Source of the DNA: Sulfurimonas denitrificans DSM 1251
GTDB lineage: Bacteria > Campylobacterota > Campylobacteria > Campylobacterales > Sulfurimonadaceae
Direction: 5' to 3'
NCBI RefSeq assembly: GCF_000012965.1
Contig: NC_007575.1
Location: forward strand, 1,860,001-1,924,000
DNA: 64,000 nucleotides
Part shown: piece by piece, positions 1 to 64,000 of the stretch
Layout: each line of letters begins with the position of its first letter
Numbering within the stretch: position 1 is the stretch's first letter
The notes under the pieces: model-generated
Told to the model about the DNA's origin: nothing
Database searches by the model: none
What the model saw: the letters and a program-made list of their open reading frames with translations, nothing else
Made by a program: the position numbers and the translations under genes

Positions 1-91
1 TAATCTGATCTGCCATCTTATCAGGGTGCCCTTCTGTTACAGACTCTGAAGTGAAAATGTACTCTTTTAAAGTTTTTTCTTCTTTTGTCAT
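1..91 (-). CDS. metK: S-adenosylmethionine synthetase, N-terminal fragment (gene continues beyond the window)
   Basis: The complement of bases 1-91 starts with ATG at 91 and encodes 30 residues, [20 protein letters not shown] followed by [10 protein letters not shown]. The stretch [13 protein letters not shown] is the signature N-terminus of MetK, which makes S-adenosylmethionine from methionine and ATP. A Shine-Dalgarno AAGGA lies 6 bases upstream of the ATG. The gene is divergent from the peroxiredoxin gene. The rest of the enzyme is outside the window, so only its start can be judged. Confidence 0.9.
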
Positions 92-109
92 CGATTTTCC
101 TTATTGAAA

Positions 110-144
110 TATGAAGTTTCTCTTCATAAATCAGCGAAAGTATA
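110..144 (-). promoter_or_regulatory. Probable metK promoter with a hairpin in the leader
   Basis: On the minus strand there is an extended -10 element, TGC TATACT, with the hexamer at 144..139. Transcription would begin near base 132 and give a leader of about 40 bases. The leader contains a perfect 7-bp inverted repeat, 110-116 pairing with 122-128 around a 5-base loop. No T-run follows, so it is not an obvious terminator. It may affect stability or translation, but that is inference. Confidence 0.5.
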
Positions 145-235
145 GCAAAAAAAATTATATGAAAAATCTCAAACTTTTATTATTTCTTAAAGCTTTTTTT
201 AACTTAAATATATTGTATTTTGATTAGCATACTTC

Positions 236-244
236 TGTTAGAAT
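236..244 (+). promoter_or_regulatory. Probable promoter of the peroxiredoxin gene (extended -10)
   Basis: TGT followed by TAGAAT (239-244) forms an extended -10 element. The predicted start near base 251 gives a leader of about 25 bases, containing the Shine-Dalgarno AAGGA before the ATG at 277. The upstream sequence is very AT-rich, as is usual for promoters in this phylum. Redox regulation is plausible for this gene, but I identified no operator. Confidence 0.5.
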
Positions 245-276
245 TTTACAAATTTAACTAATTCAAGGACATAAAT

Positions 277-873
277 ATGTTAGTAACAAATCAAGCTCCA
301 GACTTCAGCGCAACGGCGGTTTTAGCAGATGGGTCAATCGTTGAAAACTTTAAACTCTCAGAAAATTTTGGAAAAAAAGGTACAGTTTTGTTTTTCTATC
401 CACTAGACTTTACTTTTGTATGTCCATCTGAAATCATTGCGTTTTCTCATAGAATAGAGGAGTTTAAGAGTCGTGATGTAAATGTAATTGGTGTTTCAGT
501 TGATAGCCAATTTTCACACTTTGCATGGAGAGAGACTCCAGTAAACAGCGGTGGTATCGGTCGCATAAAATACCCTCTTGTTGCAGACCTTACAAAACAA
601 ATCTCAAGAGATTATGATGTGCTCTTTGGCGAGTCTGTTGCACTTCGTGGCTCATTCTTGATTGATGGAAAAGGTGTTGTACGTCATGCTGTTATAAATG
701 ACTTGCCACTTGGAAGAAATATTGATGAGATGATTCGTATGGTTGACGCTATGCAGTTTACTGATGAGCATGGTGAAGTTTGTGCGGCAGGATGGCAAAA
801 AGGTGATGAGGGAATGAAAGCTTCTACTGAGGGTGTTGCTGAGTACTTATCAAAGCACGAAAATAACCTATAA
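277..873 (+). CDS. Typical 2-Cys peroxiredoxin (AhpC/TSA family)
   Basis: This 198-residue protein reduces hydrogen peroxide and organic peroxides in the cytoplasm using thioredoxin-type electron donors. The peroxidatic cysteine is C49 in FTFVCPSE. The resolving cysteine is C169 in GEVCAAGW; the more common form is EVCPAGW, so one position differs. Length and motif order match the AhpC/Prx1 family. The ATG has an AAGGA Shine-Dalgarno. It is monocistronic, divergent from metK, and followed by a hairpin. Campylobacterota commonly encode this protein as AhpC or TsaA; I cannot tell which name fits best. Confidence 0.95.
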   Translation: MLVTNQAPDFSATAVLADGSIVENFKLSENFGKKGTVLFFYPLDFTFVCPSEIIAFSHRIEEFKSRDVNVIGVSVDSQFSHFAWRETPVNSGGIGRIKYPLVADLTKQISRDYDVLFGESVALRGSFLIDGKGVVRHAVINDLPLGRNIDEMIRMVDAMQFTDEHGEVCAAGWQKGDEGMKASTEGVAEYLSKHENNL

Positions 874-883
874 ATTTCTCTTT

Positions 884-912
884 ATAAACTCTCACATGTA
901 GTGAGGGTTTAT
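884..912. terminator. Hairpin between the peroxiredoxin and lipoprotein genes
   Basis: Bases 884-895 pair with 901-912 as a 12-bp stem with one G-U type pair and a 5-base loop, ATGTA. It starts about 10 bases after the peroxiredoxin stop and reaches the lipoprotein stop on the other strand, so it could end transcription from both sides. There is no strong T-tract on either side, which weakens the call. Confidence 0.5.
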
Positions 913-1049
913 TACTCTCTATCTAAGCTCTGCATCGCTTTGTCTGAAGCATTTTTTGCTCTATTGTAGTGATACTCATCCACTTTTTTTGCGCATGCAC
1001 TAAAACTTACCGCTAAAATAACAGCTAAAACAGTTATAACTCTACTCAT
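912..1049 (-). CDS. Small lipoprotein, 45 residues
   Basis: Reading down from the ATG at 1049 gives MSRVITVLAVILAVSFSACA, then a short polar tail rich in Lys, Asp and Asn, ending at TAA 914..912. The first 18 residues form a short positively charged start and a hydrophobic core ending in a lipobox-like SFSAC, so the cysteine near residue 19 would be lipidated. A GGAG Shine-Dalgarno lies about 7 bases before the ATG. It sits downstream of the helicase gene in the same direction, 30 bases away. Function is unknown; small lipoproteins of this type often act at the outer membrane. Confidence 0.75.
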   Translation of the reverse strand: MSRVITVLAVILAVSFSACAKKVDEYHYNRAKNASDKAMQSLDRE

Positions 1050-1079
1050 TTAAAATCTCCGTTTTAATCTATTTTACGA

Positions 1080-2348
1080 TTATAGCATAGCGCTATTTTT
1101 TACAAACCTCATCGCCTTGTTATTTACAAAAATAATATCTCTCCACTGCCTCTTTGGAGCGATAAGATTTAATCGTTTTGGATTTGAACTTCTTGAAATC
1201 GCCACATAAAACTGAGATGGCGCAAAAATTTCATTACTCTGTATAACTAAGTCCACAATCGACATCCCTTGTGATTTGTGGATTGTTATGGCGTATGAGG
1301 GCTTGATTGGAAACTGAAAGATACTAAAGAGACTCTCTTCTACAAACTGAAGTTTTGCATCTACACTCTTTTGAACCCAATGAGATTTATTTTGCGCAAC
1401 TCTCTCTAATTTTATAACAATCAAATCACTTTTTTGTACATAAACATAAGTAGCGTCAATATTTACAACAACTCCTCGCTCTCCATTAAAATAGTTCCAT
1501 GAGTTTCTCGTAAAGAGAACAGGTGCACCTATCTTTATCTCTAAAGTTCTCTCAATTCTTGCATCATCCATAAAACGCTCTACATCTGCATCTTTAACAC
1601 TCTTTACATGTTTGATTATTTGAGCCTCTTTTGTATGAAGTTCACTATCAAGCAGAGCTAACTGAGCTCTATTATGCATGGCTGCAGAGTCGTTTTTTGC
1701 AAATAAAAAAGTAAATTCGCTTAAATCTTGCGGTAGTGGCTTTATATAACTATTTAACTCATTATGGACATCTTCATCCACAAAACCCTCTCTTACTTTA
1801 GCTAAAAGCTCTATAAACTCCTTGTCATCTGTTCTATATATATGAGTTAGCTCAACTATCTCAAAATTAAACTTCTCCCAAATGGCAGACTCAAAAGCAA
1901 AATGCACCTCTGAATATCCACGAACAACTGGAGGAAGCTGTAAAAAATCGCCAACGACTAGAAGCATACCTTTGAAGTTGCTTTGTTCTAAACGAAGAGC
2001 TATCATCTCAAAGAGAGTGTCACTTACCATTGAAATCTCATCAATGACTATCAAATCCATACTAGAGATAAGCTTTTGCACTTTTGTTTTTATCTCATAC
2101 TTAGAGTTTTTTTGAAGCTCCTCTATATCTTTAGCGATTCCCAAATCCAAAAAACTATGCAGTGTTTGACCACCTATCAAAGTAGCTGCCATACCAGTTG
2201 AAGCGAGTTTAGCAACTTTTTTTGCATCTTGTTCATAGTGTGAAATAACACTCTTTGTGAGTGTAGTTTTACCAACACCTGCACCACCCGTTAAAAAAAC
2301 TTTTTTTTTAGATTCTAATTTATCTACTATCTCATTTAAAAAATTCAT
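1080..2348 (-). CDS. Pif1/RecD-like superfamily 1 DNA helicase
   Basis: This is a 422-residue ATP-dependent helicase-like protein. The Walker A motif GGAGVGKTT spans residues 21-29, followed by a TGMAA segment typical of Pif1/RecD2 helicases. The Walker B motif IDEISMV is near residue 100, and the C-terminal SF1 motif YAITIHKSQGMS couples nucleotide binding to DNA movement. Pif1-type helicases unwind stalled or structured DNA such as G-quadruplexes. The start codon lies 5 bases from a TATAAT box, so the mRNA may be leaderless. The gene is divergent from the GGDEF gene with back-to-back -10 elements. Confidence 0.85.
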   Translation of the reverse strand: MNFLNEIVDKLESKKKVFLTGGAGVGKTTLTKSVISHYEQDAKKVAKLASTGMAATLIGGQTLHSFLDLGIAKDIEELQKNSKYEIKTKVQKLISSMDLIVIDEISMVSDTLFEMIALRLEQSNFKGMLLVVGDFLQLPPVVRGYSEVHFAFESAIWEKFNFEIVELTHIYRTDDKEFIELLAKVREGFVDEDVHNELNSYIKPLPQDLSEFTFLFAKNDSAAMHNRAQLALLDSELHTKEAQIIKHVKSVKDADVERFMDDARIERTLEIKIGAPVLFTRNSWNYFNGERGVVVNIDATYVYVQKSDLIVIKLERVAQNKSHWVQKSVDAKLQFVEESLFSIFQFPIKPSYAITIHKSQGMSIVDLVIQSNEIFAPSQFYVAISRSSNPKRLNLIAPKRQWRDIIFVNNKAMRFVKNSAML

Positions 2349-2353
2349 AAAAA

Positions 2354-2366
2354 ATTATACTATAAT
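2354..2366. promoter_or_regulatory. Back-to-back -10 elements for the divergent helicase and GGDEF genes
   Basis: The 13 bases ATTATACTATAAT read as TATAAT on each strand with a single base between them. The minus-strand box (2359..2354) serves the helicase gene, whose ATG is only 5 bases away. The plus-strand box (2361-2366) serves the GGDEF gene, whose ATG follows at 2399 after a GAGGAAAG Shine-Dalgarno. Two polymerases could not occupy both at once, so the genes are probably expressed in alternation. Confidence 0.55.
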
Positions 2367-2398
2367 TGCAAAAAATATTTACGAGGAAAGCCTATTTT

Positions 2399-3643
2399 AT
2401 GGAGAAAATATTAGTTGTAGAAGATAATAAGACATTAGCTAAATTGATTGCTAAAAAGATAAATTTAGAGCTTGGTTTTGAAGTTGAAGTTGCCTATAAC
2501 TTTTTAGAAGCCAAACTATTTTTAAAAAGATATAGTTACTTTTTAACACTAATTGATCTAAATCTTCCAGACTCACCAAATGGCGAAATTGTGGACTATG
2601 TACTTGAATCTGGAAATCGTGTTATCGTGTTGAGTGGAAATATTGATAAAACATTTCGTGCTAATATCCTCAAAAAAAACATAATTGACTATGTAAATAA
2701 GGGTGGAGTTAATGATATAAACTTCATCATCAACACAATTGCAAGGCTCAAAAAAAATCAAAATCATAAAATATTACTCGTTGATGACTCTATGGTTTTT
2801 AGAAAACAGATGACTCACATGCTTGAGAATATGTTTTTCAAAGTCATAACAGTTGCTCACGGGGAAGAGGCTCTTGGGATTTTAGATAATGTGCCAGACA
2901 TAAGTTTAGTTTTAACAGACTATCATATGCCTGTGATGGATGGACTTGAGCTAACAACTGAGATTAGAAAAAAATATACAAAAAATGATTTAACAATCAT
3001 CACAATCTCTGGGGATAATGATGAGGACACAACTGCAATGTTTTTAAAAATTGGAGCAAATGACTACATTAAAAAACCTTTCTCAAAAGAGGAGTTTTCA
3101 TGTCGCATAAACAACTCTATCGAAGCGTTAGAAAATATACATGCAATCACAAATAATGCAAATAGAGATTTTTTAACGGGTCTTTACAATAGAAGATATT
3201 TTTTCAACAACATGTATCCATATTTTGAAAAAGCTCTAACCAATGGCAATCATTTTGCAATTGCTATGATAGATATTGACTTCTTTAAAAAGATAAATGA
3301 TACTTATGGGCATGAAATGGGTGATAAAACGATAAATAAACTAGCAGATATTTTAAGAGCAAACACCTCTCAAGATGATATAGTTGCAAGATTTGGCGGT
3401 GAGGAGTTTTGTATTGTTTTAAAAAACAAAACTCCTCAGCAGGCTCTGTCTCATTTTGAAAATTTAAGAGAAAAGGTTGAAAATAGTTTTCTTTCACTTG
3501 GCGATGAAGAAAAAATCACATTTACTATCTCAATAGGTGTGCTTTTATCTCCAGAAGATACGCTTGATGAGAGCATAAATCAAGCAGATATGTTGCTATA
3601 CAACGCAAAACAAAACGGAAGAAACCGCATAGAACATAACTAA
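2399..3643 (+). CDS. Two-receiver response regulator with GGDEF diguanylate cyclase output (CbrR-like)
   Basis: The 414-residue protein has two receiver domains, about 1-120 and 128-250. Their probable phospho-acceptors are D53 (LIDLNLP) and D174 (LTDYHMP). A GGDEF domain follows from about 255 with active-site GGEEF at 333-337, so it should make cyclic di-GMP from GTP. The inhibitory RxxD site expected five residues before GGEEF reads SQDD, so product inhibition is probably lost. I chose ATG 2399 because it follows GAGGAAAG; the upstream TTG at 2366 overlaps the -10 box. The layout matches Campylobacter jejuni CbrR, a bile-resistance regulator, but orthology is not shown. Confidence 0.85.
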   Translation: MEKILVVEDNKTLAKLIAKKINLELGFEVEVAYNFLEAKLFLKRYSYFLTLIDLNLPDSPNGEIVDYVLESGNRVIVLSGNIDKTFRANILKKNIIDYVNKGGVNDINFIINTIARLKKNQNHKILLVDDSMVFRKQMTHMLENMFFKVITVAHGEEALGILDNVPDISLVLTDYHMPVMDGLELTTEIRKKYTKNDLTIITISGDNDEDTTAMFLKIGANDYIKKPFSKEEFSCRINNSIEALENIHAITNNANRDFLTGLYNRRYFFNNMYPYFEKALTNGNHFAIAMIDIDFFKKINDTYGHEMGDKTINKLADILRANTSQDDIVARFGGEEFCIVLKNKTPQQALSHFENLREKVENSFLSLGDEEKITFTISIGVLLSPEDTLDESINQADMLLYNAKQNGRNRIEHN

Positions 3644-4752
3644 GGCTCCATAACTATTACCTCTCCAAAAGGGACTTGGCTCTCTTTTGGTGCTATCCAT
3701 TTAACCTCATACATTGGAGAGTTTTTTGGAAAAATCCCATCCAAATCACTAAAATAGAGAAGCAGTTTTACATCTTCTTGCCCTTTTTCTATAAACTCAA
3801 AAACAGCTCTAAAATCAGTCGCTCCGCCACCATTTAGCTCTACTTCTAAAATATCTCCACTGTAAAAAGTTTTATGTGTTTGAATCTTATCATCACACAC
3901 AAGCAAATCAAGATGAAAGTTTGAAAAGGTGTTCATAATGAAATTTAGTTCACTTAAAAATGTACCTAAGAGAATCTCATCAACAGAGCCTGAACTATCT
4001 ATGGCAACAACAAATCTAAATGTTTGACTCTTTGAGGATGGAAGATATATGCCGCTATATAGAAGCTTTTTACTTGGAGGAAGAAGTGTGTAGTCATCTC
4101 TGTAAAACTTATCTAGAGCAACTCTCAACTCATCTCGCCAATCTATTTTACTATTACATGTAAGAGTAAAAAATCTCTCCATTGACGCTGGAATCTCGTT
4201 ATTTTTTTGAGACTCATCAAACTTAGCCTTTGCAAACTCTTCAAATAATTGCTCTTCTTGAATAAATTCTGGATTTTTAGAGCTGTTTTGATTATCGGAG
4301 TCACTTTTTGTATCTTCTATATCATCTGCCTCATACTCTAGCTCATCACGTAAAATATCATCTTTAAGCTCGGCATAAATCTCCTCAGCATACATACCGC
4401 TAAATCTCTTTGAATAGTGCGCTCCATGAGGTCTAAGAAGAGAATTTTTAACCAACATATCGTTTATTGCATAATCAGTTGCGAGTTGCCAAAGCCACCC
4501 ACTTCTACCGTTTCGTCTGGATTCATGAGCTAAAGAAGCATGCATAGCTCCGTTTGCAAATACAAACTCCATCTCACCATCGCTTAGCTCTGCTAAAAAA
4601 TCACTGTTGTACTCAAGCTTGATACCATTACTTTTAAAACTCTCTATATCATCGTTTACACTTAACTCCAGCTTTGAAGCAAGTGCACCAAATAAGGGAT
4701 AATTAACTAAAAGTTTAGCTTTTGCTTGAGAGATTTTTTGATCAATTGACAT
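3640..4752 (-). CDS. VWA-like / predicted metallopeptidase protein (DUF2201 type)
   Basis: This 370-residue protein is last in a three-gene operon. The N-terminal half resembles the DUF2201 metallopeptidase-like region, but the zinc motif looks degenerate (MHASLAHE instead of a clear HExxH). The middle is acidic and low in complexity, about residues 125-165. The C-terminal half is a von Willebrand A-like fold with the metal-binding motif DSSGS followed by GGGATD and FSDLDG. VWA proteins of this kind are partners of MoxR ATPases in metal insertion or complex remodelling. It starts 7 bases after the MoxR stop. The substrate is unknown. Confidence 0.75.
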   Translation of the reverse strand: MSIDQKISQAKAKLLVNYPLFGALASKLELSVNDDIESFKSNGIKLEYNSDFLAELSDGEMEFVFANGAMHASLAHESRRNGRSGWLWQLATDYAINDMLVKNSLLRPHGAHYSKRFSGMYAEEIYAELKDDILRDELEYEADDIEDTKSDSDNQNSSKNPEFIQEEQLFEEFAKAKFDESQKNNEIPASMERFFTLTCNSKIDWRDELRVALDKFYRDDYTLLPPSKKLLYSGIYLPSSKSQTFRFVVAIDSSGSVDEILLGTFLSELNFIMNTFSNFHLDLLVCDDKIQTHKTFYSGDILEVELNGGGATDFRAVFEFIEKGQEDVKLLLYFSDLDGIFPKNSPMYEVKWIAPKESQVPFGEVIVMEP

Positions 4753-4759
4753 CTAACTT

Positions 4760-5755
4760 TTACCCCAAAAGATAAGCGAACTTTTTAACCCACTCTCTAA
4801 AGGACGCTGAGTGTCCCATAGTGATGCCATTTCTTTGTAAATCTTGGACTATCATAACCGCAAATTCTGACTTTAAATCAAAAGTGTATTTGAGTAAGTT
4901 CTCTAACTTTTCATCACTTTTATCTCTAAGATATGCACTAACAAGTCCGCTACTTAGTGCGTAGAGAACATCTACTTCATCACTATAATCGCCATTTGAA
5001 GTTTCCAATATCTCATTTATATCTGGCAATCTATCTATTACTTTTATAAAAGATAAAAAAGAGACTGCGACATCTCTTCCAACTGCGCCGCTTATGGTCT
5101 CAAGCAGAAGTGATTTTGGCATATTTGCTTTTAGGATGCTATCTACATACTCCCAACTTCTAGGAGTTGCAAAACTTTTTGTATCACTTTTTGCATCAAA
5201 GGTAAAGAGATGCTCGTTTTTATATGAGATATAAGATATTACACGCTCATCAAGACCGCTTTTATAAGCCCAAAGTCGCCAATCTTCTACATGTACATCC
5301 ATCTCAAAGTGGACAAATCTGTTTGCTAAAGGGCTGGGCATACGGTATGTTACACCTCTATCACTATCACGATTTCCAGCTGCCACAATTGCCCAACCAT
5401 CAGGGAGTTCATACTCGCCAACTTTTCTATCAAGAATTAACTGATACGCTGAAGCTTGGACACTTGGCGGTGCTGAGTTTAACTCATCCAAAAACAGAAC
5501 TCCCTCGCCATTTTTTGGTAAAAACGCAGGAGGTGCCCAGAGTGCAGTGTGTGACTCCTTATCGTAAAATGGTATTCCTTTTAAATCAGTTGGGTCCATA
5601 AGGGCTAATCTTAAATCTATAAAACCAATATCTCTGCTTGAGGCTATCTGCTTTATAATGGAGGATTTTCCAATCCCTGGTGCGCCCCATAAAAAAGTAG
5701 GAACTCTCTGCTCTATTAAAGAGCCAATAGTTGCTATCAAATCAGTTGCTCTCAT
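4760..5755 (-). CDS. MoxR-family AAA+ ATPase
   Basis: This AAA+ chaperone-like ATPase has Walker A GAPGIGKS at residues 24-31 and Walker B LFLDELNSAPPS about 60 residues later, followed by a sensor region AAGNRDSDRG. MoxR ATPases work with VWA-domain proteins, and one lies immediately downstream. I prefer the ATG at 5755 because it forms an ATGA overlap with the upstream stop. An in-frame ATG at 5764 is also possible and would give 334 residues. The natural substrate cannot be deduced from the sequence. Confidence 0.85.
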   Translation of the reverse strand: MRATDLIATIGSLIEQRVPTFLWGAPGIGKSSIIKQIASSRDIGFIDLRLALMDPTDLKGIPFYDKESHTALWAPPAFLPKNGEGVLFLDELNSAPPSVQASAYQLILDRKVGEYELPDGWAIVAAGNRDSDRGVTYRMPSPLANRFVHFEMDVHVEDWRLWAYKSGLDERVISYISYKNEHLFTFDAKSDTKSFATPRSWEYVDSILKANMPKSLLLETISGAVGRDVAVSFLSFIKVIDRLPDINEILETSNGDYSDEVDVLYALSSGLVSAYLRDKSDEKLENLLKYTFDLKSEFAVMIVQDLQRNGITMGHSASFREWVKKFAYLLG

Positions 5756-7110
5756 ACTTCCCATCCTATATTTTCTTGTTGTATATGTTTTGTAAACGCA
5801 GCATTCTCTTTTACTTGACGAGCTACTCTTGAGTCAAGTTGGAGTTGATATAGAACCTCAACTGGAGTGTTTGGGTTTTGCGCTAGAGCTTTTAAAACTT
5901 CTATATCCTCACTATTTAAGAGTGCTTCAAGTATCTCGCAAGGAGTGTTGCTATTTTGAGCTAAAGAGGCATGATTTGCCTCATCTTTATATGCTTCTAT
6001 GAGTGTTGCTTGTGAGAGAGTACTGTTTTTATATATCTCACTTGTAAGAATTTTTGAGTTAAATTCTAGCAACCTCATCGCAACATTATTGTCTAAATTG
6101 TTATTGTTTGCTAAAGAGATATTTACATCATCCAGATTCAAGTCAGCTAAACATTGCTGCATGTAAAGGGTTAGTGAACTATTTTTAGCAACCTCTAGTG
6201 GAGTTTTTTTAATTAGCTCTTCAAAAATTTCACTATCCAACCTTAGATTTTGTGCGAGATACTTTATGTACTTCTCATCATTTATGAATTTAGGAATTAA
6301 CTCAGTTGATAAATTCCTACTCTTGCAAAGAGCTTCTAAAACTTCTTCATTCTTAGAGTTATAAAGCTCTATTTGCATCTCTTCATCACAATCTTGCCTC
6401 TTGGCAATAAGCATTTTAACTCTTGGATTTGCTTTTTTAATAAGTTTATTTAAGATACTCTTTGGAGTCTTAGGATGCGTTGCGATTGCAGACAAGATAT
6501 TTAAATTTAGAGCATTTGCTTCTACATGTAAGCTTTTTTGCAGTGGTTCTAGCTCAAATATCATCTCAATTATCTCTGCTGAGTTGCTCTGGGATATAAG
6601 GTGCATAAATCCAGTTGTAGCGTATTGAACATTATGGTTTCTCTCTATATTTTCATAAAACCTTAGTATGATTGCGGCACTCACATCACGATTATCATCA
6701 TTTTCAAAAAAGTCCTCGCCACCCCATGAGTACATCTTTAAGAGCTTAAAGAAAAGTTCATCTTTTATGGTTGAATTTTGTATGAAAGATTTAAGTCTCT
6801 CTTTGTCTCTGCTAAGTTTTAAGCTCATGAGAAGAGTCTCTGGATCTATATATTTTGCAACTTCTCTCTCAAGTGCTTCAATAGAGATAAATTCAAGAAT
6901 AGTTGATTTTGCTTCGTAAAGTGCATTACTCGCATTTTGCTCATAAGGAGTCATCATCTTGCCATCAACAACCAAAGCAACATCATCAGAGTACTCGCTC
7001 ACAACTCCTATCTTATGAAATTTCATCTGTGAAGCAAACTCATCAGTGCTAAATGCACGACTTTTGCCAAATAAGAGTATATTTTTATTTTGTAATTGTT
7101 CTAAATTCAT
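5752..7110 (-). CDS. Leucine-rich-repeat-variant (LRV-type) helical repeat protein, first gene of the MoxR-VWA operon
   Basis: The 452-residue protein has no signal peptide. From about residue 190 to the end it carries short helical repeats of the kind LAxNxNTPxEVLxxL, for example NSNTPCEILEALL and NPNTPVEVLYQL. This pattern resembles the LRV (leucine-rich repeat variant) family, a protein-binding scaffold. The N-terminal 120 residues include a BRCT-like or nucleotide-fold segment that I cannot assign. Its stop overlaps the MoxR start. It may select targets for the ATPase-VWA pair, which is inference. A -10 box lies 6 bases before the ATG, so the operon mRNA may be leaderless. Confidence 0.65.
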   Translation of the reverse strand: MNLEQLQNKNILLFGKSRAFSTDEFASQMKFHKIGVVSEYSDDVALVVDGKMMTPYEQNASNALYEAKSTILEFISIEALEREVAKYIDPETLLMSLKLSRDKERLKSFIQNSTIKDELFFKLLKMYSWGGEDFFENDDNRDVSAAIILRFYENIERNHNVQYATTGFMHLISQSNSAEIIEMIFELEPLQKSLHVEANALNLNILSAIATHPKTPKSILNKLIKKANPRVKMLIAKRQDCDEEMQIELYNSKNEEVLEALCKSRNLSTELIPKFINDEKYIKYLAQNLRLDSEIFEELIKKTPLEVAKNSSLTLYMQQCLADLNLDDVNISLANNNNLDNNVAMRLLEFNSKILTSEIYKNSTLSQATLIEAYKDEANHASLAQNSNTPCEILEALLNSEDIEVLKALAQNPNTPVEVLYQLQLDSRVARQVKENAAFTKHIQQENIGWEV

Positions 7111-7116
7111 ACTCCG

Positions 7117-7122
7117 ATTATA
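7117..7122 (-). promoter_or_regulatory. -10 element of the LRV-MoxR-VWA operon, abutting the start codon
   Basis: On the minus strand TGC TATAAT is an extended -10 element, followed by CGGAGT and the ATG at 7110. Transcription usually begins 6-8 bases after the -10, so the first transcribed base would be at or next to the A of ATG. GGAG is present, but in such a transcript it would hardly be part of the mRNA. Confidence 0.55.
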
Positions 7123-7164
7123 GCAATTTATCTTTTAATTTTTATGCCATTTAACTACTCTAGT

Positions 7165-7170
7165 TATAAT
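7165..7170 (+). promoter_or_regulatory. -10 element of nhaA
   Basis: TATAAT lies 25 bases before the nhaA ATG. The implied leader of about 19 bases includes AAAGGA at normal Shine-Dalgarno distance. This promoter is divergent from that of the LRV operon, about 45 bases away. Confidence 0.5.
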
Positions 7171-7195
7171 CAAAACTCAAAATAAAGGATTTACA

Positions 7196-8530
7196 ATGAA
7201 ACTATATGCACCTTGGCAGAGAGCTTTTGAGAAAATAGCTACACCTTTTGAGCAGTTCCTTCACGCTCAAACAACGACTGGACTTATGTTAATGCTTATG
7301 ACAGTAGTAGCGCTTCTTCTTGCAAACTCACCACTCTCCGATGAATATCTACACATATTTCATACAAATATAGATATTTTTGTTGGAAATTATGGCTTCT
7401 CAAAGAGTATTCATCACTGGATAAATGATGGACTTATGGCTATCTTTTTCTTTATTATCGGGCTTGAGATAAAAAGAAATATTTTAGTAGGAGAGTTATC
7501 AAATATAAAAGTTGCAATGCTACCAATACTCGCAGCTATCGGAGGGATGGCACTTCCTGCACTCATCTACTACGCTATAAACTATGGCGATATAGGGGAG
7601 GCTGGATGGGGAATCCCAATGGCTACAGATATTGCATTTGCAATTAGCGCTTTGGTTCTTCTTGGAAGAAGAGTCTCAGCATCACTTGTAACATTTTTAG
7701 TAGCTCTTGCTATCGTTGATGACCTTGGCGCTGTTGTTGTAATCGCTCTTTTTTACACACAAGAGATTAACATGCTGCCTCTTCTTTTTGCTTTTATATC
7801 TTTTTTGGTTTTAGTATCATTTAATCGTTTTGGCATACATGCAATACTCCCTTACTTTGTAGTTGGGTTTATCATGTGGCTATTTATGTTGGAATCAGGC
7901 ATACACGCAACAGTGGCTGGAGTTATAGCTGCTATGGCAATTCCATCAAGACCTAAATATACCCCAATGGATTTCACAAAATCAGTAAAATCGAGATTGG
8001 ATGAGTATGACAACTACCCCATTGAAGATAACTACATGTTACATGAACAGCAAAAAGCAATCCTACAAAATGTAAAAGACAAAATAGATGCTATAAGCTC
8101 TCCATCGGCTAGACTTGAACACTCGCTTCATCTTCCAGTGAGTTTAGTAGTTATCCCTCTTTTTGCACTTGCAAATGCTGGGGTTTCAATAAATTTTTCA
8201 TCTGCCTATGATACTCTGCTTCAACCAATCTCTTTGGGAGTTATGGCTGGTCTTGTTTTTGGAAAAGTTTTTGGAATAGCTGGTATCTCTTATCTTGCTA
8301 TAAAACTTGGGATTGCAAAGCTTCCTGAGGGCAGCACAATGAGTCAAGTTTTTGGTGTCGCTTTTCTTGGCGGTATAGGCTTTACGATGTCTATATTTAT
8401 CGCAGAGCTTGCATTTGCTGGAAATAGTGAGCTAGTATTTCAAGCAAAAATAGGCATTTTAGCAGCATCTCTATTTGCTGGAATCTTTGGTTTTATCTGG
8501 CTTAGATTTATCGCAAAAAGTGCAAACTAA
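7196..8530 (+). CDS. nhaA: Na+/H+ antiporter NhaA
   Basis: The 444-residue inner-membrane protein has the NhaA pattern throughout. This includes FFFIIGLEIKR near residue 90, the MATDIAFAISAL segment and the paired aspartates of LAIVDDLGAVVVIALF, which carry Na+ and H+. A conserved GGIGFTMSIFIAELAF segment lies near the C-terminus. A longer polar loop at about residues 255-300 is typical of epsilon and delta group NhaA proteins. It exports sodium in exchange for protons, and its presence with NhaC at 13-14.7 kb suits a saline habitat. Its 3' end overlaps the convergent epimerase gene by 4 bases. Confidence 0.95.
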   Translation: MKLYAPWQRAFEKIATPFEQFLHAQTTTGLMLMLMTVVALLLANSPLSDEYLHIFHTNIDIFVGNYGFSKSIHHWINDGLMAIFFFIIGLEIKRNILVGELSNIKVAMLPILAAIGGMALPALIYYAINYGDIGEAGWGIPMATDIAFAISALVLLGRRVSASLVTFLVALAIVDDLGAVVVIALFYTQEINMLPLLFAFISFLVLVSFNRFGIHAILPYFVVGFIMWLFMLESGIHATVAGVIAAMAIPSRPKYTPMDFTKSVKSRLDEYDNYPIEDNYMLHEQQKAILQNVKDKIDAISSPSARLEHSLHLPVSLVVIPLFALANAGVSINFSSAYDTLLQPISLGVMAGLVFGKVFGIAGISYLAIKLGIAKLPEGSTMSQVFGVAFLGGIGFTMSIFIAELAFAGNSELVFQAKIGILAASLFAGIFGFIWLRFIAKSAN

Positions 8531-9552
8531 AGAGGTTTTATCTCACATCCATCAAACACAAAATCTAGCTCTTTGGGCATCTCTTTGTAAAGCAGAGGGC
8601 TGTCCAAATCTACAAACTCTATAACATCGCGATAAGCAAACGCTAAATGTAGCGCCATATTTATAGAGTATGGTCCCTCTAACATCGAGCCTAACATACA
8701 CTTAAATTCTCTATTTCTTGCAAACTCCAAAATCTCAATAGCCTTACTCACTCCACCGCACTTCATAAGCTTTATATTTATCATGTCCGCACACTTCTCT
8801 TCTATGACTTTTTTTGCATCTTTGAGTGTAAATACCGCTTCATCTGCCAAAATGGGTATATGTGAGAGCTCGGTTATCTTCTTTAAGCCATCAAGGTTGG
8901 GTGCTTCAACTGGCTGCTCTATAAGTTTTATAGGAGTATTTAGCATATTTTCTATAAATAAAACTGTATTCTCAAAACTCCATGCTTGGTTTGCATCTAC
9001 TAAAATATCGCACTCTGGTAACTCTTTGGCTATCTTTCTAACAATATCTATGGCATGTAAAATATCGCTTCCAACTTTTATTTTTAGTATATCCATTCCA
9101 TTGCTAAAGGCTTTTTTGGCATCATTTAGCATAACATCTGCTTCATTTAAACTGATAGTTATATCACTCTTTAGCGCCGATTTATCAGTGGCTCCAAAGT
9201 ACTCATAAAGCGGTTTTTTAGCCTCTTGCGAGAGTAGATGAACAAACGCTATATCAAGAGAGGCTTTTGCACTTGAGCCAATAGCACACTTTGTATGCAA
9301 AGCACCGAGTGCCTCCTCACATGTAAGATTTAAAAACAGCTCCTCTACACTAGCGATTGAAGTTAGGATGATGTATATATCCTCCCCCGTTATAACCTTT
9401 GTAGCAGACGCTTCGCCAATACCCACAAAGCCATTGTCGCACTCCACTTCAACTCTTACAAACTCTACATGTGAAGTCTGGCGCAACGCCGTTTTAAATG
9501 GAGTTTTAAGCTCTATACTCTCTACTTGGGTTGTTATATTTACTATTTTCAT
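8527..9552 (-). CDS. Dipeptide epimerase (enolase superfamily, L-Ala-D/L-Glu type)
   Basis: This 341-residue enolase-superfamily enzyme probably converts L-Ala-D-Glu from recycled peptidoglycan to L-Ala-L-Glu. Catalytic features are in order: LKIKVG with the first lysine, VDANQAW, IEQP and LADEAV as metal ligands (Asp, Glu, Asp), and NIKLMKCGG with the second lysine. The start overlaps the stop of the preceding gene as ATGA. A muramoyl-alanine amidase lies 2.3 kb away on the same strand, which supports a peptidoglycan role. Exact dipeptide specificity cannot be read from the sequence. Confidence 0.85.
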   Translation of the reverse strand: MKIVNITTQVESIELKTPFKTALRQTSHVEFVRVEVECDNGFVGIGEASATKVITGEDIYIILTSIASVEELFLNLTCEEALGALHTKCAIGSSAKASLDIAFVHLLSQEAKKPLYEYFGATDKSALKSDITISLNEADVMLNDAKKAFSNGMDILKIKVGSDILHAIDIVRKIAKELPECDILVDANQAWSFENTVLFIENMLNTPIKLIEQPVEAPNLDGLKKITELSHIPILADEAVFTLKDAKKVIEEKCADMINIKLMKCGGVSKAIEILEFARNREFKCMLGSMLEGPYSINMALHLAFAYRDVIEFVDLDSPLLYKEMPKELDFVFDGCEIKPL

Positions 9553-9986
9553 AAGGATCTAATATTTTGATTTTCTAGGGCGATTTTTTGTAACTTCTCT
9601 AGCACTGTTTTATCAAGAGTAGTTTTGCTATTTTTTTGAACCATACATAAAAGTGTGCCATAAGAGCTAAGGTCAACATCTCTAGAGTGCAGAGCAGCAT
9701 CACTAACGAACTTTACTAAATCCTCTCTACTTAGCACATCTAGCTGGTTTAGAATGTTTTGCATCATCAAATCATTGCTATTTTCATCCCCTCTTAGAGA
9801 GTCTGAAATCTTTTTCTTTGCTACGGCTTTGTCTAAACCTCTATTGTAAAGATTGAGTGTTGCCATATTTGAGAGTGAGTTGATTGTACTATTTTTAAGA
9901 GAGCTTTGAGTCGGAGGCAGAGGGGTAAGCGTTGCAAAAACAACATTGCTTAGAAAAACTGTAATAATTAAAATTCTTTTATTCAT
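9549..9986 (-). CDS. Secreted or periplasmic protein of unknown function
   Basis: The 145-residue protein begins with a short hydrophobic signal segment (residues 4-18, ending VVFA). The mature part is predicted helical with many Ser, Asn and Leu residues. It contains one cysteine and no motif I recognise. Its stop overlaps the epimerase start, so the two are probably co-transcribed. That link suggests a role in the cell envelope, but no more can be said. Confidence 0.65.
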   Translation of the reverse strand: MNKRILIITVFLSNVVFATLTPLPPTQSSLKNSTINSLSNMATLNLYNRGLDKAVAKKKISDSLRGDENSNDLMMQNILNQLDVLSREDLVKFVSDAALHSRDVDLSSYGTLLCMVQKNSKTTLDKTVLEKLQKIALENQNIRSL

Positions 9987-10163
9987 ATCTAATCTCCTTT
10001 TATTGCATTAGTTTATTGTAGTAAAGACAATAATCACAGATATAACCTCCATTTCTTTGATATTTTTTTGCATTGAGTATCTGATAATGTTGAAGTTCAA
10101 ATATTGTTATCTTGCCAATCTCTTTAATTATAAAATAGTGGCTTAATTTAATTTACTCGTTTG

Positions 10164-10169
10164 TATAAT
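10164..10169 (+). promoter_or_regulatory. -10 element just before the SprA-like gene
   Basis: TATAAT ends 7 bases before the ATG at 10177 with no Shine-Dalgarno sequence in between. The transcript probably begins at or next to the start codon. The preceding 180 bases (9987-10163) are AT-rich and I see no gene in them. Confidence 0.5.
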
Positions 10170-10176
10170 TTACCTT

Positions 10177-10758
10177 ATGGATGTAGTTTTAAATAGTTTA
10201 TACAATATCAGCACAAACAATTCTGTAAAACCAAGCGTTAAGGAAGTGCCTGTTTCTCAGGACGATTCCCTAAAAACAGCAGAGGCTGAAGAGCAAAAAA
10301 AACTAGAAGAAGAAAAAAGAGTTGATAAGTCAAACTCCGCTGAGAAGTTAAGCCAAGACGAAAAACGTTTAGTTGCAGATTTACAATCAAGGGACGCTGA
10401 AGTTCGTACCCATGAAGCAGCACATCAGAGTGGTGGAGCATCAACTGGCGGAGCTTCTTACACATATCAAAAAGGTCCTGATGGGAGAATGTACGCTATT
10501 GGCGGTGAAGTTTCCATCTCTTTTCAAACAGGCTCAACTCCACAAGAGACTATCGTTAATGCCCAAGCAGTTATAGCCTCAGCTCTAGCGCCAGCAGACC
10601 CAAGTGCTCAAGATATAGCTGTAGCCTCAAGCGCCATGATTATGATGATGAAGGCACAGCAGCAGGTAACACAAGAGGCTCAAGAGAAGCTGCTAGGAAA
10701 AGAGACATATAAAAATGCGGCTAGCACAAGTGATGAGTCTAAAGATATTAAAACTTAA
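10177..10758 (+). CDS. SprA-related putative metalloprotease (CJM1_0395-like)
   Basis: The 193-residue protein has a charged coiled-coil-like segment at 25-60. A conserved SprA-related core follows, with VRTHEAAHQ (HExxH-like, about residues 70-76), a glycine-rich GGASTGGASYTYQKGPDG stretch and GGEVSIS. An alanine-rich helix near 130-165 contains ASALAPADPSAQD. The family is found in Campylobacter and many proteobacteria and is called a putative metalloprotease, but no activity is established to my knowledge. There is no signal peptide. The 3' end overlaps the convergent DUF819 gene by 4 bases. Confidence 0.75.
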   Translation: MDVVLNSLYNISTNNSVKPSVKEVPVSQDDSLKTAEAEEQKKLEEEKRVDKSNSAEKLSQDEKRLVADLQSRDAEVRTHEAAHQSGGASTGGASYTYQKGPDGRMYAIGGEVSISFQTGSTPQETIVNAQAVIASALAPADPSAQDIAVASSAMIMMMKAQQQVTQEAQEKLLGKETYKNAASTSDESKDIKT

Positions 10759-11885
10759 GATAAAAAGAGCATCAACTTCCCCACAGCCAAACCACCAAAA
10801 GTTCCTACAATGTAGCCCATTATAGCCATCAAAACACCTATGCCTACAAGAGCTTTATTATATGTTGCAGCTAAAATGGATGCAGATGCGACTCCGCCTA
10901 TATTTGCTAAAGATGCTATGGCGATACTAAATAGATCTAGTTTAAATATTTTAGCGCCTAAAACCATAAGAGCGGCATGAACAACTAGAATACAAAAACC
11001 TGCAAAAACATAGATACCAACACCGCTAAAGTTATCAAATATTGCTTTTGAGCCAATTAGTGCTATTAACATGTAGAGCATTGTAGTAGCAACTTCGCTA
11101 GAACCGTTTAGTGTTTTTAATCTTGTAAATGAGCCTAAAACTCCAAAAAGTGTAGCTAAGATAACTGTTGTTGTTGTGTAATTTAAAAGTTCAAATCCAC
11201 TCTGAGCTATAAAGTTTACTACAAATGCAACGATTATTGCCAAGAGTATCAAAAAATAGTATCTCTTTGCTCCAATAGTACACGAACACCCAATTAAGTT
11301 TAGTTTTGCCATCTGTTCATGTGATGACGTAAAACTATTAAAGTAGCTCGCAAATGGAGTTAAAAAGAGTAAAAACATTATCCATATAGTGTAGTTTACG
11401 CTATCAACTATTAGTGCATATCCAAAAGCCTCTTGAGAAACATTTAGCGCAGAGCCAACTGCTATCATATTTGCTACTCCGCCCATCCAGCTCCCACTTA
11501 GCGCACCAAAGGCAGATGCCATCTCTTTATTAAAATCAAAAATAAAAGAGATAAATACAAATGCAAACGCTAAAGAGAAAACAGCCAAAACATAGGCGAT
11601 GATAAGAGATTTTCCAAGCTTGAAAAAATCCCTAAAATCAATCTGCAAAAGCATCAAAAAAAGCATGGCTGGGAGTAGATTTTTCTTTGTATTTTCATAT
11701 ATTGCATCTATAGCTTCATTTTGCTCAAAGGCTCCCATGGAAGCAAATGTCATACTAAAGAGATAAATCAGCACAACAGCAGGGAGAAACTTGAAAAACT
11801 TTGAGTTACTTTTTTGCTCAACTAAAGTGATAATAGCTGCCAAAGATGCTAATGCAAAAAGATAGCCAAAGGGTGAGACAATCAT
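10755..11885 (-). CDS. DUF819-family multi-spanning membrane protein
   Basis: The 376-residue protein has roughly ten hydrophobic segments spaced through its length and short polar loops. Features typical of DUF819 (YjcL-like) proteins include the GALSGSWMGGVANM segment near residue 125 and the glycine-rich SLANIGGVASASILAATYN segment near 330. Transport activity is suspected for the family but the substrate is unknown. The start overlaps the end of the amidase gene as an ATGA junction, so the two are translationally coupled. That might link it to uptake of cell-wall fragments, which is inference. Confidence 0.8.
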   Translation of the reverse strand: MIVSPFGYLFALASLAAIITLVEQKSNSKFFKFLPAVVLIYLFSMTFASMGAFEQNEAIDAIYENTKKNLLPAMLFLMLLQIDFRDFFKLGKSLIIAYVLAVFSLAFAFVFISFIFDFNKEMASAFGALSGSWMGGVANMIAVGSALNVSQEAFGYALIVDSVNYTIWIMFLLFLTPFASYFNSFTSSHEQMAKLNLIGCSCTIGAKRYYFLILLAIIVAFVVNFIAQSGFELLNYTTTTVILATLFGVLGSFTRLKTLNGSSEVATTMLYMLIALIGSKAIFDNFSGVGIYVFAGFCILVVHAALMVLGAKIFKLDLFSIAIASLANIGGVASASILAATYNKALVGIGVLMAIMGYIVGTFGGLAVGKLMLFLS

Positions 11886-12541
11886 TTAGTATCTTTACAT
11901 GGTGAATTTTTAAAACCCTCTATCTGCTCTCTTATTGCACTCATAAATCTGCTCGATGGGTCATCTTTGTATGTTCTATACTTTTTATCTACTTCAAGCC
12001 AAAGTTCATCTTTTTCAAAACATCTATACTCATAATGTCCTATAACATAATCAATCTCTGGAAATCTCCTCTTAAGCTCTGCAACTAACTCTATATTTGC
12101 TCTTAGTTGCTCAGGTGTCAAGTTATCCTTTGAGTTCTGCCCGCCGACATTTTCTATGCCAATGGAGTTATAGTTAAGCCCAATTACATGTCGAGCCATA
12201 ATATCTAGTGGCATAAGCTGATGGATGGTTCCATCTCTATCAACAATAAAGTGAGCCGAAACATTGAGTGCTCCGCCTCTATGAATATCTGCTCTGGCAT
12301 TTGGCAGAGTTTGGTCTTTAAAGCAAGAGAGCGATGCGTTAAAATCATCTATCGCTGTGTGATGAATAACGATGATTTTAGGAGTAATTTTTATATCTTT
12401 TACATCTAAGTTGTAGTGATATTTTATATACTCTTTTGTAAGATTTACTCTTTTTTCTTCAAATTTTATAGGTGTCTGCTTTATCTCTATAGCAAATAGA
12501 GAGAGATTAAAAAGCACATAGAGTATGATAAATTTGTACAT
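11882..12541 (-). CDS. N-acetylmuramoyl-L-alanine amidase (amidase_2/PGRP fold)
   Basis: The 219-residue protein starts with a signal peptide (about residues 1-17, LYVLFNLSLFAIE). The catalytic domain follows with IVIHHTA, carrying a zinc-binding histidine, then SAHFIVDRDGTIHQL, SIGIENVGG and VIGHYEYR. This is the amidase_2 pattern, which cleaves the bond between muramic acid and the stem peptide. The enzyme should act in the periplasm on peptidoglycan or its fragments. An AAAAGG Shine-Dalgarno precedes the ATG. The gene is divergent from the exonuclease gene and coupled to the DUF819 gene. Confidence 0.85.
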   Translation of the reverse strand: MYKFIILYVLFNLSLFAIEIKQTPIKFEEKRVNLTKEYIKYHYNLDVKDIKITPKIIVIHHTAIDDFNASLSCFKDQTLPNARADIHRGGALNVSAHFIVDRDGTIHQLMPLDIMARHVIGLNYNSIGIENVGGQNSKDNLTPEQLRANIELVAELKRRFPEIDYVIGHYEYRCFEKDELWLEVDKKYRTYKDDPSSRFMSAIREQIEGFKNSPCKDTK

Positions 12542-12557
12542 GTAAACCTTTTTAGAT

Positions 12558-12565
12558 ATTATACT
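12558..12565. promoter_or_regulatory. Overlapping divergent -10 elements of the amidase and exonuclease genes
   Basis: Within 49 bases between the two genes, the minus strand reads TATAAT at 12563..12558. The plus strand reads TATACT at 12560-12565 in the same bases. The amidase leader would carry AAAAGG and the exonuclease leader ATAGGA. The boxes share sequence, so the two promoters cannot be used simultaneously. Confidence 0.45.
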
Positions 12566-12590
12566 CTAAGAAAAAAATAGGAATAAATAT

Positions 12591-13334
12591 TTGGCAAAGA
12601 GATACATCATTTTAGATACAGAGACAACAGGAATAGGTGAAGAAGATAGAGTAATTCAGCTTGGCTTTATTGTTTTGGGCGAGAGAGAAATTGAGGTTCA
12701 AAACGAATTTTTCAGCACATCAGTTCCTATTAGTTTTGGGGCTATGGAGACGCATGGAATCACTCCAGAAATGTTAGATGGCAAGCCTTTATGCAAAGAT
12801 AGCACCTCTTATCGGAGGTTAAATGAGCTAAACAGTGACGAGAATTATCTCATCATCCACAACGCAAAATTTGATATAGATATGCTTCAAAAAGAGGGTT
12901 TTAAAACTCAAATGAGAGTAATAGACACTCTAAGGGTTGCAAAACATCTACTTCCAGACGAAGAAGCACACAGACTTCAATACTTCCGTTATAAAATGGA
13001 GCTCTACAAAGAGGAGCAAAAAGAGGCAGATGAGCTAAACATCGTTATAAAAGCCCATGATGCAATCGGCGATGTTTTGGTTTTAAAACTACTTTTGAGC
13101 AGATTAAAAAAGCTTGTTTTAGAGAAGTTTCCAAATGAAAATCCAGTAGAAAAAATGGTTGATTTAACACTCACACCAATCATGATAAAATCATTTAATT
13201 TTGGAAAATACAGAGGTAAAACTCTACAAGAAGTAGCCACAAGTGACGCACCATACTTAAGATGGATGTTAACAAATATGGAAAATCTTGATGAAGATAT
13301 GCGCTACTCTATAAATAGACTCTTAAGCAATTAA
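12591..13334 (+). CDS. DEDDh 3'-5' exonuclease (DnaQ/ExoX-like) with C-terminal ExoX-type domain
   Basis: The 247-residue protein starts with TTG, preceded by AGGAATAAATAT; no ATG is available nearby. The N-terminal 165 residues carry the exonuclease motifs: ILDTETTG (Asp, Glu), HNAKFDIDML and HDAIGDVLVL with the final His-Asp pair. The last 60 residues contain FGKYRGKTLQEVATSDAPYL, a module found at the end of ExoX-like nucleases. It probably removes nucleotides in repair or proofreading. It is shorter than, and distinct from, the replicative epsilon subunit fused to polymerase. It converges with the NhaC gene. Confidence 0.85.
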   Translation: MAKRYIILDTETTGIGEEDRVIQLGFIVLGEREIEVQNEFFSTSVPISFGAMETHGITPEMLDGKPLCKDSTSYRRLNELNSDENYLIIHNAKFDIDMLQKEGFKTQMRVIDTLRVAKHLLPDEEAHRLQYFRYKMELYKEEQKEADELNIVIKAHDAIGDVLVLKLLLSRLKKLVLEKFPNENPVEKMVDLTLTPIMIKSFNFGKYRGKTLQEVATSDAPYLRWMLTNMENLDEDMRYSINRLLSN

Positions 13335-14696
13335 TCCAAAAACAATAAATAGCACCAAAGAGATTCCCCAGCTTATAAATGCATAGGGGAGTTGTGTGTT
13401 TGTATGCTCAACCAAATCACAATCACTTGCCATTGCAGAGATGATAGTGGTATCTGAGATAGGTGAGCAATGATCTCCAAAAACACCTCCAGATATCGCA
13501 GCACCAACACAAAGAGCCATATTTGCATCCATGGAGAGAGCCATTGGAATAGCTATTGGAATCATTATGCTAAAAGTTCCCCAACTAGTTCCTGTTGAGA
13601 GAGAGATAAGAGAGGCAATTATGAAAATTACAGGAGCTAAAAAAATCACGTTTAAGTTTTGACTGACTAGTGAAGCCAAAAAATTGCCTGTTTTTAACTC
13701 TGTTGTTATCTCTCCTATACCAAATGCAAAAAGTAGTATAAGTGCAATTGGAACTAGCTTTAACGCACCACCAAGAGCAGTTTTACCCCATAATGAGAGT
13801 GACATGTTTTTTGTTCCTACAAAATAAAAAAGAGTAAATAGAAGCGTAGAGAGCATGGTATAAAAGATAGAACTAGACCCACTTCCTTTTAAAATATCGC
13901 CATTGCCAGTGATGTATAAAAAGAGAAAAACAAAAAACACCATCAATAAAATTGGCAACAACATGTAGAACATTGTCTGAGATTTTTGGCTCTTTAGCTC
14001 ATCTTTTTTAGGTTTGTGTTCTGCTTTTTTCATAGCTCCGATATCGATGTTAAACCATATCGCTATAAATGTAACAAGGAGCGCCGCCATGGCATAAAAG
14101 TTATATAAAACAGAGTGCATTAAAACGCCTATGGCATCAAGATTTAGGCTATTTAGTGAAATTTGTGTTGTTATTAGCCCCAAAAGAAGTGCTCCCCATC
14201 CATTTAAGACGATAAGAGAGCTAACAGGAGCAGCAGTTGAGTCGCAAACAAAAGCTAATTTTGCGCTTGGAATCTTGTATTTGTAACAAAATGGTTTTCC
14301 AACAGCTCCTGCGATTAGAGATGTTATGGTTGACTCTATAAATATAAAAATACCTATAACATAGCTAAGCATCAAAGCAGATCGTGGAGATTTTACAACA
14401 CCTGTTTTATGCTGCATAAAATCTACAAAACCATCAATGCCGCCAGATTTTTCAATCAGAGCCATAATACTTCCAACAAGAATAGCAAAAGAGAGAGTTT
14501 GCACTATCCAAGCCTCTTGTAATAGAGATACAAAGAGAGAAAATATATTTTTTAATGATGGAAAAACGGAAAAATCATTTAAGATAAATCCGCCAAGAAC
14601 TATCCCACCAAAAAGTGAGAGCAGAACATTTCTACTATATAGCGCTAAGGCAATTGCTAGGAGTGAAGGAAGAAGGGAGAGTGCAGAGAGTTCTAT
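13323..14696 (-). CDS. NhaC-family Na+/H+ antiporter with an apparent non-canonical start codon
   Basis: This multi-spanning membrane protein belongs to the NhaC family (COG1757). Key segments include SLSTGTSWGTFSIMIPIAIPMA and GGVFGDHCSPISDTTI. The first usable ATG/GTG/TTG is GTG at 14504, which gives 393 residues. However, the frame stays open upstream to 14714 and encodes a normal N-terminal membrane helix (SALSLLPSLLAIALALYSRN, then FGGIVLGGF). Full length would be about 457 residues, normal for NhaC. No ATG, GTG or TTG occurs there. ATA at 14696..14694, 6 bases after AGG, is my best candidate start. A mutated start or a sequencing error is also possible. The TAG at 14717 closes the frame. 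Confidence 0.7.
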   Translation of the reverse strand: MELSALSLLPSLLAIALALYSRNVLLSLFGGIVLGGFILNDFSVFPSLKNIFSLFVSLLQEAWIVQTLSFAILVGSIMALIEKSGGIDGFVDFMQHKTGVVKSPRSALMLSYVIGIFIFIESTITSLIAGAVGKPFCYKYKIPSAKLAFVCDSTAAPVSSLIVLNGWGALLLGLITTQISLNSLNLDAIGVLMHSVLYNFYAMAALLVTFIAIWFNIDIGAMKKAEHKPKKDELKSQKSQTMFYMLLPILLMVFFVFLFLYITGNGDILKGSGSSSIFYTMLSTLLFTLFYFVGTKNMSLSLWGKTALGGALKLVPIALILLFAFGIGEITTELKTGNFLASLVSQNLNVIFLAPVIFIIASLISLSTGTSWGTFSIMIPIAIPMALSMDANMALCVGAAISGGVFGDHCSPISDTTIISAMASDCDLVEHTNTQLPYAFISWGISLVLFIVFGLIA

Positions 14697-14706
14697 GTCA
14701 GACCTA

Positions 14707-15330
14707 TCAAAACTCTATAGAGAGTAAAACCAAACCTGGTCTTCCAAAAATCTCTTTATATGGCTCACAATCTTTGTGCCTAACCTCTTTAAATCCCAGT
14801 TTTTTATAGTAAAGCAGTGTCTCTAGCGAGCCAATTTCAACTATAGTTTGTGCGATTCTATAACCTTTTAGCCTTGCAGTTAAAAGACTCTTTTGCATAA
14901 GTGCTTTTAAAATTCCAACATCCATAAAGCCCTCTAACTCTTCCATGTAATCAAATACTAAAGTTCTGCTATTTAATGCAAAACCGCAAATTTCCATTAA
15001 ACCAAAGTACTCACTCTCCTCAGCATTAATGCCAATCTCTTCAAGAGCACTCATAAAAGTCTCTTTAGTTATCAACCTTGGTTCATAACTTGCAAGAGAA
15101 CCAACACTTTTCCCATCAATTTCTGCAATTAAAAAATTACTAAAATGACAATTTGACTTCGCCGTAGTATTTGTTAATTTTTCTAAATTTTTTAAAATCT
15201 CTTCATCATTGTTTAGTTTAAAAATCAGGTCAAAAACACCAATTTTTTTATCAGCCCTAGTACTTTGTAAAATCATTTGTGCTAAAAAAGATGCGTCAGC
15301 ACTAGTAGCTTTTCTTATGTTAATACCCAT
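14707..15330 (-). CDS. GNAT-family N-acetyltransferase
   Basis: The 207-residue protein looks like a GNAT acetyltransferase, which moves an acetyl group from acetyl-CoA to an amine. The start INIRKATSADASFLAQMI is the usual first strand and helix. The central part contains IAEIDGKSVGSLASYE, and the C-terminal part LETLLYYKKLGFKEVRHKD is the typical last helix-strand of the fold. The glycine-rich acetyl-CoA loop is weak. The substrate is unknown. It is upstream of NhaC in the same direction and its stop lies 10 bases before the putative NhaC ATA start. Confidence 0.75.
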   Translation of the reverse strand: MGINIRKATSADASFLAQMILQSTRADKKIGVFDLIFKLNNDEEILKNLEKLTNTTAKSNCHFSNFLIAEIDGKSVGSLASYEPRLITKETFMSALEEIGINAEESEYFGLMEICGFALNSRTLVFDYMEELEGFMDVGILKALMQKSLLTARLKGYRIAQTIVEIGSLETLLYYKKLGFKEVRHKDCEPYKEIFGRPGLVLLSIEF

Positions 15331-15392
15331 AAACTTATTTCCATTTTTTTAAAATTAATCTGTTTCATATTTTGGTAATAGTAACATACTTT

Positions 15393-16073
15393 ATGGTAAA
15401 AAACTTCTTAATTATAATAATTTCTCAAATGTTCCTTTTTGCTAATGAACAAATCATTTTAGTGGTTGCGGATGAGTTTAACTCAACCAAAGCAAAACTT
15501 CTCTGTTTTGAAAACAACAGAGCTATATTTGCGCCTATAGAGGTAAATTTAGGAGCTCTTGGGGTAGCTTTTGGAGCTGGTGAGATAGAATTTTTAAAAA
15601 CAGATGCAGACCCCATAAAAAAGGAAGGTGATAAAAAAGCACCGCTTGGAATATTTACTCTTGAGTCTGTTTTTGGATATGAAAAAGATATGAATATTAA
15701 AATGCCATATCTACATGTAACGGAGGAGTTGATTTGTGTGGATGATTCAAACTCAAAATCTTATAACCAAATCATCAAAAAATCCTCAAAACTGCCAGCT
15801 TCTTATGAAGAGATGAGACGAGAAGATGCTCAATATGAGCTAGGAATTACAGTTGGACACAATAAAGAACAGATACCACAAATGGGCTCTTGCATCTTTA
15901 TACATGTAGAAAAATCCAAAGATGCCCCAACTGCTGGATGCACATCTATGAAACTAGAAGATATAACAAAAATAGTCCATTGGCTTGATAAAAGCAAAAA
16001 CCCAATTTTAATTCAAATATTATCTTCTCAAAAGAGAGAGCTTGCAAAACTCTATCCGCTCTTAGAGATATAA
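15393..16073 (+). CDS. L,D-transpeptidase catalytic-domain-like periplasmic protein
   Basis: From ATG 15393 the protein has 226 residues. It begins with a signal peptide (VKNFLIIIISQMFLFA, cleavage near residue 18). The mature part has GAGEIEFLKTDADPIKKEGD and APLGIFTLE, then a catalytic region IHVEKSKDAPTAGCTSM with histidine and the Ser/Gly-Cys of the YkuD fold. Such proteins form or trim peptidoglycan cross-links, or attach proteins to it. An upstream TTG at 15372 would add seven residues before the signal; I prefer ATG. There is no clear Shine-Dalgarno. The envelope location fits the nearby amidase and epimerase. Confidence 0.75.
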   Translation: MVKNFLIIIISQMFLFANEQIILVVADEFNSTKAKLLCFENNRAIFAPIEVNLGALGVAFGAGEIEFLKTDADPIKKEGDKKAPLGIFTLESVFGYEKDMNIKMPYLHVTEELICVDDSNSKSYNQIIKKSSKLPASYEEMRREDAQYELGITVGHNKEQIPQMGSCIFIHVEKSKDAPTAGCTSMKLEDITKIVHWLDKSKNPILIQILSSQKRELAKLYPLLEI

Positions 16074-16084
16074 TCCCTAAGAGG

Positions 16085-17680
16085 TTACTCTTCCTCTTTG
16101 CTCATATAATCTTTTGCCTCTATGCCCATTAATGCCAGACCTGTTTTTAAAGACAATCCAACGAGCATAAGAAGTTTAAGAAGTTTTGCCTCATCCGCTG
16201 TTCCTATAATTCTACAATCATAGTAAAATTTGTGCAGTGACGCAGCGAGTGATTTTAGATACTCTGGGAGTTTTTGAACCTGTCTTGAGATAAAAGCATC
16301 TTCTACAATTTCTGGGAGCAAAAGCGCATCAAACATAAGCATATCAGCACTCTCATCTAAGTTTTTAAGTGTTGCTGACATTATCTCATCGTGACTCAAG
16401 TCACTCTTTGCAATAATAGTTTTTATCCTTGCATGAGCATATTGAATATAAAAAATAGGATTTGAGCTATCTTGCTTTTTAAACTCTGCAAGGTCAAACT
16501 CTAGAGCTGTATCACTTTTCTTAGAAGCAAATATAAATCTAAGTGCATCTGAGCCTATCTCTTCAACTATATCACTCATTAGAATTACATTTCCAGCACG
16601 CTTACTCATCTTATAAGGTTCACCATCTTTTAAAAGACTTACCATTTGAGAGAGTAAAACTTCAAGCTTAGCGCTATCATAACCCAAAAATTCGACTGAG
16701 GCTTTTACTCTAGCTATATATCCGTGATGATCTGCACCCCAAATATTTATATAGTGATCATATCCTCTCTCAAACTTTTGGTTATGATAGACTATATCAC
16801 CAGCCAAATACGTAGGACGAGCATCTTCACGAACAACAACTCTATCATCATCATCGCCCTTTAGGCTTGAAGCGATAAAGAGTTTATCATCCTTCTTATA
16901 GATACCATCCCCCATTTTAGCCATAACTCTATCCCAATCATCATACAGAGTTGACTCATAAACAAAGGTATCAAAGAAAATATTTGTATTTGCTAAATCT
17001 TTTTTGATAATCTCCATAACGCCATCTTTAGCCCATAGTGCAAGCTCTTTTTGGCGAGATTCATCACTTAGAATCTCGAGGCCAAACTTCTTTATTGCTT
17101 CATGTGCTAATGGCGCTAAATATTCGCCTCTGTAGTAACTCTCTGGGTATTTCACACTCTCATGTAGTATATTTTCTCGTCCATAAAGTTGGATTGAGAG
17201 TCCTAGTAAATCTATCTGGTTTCCAGCATCATTCACATAATATTCGGCTGTTATATCATAGCCCAAATGACGTGCTAGTCTAAAAAGTGTATCTCCGTAA
17301 ACAGCGCCTCTTGCATGTCCAATATGCAGAGGTCCTGTTGGATTTGCACTGACAAACTCTAAGAGAATTTTCTCTTTTTTCTCTTGTTTTGCAAATGTTT
17401 GAGGATTTTCTAGTGCCCACGAGCCATACTCACTTAAAAAGTTTTCACTTAGGCGAAAATTTAGATAACCTTTTACAGATTCAACACGGCTAAAAATATT
17501 GTTATCTTCAAAAGAGGAGGCAATTTCATCAGCAATTTTCATAGGAGATTGCTTTAGCTCTTTAGCTAAAGCAAAAGCGATAGGAGTAGCAAAGTGACCA
17601 AAAGAGCGGTCACGAGGTTTTTCTAAAATAACTTCACGACCAAACTTTTCACGCAAAAGCGCTGACACTCGTTGTTTCAA
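16085..17680 (-). CDS. argS: Arginyl-tRNA synthetase
   Basis: This 531-residue class I aminoacyl-tRNA synthetase charges tRNA-Arg. The HIGH motif is at about 119-122 in GPLHIGHARGA and KMSK at about 357-360 in YKMSKRAGN. The C-terminal anticodon-binding helical domain contains the usual DALLLPEIVEDAF region. The likely start is TTG at 17680, only 3 bases after the tatA stop; GTG four codons later is an alternative. The order argS-tatA-gmk-acidic protein-fliR is shared with Campylobacter and Helicobacter. Confidence 0.95.
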   Translation of the reverse strand: MKQRVSALLREKFGREVILEKPRDRSFGHFATPIAFALAKELKQSPMKIADEIASSFEDNNIFSRVESVKGYLNFRLSENFLSEYGSWALENPQTFAKQEKKEKILLEFVSANPTGPLHIGHARGAVYGDTLFRLARHLGYDITAEYYVNDAGNQIDLLGLSIQLYGRENILHESVKYPESYYRGEYLAPLAHEAIKKFGLEILSDESRQKELALWAKDGVMEIIKKDLANTNIFFDTFVYESTLYDDWDRVMAKMGDGIYKKDDKLFIASSLKGDDDDRVVVREDARPTYLAGDIVYHNQKFERGYDHYINIWGADHHGYIARVKASVEFLGYDSAKLEVLLSQMVSLLKDGEPYKMSKRAGNVILMSDIVEEIGSDALRFIFASKKSDTALEFDLAEFKKQDSSNPIFYIQYAHARIKTIIAKSDLSHDEIMSATLKNLDESADMLMFDALLLPEIVEDAFISRQVQKLPEYLKSLAASLHKFYYDCRIIGTADEAKLLKLLMLVGLSLKTGLALMGIEAKDYMSKEEE

Positions 17681-17683
17681 AAT

Positions 17684-17929
17684 TTACGCTTGTGTTGGAG
17701 TTTTTGAACTCTCTTTTGAAGCAACTTCTTCAGCAGATTCTACTTTTTTAGGAGCTTCTGTTGAAGCTGATTTTACTTCTGTATCATCATCTTCATTTTT
17801 CATTTCAGCTTTAAAATTTTTAATTCCCTTGCCAATACCCTTTGCTAATTCAGGTATTTTCTTCGCACCAAACAATAAAACAACTATCGCTAAGATGATT
17901 AAGAGCTCTTGTCCACTAGGCATTCCCAT
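17684..17929 (-). CDS. tatA: Sec-independent protein translocase subunit TatA
   Basis: The 81-residue protein has one N-terminal membrane helix ([20 protein letters not shown]) followed by the TatA signature [14 protein letters not shown] and a charged tail. TatA forms the channel part of the twin-arginine system, which exports folded proteins such as cofactor-loaded respiratory enzymes. AAGGA precedes ATG 17929. The tail, rich in Glu, Lys, Ser and Thr, is typical of the phylum. It lies directly upstream of argS. Confidence 0.95.
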
Positions 17930-17991
17930 GTATATTCCTTTTGTAATTTAAGTCAGAAATTATAGCCAAATTTGCTGTAACTTCTCTTATT

Positions 17992-18612
17992 TTATATATC
18001 TTCCCAACTTCTGACAAAATCATTTATCTCATTGCTTGGTATTTTTACCCTTGCCGCATCGGCTATGATTCTAAGTGTTTTAGCGGCCTCTTGCAAGTTG
18101 TCATTTACTATAAGAAAGTCATATTCACTAACTCTTTGCATCTCTCTCTTTGCCATTTCAATACGACGTTCAATCACATCTTTGGTATCTGTTGAGCGAG
18201 CTTCAAGTCTTTTTTTTAGCTCCGAGAGAGTAGGAGGAGAGATGAAAACTGAGGTTGTTATATCTCCAAGGCGATTAATTATCGTTGCGTTTCCTTGAAC
18301 ATCTATATCAAAAATAACTAACTTTCCACTCTTTAGAGCCTTTTTCACTGGTTTTATCGATGTTCCATAATAGTTAGAATGCACAACTGCATACTCTAAA
18401 AAAAATTCATCTTCTATATCTTTTTTAAATTCACTCTCGCTAACAAAATGGTAGTGTACGCCATCCACCTCACCCTCTCTTATTGGACGAGTTGTTGTAG
18501 AGATAGAAAAGTAACACTCCCCAATATCATCAATTACCTCTTTTATCAAAGAACTCTTACCAGCCCCGCTTGGACCTGAGAGAACTAATATAGCTCCTGT
18601 TTTATGATTCAC
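17992..18612 (-). CDS. gmk: Guanylate kinase
   Basis: The 206-residue enzyme phosphorylates GMP to GDP. It has Walker A GPSGAGKSS at residues 13-21, the GMP-binding TTRPIREGEVDGVHYHFV region and IDVQGNA. The start is GTG, overlapping the upstream stop as TAGTG, with AGGTGA six bases ahead. Translation is therefore coupled to the acidic protein gene. Length is normal for the family. Confidence 0.95.
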   Translation of the reverse strand: MNHKTGAILVLSGPSGAGKSSLIKEVIDDIGECYFSISTTTRPIREGEVDGVHYHFVSESEFKKDIEDEFFLEYAVVHSNYYGTSIKPVKKALKSGKLVIFDIDVQGNATIINRLGDITTSVFISPPTLSELKKRLEARSTDTKDVIERRIEMAKREMQRVSEYDFLIVNDNLQEAAKTLRIIADAARVKIPSNEINDFVRSWEDI

Positions 18613-20021
18613 TATTTTTCACCTAAAGTTATATTTATATTTATCTTCATCCCTTTTAATGACGCTGCCACATCCTTATCCGAGAGTGCTTTTAAAAGTT
18701 TTTTAAGAGCTTCAACACCATCATCAGAATTATCGTTTGGTTTTTTTATCTCTTCATCACTATTATCAAAATCATCTTCAACTTCTTGTTCATCTTCTGC
18801 TTCAAAGAGATTCTCTTCATCAAGCTCTTCAACATCCTCTCCAATTGCAAGCTTTAAGTCTCTGCTAGTTAAAGAACCTATATTTAGTAAAATATCTTCA
18901 TCTACTTCTGTCTGTAAATCTTTCTCGCTTAATGAGCTGAGTGCACTTTGTATCTGAGAAGACAAATCTTCTTCATTTAACTCAACATCTTCTTCTAGCT
19001 CTCCTATTTCATTCTCTATATCGAATTCATGAGTGTCGTCATCTGATATTAACTCTTGCGTCTCATCATCCAAAATAAAATCATCAATTTCTTCATCTTC
19101 TATTTTATCTTCATTTCTCTCTTGTGCTTCATCTTCTTCTATCTCATCTTCGTTTAACTCTTCTTTTTTATCACTCTGTTTTGTAGTTTCATCTTCAAGT
19201 AGAAACTCATCATCTTCAAAGTCATCAAGAGAATCAAGCTCTAAATCGTCATCTAAAGTTTTAAGCTCTTTAGTATCTTCTATTAGCTTATCAGTTTCAT
19301 CTAAATCATACTCTAAACTCTCATCTGCTTTATTGTCTTCTAAGTCAATATCTTCATCTAGTTCTAAATCTTGCATGTCAAAATCTTGGGTTTCTGTCTC
19401 TTCTAAAAGATTTTGAACTTCTTGAAGTTCATCTTTATCTAAAATCCCATCTTCGTTTTCAAGCTCATCATCATTTTCTATATCTTGGCTCTTTGTATCA
19501 TCTTTAAGCTCTACAAGAGGTTCGTCATCATCTTCTTCAATGTTATCAAAGGCATCAAAATCTTTTATATCATCAAAATCTTCAAGCCCATCTAAATCTT
19601 CTAAACTATCAACATCTTTAATAGTATCATCAATAAAATCATCTTCAAAACCATCTATCTCATCTAAGGAGATATTATCTGTTTTATCAATCTCTACTGC
19701 TCCCATCATCTTCTCAAACGAGATAAGAACTTCAACTAATTCAGTTGGCAGAAATGGTTTTTTAAGTGTTTTAGTAAACTCTTCAGCGGGTGCGGCATCT
19801 CTTGTGCAGATATAAAGTGATTGAGCAAACTGAATTTTACTTCTAAGCTCATCCATATTATCTTCGCTATATAGAGCGTCATCAACAATCAAAAGATCAT
19901 ATTTTTTTGGCTCTATTGCTTCGATACTATCAACTGTAATTAACTCATCAGAAGTCTTTTGTACACTAAGAGTTATTAGCTTGTTAACTACTGGATTATT
20001 ATTTAAAAGTAATATTTTCAT
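18612..20021 (-). CDS. Highly acidic protein with receiver-like N-terminus (Cj1178/HP0322 counterpart)
   Basis: The 469-residue protein begins with about 110 residues resembling a receiver domain: ILLLNNNPVVNKL, then LLIVDDALYSED, then KKPFLPTELVEVL. The rest up to about residue 400 is extremely rich in Asp and Glu with few hydrophobics. The last 40 residues are ordered again (ALKKLLKALSDKDVAASLKG). Position between gmk and fliR matches the acidic protein of Campylobacter and the poly-E-rich protein of Helicobacter. It has been linked by others to flagella or polarity; I cannot confirm this here. A TACAAT box lies upstream. Confidence 0.75.
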   Translation of the reverse strand: MKILLLNNNPVVNKLITLSVQKTSDELITVDSIEAIEPKKYDLLIVDDALYSEDNMDELRSKIQFAQSLYICTRDAAPAEEFTKTLKKPFLPTELVEVLISFEKMMGAVEIDKTDNISLDEIDGFEDDFIDDTIKDVDSLEDLDGLEDFDDIKDFDAFDNIEEDDDEPLVELKDDTKSQDIENDDELENEDGILDKDELQEVQNLLEETETQDFDMQDLELDEDIDLEDNKADESLEYDLDETDKLIEDTKELKTLDDDLELDSLDDFEDDEFLLEDETTKQSDKKEELNEDEIEEDEAQERNEDKIEDEEIDDFILDDETQELISDDDTHEFDIENEIGELEEDVELNEEDLSSQIQSALSSLSEKDLQTEVDEDILLNIGSLTSRDLKLAIGEDVEELDEENLFEAEDEQEVEDDFDNSDEEIKKPNDNSDDGVEALKKLLKALSDKDVAASLKGMKININITLGEK

Positions 20022-20052
20022 TACATGTTCCCTTGAAGGCTCTTTTGACGTT

Positions 20053-20058
20053 ATTGTA
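20053..20058 (-). promoter_or_regulatory. -10 element of the acidic protein-gmk-tatA-argS unit
   Basis: The minus strand reads TACAAT here, 31 bases before the ATG at 20021, with AAGGGA as a plausible Shine-Dalgarno. It lies in the short gap after fliR, so this block may be transcribed separately from fliR. Confidence 0.4.
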
Positions 20059-20067
20059 TCAAAAAAA

Positions 20068-20832
20068 CTAAAAAAACATCTCTAAAAAGTTAAAAGCCTC
20101 GACCATTTGACCTTTTATAATCAGCATAATTGCACTTATTGTAGCTATCAATACAGCGAAAGAAACCATTATTTTTATAGGAAATCCAATTACAAGAAGA
20201 TTAAACTGAGGCATTGTTTTCATAAGCATTCCAAATATAATATCAGCTAACAAGCCAAGAGCAGTAATTGGAAAAGCAATCATAAAACCGACTAAAAACA
20301 TATTTGACATAGCTTTGATAATATAGGTAAAGAGATTCTCACTCATCACAAAACCTCCAAGAGGAATATTTTGCAACGAGGAGTCAATAAAAAGTAGAAT
20401 CCAGTGGTGCATATCTATTGCAAAGAGCATCATAAGAGCCATCAAAGATAGGAATTGAGAGATTATAGGCATTGAAATACCAGATTGTGGGTCAATTGCA
20501 CTTGCCATTGAAAATCCCATCATAAAAGATATCTGCCCGCCTGCAAACGTAATTGCATTAAATGCTATTTGTAAAATAACTCCAATGGCAAGACCAAAAA
20601 GTAGTTCACTTAAAATTGCCATGACAATGCTTGGGACTGTTATGACCATTGTTAATGGGGGCATGGAAGAGTAAAAAACAATAGTGAAAAAAAATGCTAA
20701 TGAAGTTTTTATACTGATTGGAATGTTATTGTGTGAAAATATTGGTACAGCAATAAATAGTGCTGCAAATCTAAAAAACAGAAGAATAAAACCGACTATA
20801 TAAGTATCACTAAATACTTGCGGCCATGTCAT
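20068..20832 (-). CDS. fliR: Flagellar biosynthesis protein FliR
   Basis: The protein (about 254 residues) is a membrane component of the flagellar type III export gate. It has several hydrophobic helices and conserved FliR segments such as FRFAALFIAVPIFSHNNIP, MGFSMASAIDPQSG and IDMHHWILLFIDSS. I prefer ATG 20832; GTG at 20841 is in frame but is poorly placed relative to the AGAGTGG Shine-Dalgarno-like sequence. The gene follows the LolD-like ATPase and precedes the acidic protein gene, as in Campylobacter. It indicates a motile cell. Confidence 0.93.
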   Translation of the reverse strand: MTWPQVFSDTYIVGFILLFFRFAALFIAVPIFSHNNIPISIKTSLAFFFTIVFYSSMPPLTMVITVPSIVMAILSELLFGLAIGVILQIAFNAITFAGGQISFMMGFSMASAIDPQSGISMPIISQFLSLMALMMLFAIDMHHWILLFIDSSLQNIPLGGFVMSENLFTYIIKAMSNMFLVGFMIAFPITALGLLADIIFGMLMKTMPQFNLLVIGFPIKIMVSFAVLIATISAIMLIIKGQMVEAFNFLEMFF

Positions 20833-20851
20833 AATAACCACTCTTTTTTCA

Positions 20852-21496
20852 TTAGTTTACTCTTTCGAGTTCTTTGTTTAGAAGCTTATAGACTTTATCA
20901 CATCTTGCAGCGAGTTCTTCATCATGTGTTACTAAAACCATTCCAGCATTATATTTTTGCAGATATTCAAAAAAGATATTCATTACCTCATTTGCTGTTG
21001 TTTTGTCTAAGTTCCCTGTTGGTTCATCTACAAATAGCAGACGTGGCTTTTTTGTTAAAACTCTAGCGATGGAGACTCTTTGTTGCTGCCCGCCTGAGAG
21101 CTCTGTAACTTTTTGCTCTAACGTGTTATCGATATGTAATCTTTTTAAAAGTGACTCATCAATCTCCTGTTTTGAGAGGATTGCTGCGACTTCTAAATTT
21201 TCTAAAGAGGTAAAACCTTTAAATAGATAGTGGGACTGAAACACTAAACCTATCTCATCTCTTTTAATTTCCCAGAGCCTTTTTTTGCTCATAGTAGAGA
21301 CATTTTCATCAAAAATTTCAACACTTCCTCTGTCTGGCTTTAATAGCGTTGACAAAATATTTAACAGGGTTGATTTTCCACTTCCACTTACACCGATAAT
21401 AGCAACAGACTCACCCTCTTGCAAATCAAGCGAAATATTAGAAAAAAGTTCATAGTCAAAGGTATGAGATAAGTTTTTAGCGCTTAGTAAATTCAT
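20852..21496 (-). CDS. ABC transporter ATP-binding protein, LolD/MacB type
   Basis: The 214-residue ATPase has Walker A GVSGSGKST, the Q-loop GLVFQSHYLF, the signature LSGGQQQRVSIARVL and Walker B LLFVDEPTGNLD. Size and Q-loop match the LolD group that powers lipoprotein release from the inner membrane. No permease gene adjoins it, so its partner lies elsewhere. It starts at ATG 21496 and ends 20 bases before the fliR start. The same fliR-ABC ATPase pairing occurs in Campylobacter. Confidence 0.85.
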   Translation of the reverse strand: MNLLSAKNLSHTFDYELFSNISLDLQEGESVAIIGVSGSGKSTLLNILSTLLKPDRGSVEIFDENVSTMSKKRLWEIKRDEIGLVFQSHYLFKGFTSLENLEVAAILSKQEIDESLLKRLHIDNTLEQKVTELSGGQQQRVSIARVLTKKPRLLFVDEPTGNLDKTTANEVMNIFFEYLQKYNAGMVLVTHDEELAARCDKVYKLLNKELERVN

Positions 21497-21549
21497 AAGG
21501 GGATTATAACTAATTTACTTAATTAATAGTATATGTCTTCTCAAAGTAA

Positions 21550-22155
21550 TTATAGTATTCTGTAAAATAGATTTTTTGAAGTACTCTCATGCGGAAGCAG
21601 AAGTTTATTAAGTACTTCTGAAACTTTTGTGTAGTAATCATTGCCAACGATACGACCATTATAAGCGTTTATGGCTTCTTTGTTTGAACGATGTTTTTTA
21701 TAACAGTTCCATAAAATCCCAGAAGCCACATTAAGGTTTGTCTGCTCATTTAAAAGATTATGGAGTGAAATTTTTAAGCTCTTTAGTACTTCCTTGTGAA
21801 CATTGTTAATCTGCATTAGCCCAATATCAAAACTTGGATAATTGTTTTGATCTAAAAAACTAATTACCTGTTTTGCTTGAGTGATATCTTTGCTATAAAT
21901 AGAAACCACTTTTGTATAAGTATTATATTTTATATTTCTGCTTTGAAGCATAAGATAGAGCATATCTGTCTGCACTCTATTTAATTTTTGATAGTTTACT
22001 GAGACTACCAGTGGATTATGATTACTCTCAACTTTTGAGATAGCATAAAGAAGTCTCGGATCTATTCCCTGAGAATTGCCTGTGCTCATCCATATATTTG
22101 TAGCAGCATGTAAACCTACTACCAAAACTATCCATAGTAACCAGATTATCTTCAT
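21550..22155 (-). CDS. Lytic transglycosylase (SLT domain)
   Basis: The 201-residue protein has a signal peptide (residues 1-18, ending LHAA). An SLT-type catalytic domain carries the probable catalytic glutamate in YAISKVESNHNP, followed by FDIGLMQIN and AYNGRI. It should cleave glycan strands of peptidoglycan in the periplasm, perhaps to let the flagellum or a secretion apparatus through. An insertion of about 45 residues sits between the glutamate motif and the GLMQIN motif. It is adjacent to lolD-like and fliR genes. Confidence 0.85.
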   Translation of the reverse strand: MKIIWLLWIVLVVGLHAATNIWMSTGNSQGIDPRLLYAISKVESNHNPLVVSVNYQKLNRVQTDMLYLMLQSRNIKYNTYTKVVSIYSKDITQAKQVISFLDQNNYPSFDIGLMQINNVHKEVLKSLKISLHNLLNEQTNLNVASGILWNCYKKHRSNKEAINAYNGRIVGNDYYTKVSEVLNKLLLPHESTSKNLFYRIL

Positions 22156-22363
22156 TCCCTCAAATTCCTTGATGCAAAACTGCTAATAAAAATATTAAAG
22201 CAAAAATAATTCCCTTTTTTAAAATTTTAAAAAAACTATTTTTTTATGCTATTTTTTTGTAAGATTATTTCTATTTTTAGCACATAAACAAATAAAAAAT
22301 GCCTAAGATAGTGTAAAAATTGCGATTATTATGATATTTGGAAAAAAATTAATTAAAGGGGAA
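22156..22363. other. AT-rich intergenic region between the transglycosylase and tsf
   Basis: About 210 bases with long A and T runs. I see no open frame with a start codon and Shine-Dalgarno of useful length, and no tRNA-like structure. The promoter for the transglycosylase should lie in its left part on the minus strand, but I cannot choose a -10 with confidence. The Shine-Dalgarno of the gene is GAGGGA directly before the ATG. Confidence 0.4.
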
Positions 22364-22387
22364 GAGCTAAGGAAAAATCCTTAACTC
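22364..22387 (-). terminator. Hairpin at the end of tsf
   Basis: Bases 22364-22373 pair with 22378-22387 as a 10-bp stem with one C-A mismatch and a four-base A loop. It covers the last codons and stop of tsf. On the minus strand it is followed by TTCCCCTTTAATTAATTTTTTT, which includes a T-run some distance away. It is probably the end of the rpsB-tsf transcript. Confidence 0.45.
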
Positions 22388-23433
22388 ATTTGAGCTGCAA
22401 CTTCAGCAGCGAAGTCATCAACTTTTTTCTCAATTCCTTCACCTACTTCAAGACGAACGAAATCAACTATTTCAGCAGTTCCGCCAACCTCTTTTGCAGC
22501 GGCTTCAACAGCAGCTCCAACAGTTAGTTTATCGTTAAGGACATAAGTTTGATCAAGAAGCGCAAGTTCTTTATCAAGAGTTGTATTGTCGTCAATATAG
22601 CGAGCTAATTGACCTGGAACAATTTTATCCCAGATAGCTTCAGGTTTACCTTGAGCTTTTAGAGTCTCTTTGATAGCTGCTTCAGCTTTTGCTAAAACTA
22701 CATCTGTTAATTGACACATAGAGATAAATTCTGGAACATTTTTAAGAGGTTTTTTCAGACGAGCTAGCTCTTCATTCTCTTTTTTAATTGTTTCAATTCT
22801 ACCTATTGTCTCATTTTGAACATATTCCGCATCAAAATCTCTATAAGATAGAGTTTTTGGCTTCATTGCAGATGCATGCATAGCAACATTTTTAAGCATT
22901 GGTCTAAGAGCCTCAGCTGTTTTTTTGCTATCACATTTAGCAGATACGATAACTGCTATACGATTATTTGAGTGAATGTAGCCGTTAATTGCAACTGTTT
23001 CGTCATCTGCTTTAATAGTTTTAAAACGACGAAGTTCTATTTTCTCACCAATTTTTACAACTGCCTCACTAAAAAATGAGCCAAATGCTGTTGATTTTAA
23101 ACTCTCAACATCAGCAGGTGAAGTAGAATAAATCTCCTCTGTTGTTTTTAAAACAAGGTTTTTAAAGCCATCATTTTGAGCAACAAAGTCAGTCTCAGAG
23201 TTGATTTCAACTACTGTAGCTTGAGAAAAATCATCAGCTATTTTAAAACCAACAAGACCCTCAGCAGCAACACGATCAGCTTTTTTAGCTGATTGTGCGA
23301 TACCGCGCTCTTTTAACCAAGCAGTTGCTTTTTCCATATCTCCGTTACATTCAACTAAAGCTTTTTTACAGTCCATCATCGGCGCGTCAGTAGATGCGCG
23401 CAGATCTTTTACCATTGCTGCTGTAACTTCCAT
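22381..23433 (-). CDS. tsf: Translation elongation factor Ts
   Basis: The 350-residue protein exchanges GDP for GTP on EF-Tu. The N-terminal UBA-like domain ([20 protein letters not shown]) and the core TDFVAQND motif, which contacts EF-Tu, are clear. The length of 350 includes the long C-terminal extension usual in this phylum. It lies 2 bases after rpsB, the classic pairing. Confidence 0.97.
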
Positions 23434-23435
23434 AA

Positions 23436-24215
23436 TTATACTTCCTCTGTTTCGAAATCTTCTGCAGTTATAGCATCAGCATCTACAGTAGAAACTTCTT
23501 CAGAATCTTCAGCTACAATCTCGTCTCTTCCGCCACTTCTTAATGCTTTACCTTCATTAATAGCTTCTGTCATTTCACGGCAGAAAAGTTGGATAGAACG
23601 AATAGCATCGTCATTTCCAGGAATTGGGTAAGTAATTAAGTCTGGGTCACAGTTTGTATCAAGTGGAGCTACAACAGGAATGCCTAAACAACGAGCTTCT
23701 AAAACAGCAATATGCTCTTTAACAGCGTCCATAACGAAAAGCATATCAGGAAGTTTTTTCATATTACGGATACCACCGAAATAGCTCTCTAGCTTCTCTT
23801 TTTGGCGAGAAAGCATAAGTGCTTCTTTTTTAGTCAGAAGGTCAATTTGTCCATTCTCTTGCATCTCAGAGATAACATCAAGTTTACGGATAGATTTTTG
23901 AATAGTTGGAAAATTTGTAAGCATACCACCTAACCATCTGTTATCTACGTATGGCATTCCACATGCAATTGCTGCATCTCTAACAGAAGCGCGAGCTTGT
24001 TTTTTTGTACCAACAAAAAGAACTGTTTTACCCTCAGCAGCAGCGTCCATAACAATTGTGTATGTATTACGGAAATAACGAAGAGTTTTTTGTAAATCTA
24101 TAATATAGATATTTTTACGAACACCAAAAATATATTTTTTCATTTTTGGATTCCAACGACGTGTTTGGTGTCCGAAGTGTACACCACACTCTAATAAGTC
24201 TTTCATAGTTACCAT
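23436..24215 (-). CDS. rpsB: 30S ribosomal protein S2
   Basis: The 259-residue ribosomal protein begins [20 protein letters not shown], the S2 signature. Motifs such as [24 protein letters not shown] and [27 protein letters not shown] follow. The C-terminal 30 residues are acidic. AAAGGA precedes the ATG. The gene is the first of the rpsB-tsf operon, with a long leader. Confidence 0.97.
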
Positions 24216-24372
24216 ATAAGGTCCTTTAAAGGCATTTAAGCCAGGTTTTTACCAGTTATCTTTAGCAATGTCGAGCAATTATTCCTTAAAAAAGGAGCTG
24301 CACTGGTTTATTTGACACATGCTTGTTAATATTTTCTGAGCATTTAAGCAAAAGAAAAATCTGCGAATTATA
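24216..24372 (-). promoter_or_regulatory. rpsB promoter and structured leader
   Basis: A TATAAT box on the minus strand at 24372..24367 would start transcription near 24360 and give a leader of about 145 bases, long for this genome. The leader has a possible long-range stem (24251-24256 with 24302-24307), and an inner hairpin around CCTT-AAAA-AAGG near 24283-24295. S2 represses its own operon in other bacteria through such a leader. That this one binds S2 is inference. The 157 bases from 24373 to 24529 hold no gene I can see. Confidence 0.5.
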
Positions 24373-24529
24373 CTAAAAAATATATAAAATTTTGCTTTTT
24401 TGTATAATAATTTTGCTCTAAGAGCTACTAAATCTATTACAATTTTTTATATAAATTTATAATATTTTAAAAAAAATATCTATTTTTAATATGGTGCTAG
24501 CTCAATATTATAAACAAGCTTTAAGGAAA

Positions 24530-24997
24530 TTAGCCTTGAAGTAATTTTAGCTTCTCTTCTACTGCTCTTACATGTTCTTTTACTTTTACATTTTTCCAAA
24601 TAGCTTTTATAACGCCCTCTGGATTTATAATCAGGGTTGAGCGTACAATTCCCATGTACTCTTTGCCGTAATTTTTTTTCAATTGCCAAATACCATACTC
24701 TTTTAACATTGCACCACTCTCATCACTAAGAAGAGTGATACTTAAATCTTTTTTCTCTATAAAATCACGATGTTTTGCTGTGCTATCTGCACTAACACCT
24801 ATTATTATTGCATTTATTGAGCTAAAATCAGGTGCAGCTTCACTGAAGTCACATGCTTCGGTTGTGCATCCTGGTGTGTTGTCTTTTGGGTAGAAGTAAA
24901 GAACTACCCACTTGCCTCTTAAATCTCTTAAGCATATCTCTACATCGTCTTGATTTGGCAGACAAAAATCTGGAGCTATATTATCTATTTGAACCAT
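24530..24997 (-). CDS. bcp: Thioredoxin-dependent thiol peroxidase (Bcp/PrxQ)
   Basis: The 155-residue peroxiredoxin has the PrxQ motif TPGCTTEACDF with the peroxidatic and resolving cysteines five residues apart. It reduces peroxides with electrons from thioredoxin. ATG 24997 and the 155-residue length are normal. It is the last gene of a minus-strand series starting with the prenyltransferase at 30.7 kb. A different frame of the same bases (24486-24689) is an antisense-free shadow and is not a gene. Confidence 0.93.
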   Translation of the reverse strand: MVQIDNIAPDFCLPNQDDVEICLRDLRGKWVVLYFYPKDNTPGCTTEACDFSEAAPDFSSINAIIIGVSADSTAKHRDFIEKKDLSITLLSDESGAMLKEYGIWQLKKNYGKEYMGIVRSTLIINPEGVIKAIWKNVKVKEHVRAVEEKLKLLQG

Positions 24998-25006
24998 TTT
25001 ATACCT

Positions 25007-25591
25007 TTATTTAAAATTATCTACTTCTTTACCATTTATCATAGTAGAAATTAAACCGTTCTCTTGTGTTGTATCGGCAATAATAACACCAGCTACATGT
25101 AGAAGAACAAAAATCATTATGATGTTAAAAGCAGCTTCATGTAGTTCTTTTATCTGTTTTGCTACCTCTTTTGCAAGCCCCAAATCTTGATAAAAATAGA
25201 TTATAAATCCACTTATGCTCATGAATAAAACCGTTGTATAGAGTAGATAATATAAGCTTTTTACACCTTTTTTATGGAGTGATAGAGAGCTAAAACTCTC
25301 TCTTTTACTCTTATCTAAAAAGAAGAGTACAATTCTATAAATAACCAAGGCTACCAACGCATATCCTAAGATAATATGCCACTCCCACATGTTATCACGA
25401 ATAGTTTTTGCCAATATTTTGGCATCTTCAATAGTTATATCTGTTCCCATATCAGCTAATTTTGCCATCAAAATTTCAGCGTTTGTCTTATAGCTTAAAA
25501 AAGTTTTACGCAAAAAGACAGTTCCTAAGAGACCAAGAATAACCGCTGCATGTAACCAATGCCAGATTCTAAAACCAAGTGTATATTTCAT
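25007..25591 (-). CDS. Cytochrome b561-type membrane protein (prokaryotic cytochrome b family)
   Basis: The 194-residue protein has four membrane helices with haem-ligand-like histidines in FRIWHWLHAA, WEWHIILGY, LHEAAFN and LLHVAG. This pattern fits the b-type cytochrome subunits that join hydrogenases or other dehydrogenases to quinones. No catalytic partner is adjacent. It starts 15 bases after the end of the DUF420 gene and ends 9 bases before bcp. The role may be in redox balance or peroxide defence, inferred from the neighbour only. Confidence 0.7.
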   Translation of the reverse strand: MKYTLGFRIWHWLHAAVILGLLGTVFLRKTFLSYKTNAEILMAKLADMGTDITIEDAKILAKTIRDNMWEWHIILGYALVALVIYRIVLFFLDKSKRESFSSLSLHKKGVKSLYYLLYTTVLFMSISGFIIYFYQDLGLAKEVAKQIKELHEAAFNIIMIFVLLHVAGVIIADTTQENGLISTMINGKEVDNFK

Positions 25592-25605
25592 CTAAAACTC
25601 CTCTA

Positions 25606-26073
25606 TTAATATACAAACATCAAGAAATAGACCCAAATTCCAGTTAATGAGGTAAGAACAACTCCAACAAATGTCAAAAATCCAATTTTTCTATGTTTGC
25701 CTAATTGTAACAGCTTTTTAGCCATAAAAATAGCGACACCCCAAAATAGCAGTGTAACCAAAGAGATGAATATATGAAAAATCAGAACAAAAAAGGCATA
25801 GTCGTGAGAGACATGACTATCTTTCATAAAAGAGTCAAAGCCTCCGCCAACTCTAACACCATACTCAAAATAAAAAAGGACGATAACAGAAAAAGCAAAT
25901 ATAAAAATCTGCAAATAGGAGTGAATCTTGTAGTGTTTATTCCTTGCAAAAGAGATTGCAGCAGCTAAGAGAAATGGCAGAAGTGCGACAATTAACGTTA
26001 CTAAATCCATAAAAAATGGCGCTCTTGTTCCTAAAAAACCATCTTCGAACATATACGCTATCTGATTATTCAC
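25606..26073 (-). CDS. DUF420-like four-helix membrane protein
   Basis: From GTG 26073 the protein has 155 residues and four or five hydrophobic helices, with histidines in HYKIHSYLQI, HVSHDYAFFVLIFHIF and LGKHRKIG. This resembles DUF420 (YozB-like) proteins, some of which may bind haem. I chose GTG because GAGAG lies 6-7 bases upstream and the start overlaps the stop of the DedA gene. The longer reading (to 26136) would add residues lying inside dedA. Co-localisation with the cytochrome b gene suggests a redox role. Confidence 0.6.
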   Translation of the reverse strand: MNNQIAYMFEDGFLGTRAPFFMDLVTLIVALLPFLLAAAISFARNKHYKIHSYLQIFIFAFSVIVLFYFEYGVRVGGGFDSFMKDSHVSHDYAFFVLIFHIFISLVTLLFWGVAIFMAKKLLQLGKHRKIGFLTFVGVVLTSLTGIWVYFLMFVY

Positions 26074-26677
26074 TTTTGTCTCTCTTGTTTTTTTGTACAT
26101 AAGCATACCACGAAGCGAGTAAAAATAAAATGACAAGAGTTATTATAGTTATCTGCTTTAAATAACTCTCAAGAAGTTCCTGATTTTCTCCTATCATGTA
26201 GCCAAGTGCAACTAAAATCGCAGCCCAAATTCCAGCTCCAAGTGCTGTGTAAATTGAGAAAACAGCTAGATTCATACGGGCAAGCCCTGCGGGAATAGAG
26301 ATAAGTTGACGAATTCCTGGAATTAGTCTTCCTATAAATGTAGATATATGCCCATGTTTAGCAAAATATTCATCCATCTTTTGCAGTGCACCTTCATTTA
26401 TAAAGAGATATTTTCCATATTTTTTAAGAATTTTTCTACCAAGAAAGAGTGCAAGATAGTAGTTTGTAAATGCACCAGCCATTGAGCCACTTAGTGCACT
26501 AAACATAATCATCCATATATTCATCTCTCCCTTGGAAGCCAGATAACCTGCGGGAATGAGGATTATTTCACTAGGAAATGGGATAAATGAGCTCTCTATC
26601 GTCATAAGTATAAATATGCCAAGATAACCCCAATCAAAGATGAGTTCAACTAAAGCAGTAGCTGCTTCTCTAAGCAT
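26066..26677 (-). CDS. DedA/SNARE-associated membrane protein
   Basis: The 203-residue membrane protein has the DedA signature: FIPFPSEIILIPAGYLA, the Gly-rich helix GSMAGAFTNYYLALFLGR and FIGRLIPGIRQLISIPAG. DedA proteins act as lipid scramblases or lipid transporters in other bacteria. It overlaps the end of murG by 8 bases. The position between murG and a DUF420 gene suggests envelope functions. Confidence 0.85.
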   Translation of the reverse strand: MLREAATALVELIFDWGYLGIFILMTIESSFIPFPSEIILIPAGYLASKGEMNIWMIMFSALSGSMAGAFTNYYLALFLGRKILKKYGKYLFINEGALQKMDEYFAKHGHISTFIGRLIPGIRQLISIPAGLARMNLAVFSIYTALGAGIWAAILVALGYMIGENQELLESYLKQITIITLVILFLLASWYAYVQKNKRDKSE

Positions 26678-27692
26678 TTAAGCTCATCACTACATCTGTT
26701 ATCATCTTCTTCGCTACATCTCTACTTGAGTACTCCATAAGTGCTTTACTTTTGTCGGCTAAGTTTTGAGGCAATATTGAGAGTAGAGTTGCTCTTAAAT
26801 CCTCTTCTTCTCTTTGGCACCATCCAAGCTCGTTATCTACTATAAATTTTGCATTGTGGTATTGATGGTCTGAAGCTGCATGTGGAAATGGAATAAAAAA
26901 TGAAGGCAAAGCATTTGCACATAACTCCCAAAGCGTACTGGCTCCCGAGCGGCTAACTGCCAAATCTGCCCTTGCCATAAGTGATGGCATCTCTTTTGTA
27001 AACCCACACAACTCAGCTTTAACTCCAAGCTCTTCATAAGCGCTTTTTACTCTCTCATAATCTCTCTCACCAGCTTGATGGATTATTTTCACACCTCTTG
27101 CTTCAAGCTCAAGTGCCACACTAAGAGCTAAATCATTAATAGCTTTTGCACCTTGTGAACCACCTAAAAAAATGACGCACTTTATCTCATCTCTTAGCCT
27201 TGCATTTTTAAAAAAAATATCTTTTACAGGGTAGCCTTTTATAGGGGACGCTTCATCATAAGCAGAGATAAATCTCGTTGCAAATGGTTTTAAAATAGAG
27301 TTTAATTTTCCATAAACTGCATTTTGTTCATGTATGAAGAGTGGGATAAGTCTGCTAAGTGATGCAAATGATGCAGCTGCTGCTGAGAATCCGCCTACAC
27401 TGTAAGTAGCTTGAATATTATGTTTTTTAAGAATTGCTCTTGAGGCAAAAAAAGCACGCAAAACAAGCCAGAGAGCTTTTAATTTACCTAAACCTCTCTG
27501 GTTTACTACGCCTGTTGTTTGCAAAAAATAGACATGACTAAATTTAGAGTTTTGTTCAAAATATTTTCTATCTTGTCCACTTGTAGAACCTATAAATATA
27601 GCTTCATGCCCATCATTAGCACAAGCCTCCACTAAAGCTTCTGCTATCATCAAATGTCCGCCCGTTCCCCCACCAGTAATGCAAAGTCTCAT
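26670..27692 (-). CDS. murG: UDP-N-acetylglucosamine-lipid I transferase MurG
   Basis: This 340-residue glycosyltransferase adds GlcNAc to lipid I to form lipid II on the inner face of the membrane. GGGTGGHLMIAEAL is near the N-terminus, VGGFSAAAA and HEQNAVYGKLN follow, and the UDP-GlcNAc-binding region includes FLGGSQGAKAIND and RSGASTLWEL. It follows ftsW by 6 bases, a common cell-division pairing. Confidence 0.95.
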   Translation of the reverse strand: MRLCITGGGTGGHLMIAEALVEACANDGHEAIFIGSTSGQDRKYFEQNSKFSHVYFLQTTGVVNQRGLGKLKALWLVLRAFFASRAILKKHNIQATYSVGGFSAAAASFASLSRLIPLFIHEQNAVYGKLNSILKPFATRFISAYDEASPIKGYPVKDIFFKNARLRDEIKCVIFLGGSQGAKAINDLALSVALELEARGVKIIHQAGERDYERVKSAYEELGVKAELCGFTKEMPSLMARADLAVSRSGASTLWELCANALPSFFIPFPHAASDHQYHNAKFIVDNELGWCQREEEDLRATLLSILPQNLADKSKALMEYSSRDVAKKMITDVVMSLNA

Positions 27693-27698
27693 CTTTTT

Positions 27699-28862
27699 TT
27701 AATCCATTTTTGCTTTTTTTGATATCATAAGAACCATTCCAATTCCAACAGAAGCTGCAAGTATTGTAGAGCCTCCATAGCTTAAAAATGGAACGGAGAT
27801 ACCTTTAATAGGAGTAATTCCACTAATCCCATACGCATTTACCAAAAATGCAAATGCAAGCAGAAGTCCTACTCCTAAACTAAAGAGGTAGTTTTTTGAA
27901 TCCTTTGCTCTGTTTGCAATTTTAAAAATTCTCTGAAGCATTATCATAAAGAGTAGTACAACAATAAGTACACCAAAAAATCCAAACTCCTCAGCTAGCC
28001 CTGCTAAAACAAAGTCGGTGTGAACTTCACTTAAGAATCCAAGCTTAAAAGTTCCATTTGAAAGCCCTACTCCAAAAAATCCGCCATTATGGATTGCATT
28101 TAACGAGTGTCCTATCTGGTATGGCTCCACCTCGGTTGGAACTCTAAGTTGCGAAGCAATCGCTTCTGGAAAAATCTCTAAAATATTATTTTGCGCTAAT
28201 GCCCACCACGATTTTATACGCAAAATTCTATGTTCTGCTGTAAAGATAAAAAAGAGAAAAAATAGAACTGCTCCAATAAGTAGAGTCAAGAAGAATCTAA
28301 AACTGCTTCCCGCAAACATCAACATAAATAAAAGAGTAAGCCCAAGTACCACAACTTGTCCCAAATCATTTTGGACAAAGGCTATAACAAACATTGCTCC
28401 GATAAAAACAATCCCATAAGGAGCAAATCTGATATACTCCTCTTTCACGCCCATACCGCCATGATGCCCCAATTTTCTTGAAAAACTCCATGCTAAAAAA
28501 TATACAAACCCTATCTTAAAAAATTCAACTGGTGCAAGAGAAAAACCAAAAATTTTTATCCATCTTTTTGCACCTCCTACTGCTGAGACTAAAAATTCTG
28601 GCAAAAACGGCATTGCTATCATTAAAATAGCCGAACCGATAAAGAGAGAAAAGCCTATTGGGGAGAGGTGCTTATCAGGATCGCCTTGCGCAAGGAGCCA
28701 AATAACAAAAATACTTAAAAATCCAAAAATTGCCTGTCTTAGTGCAAAATGAAACTGATTAAGCTCAAAAAGAAGCGTTATATAGGCAGACAGAGAGTAT
28801 GTAAGAACTACACTTATACCGATAAGAAGCGCTACAGCTGTAAAGAGTTTTCTATCTGCCAT
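27699..28862 (-). CDS. ftsW: FtsW/RodA/SpoVE-family glycan polymerase, probably FtsW
   Basis: The 387-residue, roughly ten-helix membrane protein has the family core: KRWIKIFGFSLAPVEFFKIG, the VQNDLGQVVVL segment, GHSLNAIHNGGFFGVGLSNG and the C-terminal VPFLSYGGSTI. It polymerises lipid II at the division site or side wall. The position directly before murG favours FtsW over RodA, but the distinction is not certain. The GFFGVG loop and length are normal. Confidence 0.9.
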   Translation of the reverse strand: MADRKLFTAVALLIGISVVLTYSLSAYITLLFELNQFHFALRQAIFGFLSIFVIWLLAQGDPDKHLSPIGFSLFIGSAILMIAMPFLPEFLVSAVGGAKRWIKIFGFSLAPVEFFKIGFVYFLAWSFSRKLGHHGGMGVKEEYIRFAPYGIVFIGAMFVIAFVQNDLGQVVVLGLTLLFMLMFAGSSFRFFLTLLIGAVLFFLFFIFTAEHRILRIKSWWALAQNNILEIFPEAIASQLRVPTEVEPYQIGHSLNAIHNGGFFGVGLSNGTFKLGFLSEVHTDFVLAGLAEEFGFFGVLIVVLLFMIMLQRIFKIANRAKDSKNYLFSLGVGLLLAFAFLVNAYGISGITPIKGISVPFLSYGGSTILAASVGIGMVLMISKKAKMD

Positions 28863-28869
28863 GTACTTT

Positions 28870-29388
28870 TTACTTTATTTTGTTGATTTTTAGAACAAAC
28901 TCAACTTCTGCTTTAGATATATGCAACTCTTTAGATATAGTCTCTAAACCTACTCCCTGTTTATATAGTGAAATAATTTTTTCATCATCATTGCCATGGA
29001 TAGATGCTGGGATAGAGATTTGCTTCACTCCGCTCTCCAACGAGGAGAGTCTTGATTCTATGTGCCCTTCTATCATGTGGATACTCTCTTCGAGTCTTTT
29101 TATTGAGACTGAAATAGGCTTTACCATGTCATAAACTGTTCTCTCAACCTCTTGATATATCTCTTCATCGCTCATTCTGCTACTGTTTTGTTTAATATTT
29201 GTCTGCGTATCGGTTAATTTTTTCTTAAGATAAAAAATTTCTTTATTTAGCTCTTCCGCAACCGTTGCAACAGAGCGAATATTTTTATTATACTGCGCAT
29301 CTTTTGTAAAAACGTAATAGAGCAGATATAAAATCATAGCTGCCATAGCGACAACTAAATACTCTATATTTATTGACTCTAGTCTCAC
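28870..29388 (-). CDS. Membrane-anchored coiled-coil protein with C-terminal helix-turn-helix-like end (DUF2802-like)
   Basis: The 172-residue protein begins with GTG overlapping the preceding stop. A single membrane helix (residues 8-27) is followed by a charged, heptad-rich segment (30-110) that is probably coiled coil. The last 45 residues, IISLYKQGVGLETISKELHI SKAEVEFVLKINK, resemble a DUF2802 or HTH motif. Function is unknown. Coupling with the PilZ-like gene suggests surface or motility regulation, inferred from position only. Confidence 0.6.
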   Translation of the reverse strand: MRLESINIEYLVVAMAAMILYLLYYVFTKDAQYNKNIRSVATVAEELNKEIFYLKKKLTDTQTNIKQNSSRMSDEEIYQEVERTVYDMVKPISVSIKRLEESIHMIEGHIESRLSSLESGVKQISIPASIHGNDDEKIISLYKQGVGLETISKELHISKAEVEFVLKINKIK

Positions 29389-29906
29389 GCTTTACTCTCT
29401 TTTGCTTCACGAATCAACACTCTCTCTCTTGCCATCAAGTAAGCATTCCACTCTCTCTCATCACGCTCATGAATCTTTGTTATTTTTGCGAGTGAGCTAT
29501 CAATAGCAGTAAAAAAAACTGCTATATCACGCTTTGGATGAATAGGCATAAGTACTCTTCCATAATATTCCATGCCCTCTTCTAAAACGTTATCTCTCAT
29601 TTTGAAATGCTCAAATCCAATGGATTCTATCTCTGTTTCATTTGTAAGCGAAACCCTGCTCGGCTCTTCATTTTTTAAAAATTTCTCTAATAAATCGATT
29701 TTTCTATGAAGTTCAACAATAAGATTTAAAAGTACGGGGTCAGTGTCTGATGTATCGCCTTTGCCACGTGCCAATTTTAGCCATTGATTTATCGGATCTT
29801 CATCGCTCTCACCTAGCTTATCAAACTCTCTTAAATAAGACTGAGTATCTTGTGCAAGAGGGCTAAAAACTATATTTATTGGTGCTTTTACCAAACGGAC
29901 GCTCAT
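29385..29906 (-). CDS. PilZ-like protein
   Basis: The 173-residue protein has an N-terminal helical part and a C-terminal part that may be an atypical PilZ domain (IESIGFEHFKMRDNVLEEGM, then YGRVLMPIHP, then ITKIHERDEREWNAYLMARE). The usual PilZ RxxxR and DxSxxG binding motifs are not obvious, so cyclic di-GMP binding is doubtful. It overlaps the genes on both sides by 4 bases. A more cautious name is conserved hypothetical protein. Confidence 0.45.
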   Translation of the reverse strand: MSVRLVKAPINIVFSPLAQDTQSYLREFDKLGESDEDPINQWLKLARGKGDTSDTDPVLLNLIVELHRKIDLLEKFLKNEEPSRVSLTNETEIESIGFEHFKMRDNVLEEGMEYYGRVLMPIHPKRDIAVFFTAIDSSLAKITKIHERDEREWNAYLMARERVLIREAKESKA

Positions 29907-30763
29907 CCTAAAACCTTATCCATCACAATTAAAATAAAAAAGAGTATGCCAAGATAACCATTTACTGTAAAAAAAGCTCTATCTATTTTTGTAAAATCTT
30001 TTCTCACTAAATAGTGCTCATATCCAAGCATAAACATACTAAGAATGATTGCATTATATGCAAAAAAACCAAGCCCTGCAACCCAAACAAAAAGAGCCCA
30101 AAAGAGTATGGCAAGAGCATGAAATAGCGCAGAAAGCAGAAGTGTTGCTTCTTCTCCGTACTTTGATGGAATAGAGTGAAGCCCCTTTTCTTTATCGAAA
30201 TCTATATCTTGCAAAGAGTACAAAAGGTCAAACCCAGCAACCCAAAACATCACTCCAAAACTAAGTAAAACAGACCATGGAGTTATCTCTGCACTCACAG
30301 CTACAACACCAGCAATTGGAGCAAGACCTAAAGAGAGTCCTAAAATAACATGTGCTAAAGAGGAGAATCTCTTAAAGTATGAGTAACTGCCCAAAATAAA
30401 GAGAATCGGAAAACTAAGATAAAAAGCAAGAGGGTTGATAAGATATGCTACCGCTATAAAAACAAAACCATTTATCGCAGTAAAGAGAAATATACTAGTA
30501 GAATCAAGTCTTCCATCTACATTTGGTCTTGAAGCTGTTCGTGGATTCTGTGCATCTATATCTCTATCTGCAAATCTGTTGAGTCCCATAGCAAAGTTTC
30601 TAGCACTAAGAGCTGCGAATACTCCCAAGATTAAAAGAGTAAATCCAAACCAGCCATCAGCTGCAACTATCATAGCTATAAAAATAAAAGGCAACGAAAA
30701 GATAGAGTGTTCGAACATTACTAGTTCGTTAAAATCTTTAAGTTTATCTATATAACGTTTCAA
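29903..30763 (-). CDS. UbiA-family prenyltransferase, probably MqnP of the futalosine menaquinone pathway
   Basis: The protein (286 residues from TTG 30763) has eight or so membrane helices and the two UbiA aspartate motifs, NRFADRDIDAQNPRTA and DIDFDKEKG. It attaches a polyprenyl chain to the aromatic ring of the quinone precursor at the membrane. Campylobacterota make menaquinone by the futalosine route, so MqnP is likely. I chose the second TTG because AAGG lies 6 bases ahead of it and abuts the first. The gene starts the minus-strand series ending at bcp. Confidence 0.85.
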   Translation of the reverse strand: MKRYIDKLKDFNELVMFEHSIFSLPFIFIAMIVAADGWFGFTLLILGVFAALSARNFAMGLNRFADRDIDAQNPRTASRPNVDGRLDSTSIFLFTAINGFVFIAVAYLINPLAFYLSFPILFILGSYSYFKRFSSLAHVILGLSLGLAPIAGVVAVSAEITPWSVLLSFGVMFWVAGFDLLYSLQDIDFDKEKGLHSIPSKYGEEATLLLSALFHALAILFWALFVWVAGLGFFAYNAIILSMFMLGYEHYLVRKDFTKIDRAFFTVNGYLGILFFILIVMDKVLG

Positions 30764-30818
30764 ATCCAACCTTGAGCTTTTTTTGTTTTATTTTACCCAA
30801 AGTTGATTTAAATATTGA

Positions 30819-30824
30819 TATAAT
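30819..30824 (+). promoter_or_regulatory. Extended -10 element directly before miaA
   Basis: TGA TATAAT ends 7 bases before the miaA ATG at 30832, and those 7 bases are all T. The mRNA probably begins with the start codon or with a few T bases. The distance to the divergent prenyltransferase start is about 56 bases. Confidence 0.55.
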
Positions 30825-30831
30825 TTTTTTT

Positions 30832-31725
30832 ATGACTCAACTAGCAATTATTGGCGCAACAGCATCTGGAAAAAGTGATTTGGCGATTAAAATCGCAAAG
30901 AAAATCGATGCTTATATACTCTCAATTGATTCACTCAGTATCTATAAAGAGATTGATATAGTCTCCGCAAAGCCATCAAAAAAAGAGCTAGAAGATATAA
31001 AACATTTTGGGATTGATTTCCTACATGTAGATGATTACTTTAGTGTAGATATATTTATAAATCTCTATAAAGAAGTTTTGCAAATATGTAAAGAGCAGAA
31101 GAAAAATCTCATAATTGTAGGTGGTACCTCTTTTTATCTAAAGTCCTTGATAGAGGGTCTCTCAGCTATTCCAAAAATATCAAAAGAGCAAGAGTTACAT
31201 GTAGAGATAAAGCTTAAAAATCTACAACAATGTTATGATTTTTTATACTCCCTTGATAGAGAATATATGAAAAACATCTCTGCAAAAGACAGCTACAGAA
31301 TAGAAAAAGCGCTTCTTCTACATGTAGGCTCCTCCCTTACACCAAGTGAGTGGTTTAGGCAAAATCCTCCAATACCAGTAATAAAAAATATAGATATTTT
31401 TAATATTGATGTTAGTAGAGATATTTTAAGAGAGCGAATTTTAAACCGTACAAAAAAGATGCTAGATTTAGGGCTTATTGATGAAGTCTGCCACTTAGAG
31501 AAAAAGTACACCAGACTTCCCCACGCTATGAACTCCATTGGCATAGTTGAGACTCTAGAGTATATAGATGGTTTTATATCAAAAGATGAGATGATAGAGA
31601 AAATTTCTACTCACACTGCACAGCTTGCAAAAAGACAGCAGACTTTTAACCGTACTCAGTTTGACACTATAAGAAGTGCGCCACTTGAAAAATTAGAGGA
31701 TATTATCCTCTCTACTTTAGCTTAG
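30832..31725 (+). CDS. miaA: tRNA dimethylallyltransferase MiaA
   Basis: The 297-residue protein modifies adenosine 37 of tRNAs that read codons starting with U. It has the nucleotide loop IGATASGKSDLAIK at the N-terminus, SIDSLSIYKEIDIVSAKPS, and the tRNA-binding region TAQLAKRQQTFNRTQF. I place the start at ATG 30832; an upstream in-frame TTG at 30772 overlaps the promoter and would add 20 residues that look non-coding. It converges with and overlaps the GNAT-HDAC gene by 4 bases. Confidence 0.93.
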   Translation: MTQLAIIGATASGKSDLAIKIAKKIDAYILSIDSLSIYKEIDIVSAKPSKKELEDIKHFGIDFLHVDDYFSVDIFINLYKEVLQICKEQKKNLIIVGGTSFYLKSLIEGLSAIPKISKEQELHVEIKLKNLQQCYDFLYSLDREYMKNISAKDSYRIEKALLLHVGSSLTPSEWFRQNPPIPVIKNIDIFNIDVSRDILRERILNRTKKMLDLGLIDEVCHLEKKYTRLPHAMNSIGIVETLEYIDGFISKDEMIEKISTHTAQLAKRQQTFNRTQFDTIRSAPLEKLEDIILSTLA

Positions 31726-33455
31726 CCTACAAATCCGCTCCAAAGCCCCTCAAAAAAGTTGCCGGCATTCTCCCCAAGAGTTTGAGTTCGGTACCCGCCC
31801 TCTTGAACTACTAGAGTTTGAATTTTAAGTGCTCCGATAAGACGTCCCATCTCTTTAAAATCTTTGGCTTCATTTGACCATGTTCCTGTCGGGTCTGATT
31901 TAGCGGTGTCAAGTCCTAAACAGATGACAAGATAAGATGGTGTGAATTTACTAATCTGCTTTAGTGCGCTTATAAGAGTACGGCGATACTGCTCAGGAGT
32001 AGTGTTTTGTGCCAACGGATAATTTATATTGAACCCTTCGCCCTCTTTTTCTCCGCACTCATCTTTAAAGCCTGCAAAATGGGGATATGCGAACTTAGGA
32101 TCACCGTGAATAGAGATTGTCAAAACATCTCTGCGCTCATAAAAGATATCCTGCGTTCCGTTTCCATGATGAAAATCAACATCTAAAACTGCCACTTTTC
32201 CAAATGAGCTAAGATGATGAGCCGCTACCGCAGCCGAATTAAAATAGCAAAATCCACCCAAAGTACGACGCTCTGCATGATGCCCCGGAGGTCTAACCAA
32301 TGCATAGGCTATATGAGTACCGTTAATAACTGCGTCAGCTGCCGTTACTGCACAGTCAACCGCTCCTCTTGCCGCTTTGTAAGCGTTTGCATTAAGCGGG
32401 GTGAAAGTGTCCAGTGCATAATATCCGACTTGTAACTCAATATCTTTAGGCGGTCTCGCCATATTTCTAAGCGGAAAAACAATCGGGTAAATTGATTTTC
32501 CAGGTTCTATTATTTCACATGCTCGGCGAAGATAGTCAACATAAGCACCTAAATGCACCTGTTTTAAGAGTTTATCGCTTACATGTTTAGGTTGGATTCG
32601 TAAAAATAACCCTGTTTTGTCCAGTGCTTCAAGTATGATAGGAATCCTAACAGGAGCCTCTACATAACCCAGTTCTTGAACATGATGAATATCATGCCCC
32701 TCATTTACGACTAAAATTATCTTTTCTCTCTCTTTTAACGCCACTTTTGATGTAACAGGCTTACGTATATATTTTGGTGCACGACAGATAAAATACTCAT
32801 CTTTAAATGAGCGTACAACTTCGCTTATCTGAGATTTTGAGATTAAATCGCCGTACTTGCGCTCTAAAATGGCTCTAACTATTTTGTGTCCTAATTTTAA
32901 ATCTATGGGCTTTTCTTGTCCAAGAGTATCCATCATAAGATAGTATAAATCCTGATCGCCGACATTAACAGGAGATGCATAAATATTGTTGATGATTGGA
33001 TATACGCCGTAGCGTTCATAAAATTTCATTCTGGCAATATTTTGTTTGAGTATAGTTTCATCACTTATGATGGTAGAATCATCTACCGCACATTCAAAAA
33101 AAAGCCCTCTTACTCCAAGAAGCAGACACTCTTCTCTAATATACTCATATAACGCACTGCCTATTCCGCCGCCTGTTTTTCCAGGTGCCGTTGAGATAAG
33201 TTCAAGGTAAGCTATCTTGATATCTGGCATATGAAGAAGCATCGCAAATGCTTTAACTTTGCCAAGACTGTTTTCAACTACAAAAAGGATGGATCTGTAG
33301 TTGTACTTCATAGGATCATTTAGTTGCAATGAAATTTTAACAAGCTCCTCTTTTCTAGCAGAGGGAAATTGCTTTTTCAGTATCTCACGAACCTGTTCTA
33401 TAGTGTCACGATTGCTGATGGAAGTGTTATCGAGGATTTTTCTAATTCTAAACAT
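31722..33455 (-). CDS. Fusion of a GNAT acetyltransferase-like domain with a histone deacetylase-family amidohydrolase
   Basis: The 577-residue protein carries opposite acetyl chemistry in one chain. The N-terminal part (about 1-170) resembles GNAT: IAYLELISTAPGKTGGGIGS ALYEYI and MKFYERYGV. The C-terminal part (about 250-577) is a class II-like deacetylase with VRPPGHHAE, LDVDFHHGNGTQD and LGLDTAKSDPTG containing zinc-ligand-like His and Asp residues. It may remove acetyl groups from proteins, acetylpolyamines or another amide. GC content is clearly higher than around it (55% in bases 32341-32400), and it holds the only two CCGG sites I found, which suggests recent transfer. ATG 33455 is preferred to TTG 33458. 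Confidence 0.8.
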   Translation of the reverse strand: MFRIRKILDNTSISNRDTIEQVREILKKQFPSARKEELVKISLQLNDPMKYNYRSILFVVENSLGKVKAFAMLLHMPDIKIAYLELISTAPGKTGGGIGSALYEYIREECLLLGVRGLFFECAVDDSTIISDETILKQNIARMKFYERYGVYPIINNIYASPVNVGDQDLYYLMMDTLGQEKPIDLKLGHKIVRAILERKYGDLISKSQISEVVRSFKDEYFICRAPKYIRKPVTSKVALKEREKIILVVNEGHDIHHVQELGYVEAPVRIPIILEALDKTGLFLRIQPKHVSDKLLKQVHLGAYVDYLRRACEIIEPGKSIYPIVFPLRNMARPPKDIELQVGYYALDTFTPLNANAYKAARGAVDCAVTAADAVINGTHIAYALVRPPGHHAERRTLGGFCYFNSAAVAAHHLSSFGKVAVLDVDFHHGNGTQDIFYERRDVLTISIHGDPKFAYPHFAGFKDECGEKEGEGFNINYPLAQNTTPEQYRRTLISALKQISKFTPSYLVICLGLDTAKSDPTGTWSNEAKDFKEMGRLIGALKIQTLVVQEGGYRTQTLGENAGNFFEGLWSGFVG

Positions 33456-33538
33456 CAATGTCTCATCTCATTTGCGAAAATATAACATTGTAGCTTAACT
33501 CTGCTGATAAATAATTCTAAAAACAGTCTCTATAATCT

Positions 33539-35905
33539 CTAATTACTATTTATATTTTTAGCACTTTTTGCAAGCCCTGCCCAAGCTGAAGTTGGGTCTA
33601 TATCTATCGCTTCTTGATACGCTTTTTTGGACTCATCATCTCTCCAGAGTCTCTCTAGGACACTTCCAAGGAGATATTTCTGTCTTGAGATATTATTTTT
33701 ACTAAGTGTTACATCATCAAGTAGTTTTATAACTTCAAGAGCTTTATTGTAGTTCTCTTTTTGTATGTAGGCTTCATATAGTGTAAACTCAACATAAGGA
33801 GTTTGTGGTCTTGAAGCTGATGTTTTTTGAATATTTAAAACTTTATCACCATATTCAATAACTAGATTTGTATCTTTCGTCTGACTTCCAACTCCCATAA
33901 CTGCAACATATCTATCTATATCTATATAATTTTCACCATAGATATTTATAAGTTTTGCGATTGATTCAATCATCTTTTGGCTATTTTCTAGTCTCTGATA
34001 TGTGTCAAAGAGATTTCTATAAACATCTCTGTAAGGGGACTCTTTATCTTCGTCTATTAGTATTATGAGCTCTTTTGAAGCCTCTATAACATTGCTATAG
34101 TTACCAGTTGCAAAATCTATCTTGATATATCTGTATAGCCATTTTTTTCTAAGTTCTAAATCTTTAGATTTTATATTTCTATTCGCCATCTTTTTAGCAA
34201 GCTCAAAATCGCCTCCCTTCATGGCACACTCATATATACCATCATCCCACTGGCTTGAGAGTTCAATGTTATATTTAGATGAGATAAGAAGTACCTTGTT
34301 ACACTCTTTTTCTTTTAATGATAACTCCATAGTACCAATAGCTGCATCTGTTATTAGTTCAGGCACATCACCATACTCTACTTTGTCTAATTTTGCAATT
34401 TTTTCTTCAAGAGAGAGAGCTTCTTTAAACATCTTCTGCGCTATTAGAAGCTTTACCTTTTCATAAAGTGCCTTGTCACCTATTCTATCTCCAGTGTACT
34501 CATCTATCAACTTATTATATGTATCAAACTTATTTGTTGTGTTATCATCATTTACATCAAAAAAGAGTGAATCTTTTGCAATTTTTACATCTGAGAGATA
34601 GATGCCATCAGGAAATTTTTCTACATATATATTTAGTGCAACTAGAGCATCTTTTTTCTTAGCTGATTGACTAAGCCAGATACCTACATTTTTTACAAGT
34701 TCTTCATACTCATCTTCCGTAGCTTCCATATTTTCATAAAGTGCTTTTGCTATTGTAGCAGCTGTTATAAAGTCATTGTTGTCTAAAAAATCATACATCA
34801 TACTTGTTGAATCGACTTTGTCTTCAATAAAGTAGCTAGGTTTTACCAGAGCTATTTTTTCTATATGTTTTGCTGCTTCACTCATCTTTGCACTTGCAAT
34901 TAATACTCTGCTTAACTTAAATGCTGCGACTACTGCAATATCTATATTGTCTGTTTCGCTCAACGCTTTTTCATATAATACTTGAGCCTTTGAATTGTTA
35001 CCAGATTTCTCTAGAACCTCTGCCATATAGATATATCCCCATTTTGCATAAATAGAGTCATAATGCTCACTAAAGAGCCTGTCATAAAAATACTCTGCAT
35101 CACTATTTAATCCGATTTTATTGTAAGCTCTTGCAATTAGGGAGAGTACTTCAGCAACATTTTCATCAGATGAGTAATCTCTTAAGTAATCTTTTGCAAC
35201 TTCTACAAGCTTATCATTATCATTTAGTTTTGCGTGTGATCTAATCTTATAAAAAAGTAGTTCTGCTCTAAATAGCGAGGTAGGATACTCTTTAATAACA
35301 TCATTACATAAATCAAGTGCAAACTCATAATTTTTGTCTTCATACAATTTTTTTATTTTTATATACTCTGTTGCATCGCCTACTCTTTTAATATGTACTG
35401 GATTTCCCTTGATATCTAAACTTCCAACATATGGGAATTTTTCTACATGTGATGTATATGGAATGTTTATGGAGAGAGGATTTTTTTTATTTTTTTGTAT
35501 ATATGGAATATCATCTTTATATCCAACTATCATCCAATGTCCAGATAGTTCTACATTTGCATTAAAGAGTGTCTCCTCTTTTGTCAAATTAAAAACTATA
35601 GGATAAAGCTTCATTTTTTGAAATGGTTTGATTATCAAGAAAAAGGTATTTTTTTTTACTTCACTCTCAATTTCAAAAAAACTATTTTGAATTTTTTCTA
35701 TCTTTTGTGATGGAAGCTTGGAAAAAGCACAAACAATTTTTGTTACATTCTCAAAATCATCTTTAAACTCTTGACATAAAAACTTATCATTATGATTTAG
35801 ATGAAGTGTAGAATAGGCTTGATGACTCTCTTTTGCACTTTGAAGAGATATCTCAAGAGCAAAAATCTTTAAAGCAAAAAGGAGAAGGAGTACTATTTTA
35901 AACAA
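33539..35905 (-). CDS. Tetratricopeptide-repeat secreted or periplasmic protein
   Basis: The 788-residue protein starts with TTG (AGGAGG lies 9-10 bases upstream) and a signal peptide (VLLLLFALKIFALEIS). From about residue 180 to the end it has many tetratricopeptide-like helical repeats, such as AELLFYKIRSHAKLNDNDKL and YAKWGYIYMAEVLEKSGNN. TPR proteins organise protein complexes; this one probably works in the periplasm. It lies directly downstream of nuoN and may be read in part from the nuo mRNA, but it has no evident link to Complex I. Confidence 0.7.
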   Translation of the reverse strand: MFKIVLLLLFALKIFALEISLQSAKESHQAYSTLHLNHNDKFLCQEFKDDFENVTKIVCAFSKLPSQKIEKIQNSFFEIESEVKKNTFFLIIKPFQKMKLYPIVFNLTKEETLFNANVELSGHWMIVGYKDDIPYIQKNKKNPLSINIPYTSHVEKFPYVGSLDIKGNPVHIKRVGDATEYIKIKKLYEDKNYEFALDLCNDVIKEYPTSLFRAELLFYKIRSHAKLNDNDKLVEVAKDYLRDYSSDENVAEVLSLIARAYNKIGLNSDAEYFYDRLFSEHYDSIYAKWGYIYMAEVLEKSGNNSKAQVLYEKALSETDNIDIAVVAAFKLSRVLIASAKMSEAAKHIEKIALVKPSYFIEDKVDSTSMMYDFLDNNDFITAATIAKALYENMEATEDEYEELVKNVGIWLSQSAKKKDALVALNIYVEKFPDGIYLSDVKIAKDSLFFDVNDDNTTNKFDTYNKLIDEYTGDRIGDKALYEKVKLLIAQKMFKEALSLEEKIAKLDKVEYGDVPELITDAAIGTMELSLKEKECNKVLLISSKYNIELSSQWDDGIYECAMKGGDFELAKKMANRNIKSKDLELRKKWLYRYIKIDFATGNYSNVIEASKELIILIDEDKESPYRDVYRNLFDTYQRLENSQKMIESIAKLINIYGENYIDIDRYVAVMGVGSQTKDTNLVIEYGDKVLNIQKTSASRPQTPYVEFTLYEAYIQKENYNKALEVIKLLDDVTLSKNNISRQKYLLGSVLERLWRDDESKKAYQEAIDIDPTSAWAGLAKSAKNINSN

Positions 35906-35941
35906 ATGCTCCCTCCTCCTTTATATAAAAAATATATTCTA

Positions 35942-37450
35942 TTAATATCCGCTATTATATACAAAGAGCGTAACAAACTCTATGAGCTGATTTACTGCGA
36001 CAAAAGCAAAAATAGTTCCTATAGCAGCAATACCAATAATTGTTTTAAGCGGAAGTGTTGCGTTTGCACTATATACATGTCCATTGTTTTCTACAACTGG
36101 ATCTTTCATAAACATGTAAACTATCAGTTTTAGGTAGTAGTAACCTGCGATTGCTGAGTTAAGAGCCATAATTAGAGCTAAAACTGTGTAGCCACCAGTA
36201 ATAGCAGAACTCATGAGATACATCTTGCCCCAAAATAGAGCAAATGGTGGAATACCTGCCAAACTTAGCATAAATAGAGCCATAATAGAAGCTGCAACTG
36301 GCGATGTTTTAACCATACCAGCAAACTTATCATAACTATGATCTGATTGTTGATGAGCAGGAAGGTTTTTTTGTCTGCTTATCCAAAGCATAGAGAATGA
36401 CCCTAAATTAGTAAAACTAAAGAGTATCCAATACAAAAATAGTGCACTATTTGATTGTGTAGTGCCTATTAGTATCGCAGCCATTACAAAACCAGCATGT
36501 GATATTGAGCTATATGCCAGCATTCTTTTAACATCGCTTTGAACAAGTGCCCAGATGTTTGCCATAGTCATAGTTACTACAACACCCATATATAAAATAA
36601 CCTCTAACCAAACAACCCCACTGTGAATTAAAAATTCAAAGAGTCTCATGGCTACTATAAATGCAGCTATCTTTGGAACAATTGACATATAACCAGCTAG
36701 TGCAGCTGAACTGCCCTCATAAACATCTGGCGTCCATGTATGAAATGGAACCATTGAGAGCTTAAAGCCAAACGCCGCAAGTAAAAAGACAACTCCTACA
36801 AGAACAAAGCCTATGTCCGCATAGTTGTTAGCTGTTAGAACTGTTGCAATTTGATTGATTTCAACTGAACCAGTAAGAGCATAAAAGACCATTGAACCGA
36901 AGCTGAAAAATCCAGCAGCAAGTGCACCCATTGTAAAGTATTTTACAGCTGCTTCAAATGACTTATCGCGATTGTGCATTGCTATTAGAGTGTAGAGTGC
37001 TAGTGAAGCTGTCTCTAAACCAACAAATATCAAAATTAAGTTATCTGTTGAAACCATAAATTGGAAGCCTGCAATCATAAACAAAAAGAGTGCGAAAAAT
37101 TCAGGATATGAGAATTCGTGAAATCTCTTATGTGTAAGTGCTAATGGTATAAAGAGCATAGAAGCCCCAACGATAATAAACTGAGAGAGTATTGCCAAAC
37201 CATCAATAAGCATCATATCAAATACGCCCATGATTGTTCCATTATTAGCAAATACGCCAGCAGAATCTACTAGTGCAACAAAATCAACTCCCAATATTAG
37301 AAGGCTTAGCATTACATACAAAGACTTATCTTGCTCACTCTTAAATAGATCTATAACTATAATAAAAAGTGCGCCAATAATTGGAATCAACATTGGCACA
37401 AGAGTCATTAGATTTAATGACTCAATTGATACATTTACAGGTGATAACAT
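35942..37450 (-). CDS. nuoN: NADH-quinone oxidoreductase subunit N
   Basis: The 502-residue, about 14-helix antiporter-like subunit of Complex I pumps protons. Characteristic stretches are [19 protein letters not shown], the lysine-bearing [31 protein letters not shown] and [15 protein letters not shown]. It is the last gene of the nuo operon; its ATG overlaps the stop of nuoM. Length is normal. Confidence 0.95.
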
Positions 37451-39003
37451 TAGTGTGCCTCCCTTTGCGATTTACTAATAAGCTCCATCTCTTTATTGAC
37501 ATTTGGTATTCTTAATTTTGCCTCTTGCGTTAAAGATTTCTCATGCATTAAAGTAACAACTCCCTCAACGCTTTTGTTTATTGGCTCTAAAATTGGTTTT
37601 GGATAGATTCCAAGCCAGATAGTAATAATCGTTAGTGGAATAAGTGCTAAGAGCTCTCTTTTGTTTATATCTGGGAGATTTCTGTTCTCCTCATGAGTCA
37701 CAACTCCAAAGAACATCTTTTTATATGCAGATAACATGTAGATTGCACCAACTATAATTGCAGTCCCTGCAAGGAGTGTTAAGATGTGTGACTGCTTGTA
37801 AAAGCCGAGTAAACTTAAAAACTCTCCAACAAAGTTTATAGTAAGAGGCAGACCCACAGAAGCCATAAGCATAATTCCAAAGATGGTTGCATAACGAGGC
37901 ATAACCGAAGCTAAACCGCCAAATTCACTCATTAGTTTTGTATGTCTTCTGTCATAAATTACACCGACAAGGAAAAAGAGCGCACCAGAGACTACTCCAT
38001 GAGCTATCATTAAAAAGATTGAACCTGTAATACCCTCAACGTTAAGTGCAAACGTTCCCAAAATAATTACACCCATGTGTGATACAGATGAGTAAGCAAC
38101 AACCTGTTTAATATCTTTTTGCGCATAAGCAACCATTGCAGTATATATAATCATAATAATTGCTAAAACTGCTATTGGATACATAAAGTAAACTGACGCA
38201 TCTGGAAAAAGTGGCAAAGAGAAGCGAATAAACGCATACGTACCCATTTTAAGAAGTATTGCCGCAAGTATTACTGAACCAATAGTAGGTGCCTGACCGT
38301 GAGCGTATGGTAGCCACGTATGGAATGGAAACATTGGAACTTTGATAGCAAAACCAAAGAAAAAAGCAATAAAGAGCCAATTTTGAAATGATTCTGGAAG
38401 TATCAGACGGTACCAGTCAAGAAGTGCAAAACTCCACTCTCCTGTTGCTTGATAGTAAAAATATGCCATAAATAGCATACCTACTAACATGACAAGCGAG
38501 CCTGCAAATGTATATAGGAAAAATTTAACTGAAGCATAAATTCTAAGCGGTCCACCCCACGCACCAATAATATATAACATTGGTACAAGAGACAACTCCC
38601 AAAAGAGATAAAATACAATAGCATCAAGTGCAACAAAGACACCAACCATAGTCATCTGCAAGAACAGAAGCGTAATAATTAGGTTTTTAATATCTTTCAT
38701 CTCTCCAAGTGAAGCAATTCCTATCATCGTAAAGAACGCCGCTAGTATGATAATAAACAGAGAGATTCCATCAACACCAACTATATAGTTGATACCAAAA
38801 GCTGGAACTAATGCAATCTGTTCCATAAACTGCATACCAGATAGAGTAGAATCAAATGCAAACCATAGCCACATAGCAAGTCCAAACTCAATTGTAGCAA
38901 CAGCTACACCATAAGAGCGTATGCTGTTTTTGTTAACTACAAACCCAAGAATACCTGCTAAGGCTGGGAAGAAAATTAAAATCGATAATATATGATCTAG
39001 CAT
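37450..39003 (-). CDS. nuoM: NADH-quinone oxidoreductase subunit M
   Basis: The 517-residue proton-pumping membrane subunit has the NuoM features [41 protein letters not shown] and [14 protein letters not shown], with the conserved Glu and Lys residues of the pump. It begins 4 bases after nuoL ends and abuts nuoN. Normal length and order for the operon. Confidence 0.95.
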
Positions 39004-39006
39004 ACG

Positions 39007-40929
39007 TTAAACTCCTAAACCTGAGAGAATTGTCTTAATTTCTCCAGAATATCTAGCCGCTAGTCCAAAAACTACAGCTAGTGATAGTAAAGCAACAGTT
39101 CCTGCTACCATCCATTTTAGCATGGTAGAAAGATTTCCACTCTGCATAACTCTTGTTGTATTTCCTGTTTTATAAAGTATATTTGCCATACCATCAACAG
39201 TTCCATCTACAATTTTTTGGTCTATTTTTGTCCAGAAAACTTCTGATAGCTCTCTATATGCCTTAACTATATACTGTTCATAAAAATATGGGATGTAGTA
39301 TTGGTTAATAAGAAGTTTATATACAAAACTATTCTCCATTTTAGAAGTTCCATCTGGTACTTTTATATCTTTTTTTGTATATTTTTTATATGCATAAAAA
39401 ATTGCCAAGGCAACAAGAAGTTGAGTTCCTATTGTCATAATCCAGTAAGTTGCAGCAGAGTGAACATGGTACTCAGTAGAAGGTAAAAGCTGCGTAACCA
39501 TCTCGAAATATCCAGCTTTGAATGCTCCTGCAATAATTGCTAAAAGAAGAAGTGGACTCATAGCTATTAACATAAACTTGTACGCTTCATGTGGATGAAT
39601 ACCAAATAGTTTGTATCTCTCCTCTCCGTGGAATATTAGTGCAACAAGTCTAAATGAGTAAAATGCTGTAAGCGCTGCAGTAAATAGAAGCACTGCGTAG
39701 ATTACATAGTGATGATTAACAAAAGCTACTTCCAAAATTAAATCTTTTGAGAAGAATCCAGCTAGCGGAAAGATTCCAGCGAGTGCCACTGAAGCTATGG
39801 TCATCATTAAAAATGTGCCCTTCATTACCTTGTTTAATCCACCCATTTTAAACGGATCCAACTCATCATGCATAGCATGCATAACATTTCCTGCACCCAA
39901 GAATAGAAGCGCTTTAAAGAATGCGTGAGCCATAAGGTGAAAAAGTGCTACCCAATAAGCTCCAAGCCCAGCAGCAGCAAACATATAACCTAGCTGTGAG
40001 AGTGTAGAGTATGCAATAACTCTTTTCATATCACGATTAACTAACGCCATAGATGCTGCAAAAAGAGCAACAAATGCTCCAAGACTTGCAATAAATAGCC
40101 CTACATTAGGGATTAGCTCATAAAGAGGGCTTGAGCGAACTACCAAATAAACACCAGCTGTAACCATAGTTGCTGCGTGAATTAGCGCTGATACTGGAGT
40201 TGGTCCCTCCATAGCATCTGCTAACCAAGTGTGAAGTGGAAACTGTGCAGATTTACCCATAGCTCCAATAAATAAGAAGATTCCTATCCATGTAATAGTA
40301 GCAGTATCAAGTGATGGCATTGCTGCAAAAGCACCATCATATTGTAGTGTCCCTGTGTTCCAGTAAACCAAGAAGATGCCAATTAACATCCCAAGGTCAG
40401 CAATACGATTCATGATAAACGCTTCATTAGCTGCCCAAGACGCACTCTCTTTGTGATACCAAAAACCAATTAGTAACCATGAACAAAGCCCTACACCTTC
40501 CCAACCGATAAAGAGACCTGCAAAGTTATCACTCATAACAAGTATCATCATAGAGAAAACAAAAGCAGAAAGGTAAGAGAAGAATCTGTTAAAGCCTTTA
40601 TCATGGTCCATATAACCAATAGCGTAAACATGAACAACAGTTGAAACCAATGTTACAACCATCATCATAACCACGCTTACCTGATCAACTACAAAGCCAA
40701 AAGGAATATATAAATCTCCCGTAGCCATCCATGTCATCATCTCTACATGTAGCGTATGTCCTGTTGTAAATACTAATATTAGTAAAATAGTACTGCTAAT
40801 AAGAGATACCCCAAGAAGCGCACTAGGTACAATTCCAGCTATTTTTGTCTTTGGTGAAGCCCCAAAAAGTGCTGCAAACAAAGAACCAACAAGTGGTGAG
40901 AAAAGTGCTGTATATAAAAATAGTTCCAT
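39007..40929 (-). CDS. nuoL: NADH-quinone oxidoreductase subunit L
   Basis: The 640-residue distal pump subunit has GWEGVGLCSWLLIGFWYHKE, the FPLHTWLADAMEGPTPVSAL segment and AYSTLSQLGYMFAAAGLG, and ends in the long lateral helix region. It carries the usual NuoL lysine and glutamate residues in its membrane helices. It lies 4 bases after nuoK. No anomalies noticed. Confidence 0.95.
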   Translation of the reverse strand: MELFLYTALFSPLVGSLFAALFGASPKTKIAGIVPSALLGVSLISSTILLILVFTTGHTLHVEMMTWMATGDLYIPFGFVVDQVSVVMMMVVTLVSTVVHVYAIGYMDHDKGFNRFFSYLSAFVFSMMILVMSDNFAGLFIGWEGVGLCSWLLIGFWYHKESASWAANEAFIMNRIADLGMLIGIFLVYWNTGTLQYDGAFAAMPSLDTATITWIGIFLFIGAMGKSAQFPLHTWLADAMEGPTPVSALIHAATMVTAGVYLVVRSSPLYELIPNVGLFIASLGAFVALFAASMALVNRDMKRVIAYSTLSQLGYMFAAAGLGAYWVALFHLMAHAFFKALLFLGAGNVMHAMHDELDPFKMGGLNKVMKGTFLMMTIASVALAGIFPLAGFFSKDLILEVAFVNHHYVIYAVLLFTAALTAFYSFRLVALIFHGEERYKLFGIHPHEAYKFMLIAMSPLLLLAIIAGAFKAGYFEMVTQLLPSTEYHVHSAATYWIMTIGTQLLVALAIFYAYKKYTKKDIKVPDGTSKMENSFVYKLLINQYYIPYFYEQYIVKAYRELSEVFWTKIDQKIVDGTVDGMANILYKTGNTTRVMQSGNLSTMLKWMVAGTVALLSLAVVFGLAARYSGEIKTILSGLGV

Positions 40930-40932
40930 ATC

Positions 40933-41241
40933 TTATCCTCTCATCGTTGACATATTGTCAAGGTCAATATTGTTATGTTTTTTATGCCATACAATTAAAA
41001 GCCCAAGCCCTACAGCAACCTCTGATGCAGCAATTGCTATTACAAAAAATGCAAACATCTGTCCAGTCAAATCACCATAATAGTGTGAGATTGCAGCAAA
41101 AGAGATATTTACTGAATTTAGGAGTATCTCAGTTGCAAAAAAGAGCATAAGTAGATTTTTTCTTCTCATAACCCCAACTAAACCTATAGCAAAAAGTATA
41201 GTTGAGAGTACAAGATAGTGATTTAATCCAATTTCCATCAT
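40933..41241 (-). CDS. nuoK: NADH-quinone oxidoreductase subunit K
   Basis: The 102-residue, three-helix subunit has the NuoK features IGLNHYLVLSTILFAIGLVG, NLLMLFFATEILLNSVNI and FVIAIAASEVAVGLGLLI. The buried glutamates in helices 2 and 3 are present. The start overlaps the nuoJ stop. Confidence 0.95.
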   Translation of the reverse strand: MMEIGLNHYLVLSTILFAIGLVGVMRRKNLLMLFFATEILLNSVNISFAAISHYYGDLTGQMFAFFVIAIAASEVAVGLGLLIVWHKKHNNIDLDNMSTMRG

Positions 41242-41810
41242 AGGTTCACCTTTTTATCTTCTTCTTTCATCGCCATAAGCTCAGAATCACTCATAAGAGT
41301 AAGAGAGAGATCCATCTTCTTTCCTGCAAGAACGATTCCAGCAATCATTGCCACTAACAACATTACTGCGGCTACTTCAAAAGGTACAAGATACTTTGTA
41401 AAAAGCACCATACCAACTTCTTGAACATTCCCCACACCCTCACTCATAGGATAGAGCGCTTCTATATTGCTTCCTACTATTGGAGCTGCAACGATAATAA
41501 CTACCATAAGTGCCGCTAAAGAGCTAAGACCGATAACTATCGCTTTATTTCCCTGCTTCTCTTTTACCTCTCTTGTTGTATCAAAGAACATCATACCAAA
41601 AGCATAAAGCGCCATAACAGCACCAGAGTAAACAACTATTTGGACTGCACCCAAAAAGTCAGCACCTAAGATAAAGAAAAACGCCGATATAAAAATCATT
41701 CCAGCTGCAAGTGCTGAGAGGGCATATAACGCTTGTGACGTTGTTACCGCAATATAGAACATTGCAATTGTTAAAAAAGCGAAAAGATAAAATGCTATTG
41801 CTTCAAACAT
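41238..41810 (-). CDS. nuoJ: NADH-quinone oxidoreductase subunit J
   Basis: The protein (190 residues from ATG 41810) has five membrane helices including LGADFLGAVQIVVYSGAVM ALYAFGMMFFD, the conserved NuoJ helix 3. I chose ATG 41810 because AAGGAG lies 7 bases upstream; TTG at 41816 is two codons earlier. It ends overlapping nuoK. Confidence 0.93.
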   Translation of the reverse strand: MFEAIAFYLFAFLTIAMFYIAVTTSQALYALSALAAGMIFISAFFFILGADFLGAVQIVVYSGAVMALYAFGMMFFDTTREVKEKQGNKAIVIGLSSLAALMVVIIVAAPIVGSNIEALYPMSEGVGNVQEVGMVLFTKYLVPFEVAAVMLLVAMIAGIVLAGKKMDLSLTLMSDSELMAMKEEDKKVNL

Positions 41811-41821
41811 AACCAAACTCC

Positions 41822-42457
41822 TTAATAAGCTAGAGGTGTTTTTTTAACACGCTCATCTTCATGTGGTGTAATTGCACCAAAACCTTCAAACTCTTTTTGA
41901 GTTCCTGCTTTCATCTTATCAAGAGGAGTGAGCATATCTTGGTACATTATAAAGTGCTCTCTTTGATCACTTGCATTCTCATACTCTCCACCATGGGTAA
42001 TTGCAAGTTCTGGGCAAACTTCAGCGCAGTATCCACAAAAAATACAACGACCCAGATTGATACTGTATTCTGTTACCTCTTTACGAGAATTTTCATCTAA
42101 TTTTGTATCAATTCTAATACAGTTAGATATACAAATCTTCTCACAAAGCCCACACCCAATACATCTCTCAGTGTCTGATTCCCAAAGTCTCTTCATCTCA
42201 TGAACAGCTCTGTATCTTGGACCTATTGGCATCTTCTCAAGAGGATACTGAATCGTGTGAATATCAAATCTTATCATCTCACGAAGAACTACCCAAAGAC
42301 CAACAAACAACTCACCTCTGATTGCTCTTCTTAGCGTTCTTGTAAATTTGCCCCAGCCATCAGTTGGATAAGGGGCAATATCTACCATGTAGTACTCACT
42401 ACTTAATTCAGTTACATTTCTATTATTAAAATGTTCTTCTATATGTTCATTATGCAT
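41822..42457 (-). CDS. nuoI: NADH-quinone oxidoreductase subunit I (2 x 4Fe-4S)
   Basis: The 211-residue ferredoxin-like subunit has two 4Fe-4S motifs, [15 protein letters not shown] and [15 protein letters not shown], which relay electrons from the hydrophilic arm to cluster N2 in NuoB. It has a longer N-terminus and C-terminal tail than the Escherichia coli subunit, as usual in this phylum. It lies between nuoH and nuoJ. Confidence 0.95.
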
Positions 42458-42466
42458 CTCTTCCCC

Positions 42467-43453
42467 TTACATCATTACAATAGCTGTGATAACTATATTT
42501 ATCAATGCTATTGGCATTAAAACTTTCCAACACAACCACATCAATTGATCTGGTCTGATATCTGGCCAAGCCGCTCTTGTCCATAGGAAGAAGAAGAAGA
42601 AAAATGCGACTTTAGCTAGTAACCCAAGTGCTCCCAAGAGGCTTCCATCTCCATATCCACCTAAGAAAAGAAGTGAAATTACAAAAGAGATAAAGAACAT
42701 ATTTGCATACTCACCGATGAAGAAAAGTCCCCATCTCATACCAGAGTACTCTGTTCCAAATCCATCAATAATCTCATGGTCATTTGCTATTAAGTGGAAT
42801 GGTGTTCTTCCTGTCTCAGCAAAAGCTGCTATCCAAAACAGAATAAACGCAACTGGTTGAGTCCACACTATCCAACTTGTAATTCCAGCTGATTGATACT
42901 CATTAAAATCAATCAGTGACAAAGAGCCAACCATCATAATAGGCGCTAAAATAGAGAGTCCAGTAACTACCTCATAAGAGATAAATACAGCTGCGCCCCT
43001 TGCCGCTGAGATAAGTGAGAACTTATTTGCAGAAGCCATACCACCAAGAAGCGGACCATAAAGACCAACTCCCATGATTCCTAGTATGTATAAGATACCA
43101 ATATTTATGTCTGATACTATTGGATGGACTTCGTATCCAAAAATTGTAAAAGATGGTAAAAATGGAATTGCAGCAGCTGCCATAAAAGCTGTTGCTGCTG
43201 TAATTACTGGTGCAATTTTAAAGATTCTCCCCACAACATTTGTAGGAACAATATCCTCTTTTGTGAAGAGTTTGATACCATCAGCTGCAACTTGCAACAA
43301 TCCAAAAGGACCAACGTTTACAGGTCCAAGACGGCGCTGCATAAATGCAAGAACCTTTCTCTCAAAGTAGGTTCCAATCCCAGCTAATGCTGAGAATATC
43401 AGTACAATAACGACGATTTTTATTATCGTCTCTATAAAATATGACGCTTCCAT
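42467..43453 (-). CDS. nuoH: NADH-quinone oxidoreductase subunit H
   Basis: The 328-residue, eight-helix subunit binds the quinone head-group near its cytoplasmic side. Conserved stretches are ERKVLAFMQRRLGPVNVGPFG, FAETGRTPFHLIANDHEIIDG and the RPDQLMWLCWK C-terminal segment. It lies 3 bases after the second NuoG. Confidence 0.95.
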   Translation of the reverse strand: MEASYFIETIIKIVVIVLIFSALAGIGTYFERKVLAFMQRRLGPVNVGPFGLLQVAADGIKLFTKEDIVPTNVVGRIFKIAPVITAATAFMAAAAIPFLPSFTIFGYEVHPIVSDINIGILYILGIMGVGLYGPLLGGMASANKFSLISAARGAAVFISYEVVTGLSILAPIMMVGSLSLIDFNEYQSAGITSWIVWTQPVAFILFWIAAFAETGRTPFHLIANDHEIIDGFGTEYSGMRWGLFFIGEYANMFFISFVISLLFLGGYGDGSLLGALGLLAKVAFFFFFFLWTRAAWPDIRPDQLMWLCWKVLMPIALINIVITAIVMM

Positions 43454-43456
43454 ATA

Positions 43457-45943
43457 TTACACCCTTTCAATCGAAGCTGTTGCAAAGCGGTATGAGCTAA
43501 ACAGCGCCTCTGAATTTAATTTAGAATCAAAAGTCGGCAGAACTATAATATCCCCGCTTATTTTGTTATCACTAACTATGCTTGCTACAAGTTCACCGTT
43601 CGCACTCTTAACTCTCACGGTCTCTCCTTCATTAAAATCAGATTTAGCCAAGAACTCTTCACTCATATAAACACCACTTACCTCATCAAGATTTGTAGTT
43701 TTATGCGTAAATGGAGTGAACTGTCTAACTGGATTTGCCAGATAAATCAGAGTTCCCTCAAGTTTTGTATCACTAAATTTCTCAACACTCTCATCACCAC
43801 ATGTAGATACTGCAATATTTTCAAGCAGGTATCCACGACACTCTGTGCCATCATTCTCATAATGGTTTGGTAACTCATCAAAATCTTTTGAGATAAACCC
43901 GCTTTTTGTTGGAAGCATTTTTGTATATTCTATTACATGTTGTGCATCAAAACCTAACGCATTTGCAATATCATTAAGTTCATATCCATTATAACCAATA
44001 GCCGCATTTGTCGGGTTTACTCTTTTATTTATGCTTGTTAGAGTTCCCTCTTGTTGATTGATTGCAGGCATATCCAAATCTCCATCGCCTAAAGCTGAGA
44101 GTGTAAAGTCTGCTTTAGTGTTGTAACCAATAGCATAAGAGCCAATTTCATCATCAAGTTCACAAATAAGTGCTACTCCAAGAGAGTTCGTAAGAGTAGG
44201 AATCATTGTTACTTCAAATGCACTATATTTCTCTATCAATGCCAATAAGCGAGCAAGATTTTTTGAGTTTGGATGTGTATATAAATCTGGTCCAGCAATT
44301 AGAGAGAAACTATCTTTTTTAGCCAAGTTTTTTTCTAACTCTTCCATAAAGTTCTCTTTAGCGCCTAAAATCTCTAAAAGGGCGTTTTCATCAACTTCAA
44401 CCTCTTTAGAGATTTTTTTAGGAACCATTTTTTTCTTCTCTTCTTCAACCTCTTCTTCTTCGCCACTCTCTTCATTTTTCTTCATAACTTTAACTATTTC
44501 AGTAATCTCTTCTTTGATTATCTCTTCAACAGTTATAGTTTTTTTCGAGTGAAATGATGCTAAGTACTCAACTATCTCAGATGGAAGTTTCTCTTTATCT
44601 GCAAATAAATCAAGGATTAGATAAAGGACAACTTCTTCTTGAAGTGGAGCATGATACATAGTCATTATACTTTTGCCAAGCCCCTCAATTACTGGGTCTT
44701 TTAGAGGATGAAAATATAATCCAGCACCTTTATTTACAGTCATAGAGTTATTTAGAGCATATCTCGCATTTGGGTTATCGCTCTTTAGAGCTGTTCCCAC
44801 TGAGATAACAAAGTTTACATTATGAGTTGCTTCTAAGTCATAACCATAAAGTTTAGTACCACTAATTTCGCTGTAACTGTTTAAGAATCTCTGAAGCGCT
44901 TTTGCCTCTTTGTTTACAAGTTTATAGCCAAATTTCTCTTTAAGAGCTTGAAGAAGGTAAGCTTCTTCGTTTGTAATAGTTGAAGTAAATTTTAGAGTAT
45001 CCGCTTTTTTAAATGCTTCTACTGCTTTTTTAAATGCTACTTCATCTTTAGCGTCCACTACATTTTGATAGTCAAAACCGTATCTTCCAGCGCCGCAAAG
45101 TGCAACATAGTTCCACTCATTCATAACACGATAAATTTTTGCCTCTGTGTTATCAATGCTTGTATGTTTTACATCATAACTTATTTGGCATCCCGCAGAA
45201 CAGTGTCCACAAGTTGCAGGAATCTGCTTTAATTCCCACGCATTAGATTTGTATATAAAGTGTGTGTCAACAAGAGCGCCAACAGGACAAACAGCAGCAC
45301 ACTCGCCACAACTTGTACAATCAAGCATCTCTTCGCCGCTTGTAAGCCCAATAAGAGATTTGTTGAGTTTATTCCACATCGCATAAGCGTCTTTTGGCAT
45401 ACTCTCTTTATACTCAGCTTCAAGTGCATCAGCACCACGCGCAACTGTTTTTAGAGCGTTATCGCCTATCATATCTTTACATGTAGTTACACATCTCTCG
45501 CATACGATACAAAGACCTGGGTTGTAGTGGATATGACCCCAATCTATATCTTTTCTATTGACATCTTTAACTGCATAGTGTTGAGCATCAACGCCCATCT
45601 CTAAAGTGTAATTTTGAAGTTCACACTCGCCAGACTGATCGCAAACACCACACTCAAGAGGATGATTAACATCATACACTTCCATGATAGCACGGCGCTC
45701 TTTTATGATATTTTCAGTAGAAGTAACAACGCTCATACCCTCTTTAGACTTTGCATTACATGCATATACCTGTTTGCCATCAGCCTCAACTAAACATAAT
45801 CTACACGCAAGTGTAGGGCTACATCTAGTTAGATAGCAAATCGCTGGTATAAAGATATCATTGGCACGAGCGGCATTTAAAATATATTCACCCTCTTGTG
45901 TCTGTATCTCTCTTCCATCAATGTTTATTGTAATTTTACTCAT
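43457..45943 (-). CDS. NuoG-type subunit, second paralogue (828 residues)
   Basis: The iron-sulfur subunit has an N-terminal 2Fe-2S ferredoxin domain (CYLTRCSPTLACRLCLVEADG), the His-Cys3 cluster motif HPLECGVCDQSGECELQN, two 4Fe-4S motifs (CIVCERCVTTC and CTSCGECAAVCPVGAL) and the N7-type motif CGHCSAGC with a fourth cysteine in LCGAGRYGF. A charged insertion at about residues 470-520, rich in Glu and Lys, is absent from its neighbour. The start overlaps the stop of the first NuoG as TAATG. Both copies keep all cluster ligands, so both could be functional in the same complex. Confidence 0.85.
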   Translation of the reverse strand: MSKITINIDGREIQTQEGEYILNAARANDIFIPAICYLTRCSPTLACRLCLVEADGKQVYACNAKSKEGMSVVTSTENIIKERRAIMEVYDVNHPLECGVCDQSGECELQNYTLEMGVDAQHYAVKDVNRKDIDWGHIHYNPGLCIVCERCVTTCKDMIGDNALKTVARGADALEAEYKESMPKDAYAMWNKLNKSLIGLTSGEEMLDCTSCGECAAVCPVGALVDTHFIYKSNAWELKQIPATCGHCSAGCQISYDVKHTSIDNTEAKIYRVMNEWNYVALCGAGRYGFDYQNVVDAKDEVAFKKAVEAFKKADTLKFTSTITNEEAYLLQALKEKFGYKLVNKEAKALQRFLNSYSEISGTKLYGYDLEATHNVNFVISVGTALKSDNPNARYALNNSMTVNKGAGLYFHPLKDPVIEGLGKSIMTMYHAPLQEEVVLYLILDLFADKEKLPSEIVEYLASFHSKKTITVEEIIKEEITEIVKVMKKNEESGEEEEVEEEKKKMVPKKISKEVEVDENALLEILGAKENFMEELEKNLAKKDSFSLIAGPDLYTHPNSKNLARLLALIEKYSAFEVTMIPTLTNSLGVALICELDDEIGSYAIGYNTKADFTLSALGDGDLDMPAINQQEGTLTSINKRVNPTNAAIGYNGYELNDIANALGFDAQHVIEYTKMLPTKSGFISKDFDELPNHYENDGTECRGYLLENIAVSTCGDESVEKFSDTKLEGTLIYLANPVRQFTPFTHKTTNLDEVSGVYMSEEFLAKSDFNEGETVRVKSANGELVASIVSDNKISGDIIVLPTFDSKLNSEALFSSYRFATASIERV

Positions 45944-48186
45944 TACACTACTCTCACTATTTTGGATTTTTCAAATCTGTATCTACTAGCATCTACACTA
46001 ATATCAAATGTAGGATTTAGAGCTACAGTTCCTTTTAGCTCATTATCTACTCTAAACTCTCTTGTAATTTTTGTAGAGCCATAACTTATCTCAACTCTAT
46101 CCCCATCACTTATCTTAGCAGCAACTGCAAACTGCGCAGAACCTCTTAAGAGGTTCTCTTTAGGGAGTTGCTTGGTTTTTGCCGTATAGTTGTTAAACTG
46201 AAGCACTGGGTCACACTGATAGATTATAGTTCCATTAAATTCAGGCATATCGTCAAGCTCTTGGATTTTGCCATCAACTCTGCACTCAACTTCATCAAGG
46301 ATATAGCCTCTGTTATCTTCGCCAAGAGGAGATAAAAAGTTTTCTAAATCATCAAAAGCTATAGCTTTAAATCCAGAACTGACGCTTAACTCTTTTGTAT
46401 AATCAATTGTCTCATCTTTAATTATATCAAATGCTTTTGCAATATCATTTAGAGTATATCCATCAAAAGTTAGCGCAACATTTGTAGGAAGCACTCTATT
46501 GTCTATGCTAACAAATGTTCCCTCTTGTTGATTAAGGGCTGCAATAGCCAAATCTGCGCCTTCAAGTGAAGAGATAACAAAAGAGCCTTTTGCGTTATAA
46601 CCAACAACATCAGATATATTTTCATCAACATTCAAAGAGTTTATAAGTGAGACACCAAGAGTATTCACTTCACGAGGAACAACAACTAAAGAGAAATCAC
46701 TATACTTTTCAATAAGCGCTGCTAATTTTGCAATGTTGTTTGAGCGCTCATGAGCAATAAGATCATTTCCTATAACAAGAGTACGTCTAGTCGCTCTTGC
46801 AAAAGATTTCATCATCTGCGAGAACTCTTCTTCACCGATATTTGTCTCAGCATAGATATATCCCAAGTCCAACTCATCAAAAAATGCTCTCTCATCATCA
46901 TCCAATTGCGCATCACTTAAAAGAGCGTTTGCCAAAAGTGCCATTACACCCTCTTCAGTGCCTACTTCATGCTTCATCATCTGAGTTATAACATTTTGCA
47001 TTAAAGTATCTTCCATTGGATGTGTATATACTATCTTTGCACCGTTATGCTTTGAAGCTGTTGTAAGCGCATATCTAACACCTGGATTATCGGTTGCGAT
47101 TCTGCTTCCAATTACCACAACGGCATCTGATTGTTTTATTGCATCAAGAGAGCCACTGTGGTGAAGTTTTCCACTTACAGAGCTGTATGAGCGCATAAAT
47201 GAAGCGAACTTTCTTGCATCCTCATTGAAGAGTTTTATCCCAAGTTTTGCTTTTAAAAGCTCCAGTATATGAGCCTCTTCGTTTGTTATCATAGAAGAGA
47301 AGCGAATTGCTTTTGCACTTTTTATTGCTTCTATAGCTTTATTAAACGCACCTTCGTCTCTTTTAGCCTTGTTGTCAAAGTCAAAACCAAAGCGCCCTGC
47401 TCCACAAAGAGATGTAAATTCAAAGTTATTTTTTACTCTGTATATCTCATCATCTCCATTTATAGAGCTGTGTCTTGTCTCATACTCTAGCGGACATCCA
47501 GCTGAGCAGTGAGCACATGTAGAAGGTACACGCTCTAGCTCCCACGCATTTGCTCTGTATCTAAAACTACTACTTGTAAGTGCTCCAACTGGGCAAACTG
47601 CAATACACTCTCCACAAAAAGTACAATCTAAGAGTTCAGAGTTTTTTGGAACGATTATAGAGTTATAACCACCAACTTTTATCTCAATAGCATCATCTCC
47701 GATAACTTCATTACATACATGTACACACTTTTCACACATAATACAAAGAGATGCCTCGTAATCTATGAGTCCCCAATGCTTTATTGGACGGAGCTGATCA
47801 CGAGCTGAGAAATCTTGATGACCTACGTTAAACTCTAAAGTTTTGTTTTGAAGGTCGCAATCTCCAGATTTATCGCAAACACCACACTCTAATGGATGAT
47901 TTACATCATAGAGCTTCATAATGTTTACTCTCTCATGATTTAGCGCTGCACTCTGTGTTGTTATCTCTACACCCTCAACTGGTGGTGTGTTACAACTAAG
48001 CACAAATCCATCCATACCACTAGCCTCTACAACGCACATACGACAAGATGCACATGGTGTAGTCTTAGATATATAACACATTGTAGGAATATAAATTCCA
48101 TTTTTGCGAGCAACGTTTAGTATAGTCTCGCCTCTTGAAGCAACGACTGAGACACCATTAATTTTAAAATTAATCTCTTTTTTCAT
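45943..48186 (-). CDS. nuoG: NuoG-type subunit, first paralogue (about 747 residues)
   Basis: The iron-sulfur subunit has the same plan as its downstream neighbour: 2Fe-2S (CYISKTTPCASCRMCVVEAS), HPLECGVCDKSGDCDLQN, CIMCEKCVHVC, CTFCGECIAVCPVGAL, and CAHCSAGC with a late LCGAGRFGF. The C-terminal molybdopterin-oxidoreductase-like body lacks a molybdenum role. I prefer ATG 48186 (AGAGG nine bases ahead) over ATG 48195, which directly abuts that sequence. It follows the NuoF/GltD fusion gene by a few bases. Confidence 0.85.
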   Translation of the reverse strand: MKKEINFKINGVSVVASRGETILNVARKNGIYIPTMCYISKTTPCASCRMCVVEASGMDGFVLSCNTPPVEGVEITTQSAALNHERVNIMKLYDVNHPLECGVCDKSGDCDLQNKTLEFNVGHQDFSARDQLRPIKHWGLIDYEASLCIMCEKCVHVCNEVIGDDAIEIKVGGYNSIIVPKNSELLDCTFCGECIAVCPVGALTSSSFRYRANAWELERVPSTCAHCSAGCPLEYETRHSSINGDDEIYRVKNNFEFTSLCGAGRFGFDFDNKAKRDEGAFNKAIEAIKSAKAIRFSSMITNEEAHILELLKAKLGIKLFNEDARKFASFMRSYSSVSGKLHHSGSLDAIKQSDAVVVIGSRIATDNPGVRYALTTASKHNGAKIVYTHPMEDTLMQNVITQMMKHEVGTEEGVMALLANALLSDAQLDDDERAFFDELDLGYIYAETNIGEEEFSQMMKSFARATRRTLVIGNDLIAHERSNNIAKLAALIEKYSDFSLVVVPREVNTLGVSLINSLNVDENISDVVGYNAKGSFVISSLEGADLAIAALNQQEGTFVSIDNRVLPTNVALTFDGYTLNDIAKAFDIIKDETIDYTKELSVSSGFKAIAFDDLENFLSPLGEDNRGYILDEVECRVDGKIQELDDMPEFNGTIIYQCDPVLQFNNYTAKTKQLPKENLLRGSAQFAVAAKISDGDRVEISYGSTKITREFRVDNELKGTVALNPTFDISVDASRYRFEKSKIVRVV

Positions 48187-48199
48187 CTCACCCATCCTC

Positions 48200-50233
48200 T
48201 TATGCCTGTACCATTGCTATGTAATAACAACGCATACAGCGTTCAGCTTCGCTCATAGCCTCTTCTTGCGTGAAGCCTAAGTTTACCTCTTTGTTGTTAT
48301 ATTTTCTATCTTCAACTTCAAGAACTTGGCTATGTTGTCTTGGAACTCCAGCAAGCCAACCTGTAACTTTCTCTTTTTTATCGTAAACTCTTAGTTTTCT
48401 TAAATGGTCTTCCATAATTTCATCGTCACTCAGAGTTACTTCACCGCTTTGAACATATCTAGCCATAACCGAAGCTGCTCTTTTTGCTTGACCAACTGCA
48501 TTTACAATTGTCATTGGGCCATATTCACAATCCCCTGAAGCAAAGATGCCTTTTCTTGAAGTCATATAATCCTTGCCGTTTGTTTTGATAGTAGCCCAAG
48601 AAGTCTTCTCAATCTCCCACTCTTGAGGAAGAAGTTTCAAGTCAGCTGATTGAGAAACTGCAGGTATAAGATAATCCGCTTCGATTACATAAGAAGCGCC
48701 CTCAATCTTAACAAGCTCTGCACGTCCTCCATTTGGGTCTGGAACTAGTTCAAACTTATCTACGAGTAAAGATTTTAAGATATCTTCTTCATCTATCATC
48801 TCAGCAACTGCTGAGTGAAAAAGAAACTCCACACCCTCTTCAACTGCCTCGTGATACTCTTCGTAAGTTGTGTTTTTGATGATAGTCTTCTCATCTCTAC
48901 GGTATATCATGTAAACTTTTTTAGCGTTTGCACGTATAGCACATCTTACAACGTCCATAGATGTAAATCCGCCACCAACACAAACAAGTGTTTTTCCAGT
49001 TAAATCAAGATATGGAGTTGTTAGTAAATTTTTTTCTTGATCCTCTTTTGAGATTGCATATCCATACTTATCATAAAGGTTTACTTTATCTAAGAAGTCG
49101 ATTGCACCCCAATAACCTTTGATTTCAAATCTCTCATTATTACAATAAACTTTTTTAGAGATTCTTGTTCCAGTTGCAACCATAACAGCGTCATATTCAC
49201 TCTCAAATCTTCTCATATCATCAGCGTTAATCTTGCTATTTACTATAAAATTAACACCCATATCTTTTACGCATTCGATATCTTTGTTGTATTTATCAAT
49301 TGGCATCCTGTACTCAGGAACACCAACAGCAACCTCTCCGCCAAGGACTGGAAGCTCTTCATATACATCAACTTCAATACCCTCAGCTGCCAAATAATAA
49401 GCAGTTGTAAGCCCAGCAGGACCTGCACCAATAACAGCAACTCTCTTGCCATTATTAGGTTTCTTCTGGATAGGGTGGAAGAAATCATATCCATGATCAG
49501 TCTCCCAATCAGCTCCAAGACGCTTCAGCGCCATAATCGAGATAGGCTCATCAAGGTTTGTTCTTCTGCATGCATCTTCACAAGGGTGCGGACAAACACG
49601 ACCGCAAACATGCGCCAGAGGCATTGTTTGGCGAGTTGCCATAAGTGAATCGTCCATTCTAAGGTCGCGAACTCCCTCAATATATGCAGGAATATCTACA
49701 TGTGATGGACAAGCATCTGTACAAGGCGCAGTTATTTTAGCGATATATGCGATAGATTCGCTATAGTGGATTGATGGTTTGTGCTCATTAATGCACTCTA
49801 AAAAAACATGCTCAAAATGTGTCATCAAGTCAAGAATAGGGTTTGGAACAGTTTTTCCAATCTCACATTTTGAAGTGATTTGCATACTTTTACCAATCTC
49901 TCTTAAGTGGTCTAAATCTGCTACACTGCCTTCACCACGAGCTATTTTATCAAGTTGATCATATAAAATTCTGCCACCCCAGCGTCCAGGCGCACATCTT
50001 CCACACGCTTCAGAGTACTCTTGATATTGCGCTGCGTACTCCATAGCCAAACGGATAACATCTACATCTTTATCAAAAAGTGCAACGCCATCCCAGCCTA
50101 TAAAGGCTTTTGATTCACGGTGACTATCATACTGTGCTGGTAGATTGTAAGCTGACTCTTTCCACTCCTCTATCGGCGTGTTGATGTTGTTTACAAACTC
50201 ACCGTTCCAAGTAGAAAAATATACTTTGCTCAA
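48200..50233 (-). CDS. NuoF C-terminal/GltD-like fusion occupying the NuoF position
   Basis: The 677-residue protein replaces NuoF. Residues about 65-140 resemble only the 4Fe-4S helical tail of NuoF (CGRCAPGR near 74, then SKCEIGKT near 121), but the third cysteine of the canonical CxxCxxC is glycine. The NuoF flavin and NADH domain is missing. Instead the rest is GltD-like: cysteine motifs CTDACPSHVD and CGRVCPHPCEDAC near 165-222, an FAD motif VAVIGAGPAGL near 265-275, a second nucleotide motif CVGGGFTSMD near 415, and CMRC near the end. It probably feeds electrons to Complex I from NAD(P)H or another donor. Start is TTG. Confidence 0.75.
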   Translation of the reverse strand: MSKVYFSTWNGEFVNNINTPIEEWKESAYNLPAQYDSHRESKAFIGWDGVALFDKDVDVIRLAMEYAAQYQEYSEACGRCAPGRWGGRILYDQLDKIARGEGSVADLDHLREIGKSMQITSKCEIGKTVPNPILDLMTHFEHVFLECINEHKPSIHYSESIAYIAKITAPCTDACPSHVDIPAYIEGVRDLRMDDSLMATRQTMPLAHVCGRVCPHPCEDACRRTNLDEPISIMALKRLGADWETDHGYDFFHPIQKKPNNGKRVAVIGAGPAGLTTAYYLAAEGIEVDVYEELPVLGGEVAVGVPEYRMPIDKYNKDIECVKDMGVNFIVNSKINADDMRRFESEYDAVMVATGTRISKKVYCNNERFEIKGYWGAIDFLDKVNLYDKYGYAISKEDQEKNLLTTPYLDLTGKTLVCVGGGFTSMDVVRCAIRANAKKVYMIYRRDEKTIIKNTTYEEYHEAVEEGVEFLFHSAVAEMIDEEDILKSLLVDKFELVPDPNGGRAELVKIEGASYVIEADYLIPAVSQSADLKLLPQEWEIEKTSWATIKTNGKDYMTSRKGIFASGDCEYGPMTIVNAVGQAKRAASVMARYVQSGEVTLSDDEIMEDHLRKLRVYDKKEKVTGWLAGVPRQHSQVLEVEDRKYNNKEVNLGFTQEEAMSEAERCMRCYYIAMVQA

Positions 50234-50247
50234 AATTCAAATCCTAT

Positions 50248-50469
50248 CTATTTTTTTGTAACGATAGTCCAGTCGACTTCGTTGAACTTTAAAGAGTTAA
50301 GCAACTCATATCCGCACTCTTTTACTAAATCCGCAGATCTTTGAATTGGAGTAAAATCTCCAATCTCAAAAATGAAAATTGCCACTTCTGCAGCTTTATG
50401 AGCTAAGAGTATCTCTTTCATTCTAGGCTCAAAACCATCTTTTAAATGTCTTAAATCATATCTTTTCAT
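50248..50469 (-). CDS. Small NuoE-position protein (73 residues, Cj1575-like)
   Basis: The 73-residue protein lies where nuoE should be. It lacks the four cysteines of a 2Fe-2S NuoE (only one, in VKECGYELL) and resembles the small protein in this position in Campylobacter and Helicobacter (Cj1575/HP1264 type). It may be a structural adaptor for a donor other than NADH. The ATG follows GGAG and overlaps the end of the 32-codon ORF upstream. Confidence 0.7.
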   Translation of the reverse strand: MKRYDLRHLKDGFEPRMKEILLAHKAAEVAIFIFEIGDFTPIQRSADLVKECGYELLNSLKFNEVDWTIVTKK

Positions 50470-50564
50470 ATTGTCGTCTCCTTTTTCAAAGAAGTGAATT
50501 CTTTGAAAATTCCCCTCACTAAAGCTTCATCTTCGATGAGAGAAAAAATTATAAATTTTTTCAT
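50466..50564 (-). CDS. 32-residue ORF filling the gap between nuoD and the NuoE-like gene
   Basis: The frame from ATG 50564 encodes [32 protein letters not shown] and ends at TGA 50468..50466. Its ATG overlaps the nuoD stop as TAATG, and its TGA overlaps the next ATG as ATGA, the junctions typical of coupled genes in this operon. It uses the whole gap. Its GGAG near the end is the Shine-Dalgarno of the next gene. No homologue is known to me. It may be a real microprotein or a translated coupling leader. Confidence 0.5.
   Translation of the reverse strand: MKKFIIFSLIEDEALVRGIFKEFTSLKKETTI
50483..50562 (-). repeat. Two inverted repeats inside the nuoD-NuoE-like junction
   Basis: Bases 50483-50493 pair perfectly with 50499-50509 around a 5-base loop. 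Bases 50542-50550 pair with 50554-50562 around ATA. Both are inside the 32-codon ORF, so they could be structural mRNA elements that adjust translation or decay between the two halves of the nuo mRNA. The second resembles a terminator stem but lacks GC pairs. Confidence 0.45.
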
Positions 50565-51802
50565 TAGCGGTCAACCTCTCCAAAAACTATATTTGTAGTA
50601 CCAATAATAGAGACAACGTCTGGGATATAATGCCCTGGTAAAATATCAGTTAAAATCCCAGTGTGCCAAAACGATGGAGCACGCAGTTTTAATCTATATG
50701 GATATGGTCCACCTTGAGAATTTATGTAAAAACCAAGTTCGCCCTTTGGTGACTCTGTTGCTACATAAACCTCGCCAACAGGCGGTCTCATACCTTGCGT
50801 AACTAAAACAAAATGTTGCATCAAAGAGTAATTTTGAGTCATTATGTCAAGTTTTGGCGCAGAGATATATTTTGGAGCATGAGCCATAAGTTCTGTTTGG
50901 TTATCTTTTACACATTTCTCATACATGTCAATTGTTTGATAAAGAATCTTTGCAGACTCTCTCATCTCTTCCATATAGATTCTGTATCTTGCAAAGTTGT
51001 CGCCTTTATCTGAATAAGGAACTCTAAACTCAACTTCATCATAAAGCTCATAAGGCTCCTCTTTACGGATATCCCAAGCAACACCGCTAGCTCTAAGCAT
51101 CGGTCCTGAACAGCCCCATGAGAGCGCCATCTCTTTAGATATTACACCAACTTCTTCCATTCTCATAAGCCAGATACGGTTAGTATCTAGTAAATCTTCA
51201 TAATCTTTTATATTTTGTGGAAGTTTATCTAGGAATGTTTTTAATTGAGTAATAAATGTATCTTGAATATCTAATGGAACTCCCCCGATACGAATAGCAG
51301 CATGTGTAAGTCTAGCACCACAATACCCCTCCATAATATCCATAAGATACTCTCTCTCACGGAATGCAAAAAGAAAAACTGTCATAGCACCTATATCAAG
51401 CGCAGTTGTTGCCAACCAGAAAAGGTGACTCATAAGACGGTTTATCTCAAGGAGCATCATACGGATAACTTTTGCACGGCGAGGAACTTCAAGACCTATG
51501 AGTCTCTCAACTGCAAGTGCAAATCCATAATTATTTGCGGATGAAGCGATATAATCCATACGGTCGGTTGTTGGCATAAACTCGTTATAAATCATATTTT
51601 CAGCCATCTTCTCCATACCACGGTGAAGATAACCGATATCTGGATGAGCCTTTACTATCATCTCTTGTTGAAGATGAAGCATAAGACGAAGTTGTCCATG
51701 AGCTGAGGGATGTTGTGGACCGAAATTTAGAATCATCTCATTGTCTTCTCTATCAAAAGTGATATTTTCAAAAAACGGGGTTAATCTATTTTTTACTTGC
51801 AT
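50564..51802 (-). CDS. nuoD: NADH-quinone oxidoreductase subunit D
   Basis: The 412-residue subunit shares the quinone site with NuoB. Conserved parts are [32 protein letters not shown] and the C-terminal [19 protein letters not shown]. It is separate from NuoC, not fused. Normal length. Confidence 0.96.
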
Positions 51803-51816
51803 TTTATTATTTCCAC

Positions 51817-52623
51817 CTATCTTTGAGGATCGTCAACAACGACCGAATCTTTTTTATCAAATTTCTTAATCATAAATACACCACCTTCTTCTTGGTAGTT
51901 CTCTTCATTTTTAGGCTCATTACCAGTAATTTTTGTCCCCTTAGGCACTTCATAACCTAAGCGTGCAAATCTCTGGCTATCATATCTATCTACCTTAGCA
52001 GTATCACGAAGTTCAGGTCCGATAACATCACGTGCCTCTTTACCATAAATTTTATCAACTTCATACCAAGCAGCAAACTCATCACCTTGAAGTGGATAAG
52101 TTTTTAGAAGTGGATGTCCTTGCCAATCATAAGGCATAAGGATTCTCTTCATAAAAGGGTGTCCGTTTGCTTCAATGCCAAACATATCAAACATCTCTCT
52201 CTCAGACCAATCAGCAGAGCGGAAAAGTTTCTCTACAGAGTTTATAGCCTCGCCTTTTTTGATAAACATTTTTATACGCAGACGTTTACGTTTGTTCATA
52301 CTAAGCATCTGATAAAAAACTTCAAATTCACCTTTGGCAGCCAACCAATCAATCGCACTCATCTCTGAGAGTTGAGTATATTCACACTCATCTCTTAAGA
52401 GTTCTAGTACTTTATAATTATCAGCTGGATTGATATAAACCACCATTTGCCCAACTTGAATATACGCATCAAGAACATTAAATTTTGATTTGATTACTTC
52501 TAAATCTTTAGCAAAATTCTCATCACTCTCCACAGGAGATTTTGGAACTTGAGGAGAGACGTAAAATCTGTCTGTATAGTAGGCTTTTGCTTGTACGTTG
52601 TCTTTTGGTTTATAAGCTCTCAT
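51817..52623 (-). CDS. nuoC: NADH-quinone oxidoreductase subunit C
   Basis: The 268-residue subunit has the 30-kDa subunit signature [21 protein letters not shown] in the form [20 protein letters not shown], followed by [17 protein letters not shown]. The N-terminal 60 residues and the C-terminal lysine-rich tail are extra compared with short NuoC forms. It begins directly at the nuoB stop. Confidence 0.93.
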
Positions 52624-53132
52624 TACATTAACCTCTTAGCCACTTGCGCACGAGACGCTTTGTTTGCACGAATTTTTTTCTGTAACAGCATTACGCCATA
52701 CTGAAGTGTCTCAGGACGTGGAGCACATCCTGGCAGATACAAATCAACTGGAATAATTCTGTCAACCCCTTGAACGGTTGCGTAAGTATTAAACATACCG
52801 CCAGTATTTGCGCATGAACCCATAGAGATAACCCATTTTGGCTCAGTCATCTGGTCATATAATCTTTTTATAAATTCAGCATGTTTTTTAGTCAAAGTTC
52901 CAGCAACAATCATCACATCAGATTGTCTTGGAGATGCTCTAAAGATAGTTCCGAATCTATCGAAGTCATATCTTGAAGCTCCACTTGCCATCATCTCAAT
53001 ACCGCAACATGCAAGACCATAAGTCATTGCCCAAAGTGAGTTTGAACGCCCCCAGTTTACAATTTTATCTATACTTGTAAGTGCAACAGGTAAGCCGCCG
53101 TTTTGTGTATAATTTATTTTATGTTGTGCCAT
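52623..53132 (-). CDS. nuoB: NADH-quinone oxidoreductase subunit B (cluster N2)
   Basis: The protein (169 residues) holds the N2 4Fe-4S cluster through ACCGIEMMA (tandem cysteines), [11 protein letters not shown] and [11 protein letters not shown] chose ATG 53132 because AAGGAG lies 7 bases ahead; the longer reading from 53153 would place that sequence inside the coding region. It overlaps the end of nuoA by 19 bases. Confidence 0.95.
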
Positions 53133-53503
53133 TCTAGCGCTCCTTTTTTCCATGCATATACAAAACCGATAGTTAAAAGAAGTATAAACATTAACATCTC
53201 AGCAAAACCAAACCAACCAAGCAACTTAAAATCAACAGCCCATGGGAACATGAAGATAATCTCTACATCAAAAAGTAAAAATAGAAGTGCAAATAGATAA
53301 AATTGTGGAGAGATTCTATTTGGTTGTTTTGTGACCTCTGGTCCACACTCATAAACTGACAATTTAATTTTTTCATTACTCTTAGCCGCTAATGCACGAC
53401 TCGCTAAACGAGCGATAATCGTTGTCATCGTAAATGCACCAAATGTCAAAAGAAAAAGTACAAATACCCCAAAATACGGATTTGAAGTGACTACATGCTC
53501 CAT
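53114..53503 (-). CDS. nuoA: NADH-quinone oxidoreductase subunit A
   Basis: The 129-residue, three-helix subunit has the NuoA core YECGPEV, followed by [22 protein letters not shown]. It is the first gene of the nuo operon. The gene follows a TATAAT box on the minus strand by about 16 bases, and GGTAGG serves as Shine-Dalgarno. Confidence 0.95.
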
Positions 53504-53519
53504 ATAACCTACCTTTGCT

Positions 53520-53525
53520 ATTATA
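53520..53525 (-). promoter_or_regulatory. -10 element of the nuo operon
   Basis: TATAAT on the minus strand ends 16 bases before the nuoA ATG, implying a leader of about 10 bases that contains AAGGTAGG. This would be the main promoter for the 17.5-kb operon. The 190 bases from here to the SIMPL gene hold no gene I can see except its promoter. Confidence 0.5.
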
Positions 53526-53763
53526 ATTGTTTTAAAACGTATAAAAACATAAGCCGTTTAACTCAAATATTTATACATATTTTTAGAAAAAACAGTTACG
53601 TGGATTGTAGCAAAAAGAGTATTAAATGCAAGCTTATGATGCAATTTGAAATAATTAATGTTACAAATCACTACATGTAATTTTAGCTATTTAGATTATG
53701 TGAGTATAAAAGAAACACCCTTTTGGAAAAAAATTTGTGTTTGATTTGTAGAGATAAAAAAGC

Positions 53764-53769
53764 TACAAT
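53764..53769 (+). promoter_or_regulatory. -10 element of the SIMPL-domain gene
   Basis: TACAAT lies 25 bases before the ATG at 53795, and AAGG lies 8 bases ahead of that ATG. The leader would be about 19 bases. The promoter is divergent from nuo. Confidence 0.45.
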
Positions 53770-53794
53770 TATTTCAAAAATAAAAAGGCTATTT

Positions 53795-54442
53795 ATGAAT
53801 CTAATAAAACTTTTTCTTATAACTCTGCTTGCAACTTTTAGCTATGGATACGAGCTAAAAATAAACAAAACATTTGATGAGACTCTTGAGCCAGACAAAA
53901 TGGAGCTAACTTTCTCTTTGAGTGCAAAAAAAGAGAGTGCAACAGAGACAAAAGAGCTTTTGCATAAAGCGATAGAGAGTATAAAAAAAGAGTCTATCTG
54001 CAAAGGTGCAGCTTATAGCATAAATCCTGAGTACAACTACAATTCTAAAAAAAGGGAGCTTTTGGGCTTTATAGGAACTGCTAATTTTGAGTGTACTTTT
54101 AAACAAGTAGAAGAGATAGATGCACTTTTAACTTATTTTGACACTCTCAAAGAGCTAGAGCTAAGACAAGCGCCACTTAGATGGGTAGTTGATAAAGAGA
54201 ACATAAAAATAGCAAAAACGAGCTTGGAGTTTAGAGCGATAAAGTATGCAAAAGAGTACGCACAAACTCTATTAGAAGAAAAAATTGCTACATGTAGTGT
54301 AAAAAATATAGAGCTTTTAATGGATGGTTTTGTTCGTTACGAAGCACAAAATATGATGGTAGCAAGAAGTGCAATGCCAACTCCCACAAAAGAGCCAACA
54401 ACTATAACCATCAACGCAAACTATCTCTATGATTGCAATTAG
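53795..54442 (+). CDS. SIMPL/DUF541-like periplasmic protein
   Basis: The 215-residue protein from ATG 53795 has a signal peptide (LIKLFLITLLATFSYG). The mature part resembles SIMPL (DUF541) proteins with ELTFSLSAKKESATETKELL, FKQVEEIDALLTYF and a C-terminal ITINANYLYDC. The family is named for a signalling-pathway partner in animals; bacterial roles are uncertain. AAGG precedes the ATG. TTG 53723 gives a longer reading whose extra residues overlap the promoter, so I rejected it. Confidence 0.7.
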   Translation: MNLIKLFLITLLATFSYGYELKINKTFDETLEPDKMELTFSLSAKKESATETKELLHKAIESIKKESICKGAAYSINPEYNYNSKKRELLGFIGTANFECTFKQVEEIDALLTYFDTLKELELRQAPLRWVVDKENIKIAKTSLEFRAIKYAKEYAQTLLEEKIATCSVKNIELLMDGFVRYEAQNMMVARSAMPTPTKEPTTITINANYLYDCN

Positions 54443-54455
54443 TTGTACAGAAACC

Positions 54456-54905
54456 TTAGTAAAGCCTCTTATCCTCTTTTTTTTGCCACATTTCAAAGAG
54501 CTCTAAACACTCAGCTCTTTGTATATTTTTTAACTCTAAAAAATCTTTCTCATAAAACTCTTTATCTCTAAAGCCTATATCATCAGCATCTTGGCTGGTT
54601 GCGCCAAAGTAAACACTCTTAATATTTGCCCATCTAATCGCTCCCATACACATCGGGCATGGCATACATGTAGTATATATTTCACATTCACTCAAATCAT
54701 AAGTAAGCAGTTTTTTTGAGGCTTTTCTTATCGCCTCAATCTCAGCATGAGCAGTAGCATCGTTTAATTTTAAGACTCTGTTGTGCGCTTTTGCTATAAC
54801 TTTGCCATCTTTTACTATTACTGCACCAAAGGGTCCGCCATCACCTCTCTCAACTCCGAAAGTAGCTTCTTTTATAGCTTTTTTCATAAAAATGGAGTGT
54901 TTCAT
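54456..54905 (-). CDS. Guanine deaminase (cytidine-deaminase-like fold)
   Basis: The 149-residue zinc enzyme has THAEIEAIR-type HAE (in ATAHAEIEAIR) and PCPMCMGAIRWA, the ligand and proton-shuttle motifs of the deaminase fold. The sequence FGAVIVKDGKVIAKAHNRVL and ADDIGFRDKEFYE match the small bacterial guanine deaminases (GuaD of Bacillus type), which convert guanine to xanthine. A tRNA adenosine deaminase is less likely because of the C-terminal IGFRD segment. Confidence 0.8.
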   Translation of the reverse strand: MKHSIFMKKAIKEATFGVERGDGGPFGAVIVKDGKVIAKAHNRVLKLNDATAHAEIEAIRKASKKLLTYDLSECEIYTTCMPCPMCMGAIRWANIKSVYFGATSQDADDIGFRDKEFYEKDFLELKNIQRAECLELFEMWQKKEDKRLY

Positions 54906-54912
54906 AACGACT

Positions 54913-55263
54913 TTACTTTTGCAATAAAATATTTTTTATGAGTTCCACATATCCGCTATTTGTACCAATATGCTCTAAAACTGTTATCTTGATATCATAT
55001 TTTTTACTAAATGTCTCACAGAGATGTGGGACATCTTCTCTTACATGTTTTCCTGGAGCTAGAAAAAGAGGCAAAACTTTTATAAAAGTCACGCCATCTT
55101 CTTTGAGATTTTTTACTGCACTCTCAAAATCTGGCTGAGCCAGCTCTAAAAAAGCAAGTTGAGCGTTTTGTAAACTTTTACTTAGCTCCTCTAAAACTTT
55201 ACTACTTGCATCATTTGACTCTTTAACCTTGCTTCCATGTGAGAGAAGTATATATCCTTGCAT
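54913..55263 (-). CDS. Sirohydrochlorin chelatase-like protein, CbiX short form
   Basis: The 116-residue protein is one half-size chelatase. It has LLSHGSKVKESND with a metal-binding histidine, VLPLFLAPGKHVREDVP with the second histidine and a conserved Glu. It should insert iron or cobalt into sirohydrochlorin for siroheme or cobalamin. It is in the series deaminase-CbiX-AAA ATPase, with no siroheme genes next to it. Confidence 0.8.
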   Translation of the reverse strand: MQGYILLSHGSKVKESNDASSKVLEELSKSLQNAQLAFLELAQPDFESAVKNLKEDGVTFIKVLPLFLAPGKHVREDVPHLCETFSKKYDIKITVLEHIGTNSGYVELIKNILLQK

Positions 55264-55273
55264 TTTTGTAATC

Positions 55274-57010
55274 CTATTTATTTAAAAAACCCATCATTTT
55301 TTCACTATCAAAACTTGCGTCTTTTTCTCTTTTTATCTCTTGAATAAAATCTTCTAGTAAAAAGAGCGCCTTTTCTCTAACTGCTACTTTATAAGCTGTA
55401 TTTTTGATGATTAAATTTATCTGCCCACCAGTTAGAGAGTAAGTTGAGAGCATATCCACATCAAAGCCCTCTTCATAAGGAGCCCCTTTAGGAAGCATCT
55501 TTTTCCATAGTGATAATCTTTGCTCTTGGTTTGGTTTTTTAAACTCTATTTTGTAGTTAAAACGTCTTGAGAATGCTTTATCTATGTTCTCAAGCAAGTT
55601 TGTAGTAGCTATTAAAACACCTCTAAACTTCTCAATCTGCTCTAAAAATATATTTTGCATCTGGTTGTGCATCTGATCAGCTCCGCTGCTTGCTCCGCTT
55701 GATCTTGCTCCTAAAAACTGGTCTGCTTCATTTAGCAGAAGTATCGGTTCTGTCTTTGTTTTTTCACACAAATCATAAAAAGTATCAAAAATTTTACGAA
55801 CATTTTTCTCACTCTCACCCACATACATGGAGAGAATTTTTGAACAGTCAAACGCTAAAACTTCTCTCTTTAGTGATTTTGCAAGTGAGTAAGCTGTCAT
55901 AGTTTTACCTGTTCCTGCCGCCCCATAAAAGATGATTCTAGCGTCAATTCCGCTTTTTTTGTCCTTTACGCCCCACTCTACAAGTCTGCTAATAACCTCT
56001 TTATCTAGTTGTCGCATCAAATTTTCTAAAGTGCTTTGTGTCTCTTTTGCCAACACAACATCCTCTAGTGAAGTCTCTGGCGCTATTAGCTCAAAAATAT
56101 CCTGTTCATCTATAAGAGTATTTAACTTTATACGGCGGATTTTTTTATTTTTTTGAGGATGAATTATGTTTTGAAGCACCTCATCAACTATATAAAAAGC
56201 TCTTGAAATTCCTCCAAAAGGGTTTAACATCTCTTCATAGTCAATAATGCCATCGTTTATAAGATTTGAGCCATCTTCTAAAAGAGCGCGGTTTTTTATG
56301 CGGTCATACTCATCAAGTGAAATAAGCTCTATTAGTGCATTCATATCTCTAAGTGAAGCATCTGTTGCGCTGTACTCTTCACGAAGAAGTGCTAAAAATA
56401 TAACCTGCTCTTTTGAATCCATCTTTTTTTGTTTAAAGAACTTATCGAGTACAAGCTTTCCTGTTGTTTGTTCTACTCTATCTTCTATACGCTTTTCAAG
56501 AAGTTTGAGCTTTGCTTGAGTTCTATCAATTCCAAGTGAGTGCTCATGAACATTTTGACGAATTGCACTCATTTTTTGATACAAATCTATTCGCAAAAAT
56601 TGATCTTGAAGATACTCTAAATGATCGCTATATGGCTTAATATCTGGCAGTTCGCTCTCTAATGCCCCATCTTGAAGAAGCTTTAAAAATGAAGCAGAAA
56701 GGCCAAGTGCACTGTTTAAAAGTTCAAGAGGGGTCACCTCTGAAATCTTCATAGGTGCAAAACTTTGTTGATGAAGCCAACCAAGTTCTAAAAGAAGTTT
56801 TACCTCTTTTAGGTGTTTGATTCCGTCATATTTTTTCTCGCCATAAAGCTCTTTTAAAAGGTCAAAAACCAAGACATCATCTTCACCTTGTATATATCTT
56901 TTTGCTAAAGCTTGAAGTAGCTCAGCCTCTGTTTTACTACATTTTAGTTGAGCAAATATGAGAGTTTTCTCTACATCAAGCGTCTCTAAAAAATCTATTA
57001 ATGTTTCCAA
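55274..57010 (-). CDS. AAA ATPase of unknown function (cell-division-protein-48-like core)
   Basis: The 578-residue protein starts with TTG (AAGGA five bases upstream). The first 290 residues are helical with no motif I know. The ATPase core has Walker A IFYGAAGTGKTMTAYS near residue 360, Walker B ILLLNEADQFLGARSSG near 420, where Asn stands where Asp is usual, and a sensor-arginine region AFSRRFNYKIEFKKPN. The Asn at Walker B may alter hydrolysis, or it may be typical of the subfamily. No protease domain is attached. Confidence 0.75.
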   Translation of the reverse strand: METLIDFLETLDVEKTLIFAQLKCSKTEAELLQALAKRYIQGEDDVLVFDLLKELYGEKKYDGIKHLKEVKLLLELGWLHQQSFAPMKISEVTPLELLNSALGLSASFLKLLQDGALESELPDIKPYSDHLEYLQDQFLRIDLYQKMSAIRQNVHEHSLGIDRTQAKLKLLEKRIEDRVEQTTGKLVLDKFFKQKKMDSKEQVIFLALLREEYSATDASLRDMNALIELISLDEYDRIKNRALLEDGSNLINDGIIDYEEMLNPFGGISRAFYIVDEVLQNIIHPQKNKKIRRIKLNTLIDEQDIFELIAPETSLEDVVLAKETQSTLENLMRQLDKEVISRLVEWGVKDKKSGIDARIIFYGAAGTGKTMTAYSLAKSLKREVLAFDCSKILSMYVGESEKNVRKIFDTFYDLCEKTKTEPILLLNEADQFLGARSSGASSGADQMHNQMQNIFLEQIEKFRGVLIATTNLLENIDKAFSRRFNYKIEFKKPNQEQRLSLWKKMLPKGAPYEEGFDVDMLSTYSLTGGQINLIIKNTAYKVAVREKALFLLEDFIQEIKREKDASFDSEKMMGFLNK

Positions 57011-57018
57011 ATATTTCC

Positions 57019-58260
57019 TTAAAATTTATACTCTATTGCAGATGAAACTATAAGTACGTTTGCATCTGAAAATTCGCCATCTATTGATGCGTTTGAGACT
57101 CTTCTGTTTTCTCGCACTGAGTAAAGAGCCGCTAATCCTATGTTTAATTTGTCGTTTATTTGATACCTTGCACCCATTGAGAACGAGAGTGAATCGCTAT
57201 CTGGAAGCTCAAAACTTATTGTTGAGTTTGGTACTGGGGATTTATCTATCACTAGACCACCCATAAGTTTTAGCGCATTTAACTCTTGCGTTACACCAAA
57301 GCGAAAGACATCGCAATCTTTAAAGTTTTTTGCAATTGACGTGCCAAAAACAATGTTAGTCACTGGATTTACGCCACTTCCATAGTTAAAATCAAGCTCT
57401 TTATATGCACTCCAGTAGTTTCTCTCATACACAAACTCTAGTGTTGTTTTTGAAAGAAACGTATATGCTGCTGCTATATTTAAAAGAGCTGGAACAGGTA
57501 CACTAACTGAAGCAGAGCTAGAAGAGCTGTAAGTCGCTCCCACGCCGCCTCCAAAACTATTTGCAATATCACGATAAAAAAGAGTAGCAGAGCCTTTTGA
57601 GGTTAAATCTACTTTTGAGCGATATGTCAGCGCAAATTCTAACTCTGATGTTGGCTTATATGAGAGCGCTAAGTTATATCCAAAATCTATGCTATCACCG
57701 CTCATATCACGAGAAGCGATTGGTGAAGTACTCTTTACAATACCATCTGTGTAGATAGCTCTTAGACCTAAAGCTACACCAATGTTCTCACTTACTTTAA
57801 ACGCAACACTTGGATTTAGTTCAACAGTTTTTAGCGTAAACTCCTCCGAGCTATACACAGCTGGAGCATCTTGCCATCTTTTTGAGAGCCCTGCTGGAGA
57901 GACTAAACTAACTCCAAGACGAACTCCGCTTATATCTTGTGAGACATAGTGAAGTGAGGGGATAATAAAATTTTCTCTTTTTGAGTCTATGTTATATCCG
58001 CTAGTTGTTCCCAAACTACTTGTGTACGAACCTTGAAAGTTTACATCACTAAGCCCAATATAAATTAGGTTTCCCTCAATAACTGCTTCATCTTTCATAA
58101 AAGCCATATTTGCTGGGTTGTAATACGCTGCATCAGCACCATTTGCATGTGCGACATTTGCGGCACCAAGAGCAACAGAGTTTAGTGAAGTCTCAGGAAT
58201 TTTATATCCACCTGCTACAAGAGCAGAGCCAAGTAGTAAAAAAACAAACGCATTTCTCAT
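57019..58260 (-). CDS. FadL/OmpP1/TodX-family outer membrane porin
   Basis: The 413-residue protein has a signal peptide (FVFLLLGSALVAGGYK) and an N-terminal segment NSVALGAANVAHANGADAAY YNPANMAFM typical of FadL-type channels. The remaining part alternates hydrophobic and polar residues as expected of a beta-barrel, and it ends in a phenylalanine (AIEYKF). FadL-type porins take up hydrophobic compounds such as fatty acids or alkanes. AGGAGG precedes the ATG. Confidence 0.85.
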   Translation of the reverse strand: MRNAFVFLLLGSALVAGGYKIPETSLNSVALGAANVAHANGADAAYYNPANMAFMKDEAVIEGNLIYIGLSDVNFQGSYTSSLGTTSGYNIDSKRENFIIPSLHYVSQDISGVRLGVSLVSPAGLSKRWQDAPAVYSSEEFTLKTVELNPSVAFKVSENIGVALGLRAIYTDGIVKSTSPIASRDMSGDSIDFGYNLALSYKPTSELEFALTYRSKVDLTSKGSATLFYRDIANSFGGGVGATYSSSSSASVSVPVPALLNIAAAYTFLSKTTLEFVYERNYWSAYKELDFNYGSGVNPVTNIVFGTSIAKNFKDCDVFRFGVTQELNALKLMGGLVIDKSPVPNSTISFELPDSDSLSFSMGARYQINDKLNIGLAALYSVRENRRVSNASIDGEFSDANVLIVSSAIEYKF

Positions 58261-58310
58261 AACAAATTTCCTCCTGTGTTAAATAGTTTTTAATTCTACA
58301 CAAATAGCAC

Positions 58311-59156
58311 TTAATTTACAAACGAATAAAGTAGCCTAATCTCTTGAGCCCATATACTATCATCAATGGTTTCAAGAATAAGAGGAATATCATCCATTCT
58401 TTCGTCATTCATTATAAATTTAAAAGTATCAAGACCGATTTCGCCGACTCCTAAAGAGTTATGTCTATCTACATGTGAGCCAAACTTTGCCTTTGAGTCG
58501 TTTATGTGCATGCCCATAAGATATTTGAAACCCACTATTTTATCAAACTCACCCCAACTCTTATCGTAAGCTTCTCTTGTTCTTATGTCATACCCTGCGC
58601 TAAACATATGACATGTATCTATGCAGACTCCCACACGACTTTTATCTTCTACTTTGTCGATTATCTGCGCTAGGTGCTCAAACTTCCAACCAAGGTTGCT
58701 TCCCTGTCCTGCAGTATTCTCTATAACCAAACTGACACCGCTTGTTTTATCTAAAACCCTATTCATAGATTCAGATATATTTGCCAAACACTCATCTTCA
58801 CTTATCTTCTTTAGATGGCTTCCTGGGTGAAAATTTAATCTATCAAGCCCTAAAAGAGAGCATCTTTGCACTTCATCCAAAAATGCGTCTAATGATTTTT
58901 CTCTCGCATCAAGCTCTGGATGCCCAAGATTTATAAGATAAGAGTCATGAGGAAGTACATGGCGAGGCAAAATTCCGCTTTTTTCTAATGCTGTTTTAAA
59001 TTTATCTATAGTTTCACTATCAAACTCTTTTGCACTCCACTGCCTCTGATTTTTAGTAAATAGCGCAAACGCTTTTGCCCCTATCTTTTGTGCATTTTCA
59101 ACCGCATTAAAAACTCCGCCACTCGCACTTACATGTGCTCCTACAAATTTACTCAT
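58311..59156 (-). CDS. nfo: Endonuclease IV (AP endonuclease)
   Basis: The 281-residue DNA repair enzyme cuts at abasic sites. It has the trinuclear zinc ligands of the family in [49 protein letters not shown] and HVDRH. The start overlaps the lipoprotein gene by 8 bases. No anomalies noticed. Confidence 0.93.
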
Positions 59157-59619
59157 CTAAATCCTTTATCTTAAAAATAATCCCGTTTGCTCTGTCTTTA
59201 AAAAAAACTCCATGTGAATCAACTCTGTAGATGATATCCACATCATCATTTTTTATACTCTGCTCAAATCCATCACTATTTTTACTCAGATTTGCACCAT
59301 CATAAATCATACGAGATAGAAGCATATTTTGCATAGTATCATCAGGGTATGAACTATGCAGATAATCTTTGTTAAATCCGCTCTTGCTCATACACCCCTC
59401 ACTCGTACAAACCATATGATTTATGACAATTTTCTCTATACTTTTACCCGCAATAAATAGCTCAAGTTCTATCGTCTTACCGCTATTTCTAAGATAGCCA
59501 GCATCAGAAAACTTTATCTTTGGTGATTTTATTGTGATAATTTTTGTTTGAGTATGCTCATAATTTTTAATGCTACATGCAGTAAAAAAAAGAGTAAAAA
59601 TAAGCAGTATATGTTTCAT
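59149..59619 (-). CDS. Lipoprotein of unknown function
   Basis: The 156-residue protein has the lipobox FFTAC after a hydrophobic start ([12 protein letters not shown]), so the cysteine near residue 15 is probably lipidated. The mature part has two cysteines (CTSEGC) that might form a disulfide, and it ends in an acidic stretch. I do not recognise the family; Helicobacter and Campylobacter have similar small lipoproteins near nfo-type genes, but this is only recollection. Confidence 0.65.
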
Positions 59620-59752
59620 AAGTGAAATTATAGCAACTATTTTATTGTCATTGTAAGAGTATAAAAGTACTTATCTATTTAAATAACTCAAATTTAATAC
59701 TTAGATAAGAAAAGTGCATATACAATGCCTCCATCTTAAACGAAGGATTTAC

Positions 59753-60199
59753 ATGAAGGGTAAAATATTAGATTTTAATACTCAAAGTAGTTCAGGTGTT
59801 ATCTCGGCAGATGATGGCAACAGATATAATTTTAACACTTCAGAGTGGAAGAGTGAGAAAAGCCCAAAAGTTAATCAGATTGTTGATTTTGCCATAAGCG
59901 CAGAGAATGCAACAGCTATATACCTTGATAGAAGTGTATCTTTTGTAGAGGCCAAGAGTAAAATAGCAGCTGCTCTGCTTGCTTTCTTTTTGGGTGCTTT
60001 TGGAATCCACAAGTTTTATCTTGGATGCAATAGCGCTGGGGTAATTATGTTGGTGTTATTTCTAGTAGGTTTTGTACTATTGGGTCTGCCTAGTTTAATC
60101 ATTGGTCTTATCGCTTTTATTGAGTCTATAATCTATATTGTTAAATCAGATGAAGATTTTCAAAGAGTATATGTTGATAACAAAAAGTGCTGGTTTTAA
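59753..60199 (+). CDS. TM2-domain membrane protein with a cold-shock-like N-terminus
   Basis: The 148-residue protein from ATG 59753 (AAGGA ahead) has an N-terminal 60-residue segment KGKILDFNTQSSSGVISADD, then NRYNF, resembling a cold-shock-type OB fold. Two membrane helices follow with the TM2 motif FFLGAFGIHKFYLG and AFIESIIYI. TM2 proteins are of unknown function. The combination of an RNA/DNA-binding-like fold with a membrane anchor is known in other bacteria. The upstream start at 59714 is out of Shine-Dalgarno reach. Confidence 0.75.
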   Translation: MKGKILDFNTQSSSGVISADDGNRYNFNTSEWKSEKSPKVNQIVDFAISAENATAIYLDRSVSFVEAKSKIAAALLAFFLGAFGIHKFYLGCNSAGVIMLVLFLVGFVLLGLPSLIIGLIAFIESIIYIVKSDEDFQRVYVDNKKCWF

Positions 60200-60210
60200 A
60201 ACTCAACCTT

Positions 60211-60246
60211 TTGGAACTTTTATGTTAACCACTCTAAAAGTTCCAA
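60211..60246. terminator. Perfect 12-bp inverted repeat after the TM2 gene
   Basis: TTGGAACTTTTA at 60211-60222 pairs exactly with 60235-60246 around a 12-base loop. It starts 12 bases after the TM2 stop. No T-run follows on either strand, so it may work as a stem only or be a binding site. The rest of the gap to 60379 has no gene I can support; one short minus-strand reading (KEDEIQKRLLEQDFSKK) lacks a start. Confidence 0.5.
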
Positions 60247-60379
60247 TGCACTCATCTTGAATTTAAAAAAAGCAAACTATTTTTTACTAAAATCCTGCTC
60301 AAGTAATCTCTTTTGTATCTCGTCCTCTTTAACTCTTTAAAACGCTGCATCTCTCTTTTAGCTGTGAGTATGAAAACTA

Positions 60380-60817
60380 TTAATGCCTAAGAGTTCTCAT
60401 ATGCGAAATAATATGGTCTGCGTCATCACCTAAGTGTTGCTCGGCCATAACATAGAACATCTGCTCCTCTTTCATATTGTGCTGCTGCATTAAAATCATA
60501 AGAGTCTCAGACAAACCAAAAAACTTATTATTATCTCCGCCTTCAATTGCTTTGCTCATCTTTGATAACAGCTCTCTCATCTGCTCATGCTCCATAACCA
60601 TAACTTGCGTTGGACCCTCAGACATGCCTGTTTCTTGCTCAAATGCTGGAAAAAGAACCATCTCTTCCATTTTAAAGTGATTTGTCAAAGCATCATAAAA
60701 TGCTTCAAATTTAACCAAAACATCTTGACTTTTAGAAACAACCGCATTCTCCATCTCTACAAAAATCTCATCGCAATCTCTATGGTCTTGAGTCATAAAA
60801 TCTTTAATATTAGACAT
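60380..60817 (-). CDS. Hemerythrin-domain protein
   Basis: The 145-residue four-helix protein has the diiron ligands of hemerythrins: QDHRDCDE, TNHFKMEE, VMEHEQMRE and QQHNMKEEQMF. Such proteins bind oxygen or nitric oxide or act as iron or redox sensors in microaerophiles. No signal peptide and no attached output domain. It precedes the accessory segment. Confidence 0.9.
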   Translation of the reverse strand: MSNIKDFMTQDHRDCDEIFVEMENAVVSKSQDVLVKFEAFYDALTNHFKMEEMVLFPAFEQETGMSEGPTQVMVMEHEQMRELLSKMSKAIEGGDNNKFFGLSETLMILMQQHNMKEEQMFYVMAEQHLGDDADHIISHMRTLRH

Positions 60818-61225
60818 TTTTTATCCTAGTTAATTTTTTAAACATCATAATATCTTCTTCAACAAAACAGCCCATTGACAGCCATCAATAACACTCACTT
60901 CAACGAGACACTTCCTCTTGATTTTGTTGGCTTCTCGCCACTCTATTGCAGTGACTCCAAACAGAAAATACGCTACAACTCTATTTGCACTCTCTTGAAC
61001 ATAATATAGAGTTCTTCTATGACAAACTTTTTAAATTAATAGGGAGAAAGTTATTGGAAATGGACACCCTAAAATGTGATGATATAGCTTAAGTTAGTGC
61101 CATTCTTCATAGGGGTGTGATTTGGAAAAAGTGGAAATTCATTCTAAATTCATTCTCAGGGGCGTTGTTCGAGAGCGAGAAAAGTAGAACTTGAGAACAA
61201 TAAAAAATGTCTATGGCGTCTATTT
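60818..61225. other. Gene-poor segment with traces of a broken coding region
   Basis: The minus strand from 61030 to 60845 is open for 61 codons and reads like protein (VVAYFLFGVTAIEWREANKI near its middle), but it has no start codon and a stop directly before it. It could be a remnant. An exact 11-base tandem repeat, AAATTCATTCT, lies at 61135-61156. Pairing bases at 61153-61158 with 61192-61197, and 61167-61170 with 61187-61190, suggest a stem. I see no RNA gene I can name. Confidence 0.35.
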
Positions 61226-61399
61226 TTAACCAAACAAATTAATAACTAGCAATACGCCCAAACTAAGCCAAAACAATGTATTCAATTTACCACTTTCTAG
61301 TTTTTTATCTGATTTAAAGATAGTAATAAACAAACCAAGAATAAAAAGGAGCAATACCACTACAAACACAACCGCAATAGCTATAACAACATAATCCAT
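61226..61399 (-). CDS. Small membrane protein, 57 residues
   Basis: Reading from ATG 61399 gives MDYVVIAIAVVFVVVLLLFI then a helix-breaking LGLFITIFKSDKK, a short charged loop and a second hydrophobic stretch TLFWLSLGVLLVINLFG before TAA 61228..61226. AAGGA precedes the ATG by about 8 bases. Two membrane helices with a charged linker are predicted. Function is unknown. It lies beside the restriction-modification gene on the same strand. Confidence 0.65.
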   Translation of the reverse strand: MDYVVIAIAVVFVVVLLLFILGLFITIFKSDKKLESGKLNTLFWLSLGVLLVINLFG

Positions 61400-61537
61400 C
61401 TTTAATTTCCTTCCACAATCATAATATCATCTTCATTAAGTACGCAGAGTTCATATCATTTTGTCTATCTCTATTTTAAACCAACATGCAAAAAATTTGA
61501 TTAGTTGGCGGAATATATTAACGTATATGCTCAATAA

Positions 61538-63511
61538 CTAAAATCTTAACTGTAAATTCAATTTAAAATAATTTTTTGTTTTATCCTGAATTATTGTTCC
61601 AAATTTATGTCGTGATGTTGATGGTGTATCTAATTTTATATTTTCAAACAAATAATTTTTTAAGTTTTCCATATTGATTATATGAAACGTAATTAAATCG
61701 CCATTTTCCTTTACAACTATTGTTCCATTACTCGCATAAGAGCCATTCCATTTTTCTCCAGCGAAAAAACCTAATAATATATCAACAAGAAACTTTTTTA
61801 ATTTATTTATCAACATAGCTTTGTCGTCTATATCCAAATGAGTTAAAATATCTGTATAGTCACATAGATAATTTACAATATCAGATAAATTAGAAATTCT
61901 ATTCCCATAAAAAGCCATTAAGAGATAACCAATAATTTCAGGTAAGACATTATCAACCATCTTTAAATTGTAATTCATAGTATCTTTTTCAGCTTTTAAA
62001 TAACGGAATGTGCCACCATTTTTATTTATTGCTACTATTCTATCTCTAAGCTTGGTTGCAGTAGAAATTTGGTTAATTTCACTAATTTTACTATTGTCTA
62101 AACCATCAATCTCAAACATAAAGTTTGTATTACCAGAAGCATTTAATAAAGTCGGCTTACTTCCTAAATATGATTTAATACCAAAACCCTCATTCTCTTT
62201 AACAAATGTGTTATGCTCTATATCTAAAACTATATCTGCCTTTTGAGAACTATTACCGCCTTTTACAATACTAAACCCTAATGCTGTTTGTATTATTTCA
62301 AAATCATTTATTTCAAAAGTGCCACTTCCAGCTTTAATTTGATTAAGAATATTAGTTAATGTTTCATCTGTAATGATACTGCTTATGTCTATTTCTGCTT
62401 CTTCTTTTGTTTTCGTATGTATCGATTTAATTTTAAAATCACTTACTGGGATAAATTCTAAATCTAAATTTTCAGTAGTAATTTTATTGATTTTAAAAAA
62501 ATCTCCCGTAGGGTTTAACTCTTTATCTGAGAGCAATAATTTTTGTTCTAATAATATTTTTATAAAAGCAAATAATTCACTCCATTCACCTTTGTTATTA
62601 GTCTTATTCATTGGCTTGCCTCTTTTGTTAAGATTATTCATATATTCAATTACTTTGCTACCAACTGCTTTAACAGCGTCAATAGCTACACTATTGCCTA
62701 ATTGTTTCATAGAATGAGTAGGACTGACAGGAAAATGGAAATCATCGGGAAAACCCTGAATTTTTTGAGCTTCTTTAAATGACAGTCTTTTAACTTCGCC
62801 ATTAACTAAATAAGCATCCCAGTTTCTTCTATCATCAATATTAGAACCTCTACCACCCACCCGAACAGTAAAGCCTATTTCTCTACTACATTCTCCACCC
62901 CATACATCACTCATATTGAATTTTAAAGGTATTTTAGGCGGAAAATTAAAACCTTTTAAAATATCTTCATCTCTGAAACCTATCATAAATGTTCTGGGTC
63001 TTAATTGTGGCAATCCGTAATCAGAAGCTTTAATAATTTGATGATAAAAAGAGTAGCCTAATTCTTCCGTAAGTATATGCTGAATAGTTTTAAAGGTATT
63101 TCCATTATCGTGATTAACTAAACCTCTCACATTCTCTAAAAAAAATGCTTTTGGTCGTTTAACTTTTATTATTTCTGCTATGTCAAAAAATAAATTACCT
63201 CTTTCTGATTTGTGATTATCATCAAAGCCGTATTTTTTGCCTGCCTGACTAAATGGCTGACAAGGAAAACCAGCACACAATAAATCAAAATCAGGGATTT
63301 CTTCTGGCATAATTGTCTTTATATCTTCGTTAAATAAGCCATTTTCAAATAATTCAGGGGAATATTTTTTAAAATTATATTTATAAGTTTTTCTAGCATA
63401 AATATCAATTTCAGAAGCAAAAACACATTCTCCACCTAACTCATGCATAGCTTGATGAAAACCACCAATACCAGCAAAAAGGTCTATAAAGGTAAATTTC
63501 TTATTATTCAA
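61538..63511 (-). CDS. Fused type II restriction-modification protein: cytosine-5 methyltransferase plus HpaII-family endonuclease
   Basis: The 657-residue chain begins with TTG (GAGGA upstream). Residues 1-300 are a C5-cytosine methyltransferase: DLFAGIGGFHQAMHELGG, the catalytic cysteine in AGFPCQPFSQAG, LENVRG, QLRPRTFMIGF and KQLGNSVAIDA. The target-recognition part, GFTVRVGGRGSNIDDRRNWD, resembles M.HpaII, so CCGG is the likely target. Residues 301-657 match the HpaII endonuclease family (NNKGEWSEL, KSYLGSKPTLLNASGNTNF). ATG at 62611 has GAGG 7 bases before it and would give a free 357-residue endonuclease. The gene is monocistronic; base composition is AT-rich. Confidence 0.85.
   Translation of the reverse strand: MNNKKFTFIDLFAGIGGFHQAMHELGGECVFASEIDIYARKTYKYNFKKYSPELFENGLFNEDIKTIMPEEIPDFDLLCAGFPCQPFSQAGKKYGFDDNHKSERGNLFFDIAEIIKVKRPKAFFLENVRGLVNHDNGNTFKTIQHILTEELGYSFYHQIIKASDYGLPQLRPRTFMIGFRDEDILKGFNFPPKIPLKFNMSDVWGGECSREIGFTVRVGGRGSNIDDRRNWDAYLVNGEVKRLSFKEAQKIQGFPDDFHFPVSPTHSMKQLGNSVAIDAVKAVGSKVIEYMNNLNKRGKPMNKTNNKGEWSELFAFIKILLEQKLLLSDKELNPTGDFFKINKITTENLDLEFIPVSDFKIKSIHTKTKEEAEIDISSIITDETLTNILNQIKAGSGTFEINDFEIIQTALGFSIVKGGNSSQKADIVLDIEHNTFVKENEGFGIKSYLGSKPTLLNASGNTNFMFEIDGLDNSKISEINQISTATKLRDRIVAINKNGGTFRYLKAEKDTMNYNLKMVDNVLPEIIGYLLMAFYGNRISNLSDIVNYLCDYTDILTHLDIDDKAMLINKLKKFLVDILLGFFAGEKWNGSYASNGTIVVKENGDLITFHIINMENLKNYLFENIKLDTPSTSRHKFGTIIQDKTKNYFKLNLQLRF
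62611..62622 (-). promoter_or_regulatory. Internal ribosome binding site and ATG at the methyltransferase-endonuclease junction
   Basis: On the minus strand AAAGAGGCAAGCCA precedes an in-frame ATG at 62611. The GAGG is 7 bases from it, a good Shine-Dalgarno. The downstream 357 codons equal a complete HpaII-type endonuclease. The stop that once may have ended the methyltransferase is missing, so fused and free products are both possible. Confidence 0.55.
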
Positions 63512-63669
63512 AACTATTAATTCCTCATATATTTAAAAAAAGTATTCTACAACAATAAGCATTGTATAAACTTTGCATATATTTAAAGAATGGATAAAAA
63601 ATCAGAACTGGAAATCTAGATGAAATATATCAATTTGTCATATTTTAAACCTCTACTCTCAAATTTACC
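63512..63669. other. Intergenic region between the restriction-modification gene and the Y-family polymerase gene
   Basis: About 160 AT-rich bases. On the minus strand, TAGAAT followed by GAGGAATTAATAGTT and the TTG start forms a plausible promoter and Shine-Dalgarno for the restriction-modification gene. ACAAT-AAGC-ATTGT at 63550-63563 is a small inverted repeat that might be an operator. A 9-codon reading at 63591 seems meaningless. Confidence 0.35.
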
Positions 63670-63675
63670 TACAAT
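63670..63675 (+). promoter_or_regulatory. -10 element directly before the Y-family polymerase gene
   Basis: TACAAT ends 7 bases before the ATG at 63683, and no Shine-Dalgarno lies between. The mRNA is probably leaderless. An SOS-type LexA box is not visible. Confidence 0.5.
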
Positions 63676-63682
63676 TGCGTTT

Positions 63683-64000
63683 ATGAAAATACACATAGAT
63701 ATAGACTGCTTTTTTGTAAGTGCCGCTCGTATACAAGAGCCCTCTCTTGAGTTTAAGCCTGTGGCAATCGGCGGACGCAGCGATACGAAAATATTTAACA
63801 AAGATGCAAAAAAACAGGCCGTAAACTTTGAAAATTCTGGCTCTTTTGTACCTACTTTTTACAAGGCTTATGAAGAGAGAGATGACGATATAGACGCTTT
63901 TAAGGATGAAGACGGACGAGTGCGAGGCATACTTACAACTTCTAGTTATGAGGCAAGAGCGTATGGTGTTAAAACCGCAATGAGCATAAAAGAAGCCCTG
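63683..64000 (+). CDS. Y-family DNA polymerase (DinB-like), N-terminal fragment cut by the window end
   Basis: The frame is open to the end (106 codons). It starts MKIHIDIDCFFVSAARIQEP, with the catalytic Asp pair region of Y-family polymerases, then FKPVAIGGRSDT. After an insertion of about 40 residues compared with DinB comes TTSSYEARAYGVKTAMSIKE AL, the usual STASYEARKFGVRSAM motif. It should copy past damaged bases. The insertion, IFNKDAKKQAVNFENSGSF onwards, is unusual; I recall similar long forms in Campylobacterota. Confidence 0.85.
   Translation, partial: MKIHIDIDCFFVSAARIQEPSLEFKPVAIGGRSDTKIFNKDAKKQAVNFENSGSFVPTFYKAYEERDDDIDAFKDEDGRVRGILTTSSYEARAYGVKTAMSIKEAL

Follow-up and report, generated by a model that had tools for sequence, protein, structure and literature searches.

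The fused gene and its surroundings

On the minus strand of the window, the whole 64,000-nucleotide stretch of DNA analysed here, one uninterrupted frame of 657 codons (61538..63511) opens at a TTG and runs without a stop from a methyltransferase half into a nuclease half. We read this frame as a single-chain restriction-modification gene from its open reading frame, its Pfam matches and its fused homologues. Residues 1–300 (62612..63511, minus strand) make up a C5-cytosine methyltransferase domain, recognised by Pfam, by its motifs and by an M.HhaI fold, and residues 301–657 (61541..62611, minus strand) an HpaII-type nuclease domain, recognised by Pfam, by conserved residues and by its predicted model. 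Drawn more tightly, the methyltransferase takes up residues 1–297 and the nuclease residues 306–657. The initial annotation of this DNA had described a methyltransferase and an HpaII-type endonuclease sharing one frame, and the stop-free frame with both Pfam domains bears this out. It had also named a missed stop near codon 300 as the finding that would overturn the fusion. Such a stop is unlikely because none is present in L001, another public record, of 3028 nt, which matches the window at 100% identity from end to end, flanks included, nor in the other fused relatives; assembly error was rejected as an explanation on the same grounds. Transfer of the gene to Gracilibacteria was likewise considered and rejected, as the identity of L001 to the window extends through the flanks over all 3028 nt and the most likely origin of the record is mis-binning of a contig from the same organism. 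Near relatives of the window sequence carry the label Sulfurimonas.

The TTG start is preceded by a GAGG Shine-Dalgarno (SD) sequence 11 nt upstream (63523..63526, minus strand). Beyond it lies a candidate promoter −10 box, TAGAAT (63544..63549, minus strand), which was identified by sequence comparison and is conserved as TAGAAT or TAAAAT in four related loci (L002, L004, L005 and L007); a consensus promoter scan did not pick it up. The gene is flanked by a hemerythrin-like gene on one side and a Y-family polymerase gene on the other, and the complete 2.2-Mb host chromosome contains a single match to RE_HpaII.

The two predicted catalytic halves

The N-terminal half matches the Pfam C5 DNA_methylase family with an E value of 3.6e-75, the best stretch covering residues 6–188 and a second stretch lying in the C-terminal part. 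Motifs I (DLFAGIGGF), IV (PCQ, with C84) and VI (ENV) are present together with QLRPR and QLGNSV, and motifs VIII and X were found. The model of this half superimposes on M.HhaI with a Z score of 22.7 and an rmsd of 3.0 over 223 aligned residues, and the half thus combines the motifs (I, IV, VI, VIII and X) and the HhaI-type fold by which a C5 methyltransferase is recognised. Its target recognition domain (TRD) is short, spanning approximately residues 195–245 (62777–62929 of the window). A short TRD of this kind is shared only with the methyltransferases of two split HpaII systems, L022 and L161, the TRDs of other HpaII partners being longer and different. Because it is unlike that of most HpaII partners, we infer the target of the methyltransferase from the nuclease to which it is joined.

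The nuclease half is covered from residue 306 to residue 657 by RE_HpaII (PF09561), over the full 359-position model (1–359), with an E value of 1.4e-116 and a score of 390 bits against a cut-off of 25. E309, E312 and D426 are invariant in all 24 RE_HpaII sequences compared, and K446 is kept in 21 of the 24, the exceptions being three solitary homologues with Arg; W310 is likewise invariant. These residues (E309, E312, D426 and K446, the last two in a D-X17-x-I-K arrangement) appear from the alignment to be compatible with a PD-(D/E)XK-type site. The three solitary homologues (L032, L033 and L034) are from Bacteroidota and have no adjacent methyltransferase; the candidate catalytic Lys is replaced by Arg in all of them.

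A search of solved structures by sequence returned nothing similar to the nuclease half. The predicted nuclease model is confident (mean pLDDT 89.7, pTM 0.86), and VIA-align places it closest to MspI (Z 6.3) and HinP1I (Z 6.1 and 5.6), with the next row at 2.8; the rmsd is 5.3–5.5 over 177–184 residues, and a Z of about 6 can mean merely a common arrangement. Other families do not figure in the VIA-align list, from which nothing should be concluded about them. Foldseek gave no match to the model at E 0.001. MspI, the site of which is likewise CCGG, and HinP1I are thus the best structural matches, although both are separate proteins, show no detected sequence similarity to the nuclease half and reach a Z of just about 6. 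Both are monomeric enzymes that cleave the two strands in separate steps, as is described for HinP1I (PMC4081073), and if the likeness is real the modelled nuclease may act in the same way.

CCGG as the probable target

CCGG is present at 0.19 of its expected frequency in the window's genome (464 kb of sampled stretches, Markov expectation), the lowest value among the 16 four-base palindromes, and the fused gene itself contains none. The four other hosts of intact fusions give ratios of 0.21, 0.06, 0.24 and 0.07, so that depletion to 0.06–0.24 is found in five of five intact-fusion hosts, compared with 0.50–1.23 in six genomes without the fusion, five of them congeners that lack the gene (0.50–1.23) and one the host of a split system (0.77). 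An exact rank test separates the two groups (p 0.002), with the proviso that the genomes are related and that CCGG is not the only depleted palindrome. Experiments on a split HpaII pair found in a protist mitochondrion have shown that it acts at CCGG, where it methylates the second C (PMC8099122). Because CCGG falls to such low ratios in all five fusion hosts and in none of the six genomes without the fusion, CCGG restriction is probably the best reading of these genomes, the depletion in the hosts being correlational, and the CCGG target implied by the initial annotation is to this extent supported.

In the window's genome GGCC, GATC and CGCG too are strongly reduced, to 0.23–0.27 of expectation, and several congeners likewise show depletion of GGCC and GATC. 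The genome also encodes three other C5 methyltransferases; both points tell against the CCGG reading.

Age and maintenance of the fusion

The fusion is present at eight loci, the window and seven further ones of which two are damaged, in several Campylobacterota and one member of the Bacteroidota. The fused homologues include L002 (94% identical overall), L003, L004, L006, L066 and, from a Bacteroidota genome, L009 (56%). A congener carries a copy, L007 (4103–6074), that is fused at the joint, has frameshifts in both halves and adjoins the same polymerase gene as the copy in the window. In L005 (4520–6056) the methyltransferase is mostly deleted and the nuclease frame is intact; this nuclease is dead, silent or protected via another methyltransferase.

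A tree was built from 35 nuclease domains, L007 being left out as too broken. It groups L005 and L009 with the six fused Campylobacterota rows in a single clade (ultrafast bootstrap/SH-aLRT 100/99) next to split systems. The initial annotation had regarded the fusion as recent, which we do not uphold, because members of this clade come from several families of Campylobacterota and from one Bacteroidota genome and dS between them is about 1. Judged from these comparisons, the joined form is an old type shared between lineages and no recent accident. Computed dN/dS is 0.07–0.10 for the methyltransferase and 0.12–0.19 for the nuclease, indicating purifying selection on both halves, and because the ratio is low in each we conclude that both halves are maintained.

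That the gene has ceased to restrict and is being lost, as the broken copies L007 (frameshifts in both halves) and L005 (most of the methyltransferase gone) might lead one to expect, is improbable for the window copy, which is intact, has all its motifs and a low dN/dS, and resides in a host in which CCGG is strongly depleted.

Proposed origin from tandem genes in one frame

Separate-gene homologues, which the initial annotation had suggested looking for, do exist, and the split pairs recovered include L022, L035 and L161. In the congener system L022 two separate genes share a frame: the methyltransferase stops at a TAA, after which come GAGAGGTATTCTAAT and the ATG of the nuclease. From an arrangement of this kind, loss of the TAA alone would give the present fused layout. 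The methyltransferase of L022 also has a short TRD and is 62% identical to that of the window, whereas its nuclease is just 30% identical, and for this reason we regard L022 as an illustration of the route and not as a direct ancestor. At L035 the stop of the methyltransferase touches the ATG of the nuclease, again in frame, and the remaining split pairs mostly overlap in different frames. We propose that the fusion arose when the methyltransferase stop codon was lost in an ancestor with such tandem same-frame genes, and that the old start signal of the nuclease would have been left behind at the joint.

A gene for a Vsr-type mismatch endonuclease lies just upstream of the split system in the congener (L022, 80–481). 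No Vsr gene was found in the window's genome or in three of the four other genomes searched; one is present in G306.

The candidate start signal at the joint

At the joint the sequence reads AAAAGAGGCAAGCCA-ATG, with GAGG at 62622–62619 and a predicted free nuclease of 357 residues, as the initial annotation had stated for the ATG at 62611. The whole element (AGAGG at 62623–62619 and ATG at 62611–62609; 62609..62623, minus strand) is a candidate internal translation start, a function that we infer. Its SD/anti-SD duplex energy is −5.8 kcal/mol. Over 464 kb of the window's genome, −5 is reached by 11% of the internal ATGs that lie in frame and −6 by 6.5%. The SD is therefore by itself only mildly unusual, and the evidence lies in its position and in its recurrence in relatives.

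The junction Met is invariant in eight of eight fusions, within a linker that is otherwise variable. An SD with an AGG core stands at the joint in all seven Campylobacterota fusions, including L066 in which the encoded residues are altered; the Bacteroidota fusion L009 lacks one. Six HpaII-type genes were tested for mRNA structure, and in every one the mRNA around the joint is less structured than 81–97% of positions. Nucleotide-level or synonymous constraint at the joint shows no excess (ratios 0.96–1.51), and a consensus scan for an internal promoter gives fewer promoter-like sites than shuffled sequences do.

These observations bear on two explanations of the joint. One is that the SD and ATG are only left over from a split ancestor and that the fusion protein is the sole product, which we consider about evenly balanced between true and false. 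The split relatives show the identical arrangement, synonymous constraint is absent at the joint, and an intact Eco47II-type fusion, L178, has lost the ATG with its frame unharmed; on the other hand, a mere remnant sits uneasily with a Met that is kept in every fusion although the adjacent linker has diverged.

The other explanation, that the ATG at 62611 is used regularly and that the ratio of a 75-kDa fusion to a 41-kDa free nuclease sets the strength of restriction, has in our estimation somewhat less than an even chance. In its favour are the conserved Met and AGG core, the latter persisting in L066 despite the changed residues, the open mRNA around the joint, the retention of the signal in independent fusions (L159, L060, L176 and L173), and L005, in which the nuclease frame with its internal start has remained open despite deletion of most of the methyltransferase. 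Against it, the signal is inherited from the split state and may be a relic, the joint lacks synonymous constraint, roughly 7–11% of internal ATGs reach the SD energy seen in the window, L009 has no SD, and L178 has ATA in place of the ATG. Moreover, with TTG as the main start, a strong internal start would tip the balance away from protection and towards cutting. Of the suggestion in the initial annotation that two products could still be made, the part that stands is that the internal start could yield free nuclease and that two products may therefore occur; the joint is without additional synonymous constraint. An internal start for the cutter alone is plausible from the sequence.

Fusions of independent origin extend this comparison. 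On a viral contig, L159 (1–2097) encodes an HpaII-type fusion of 698 aa with a perfect AAGGAGGT and an ATG at its joint; two further C5 methyltransferase genes lie downstream of it, and its 84% relative (L157/L187) is split. A single-sequence query of viral contigs returned no close relatives, and an alignment query returned nine distant relatives, one of them fused. Chains joining an m5C methyltransferase to an Eco47II-type nuclease were also observed, in L060 (1444–3276, the same as L177), L173, L176, L178, L179 and L182, all from the same order of bacteria, and in most of them the joint carries an ATG or GTG behind an SD, the intact L178 having ATA where the ATG is expected. L060, L173, L176 and L178 share with the window the M–R order and the in-frame joint, and the first three also the SD-preceded ATG, but their nuclease family is unrelated (PF09553) and they represent separate fusion events. 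Duplex energies at these joints are −11.2 kcal/mol for the AAGGAGGT of L159, −7.2 for the GAGGT of L060, −7.1 for L176 and −4.0 for L173. Taking the HpaII-type fusions of Campylobacterota and Bacteroidota together with the viral-contig HpaII-type and the Eco47II-type fusions, one might imagine a recurrent nested-gene design, in which independent fusions keep a working nuclease start and one mRNA gives both a one-chain restriction-modification protein and free nuclease in a ratio set by translation; we think this unlikely.

A probable single-chain enzyme and its relation to known systems

Taking architecture, both activities, origin and balance jointly, we think it likely that the locus encodes a working single-chain CCGG restriction-modification enzyme. 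In this proposal the N-terminal HhaI-fold methyltransferase would protect by placing 5-methylcytosine at CCGG, the C-terminal HpaII domain would cleave unmethylated CCGG, and the main product would be the full-length chain, with free nuclease from the internal ATG perhaps occurring in minor amount. The two activities would be fixed at 1:1 in each molecule and methylation would block cleavage; probably, too, the nuclease would cleave the two strands separately, in the manner of MspI and HinP1I, and so leave a nick open to sealing and methylation. Computation has shown the architecture, its conservation, the purifying selection on each half and the CCGG depletion in the hosts, whereas both activities, the CCGG target, monomeric strand-by-strand cleavage and use of the internal start are proposals. 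That such a chain can function has a precedent in the engineered Eco29kI R–M fusion, which kept both activities and restricted phage (PMC3039593). RM.Eco29kI resembles the proposed enzyme in joining a Type II M and R into one active protein, but it is laboratory-made, has R before M and uses a GIY-YIG nuclease, whereas the fusion in the window is natural and has M before R.

The known HpaII systems, among them the Acinetobacter and Lactococcus plasmid systems and the active mitochondrial pair of a protist (PMC8099122), have the same PF09561 nuclease, an upstream C5 methyltransferase and CCGG as the expected target. Their M and R are separate and usually overlapping genes, in contrast to the one chain of the window with its shorter recognition region, as in split L022 and L161. 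The trait that defines Type IIC, nuclease and methyltransferase in one polypeptide (PMC4081073), is found here as one conserved ORF with both full domains, and the order M then R occurs likewise in BtgZI. Known Type IIC enzymes mostly pair an N-terminal PD-D/EXK nuclease with an N6-adenine methylase of the gamma class and cut at a distance (PMC4081073), whereas in the window an N-terminal m5C methylase precedes a C-terminal HpaII-kind nuclease that is expected to cut within its palindrome; the usual form is common and not strictly required (PMC4081073). The Type IIP trait of a separate methyltransferase protein is absent, as the methyltransferase is fused to the nuclease. By its predicted domains, then, the system is Type IIC-like, an m5C M–R single chain.

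Natural regulator–nuclease fusions exist (PMC3850674). A literature search for a natural m5C methyltransferase–nuclease fusion found no paper, although REBASE may already list one. For one-chain enzymes it has been proposed that methylation by monomers comes before cutting, which awaits dimerisation (PMC12707154); this might not apply here because the nuclease, if the structural likeness is real, would be an MspI-like monomer.

Combined restriction-modification enzymes are known chiefly as adenine-methylating and distance-cutting. A natural family of long standing that joins an ordinary m5C methyltransferase to an HpaII-type nuclease would reveal that one-protein restriction-modification systems can be reached in a second way, and the question of whether to protect or to cut would become testable within one molecule. 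Nature supplies split, fused, ATG-lost and decayed forms, a series suited to testing whether the internal start matters.
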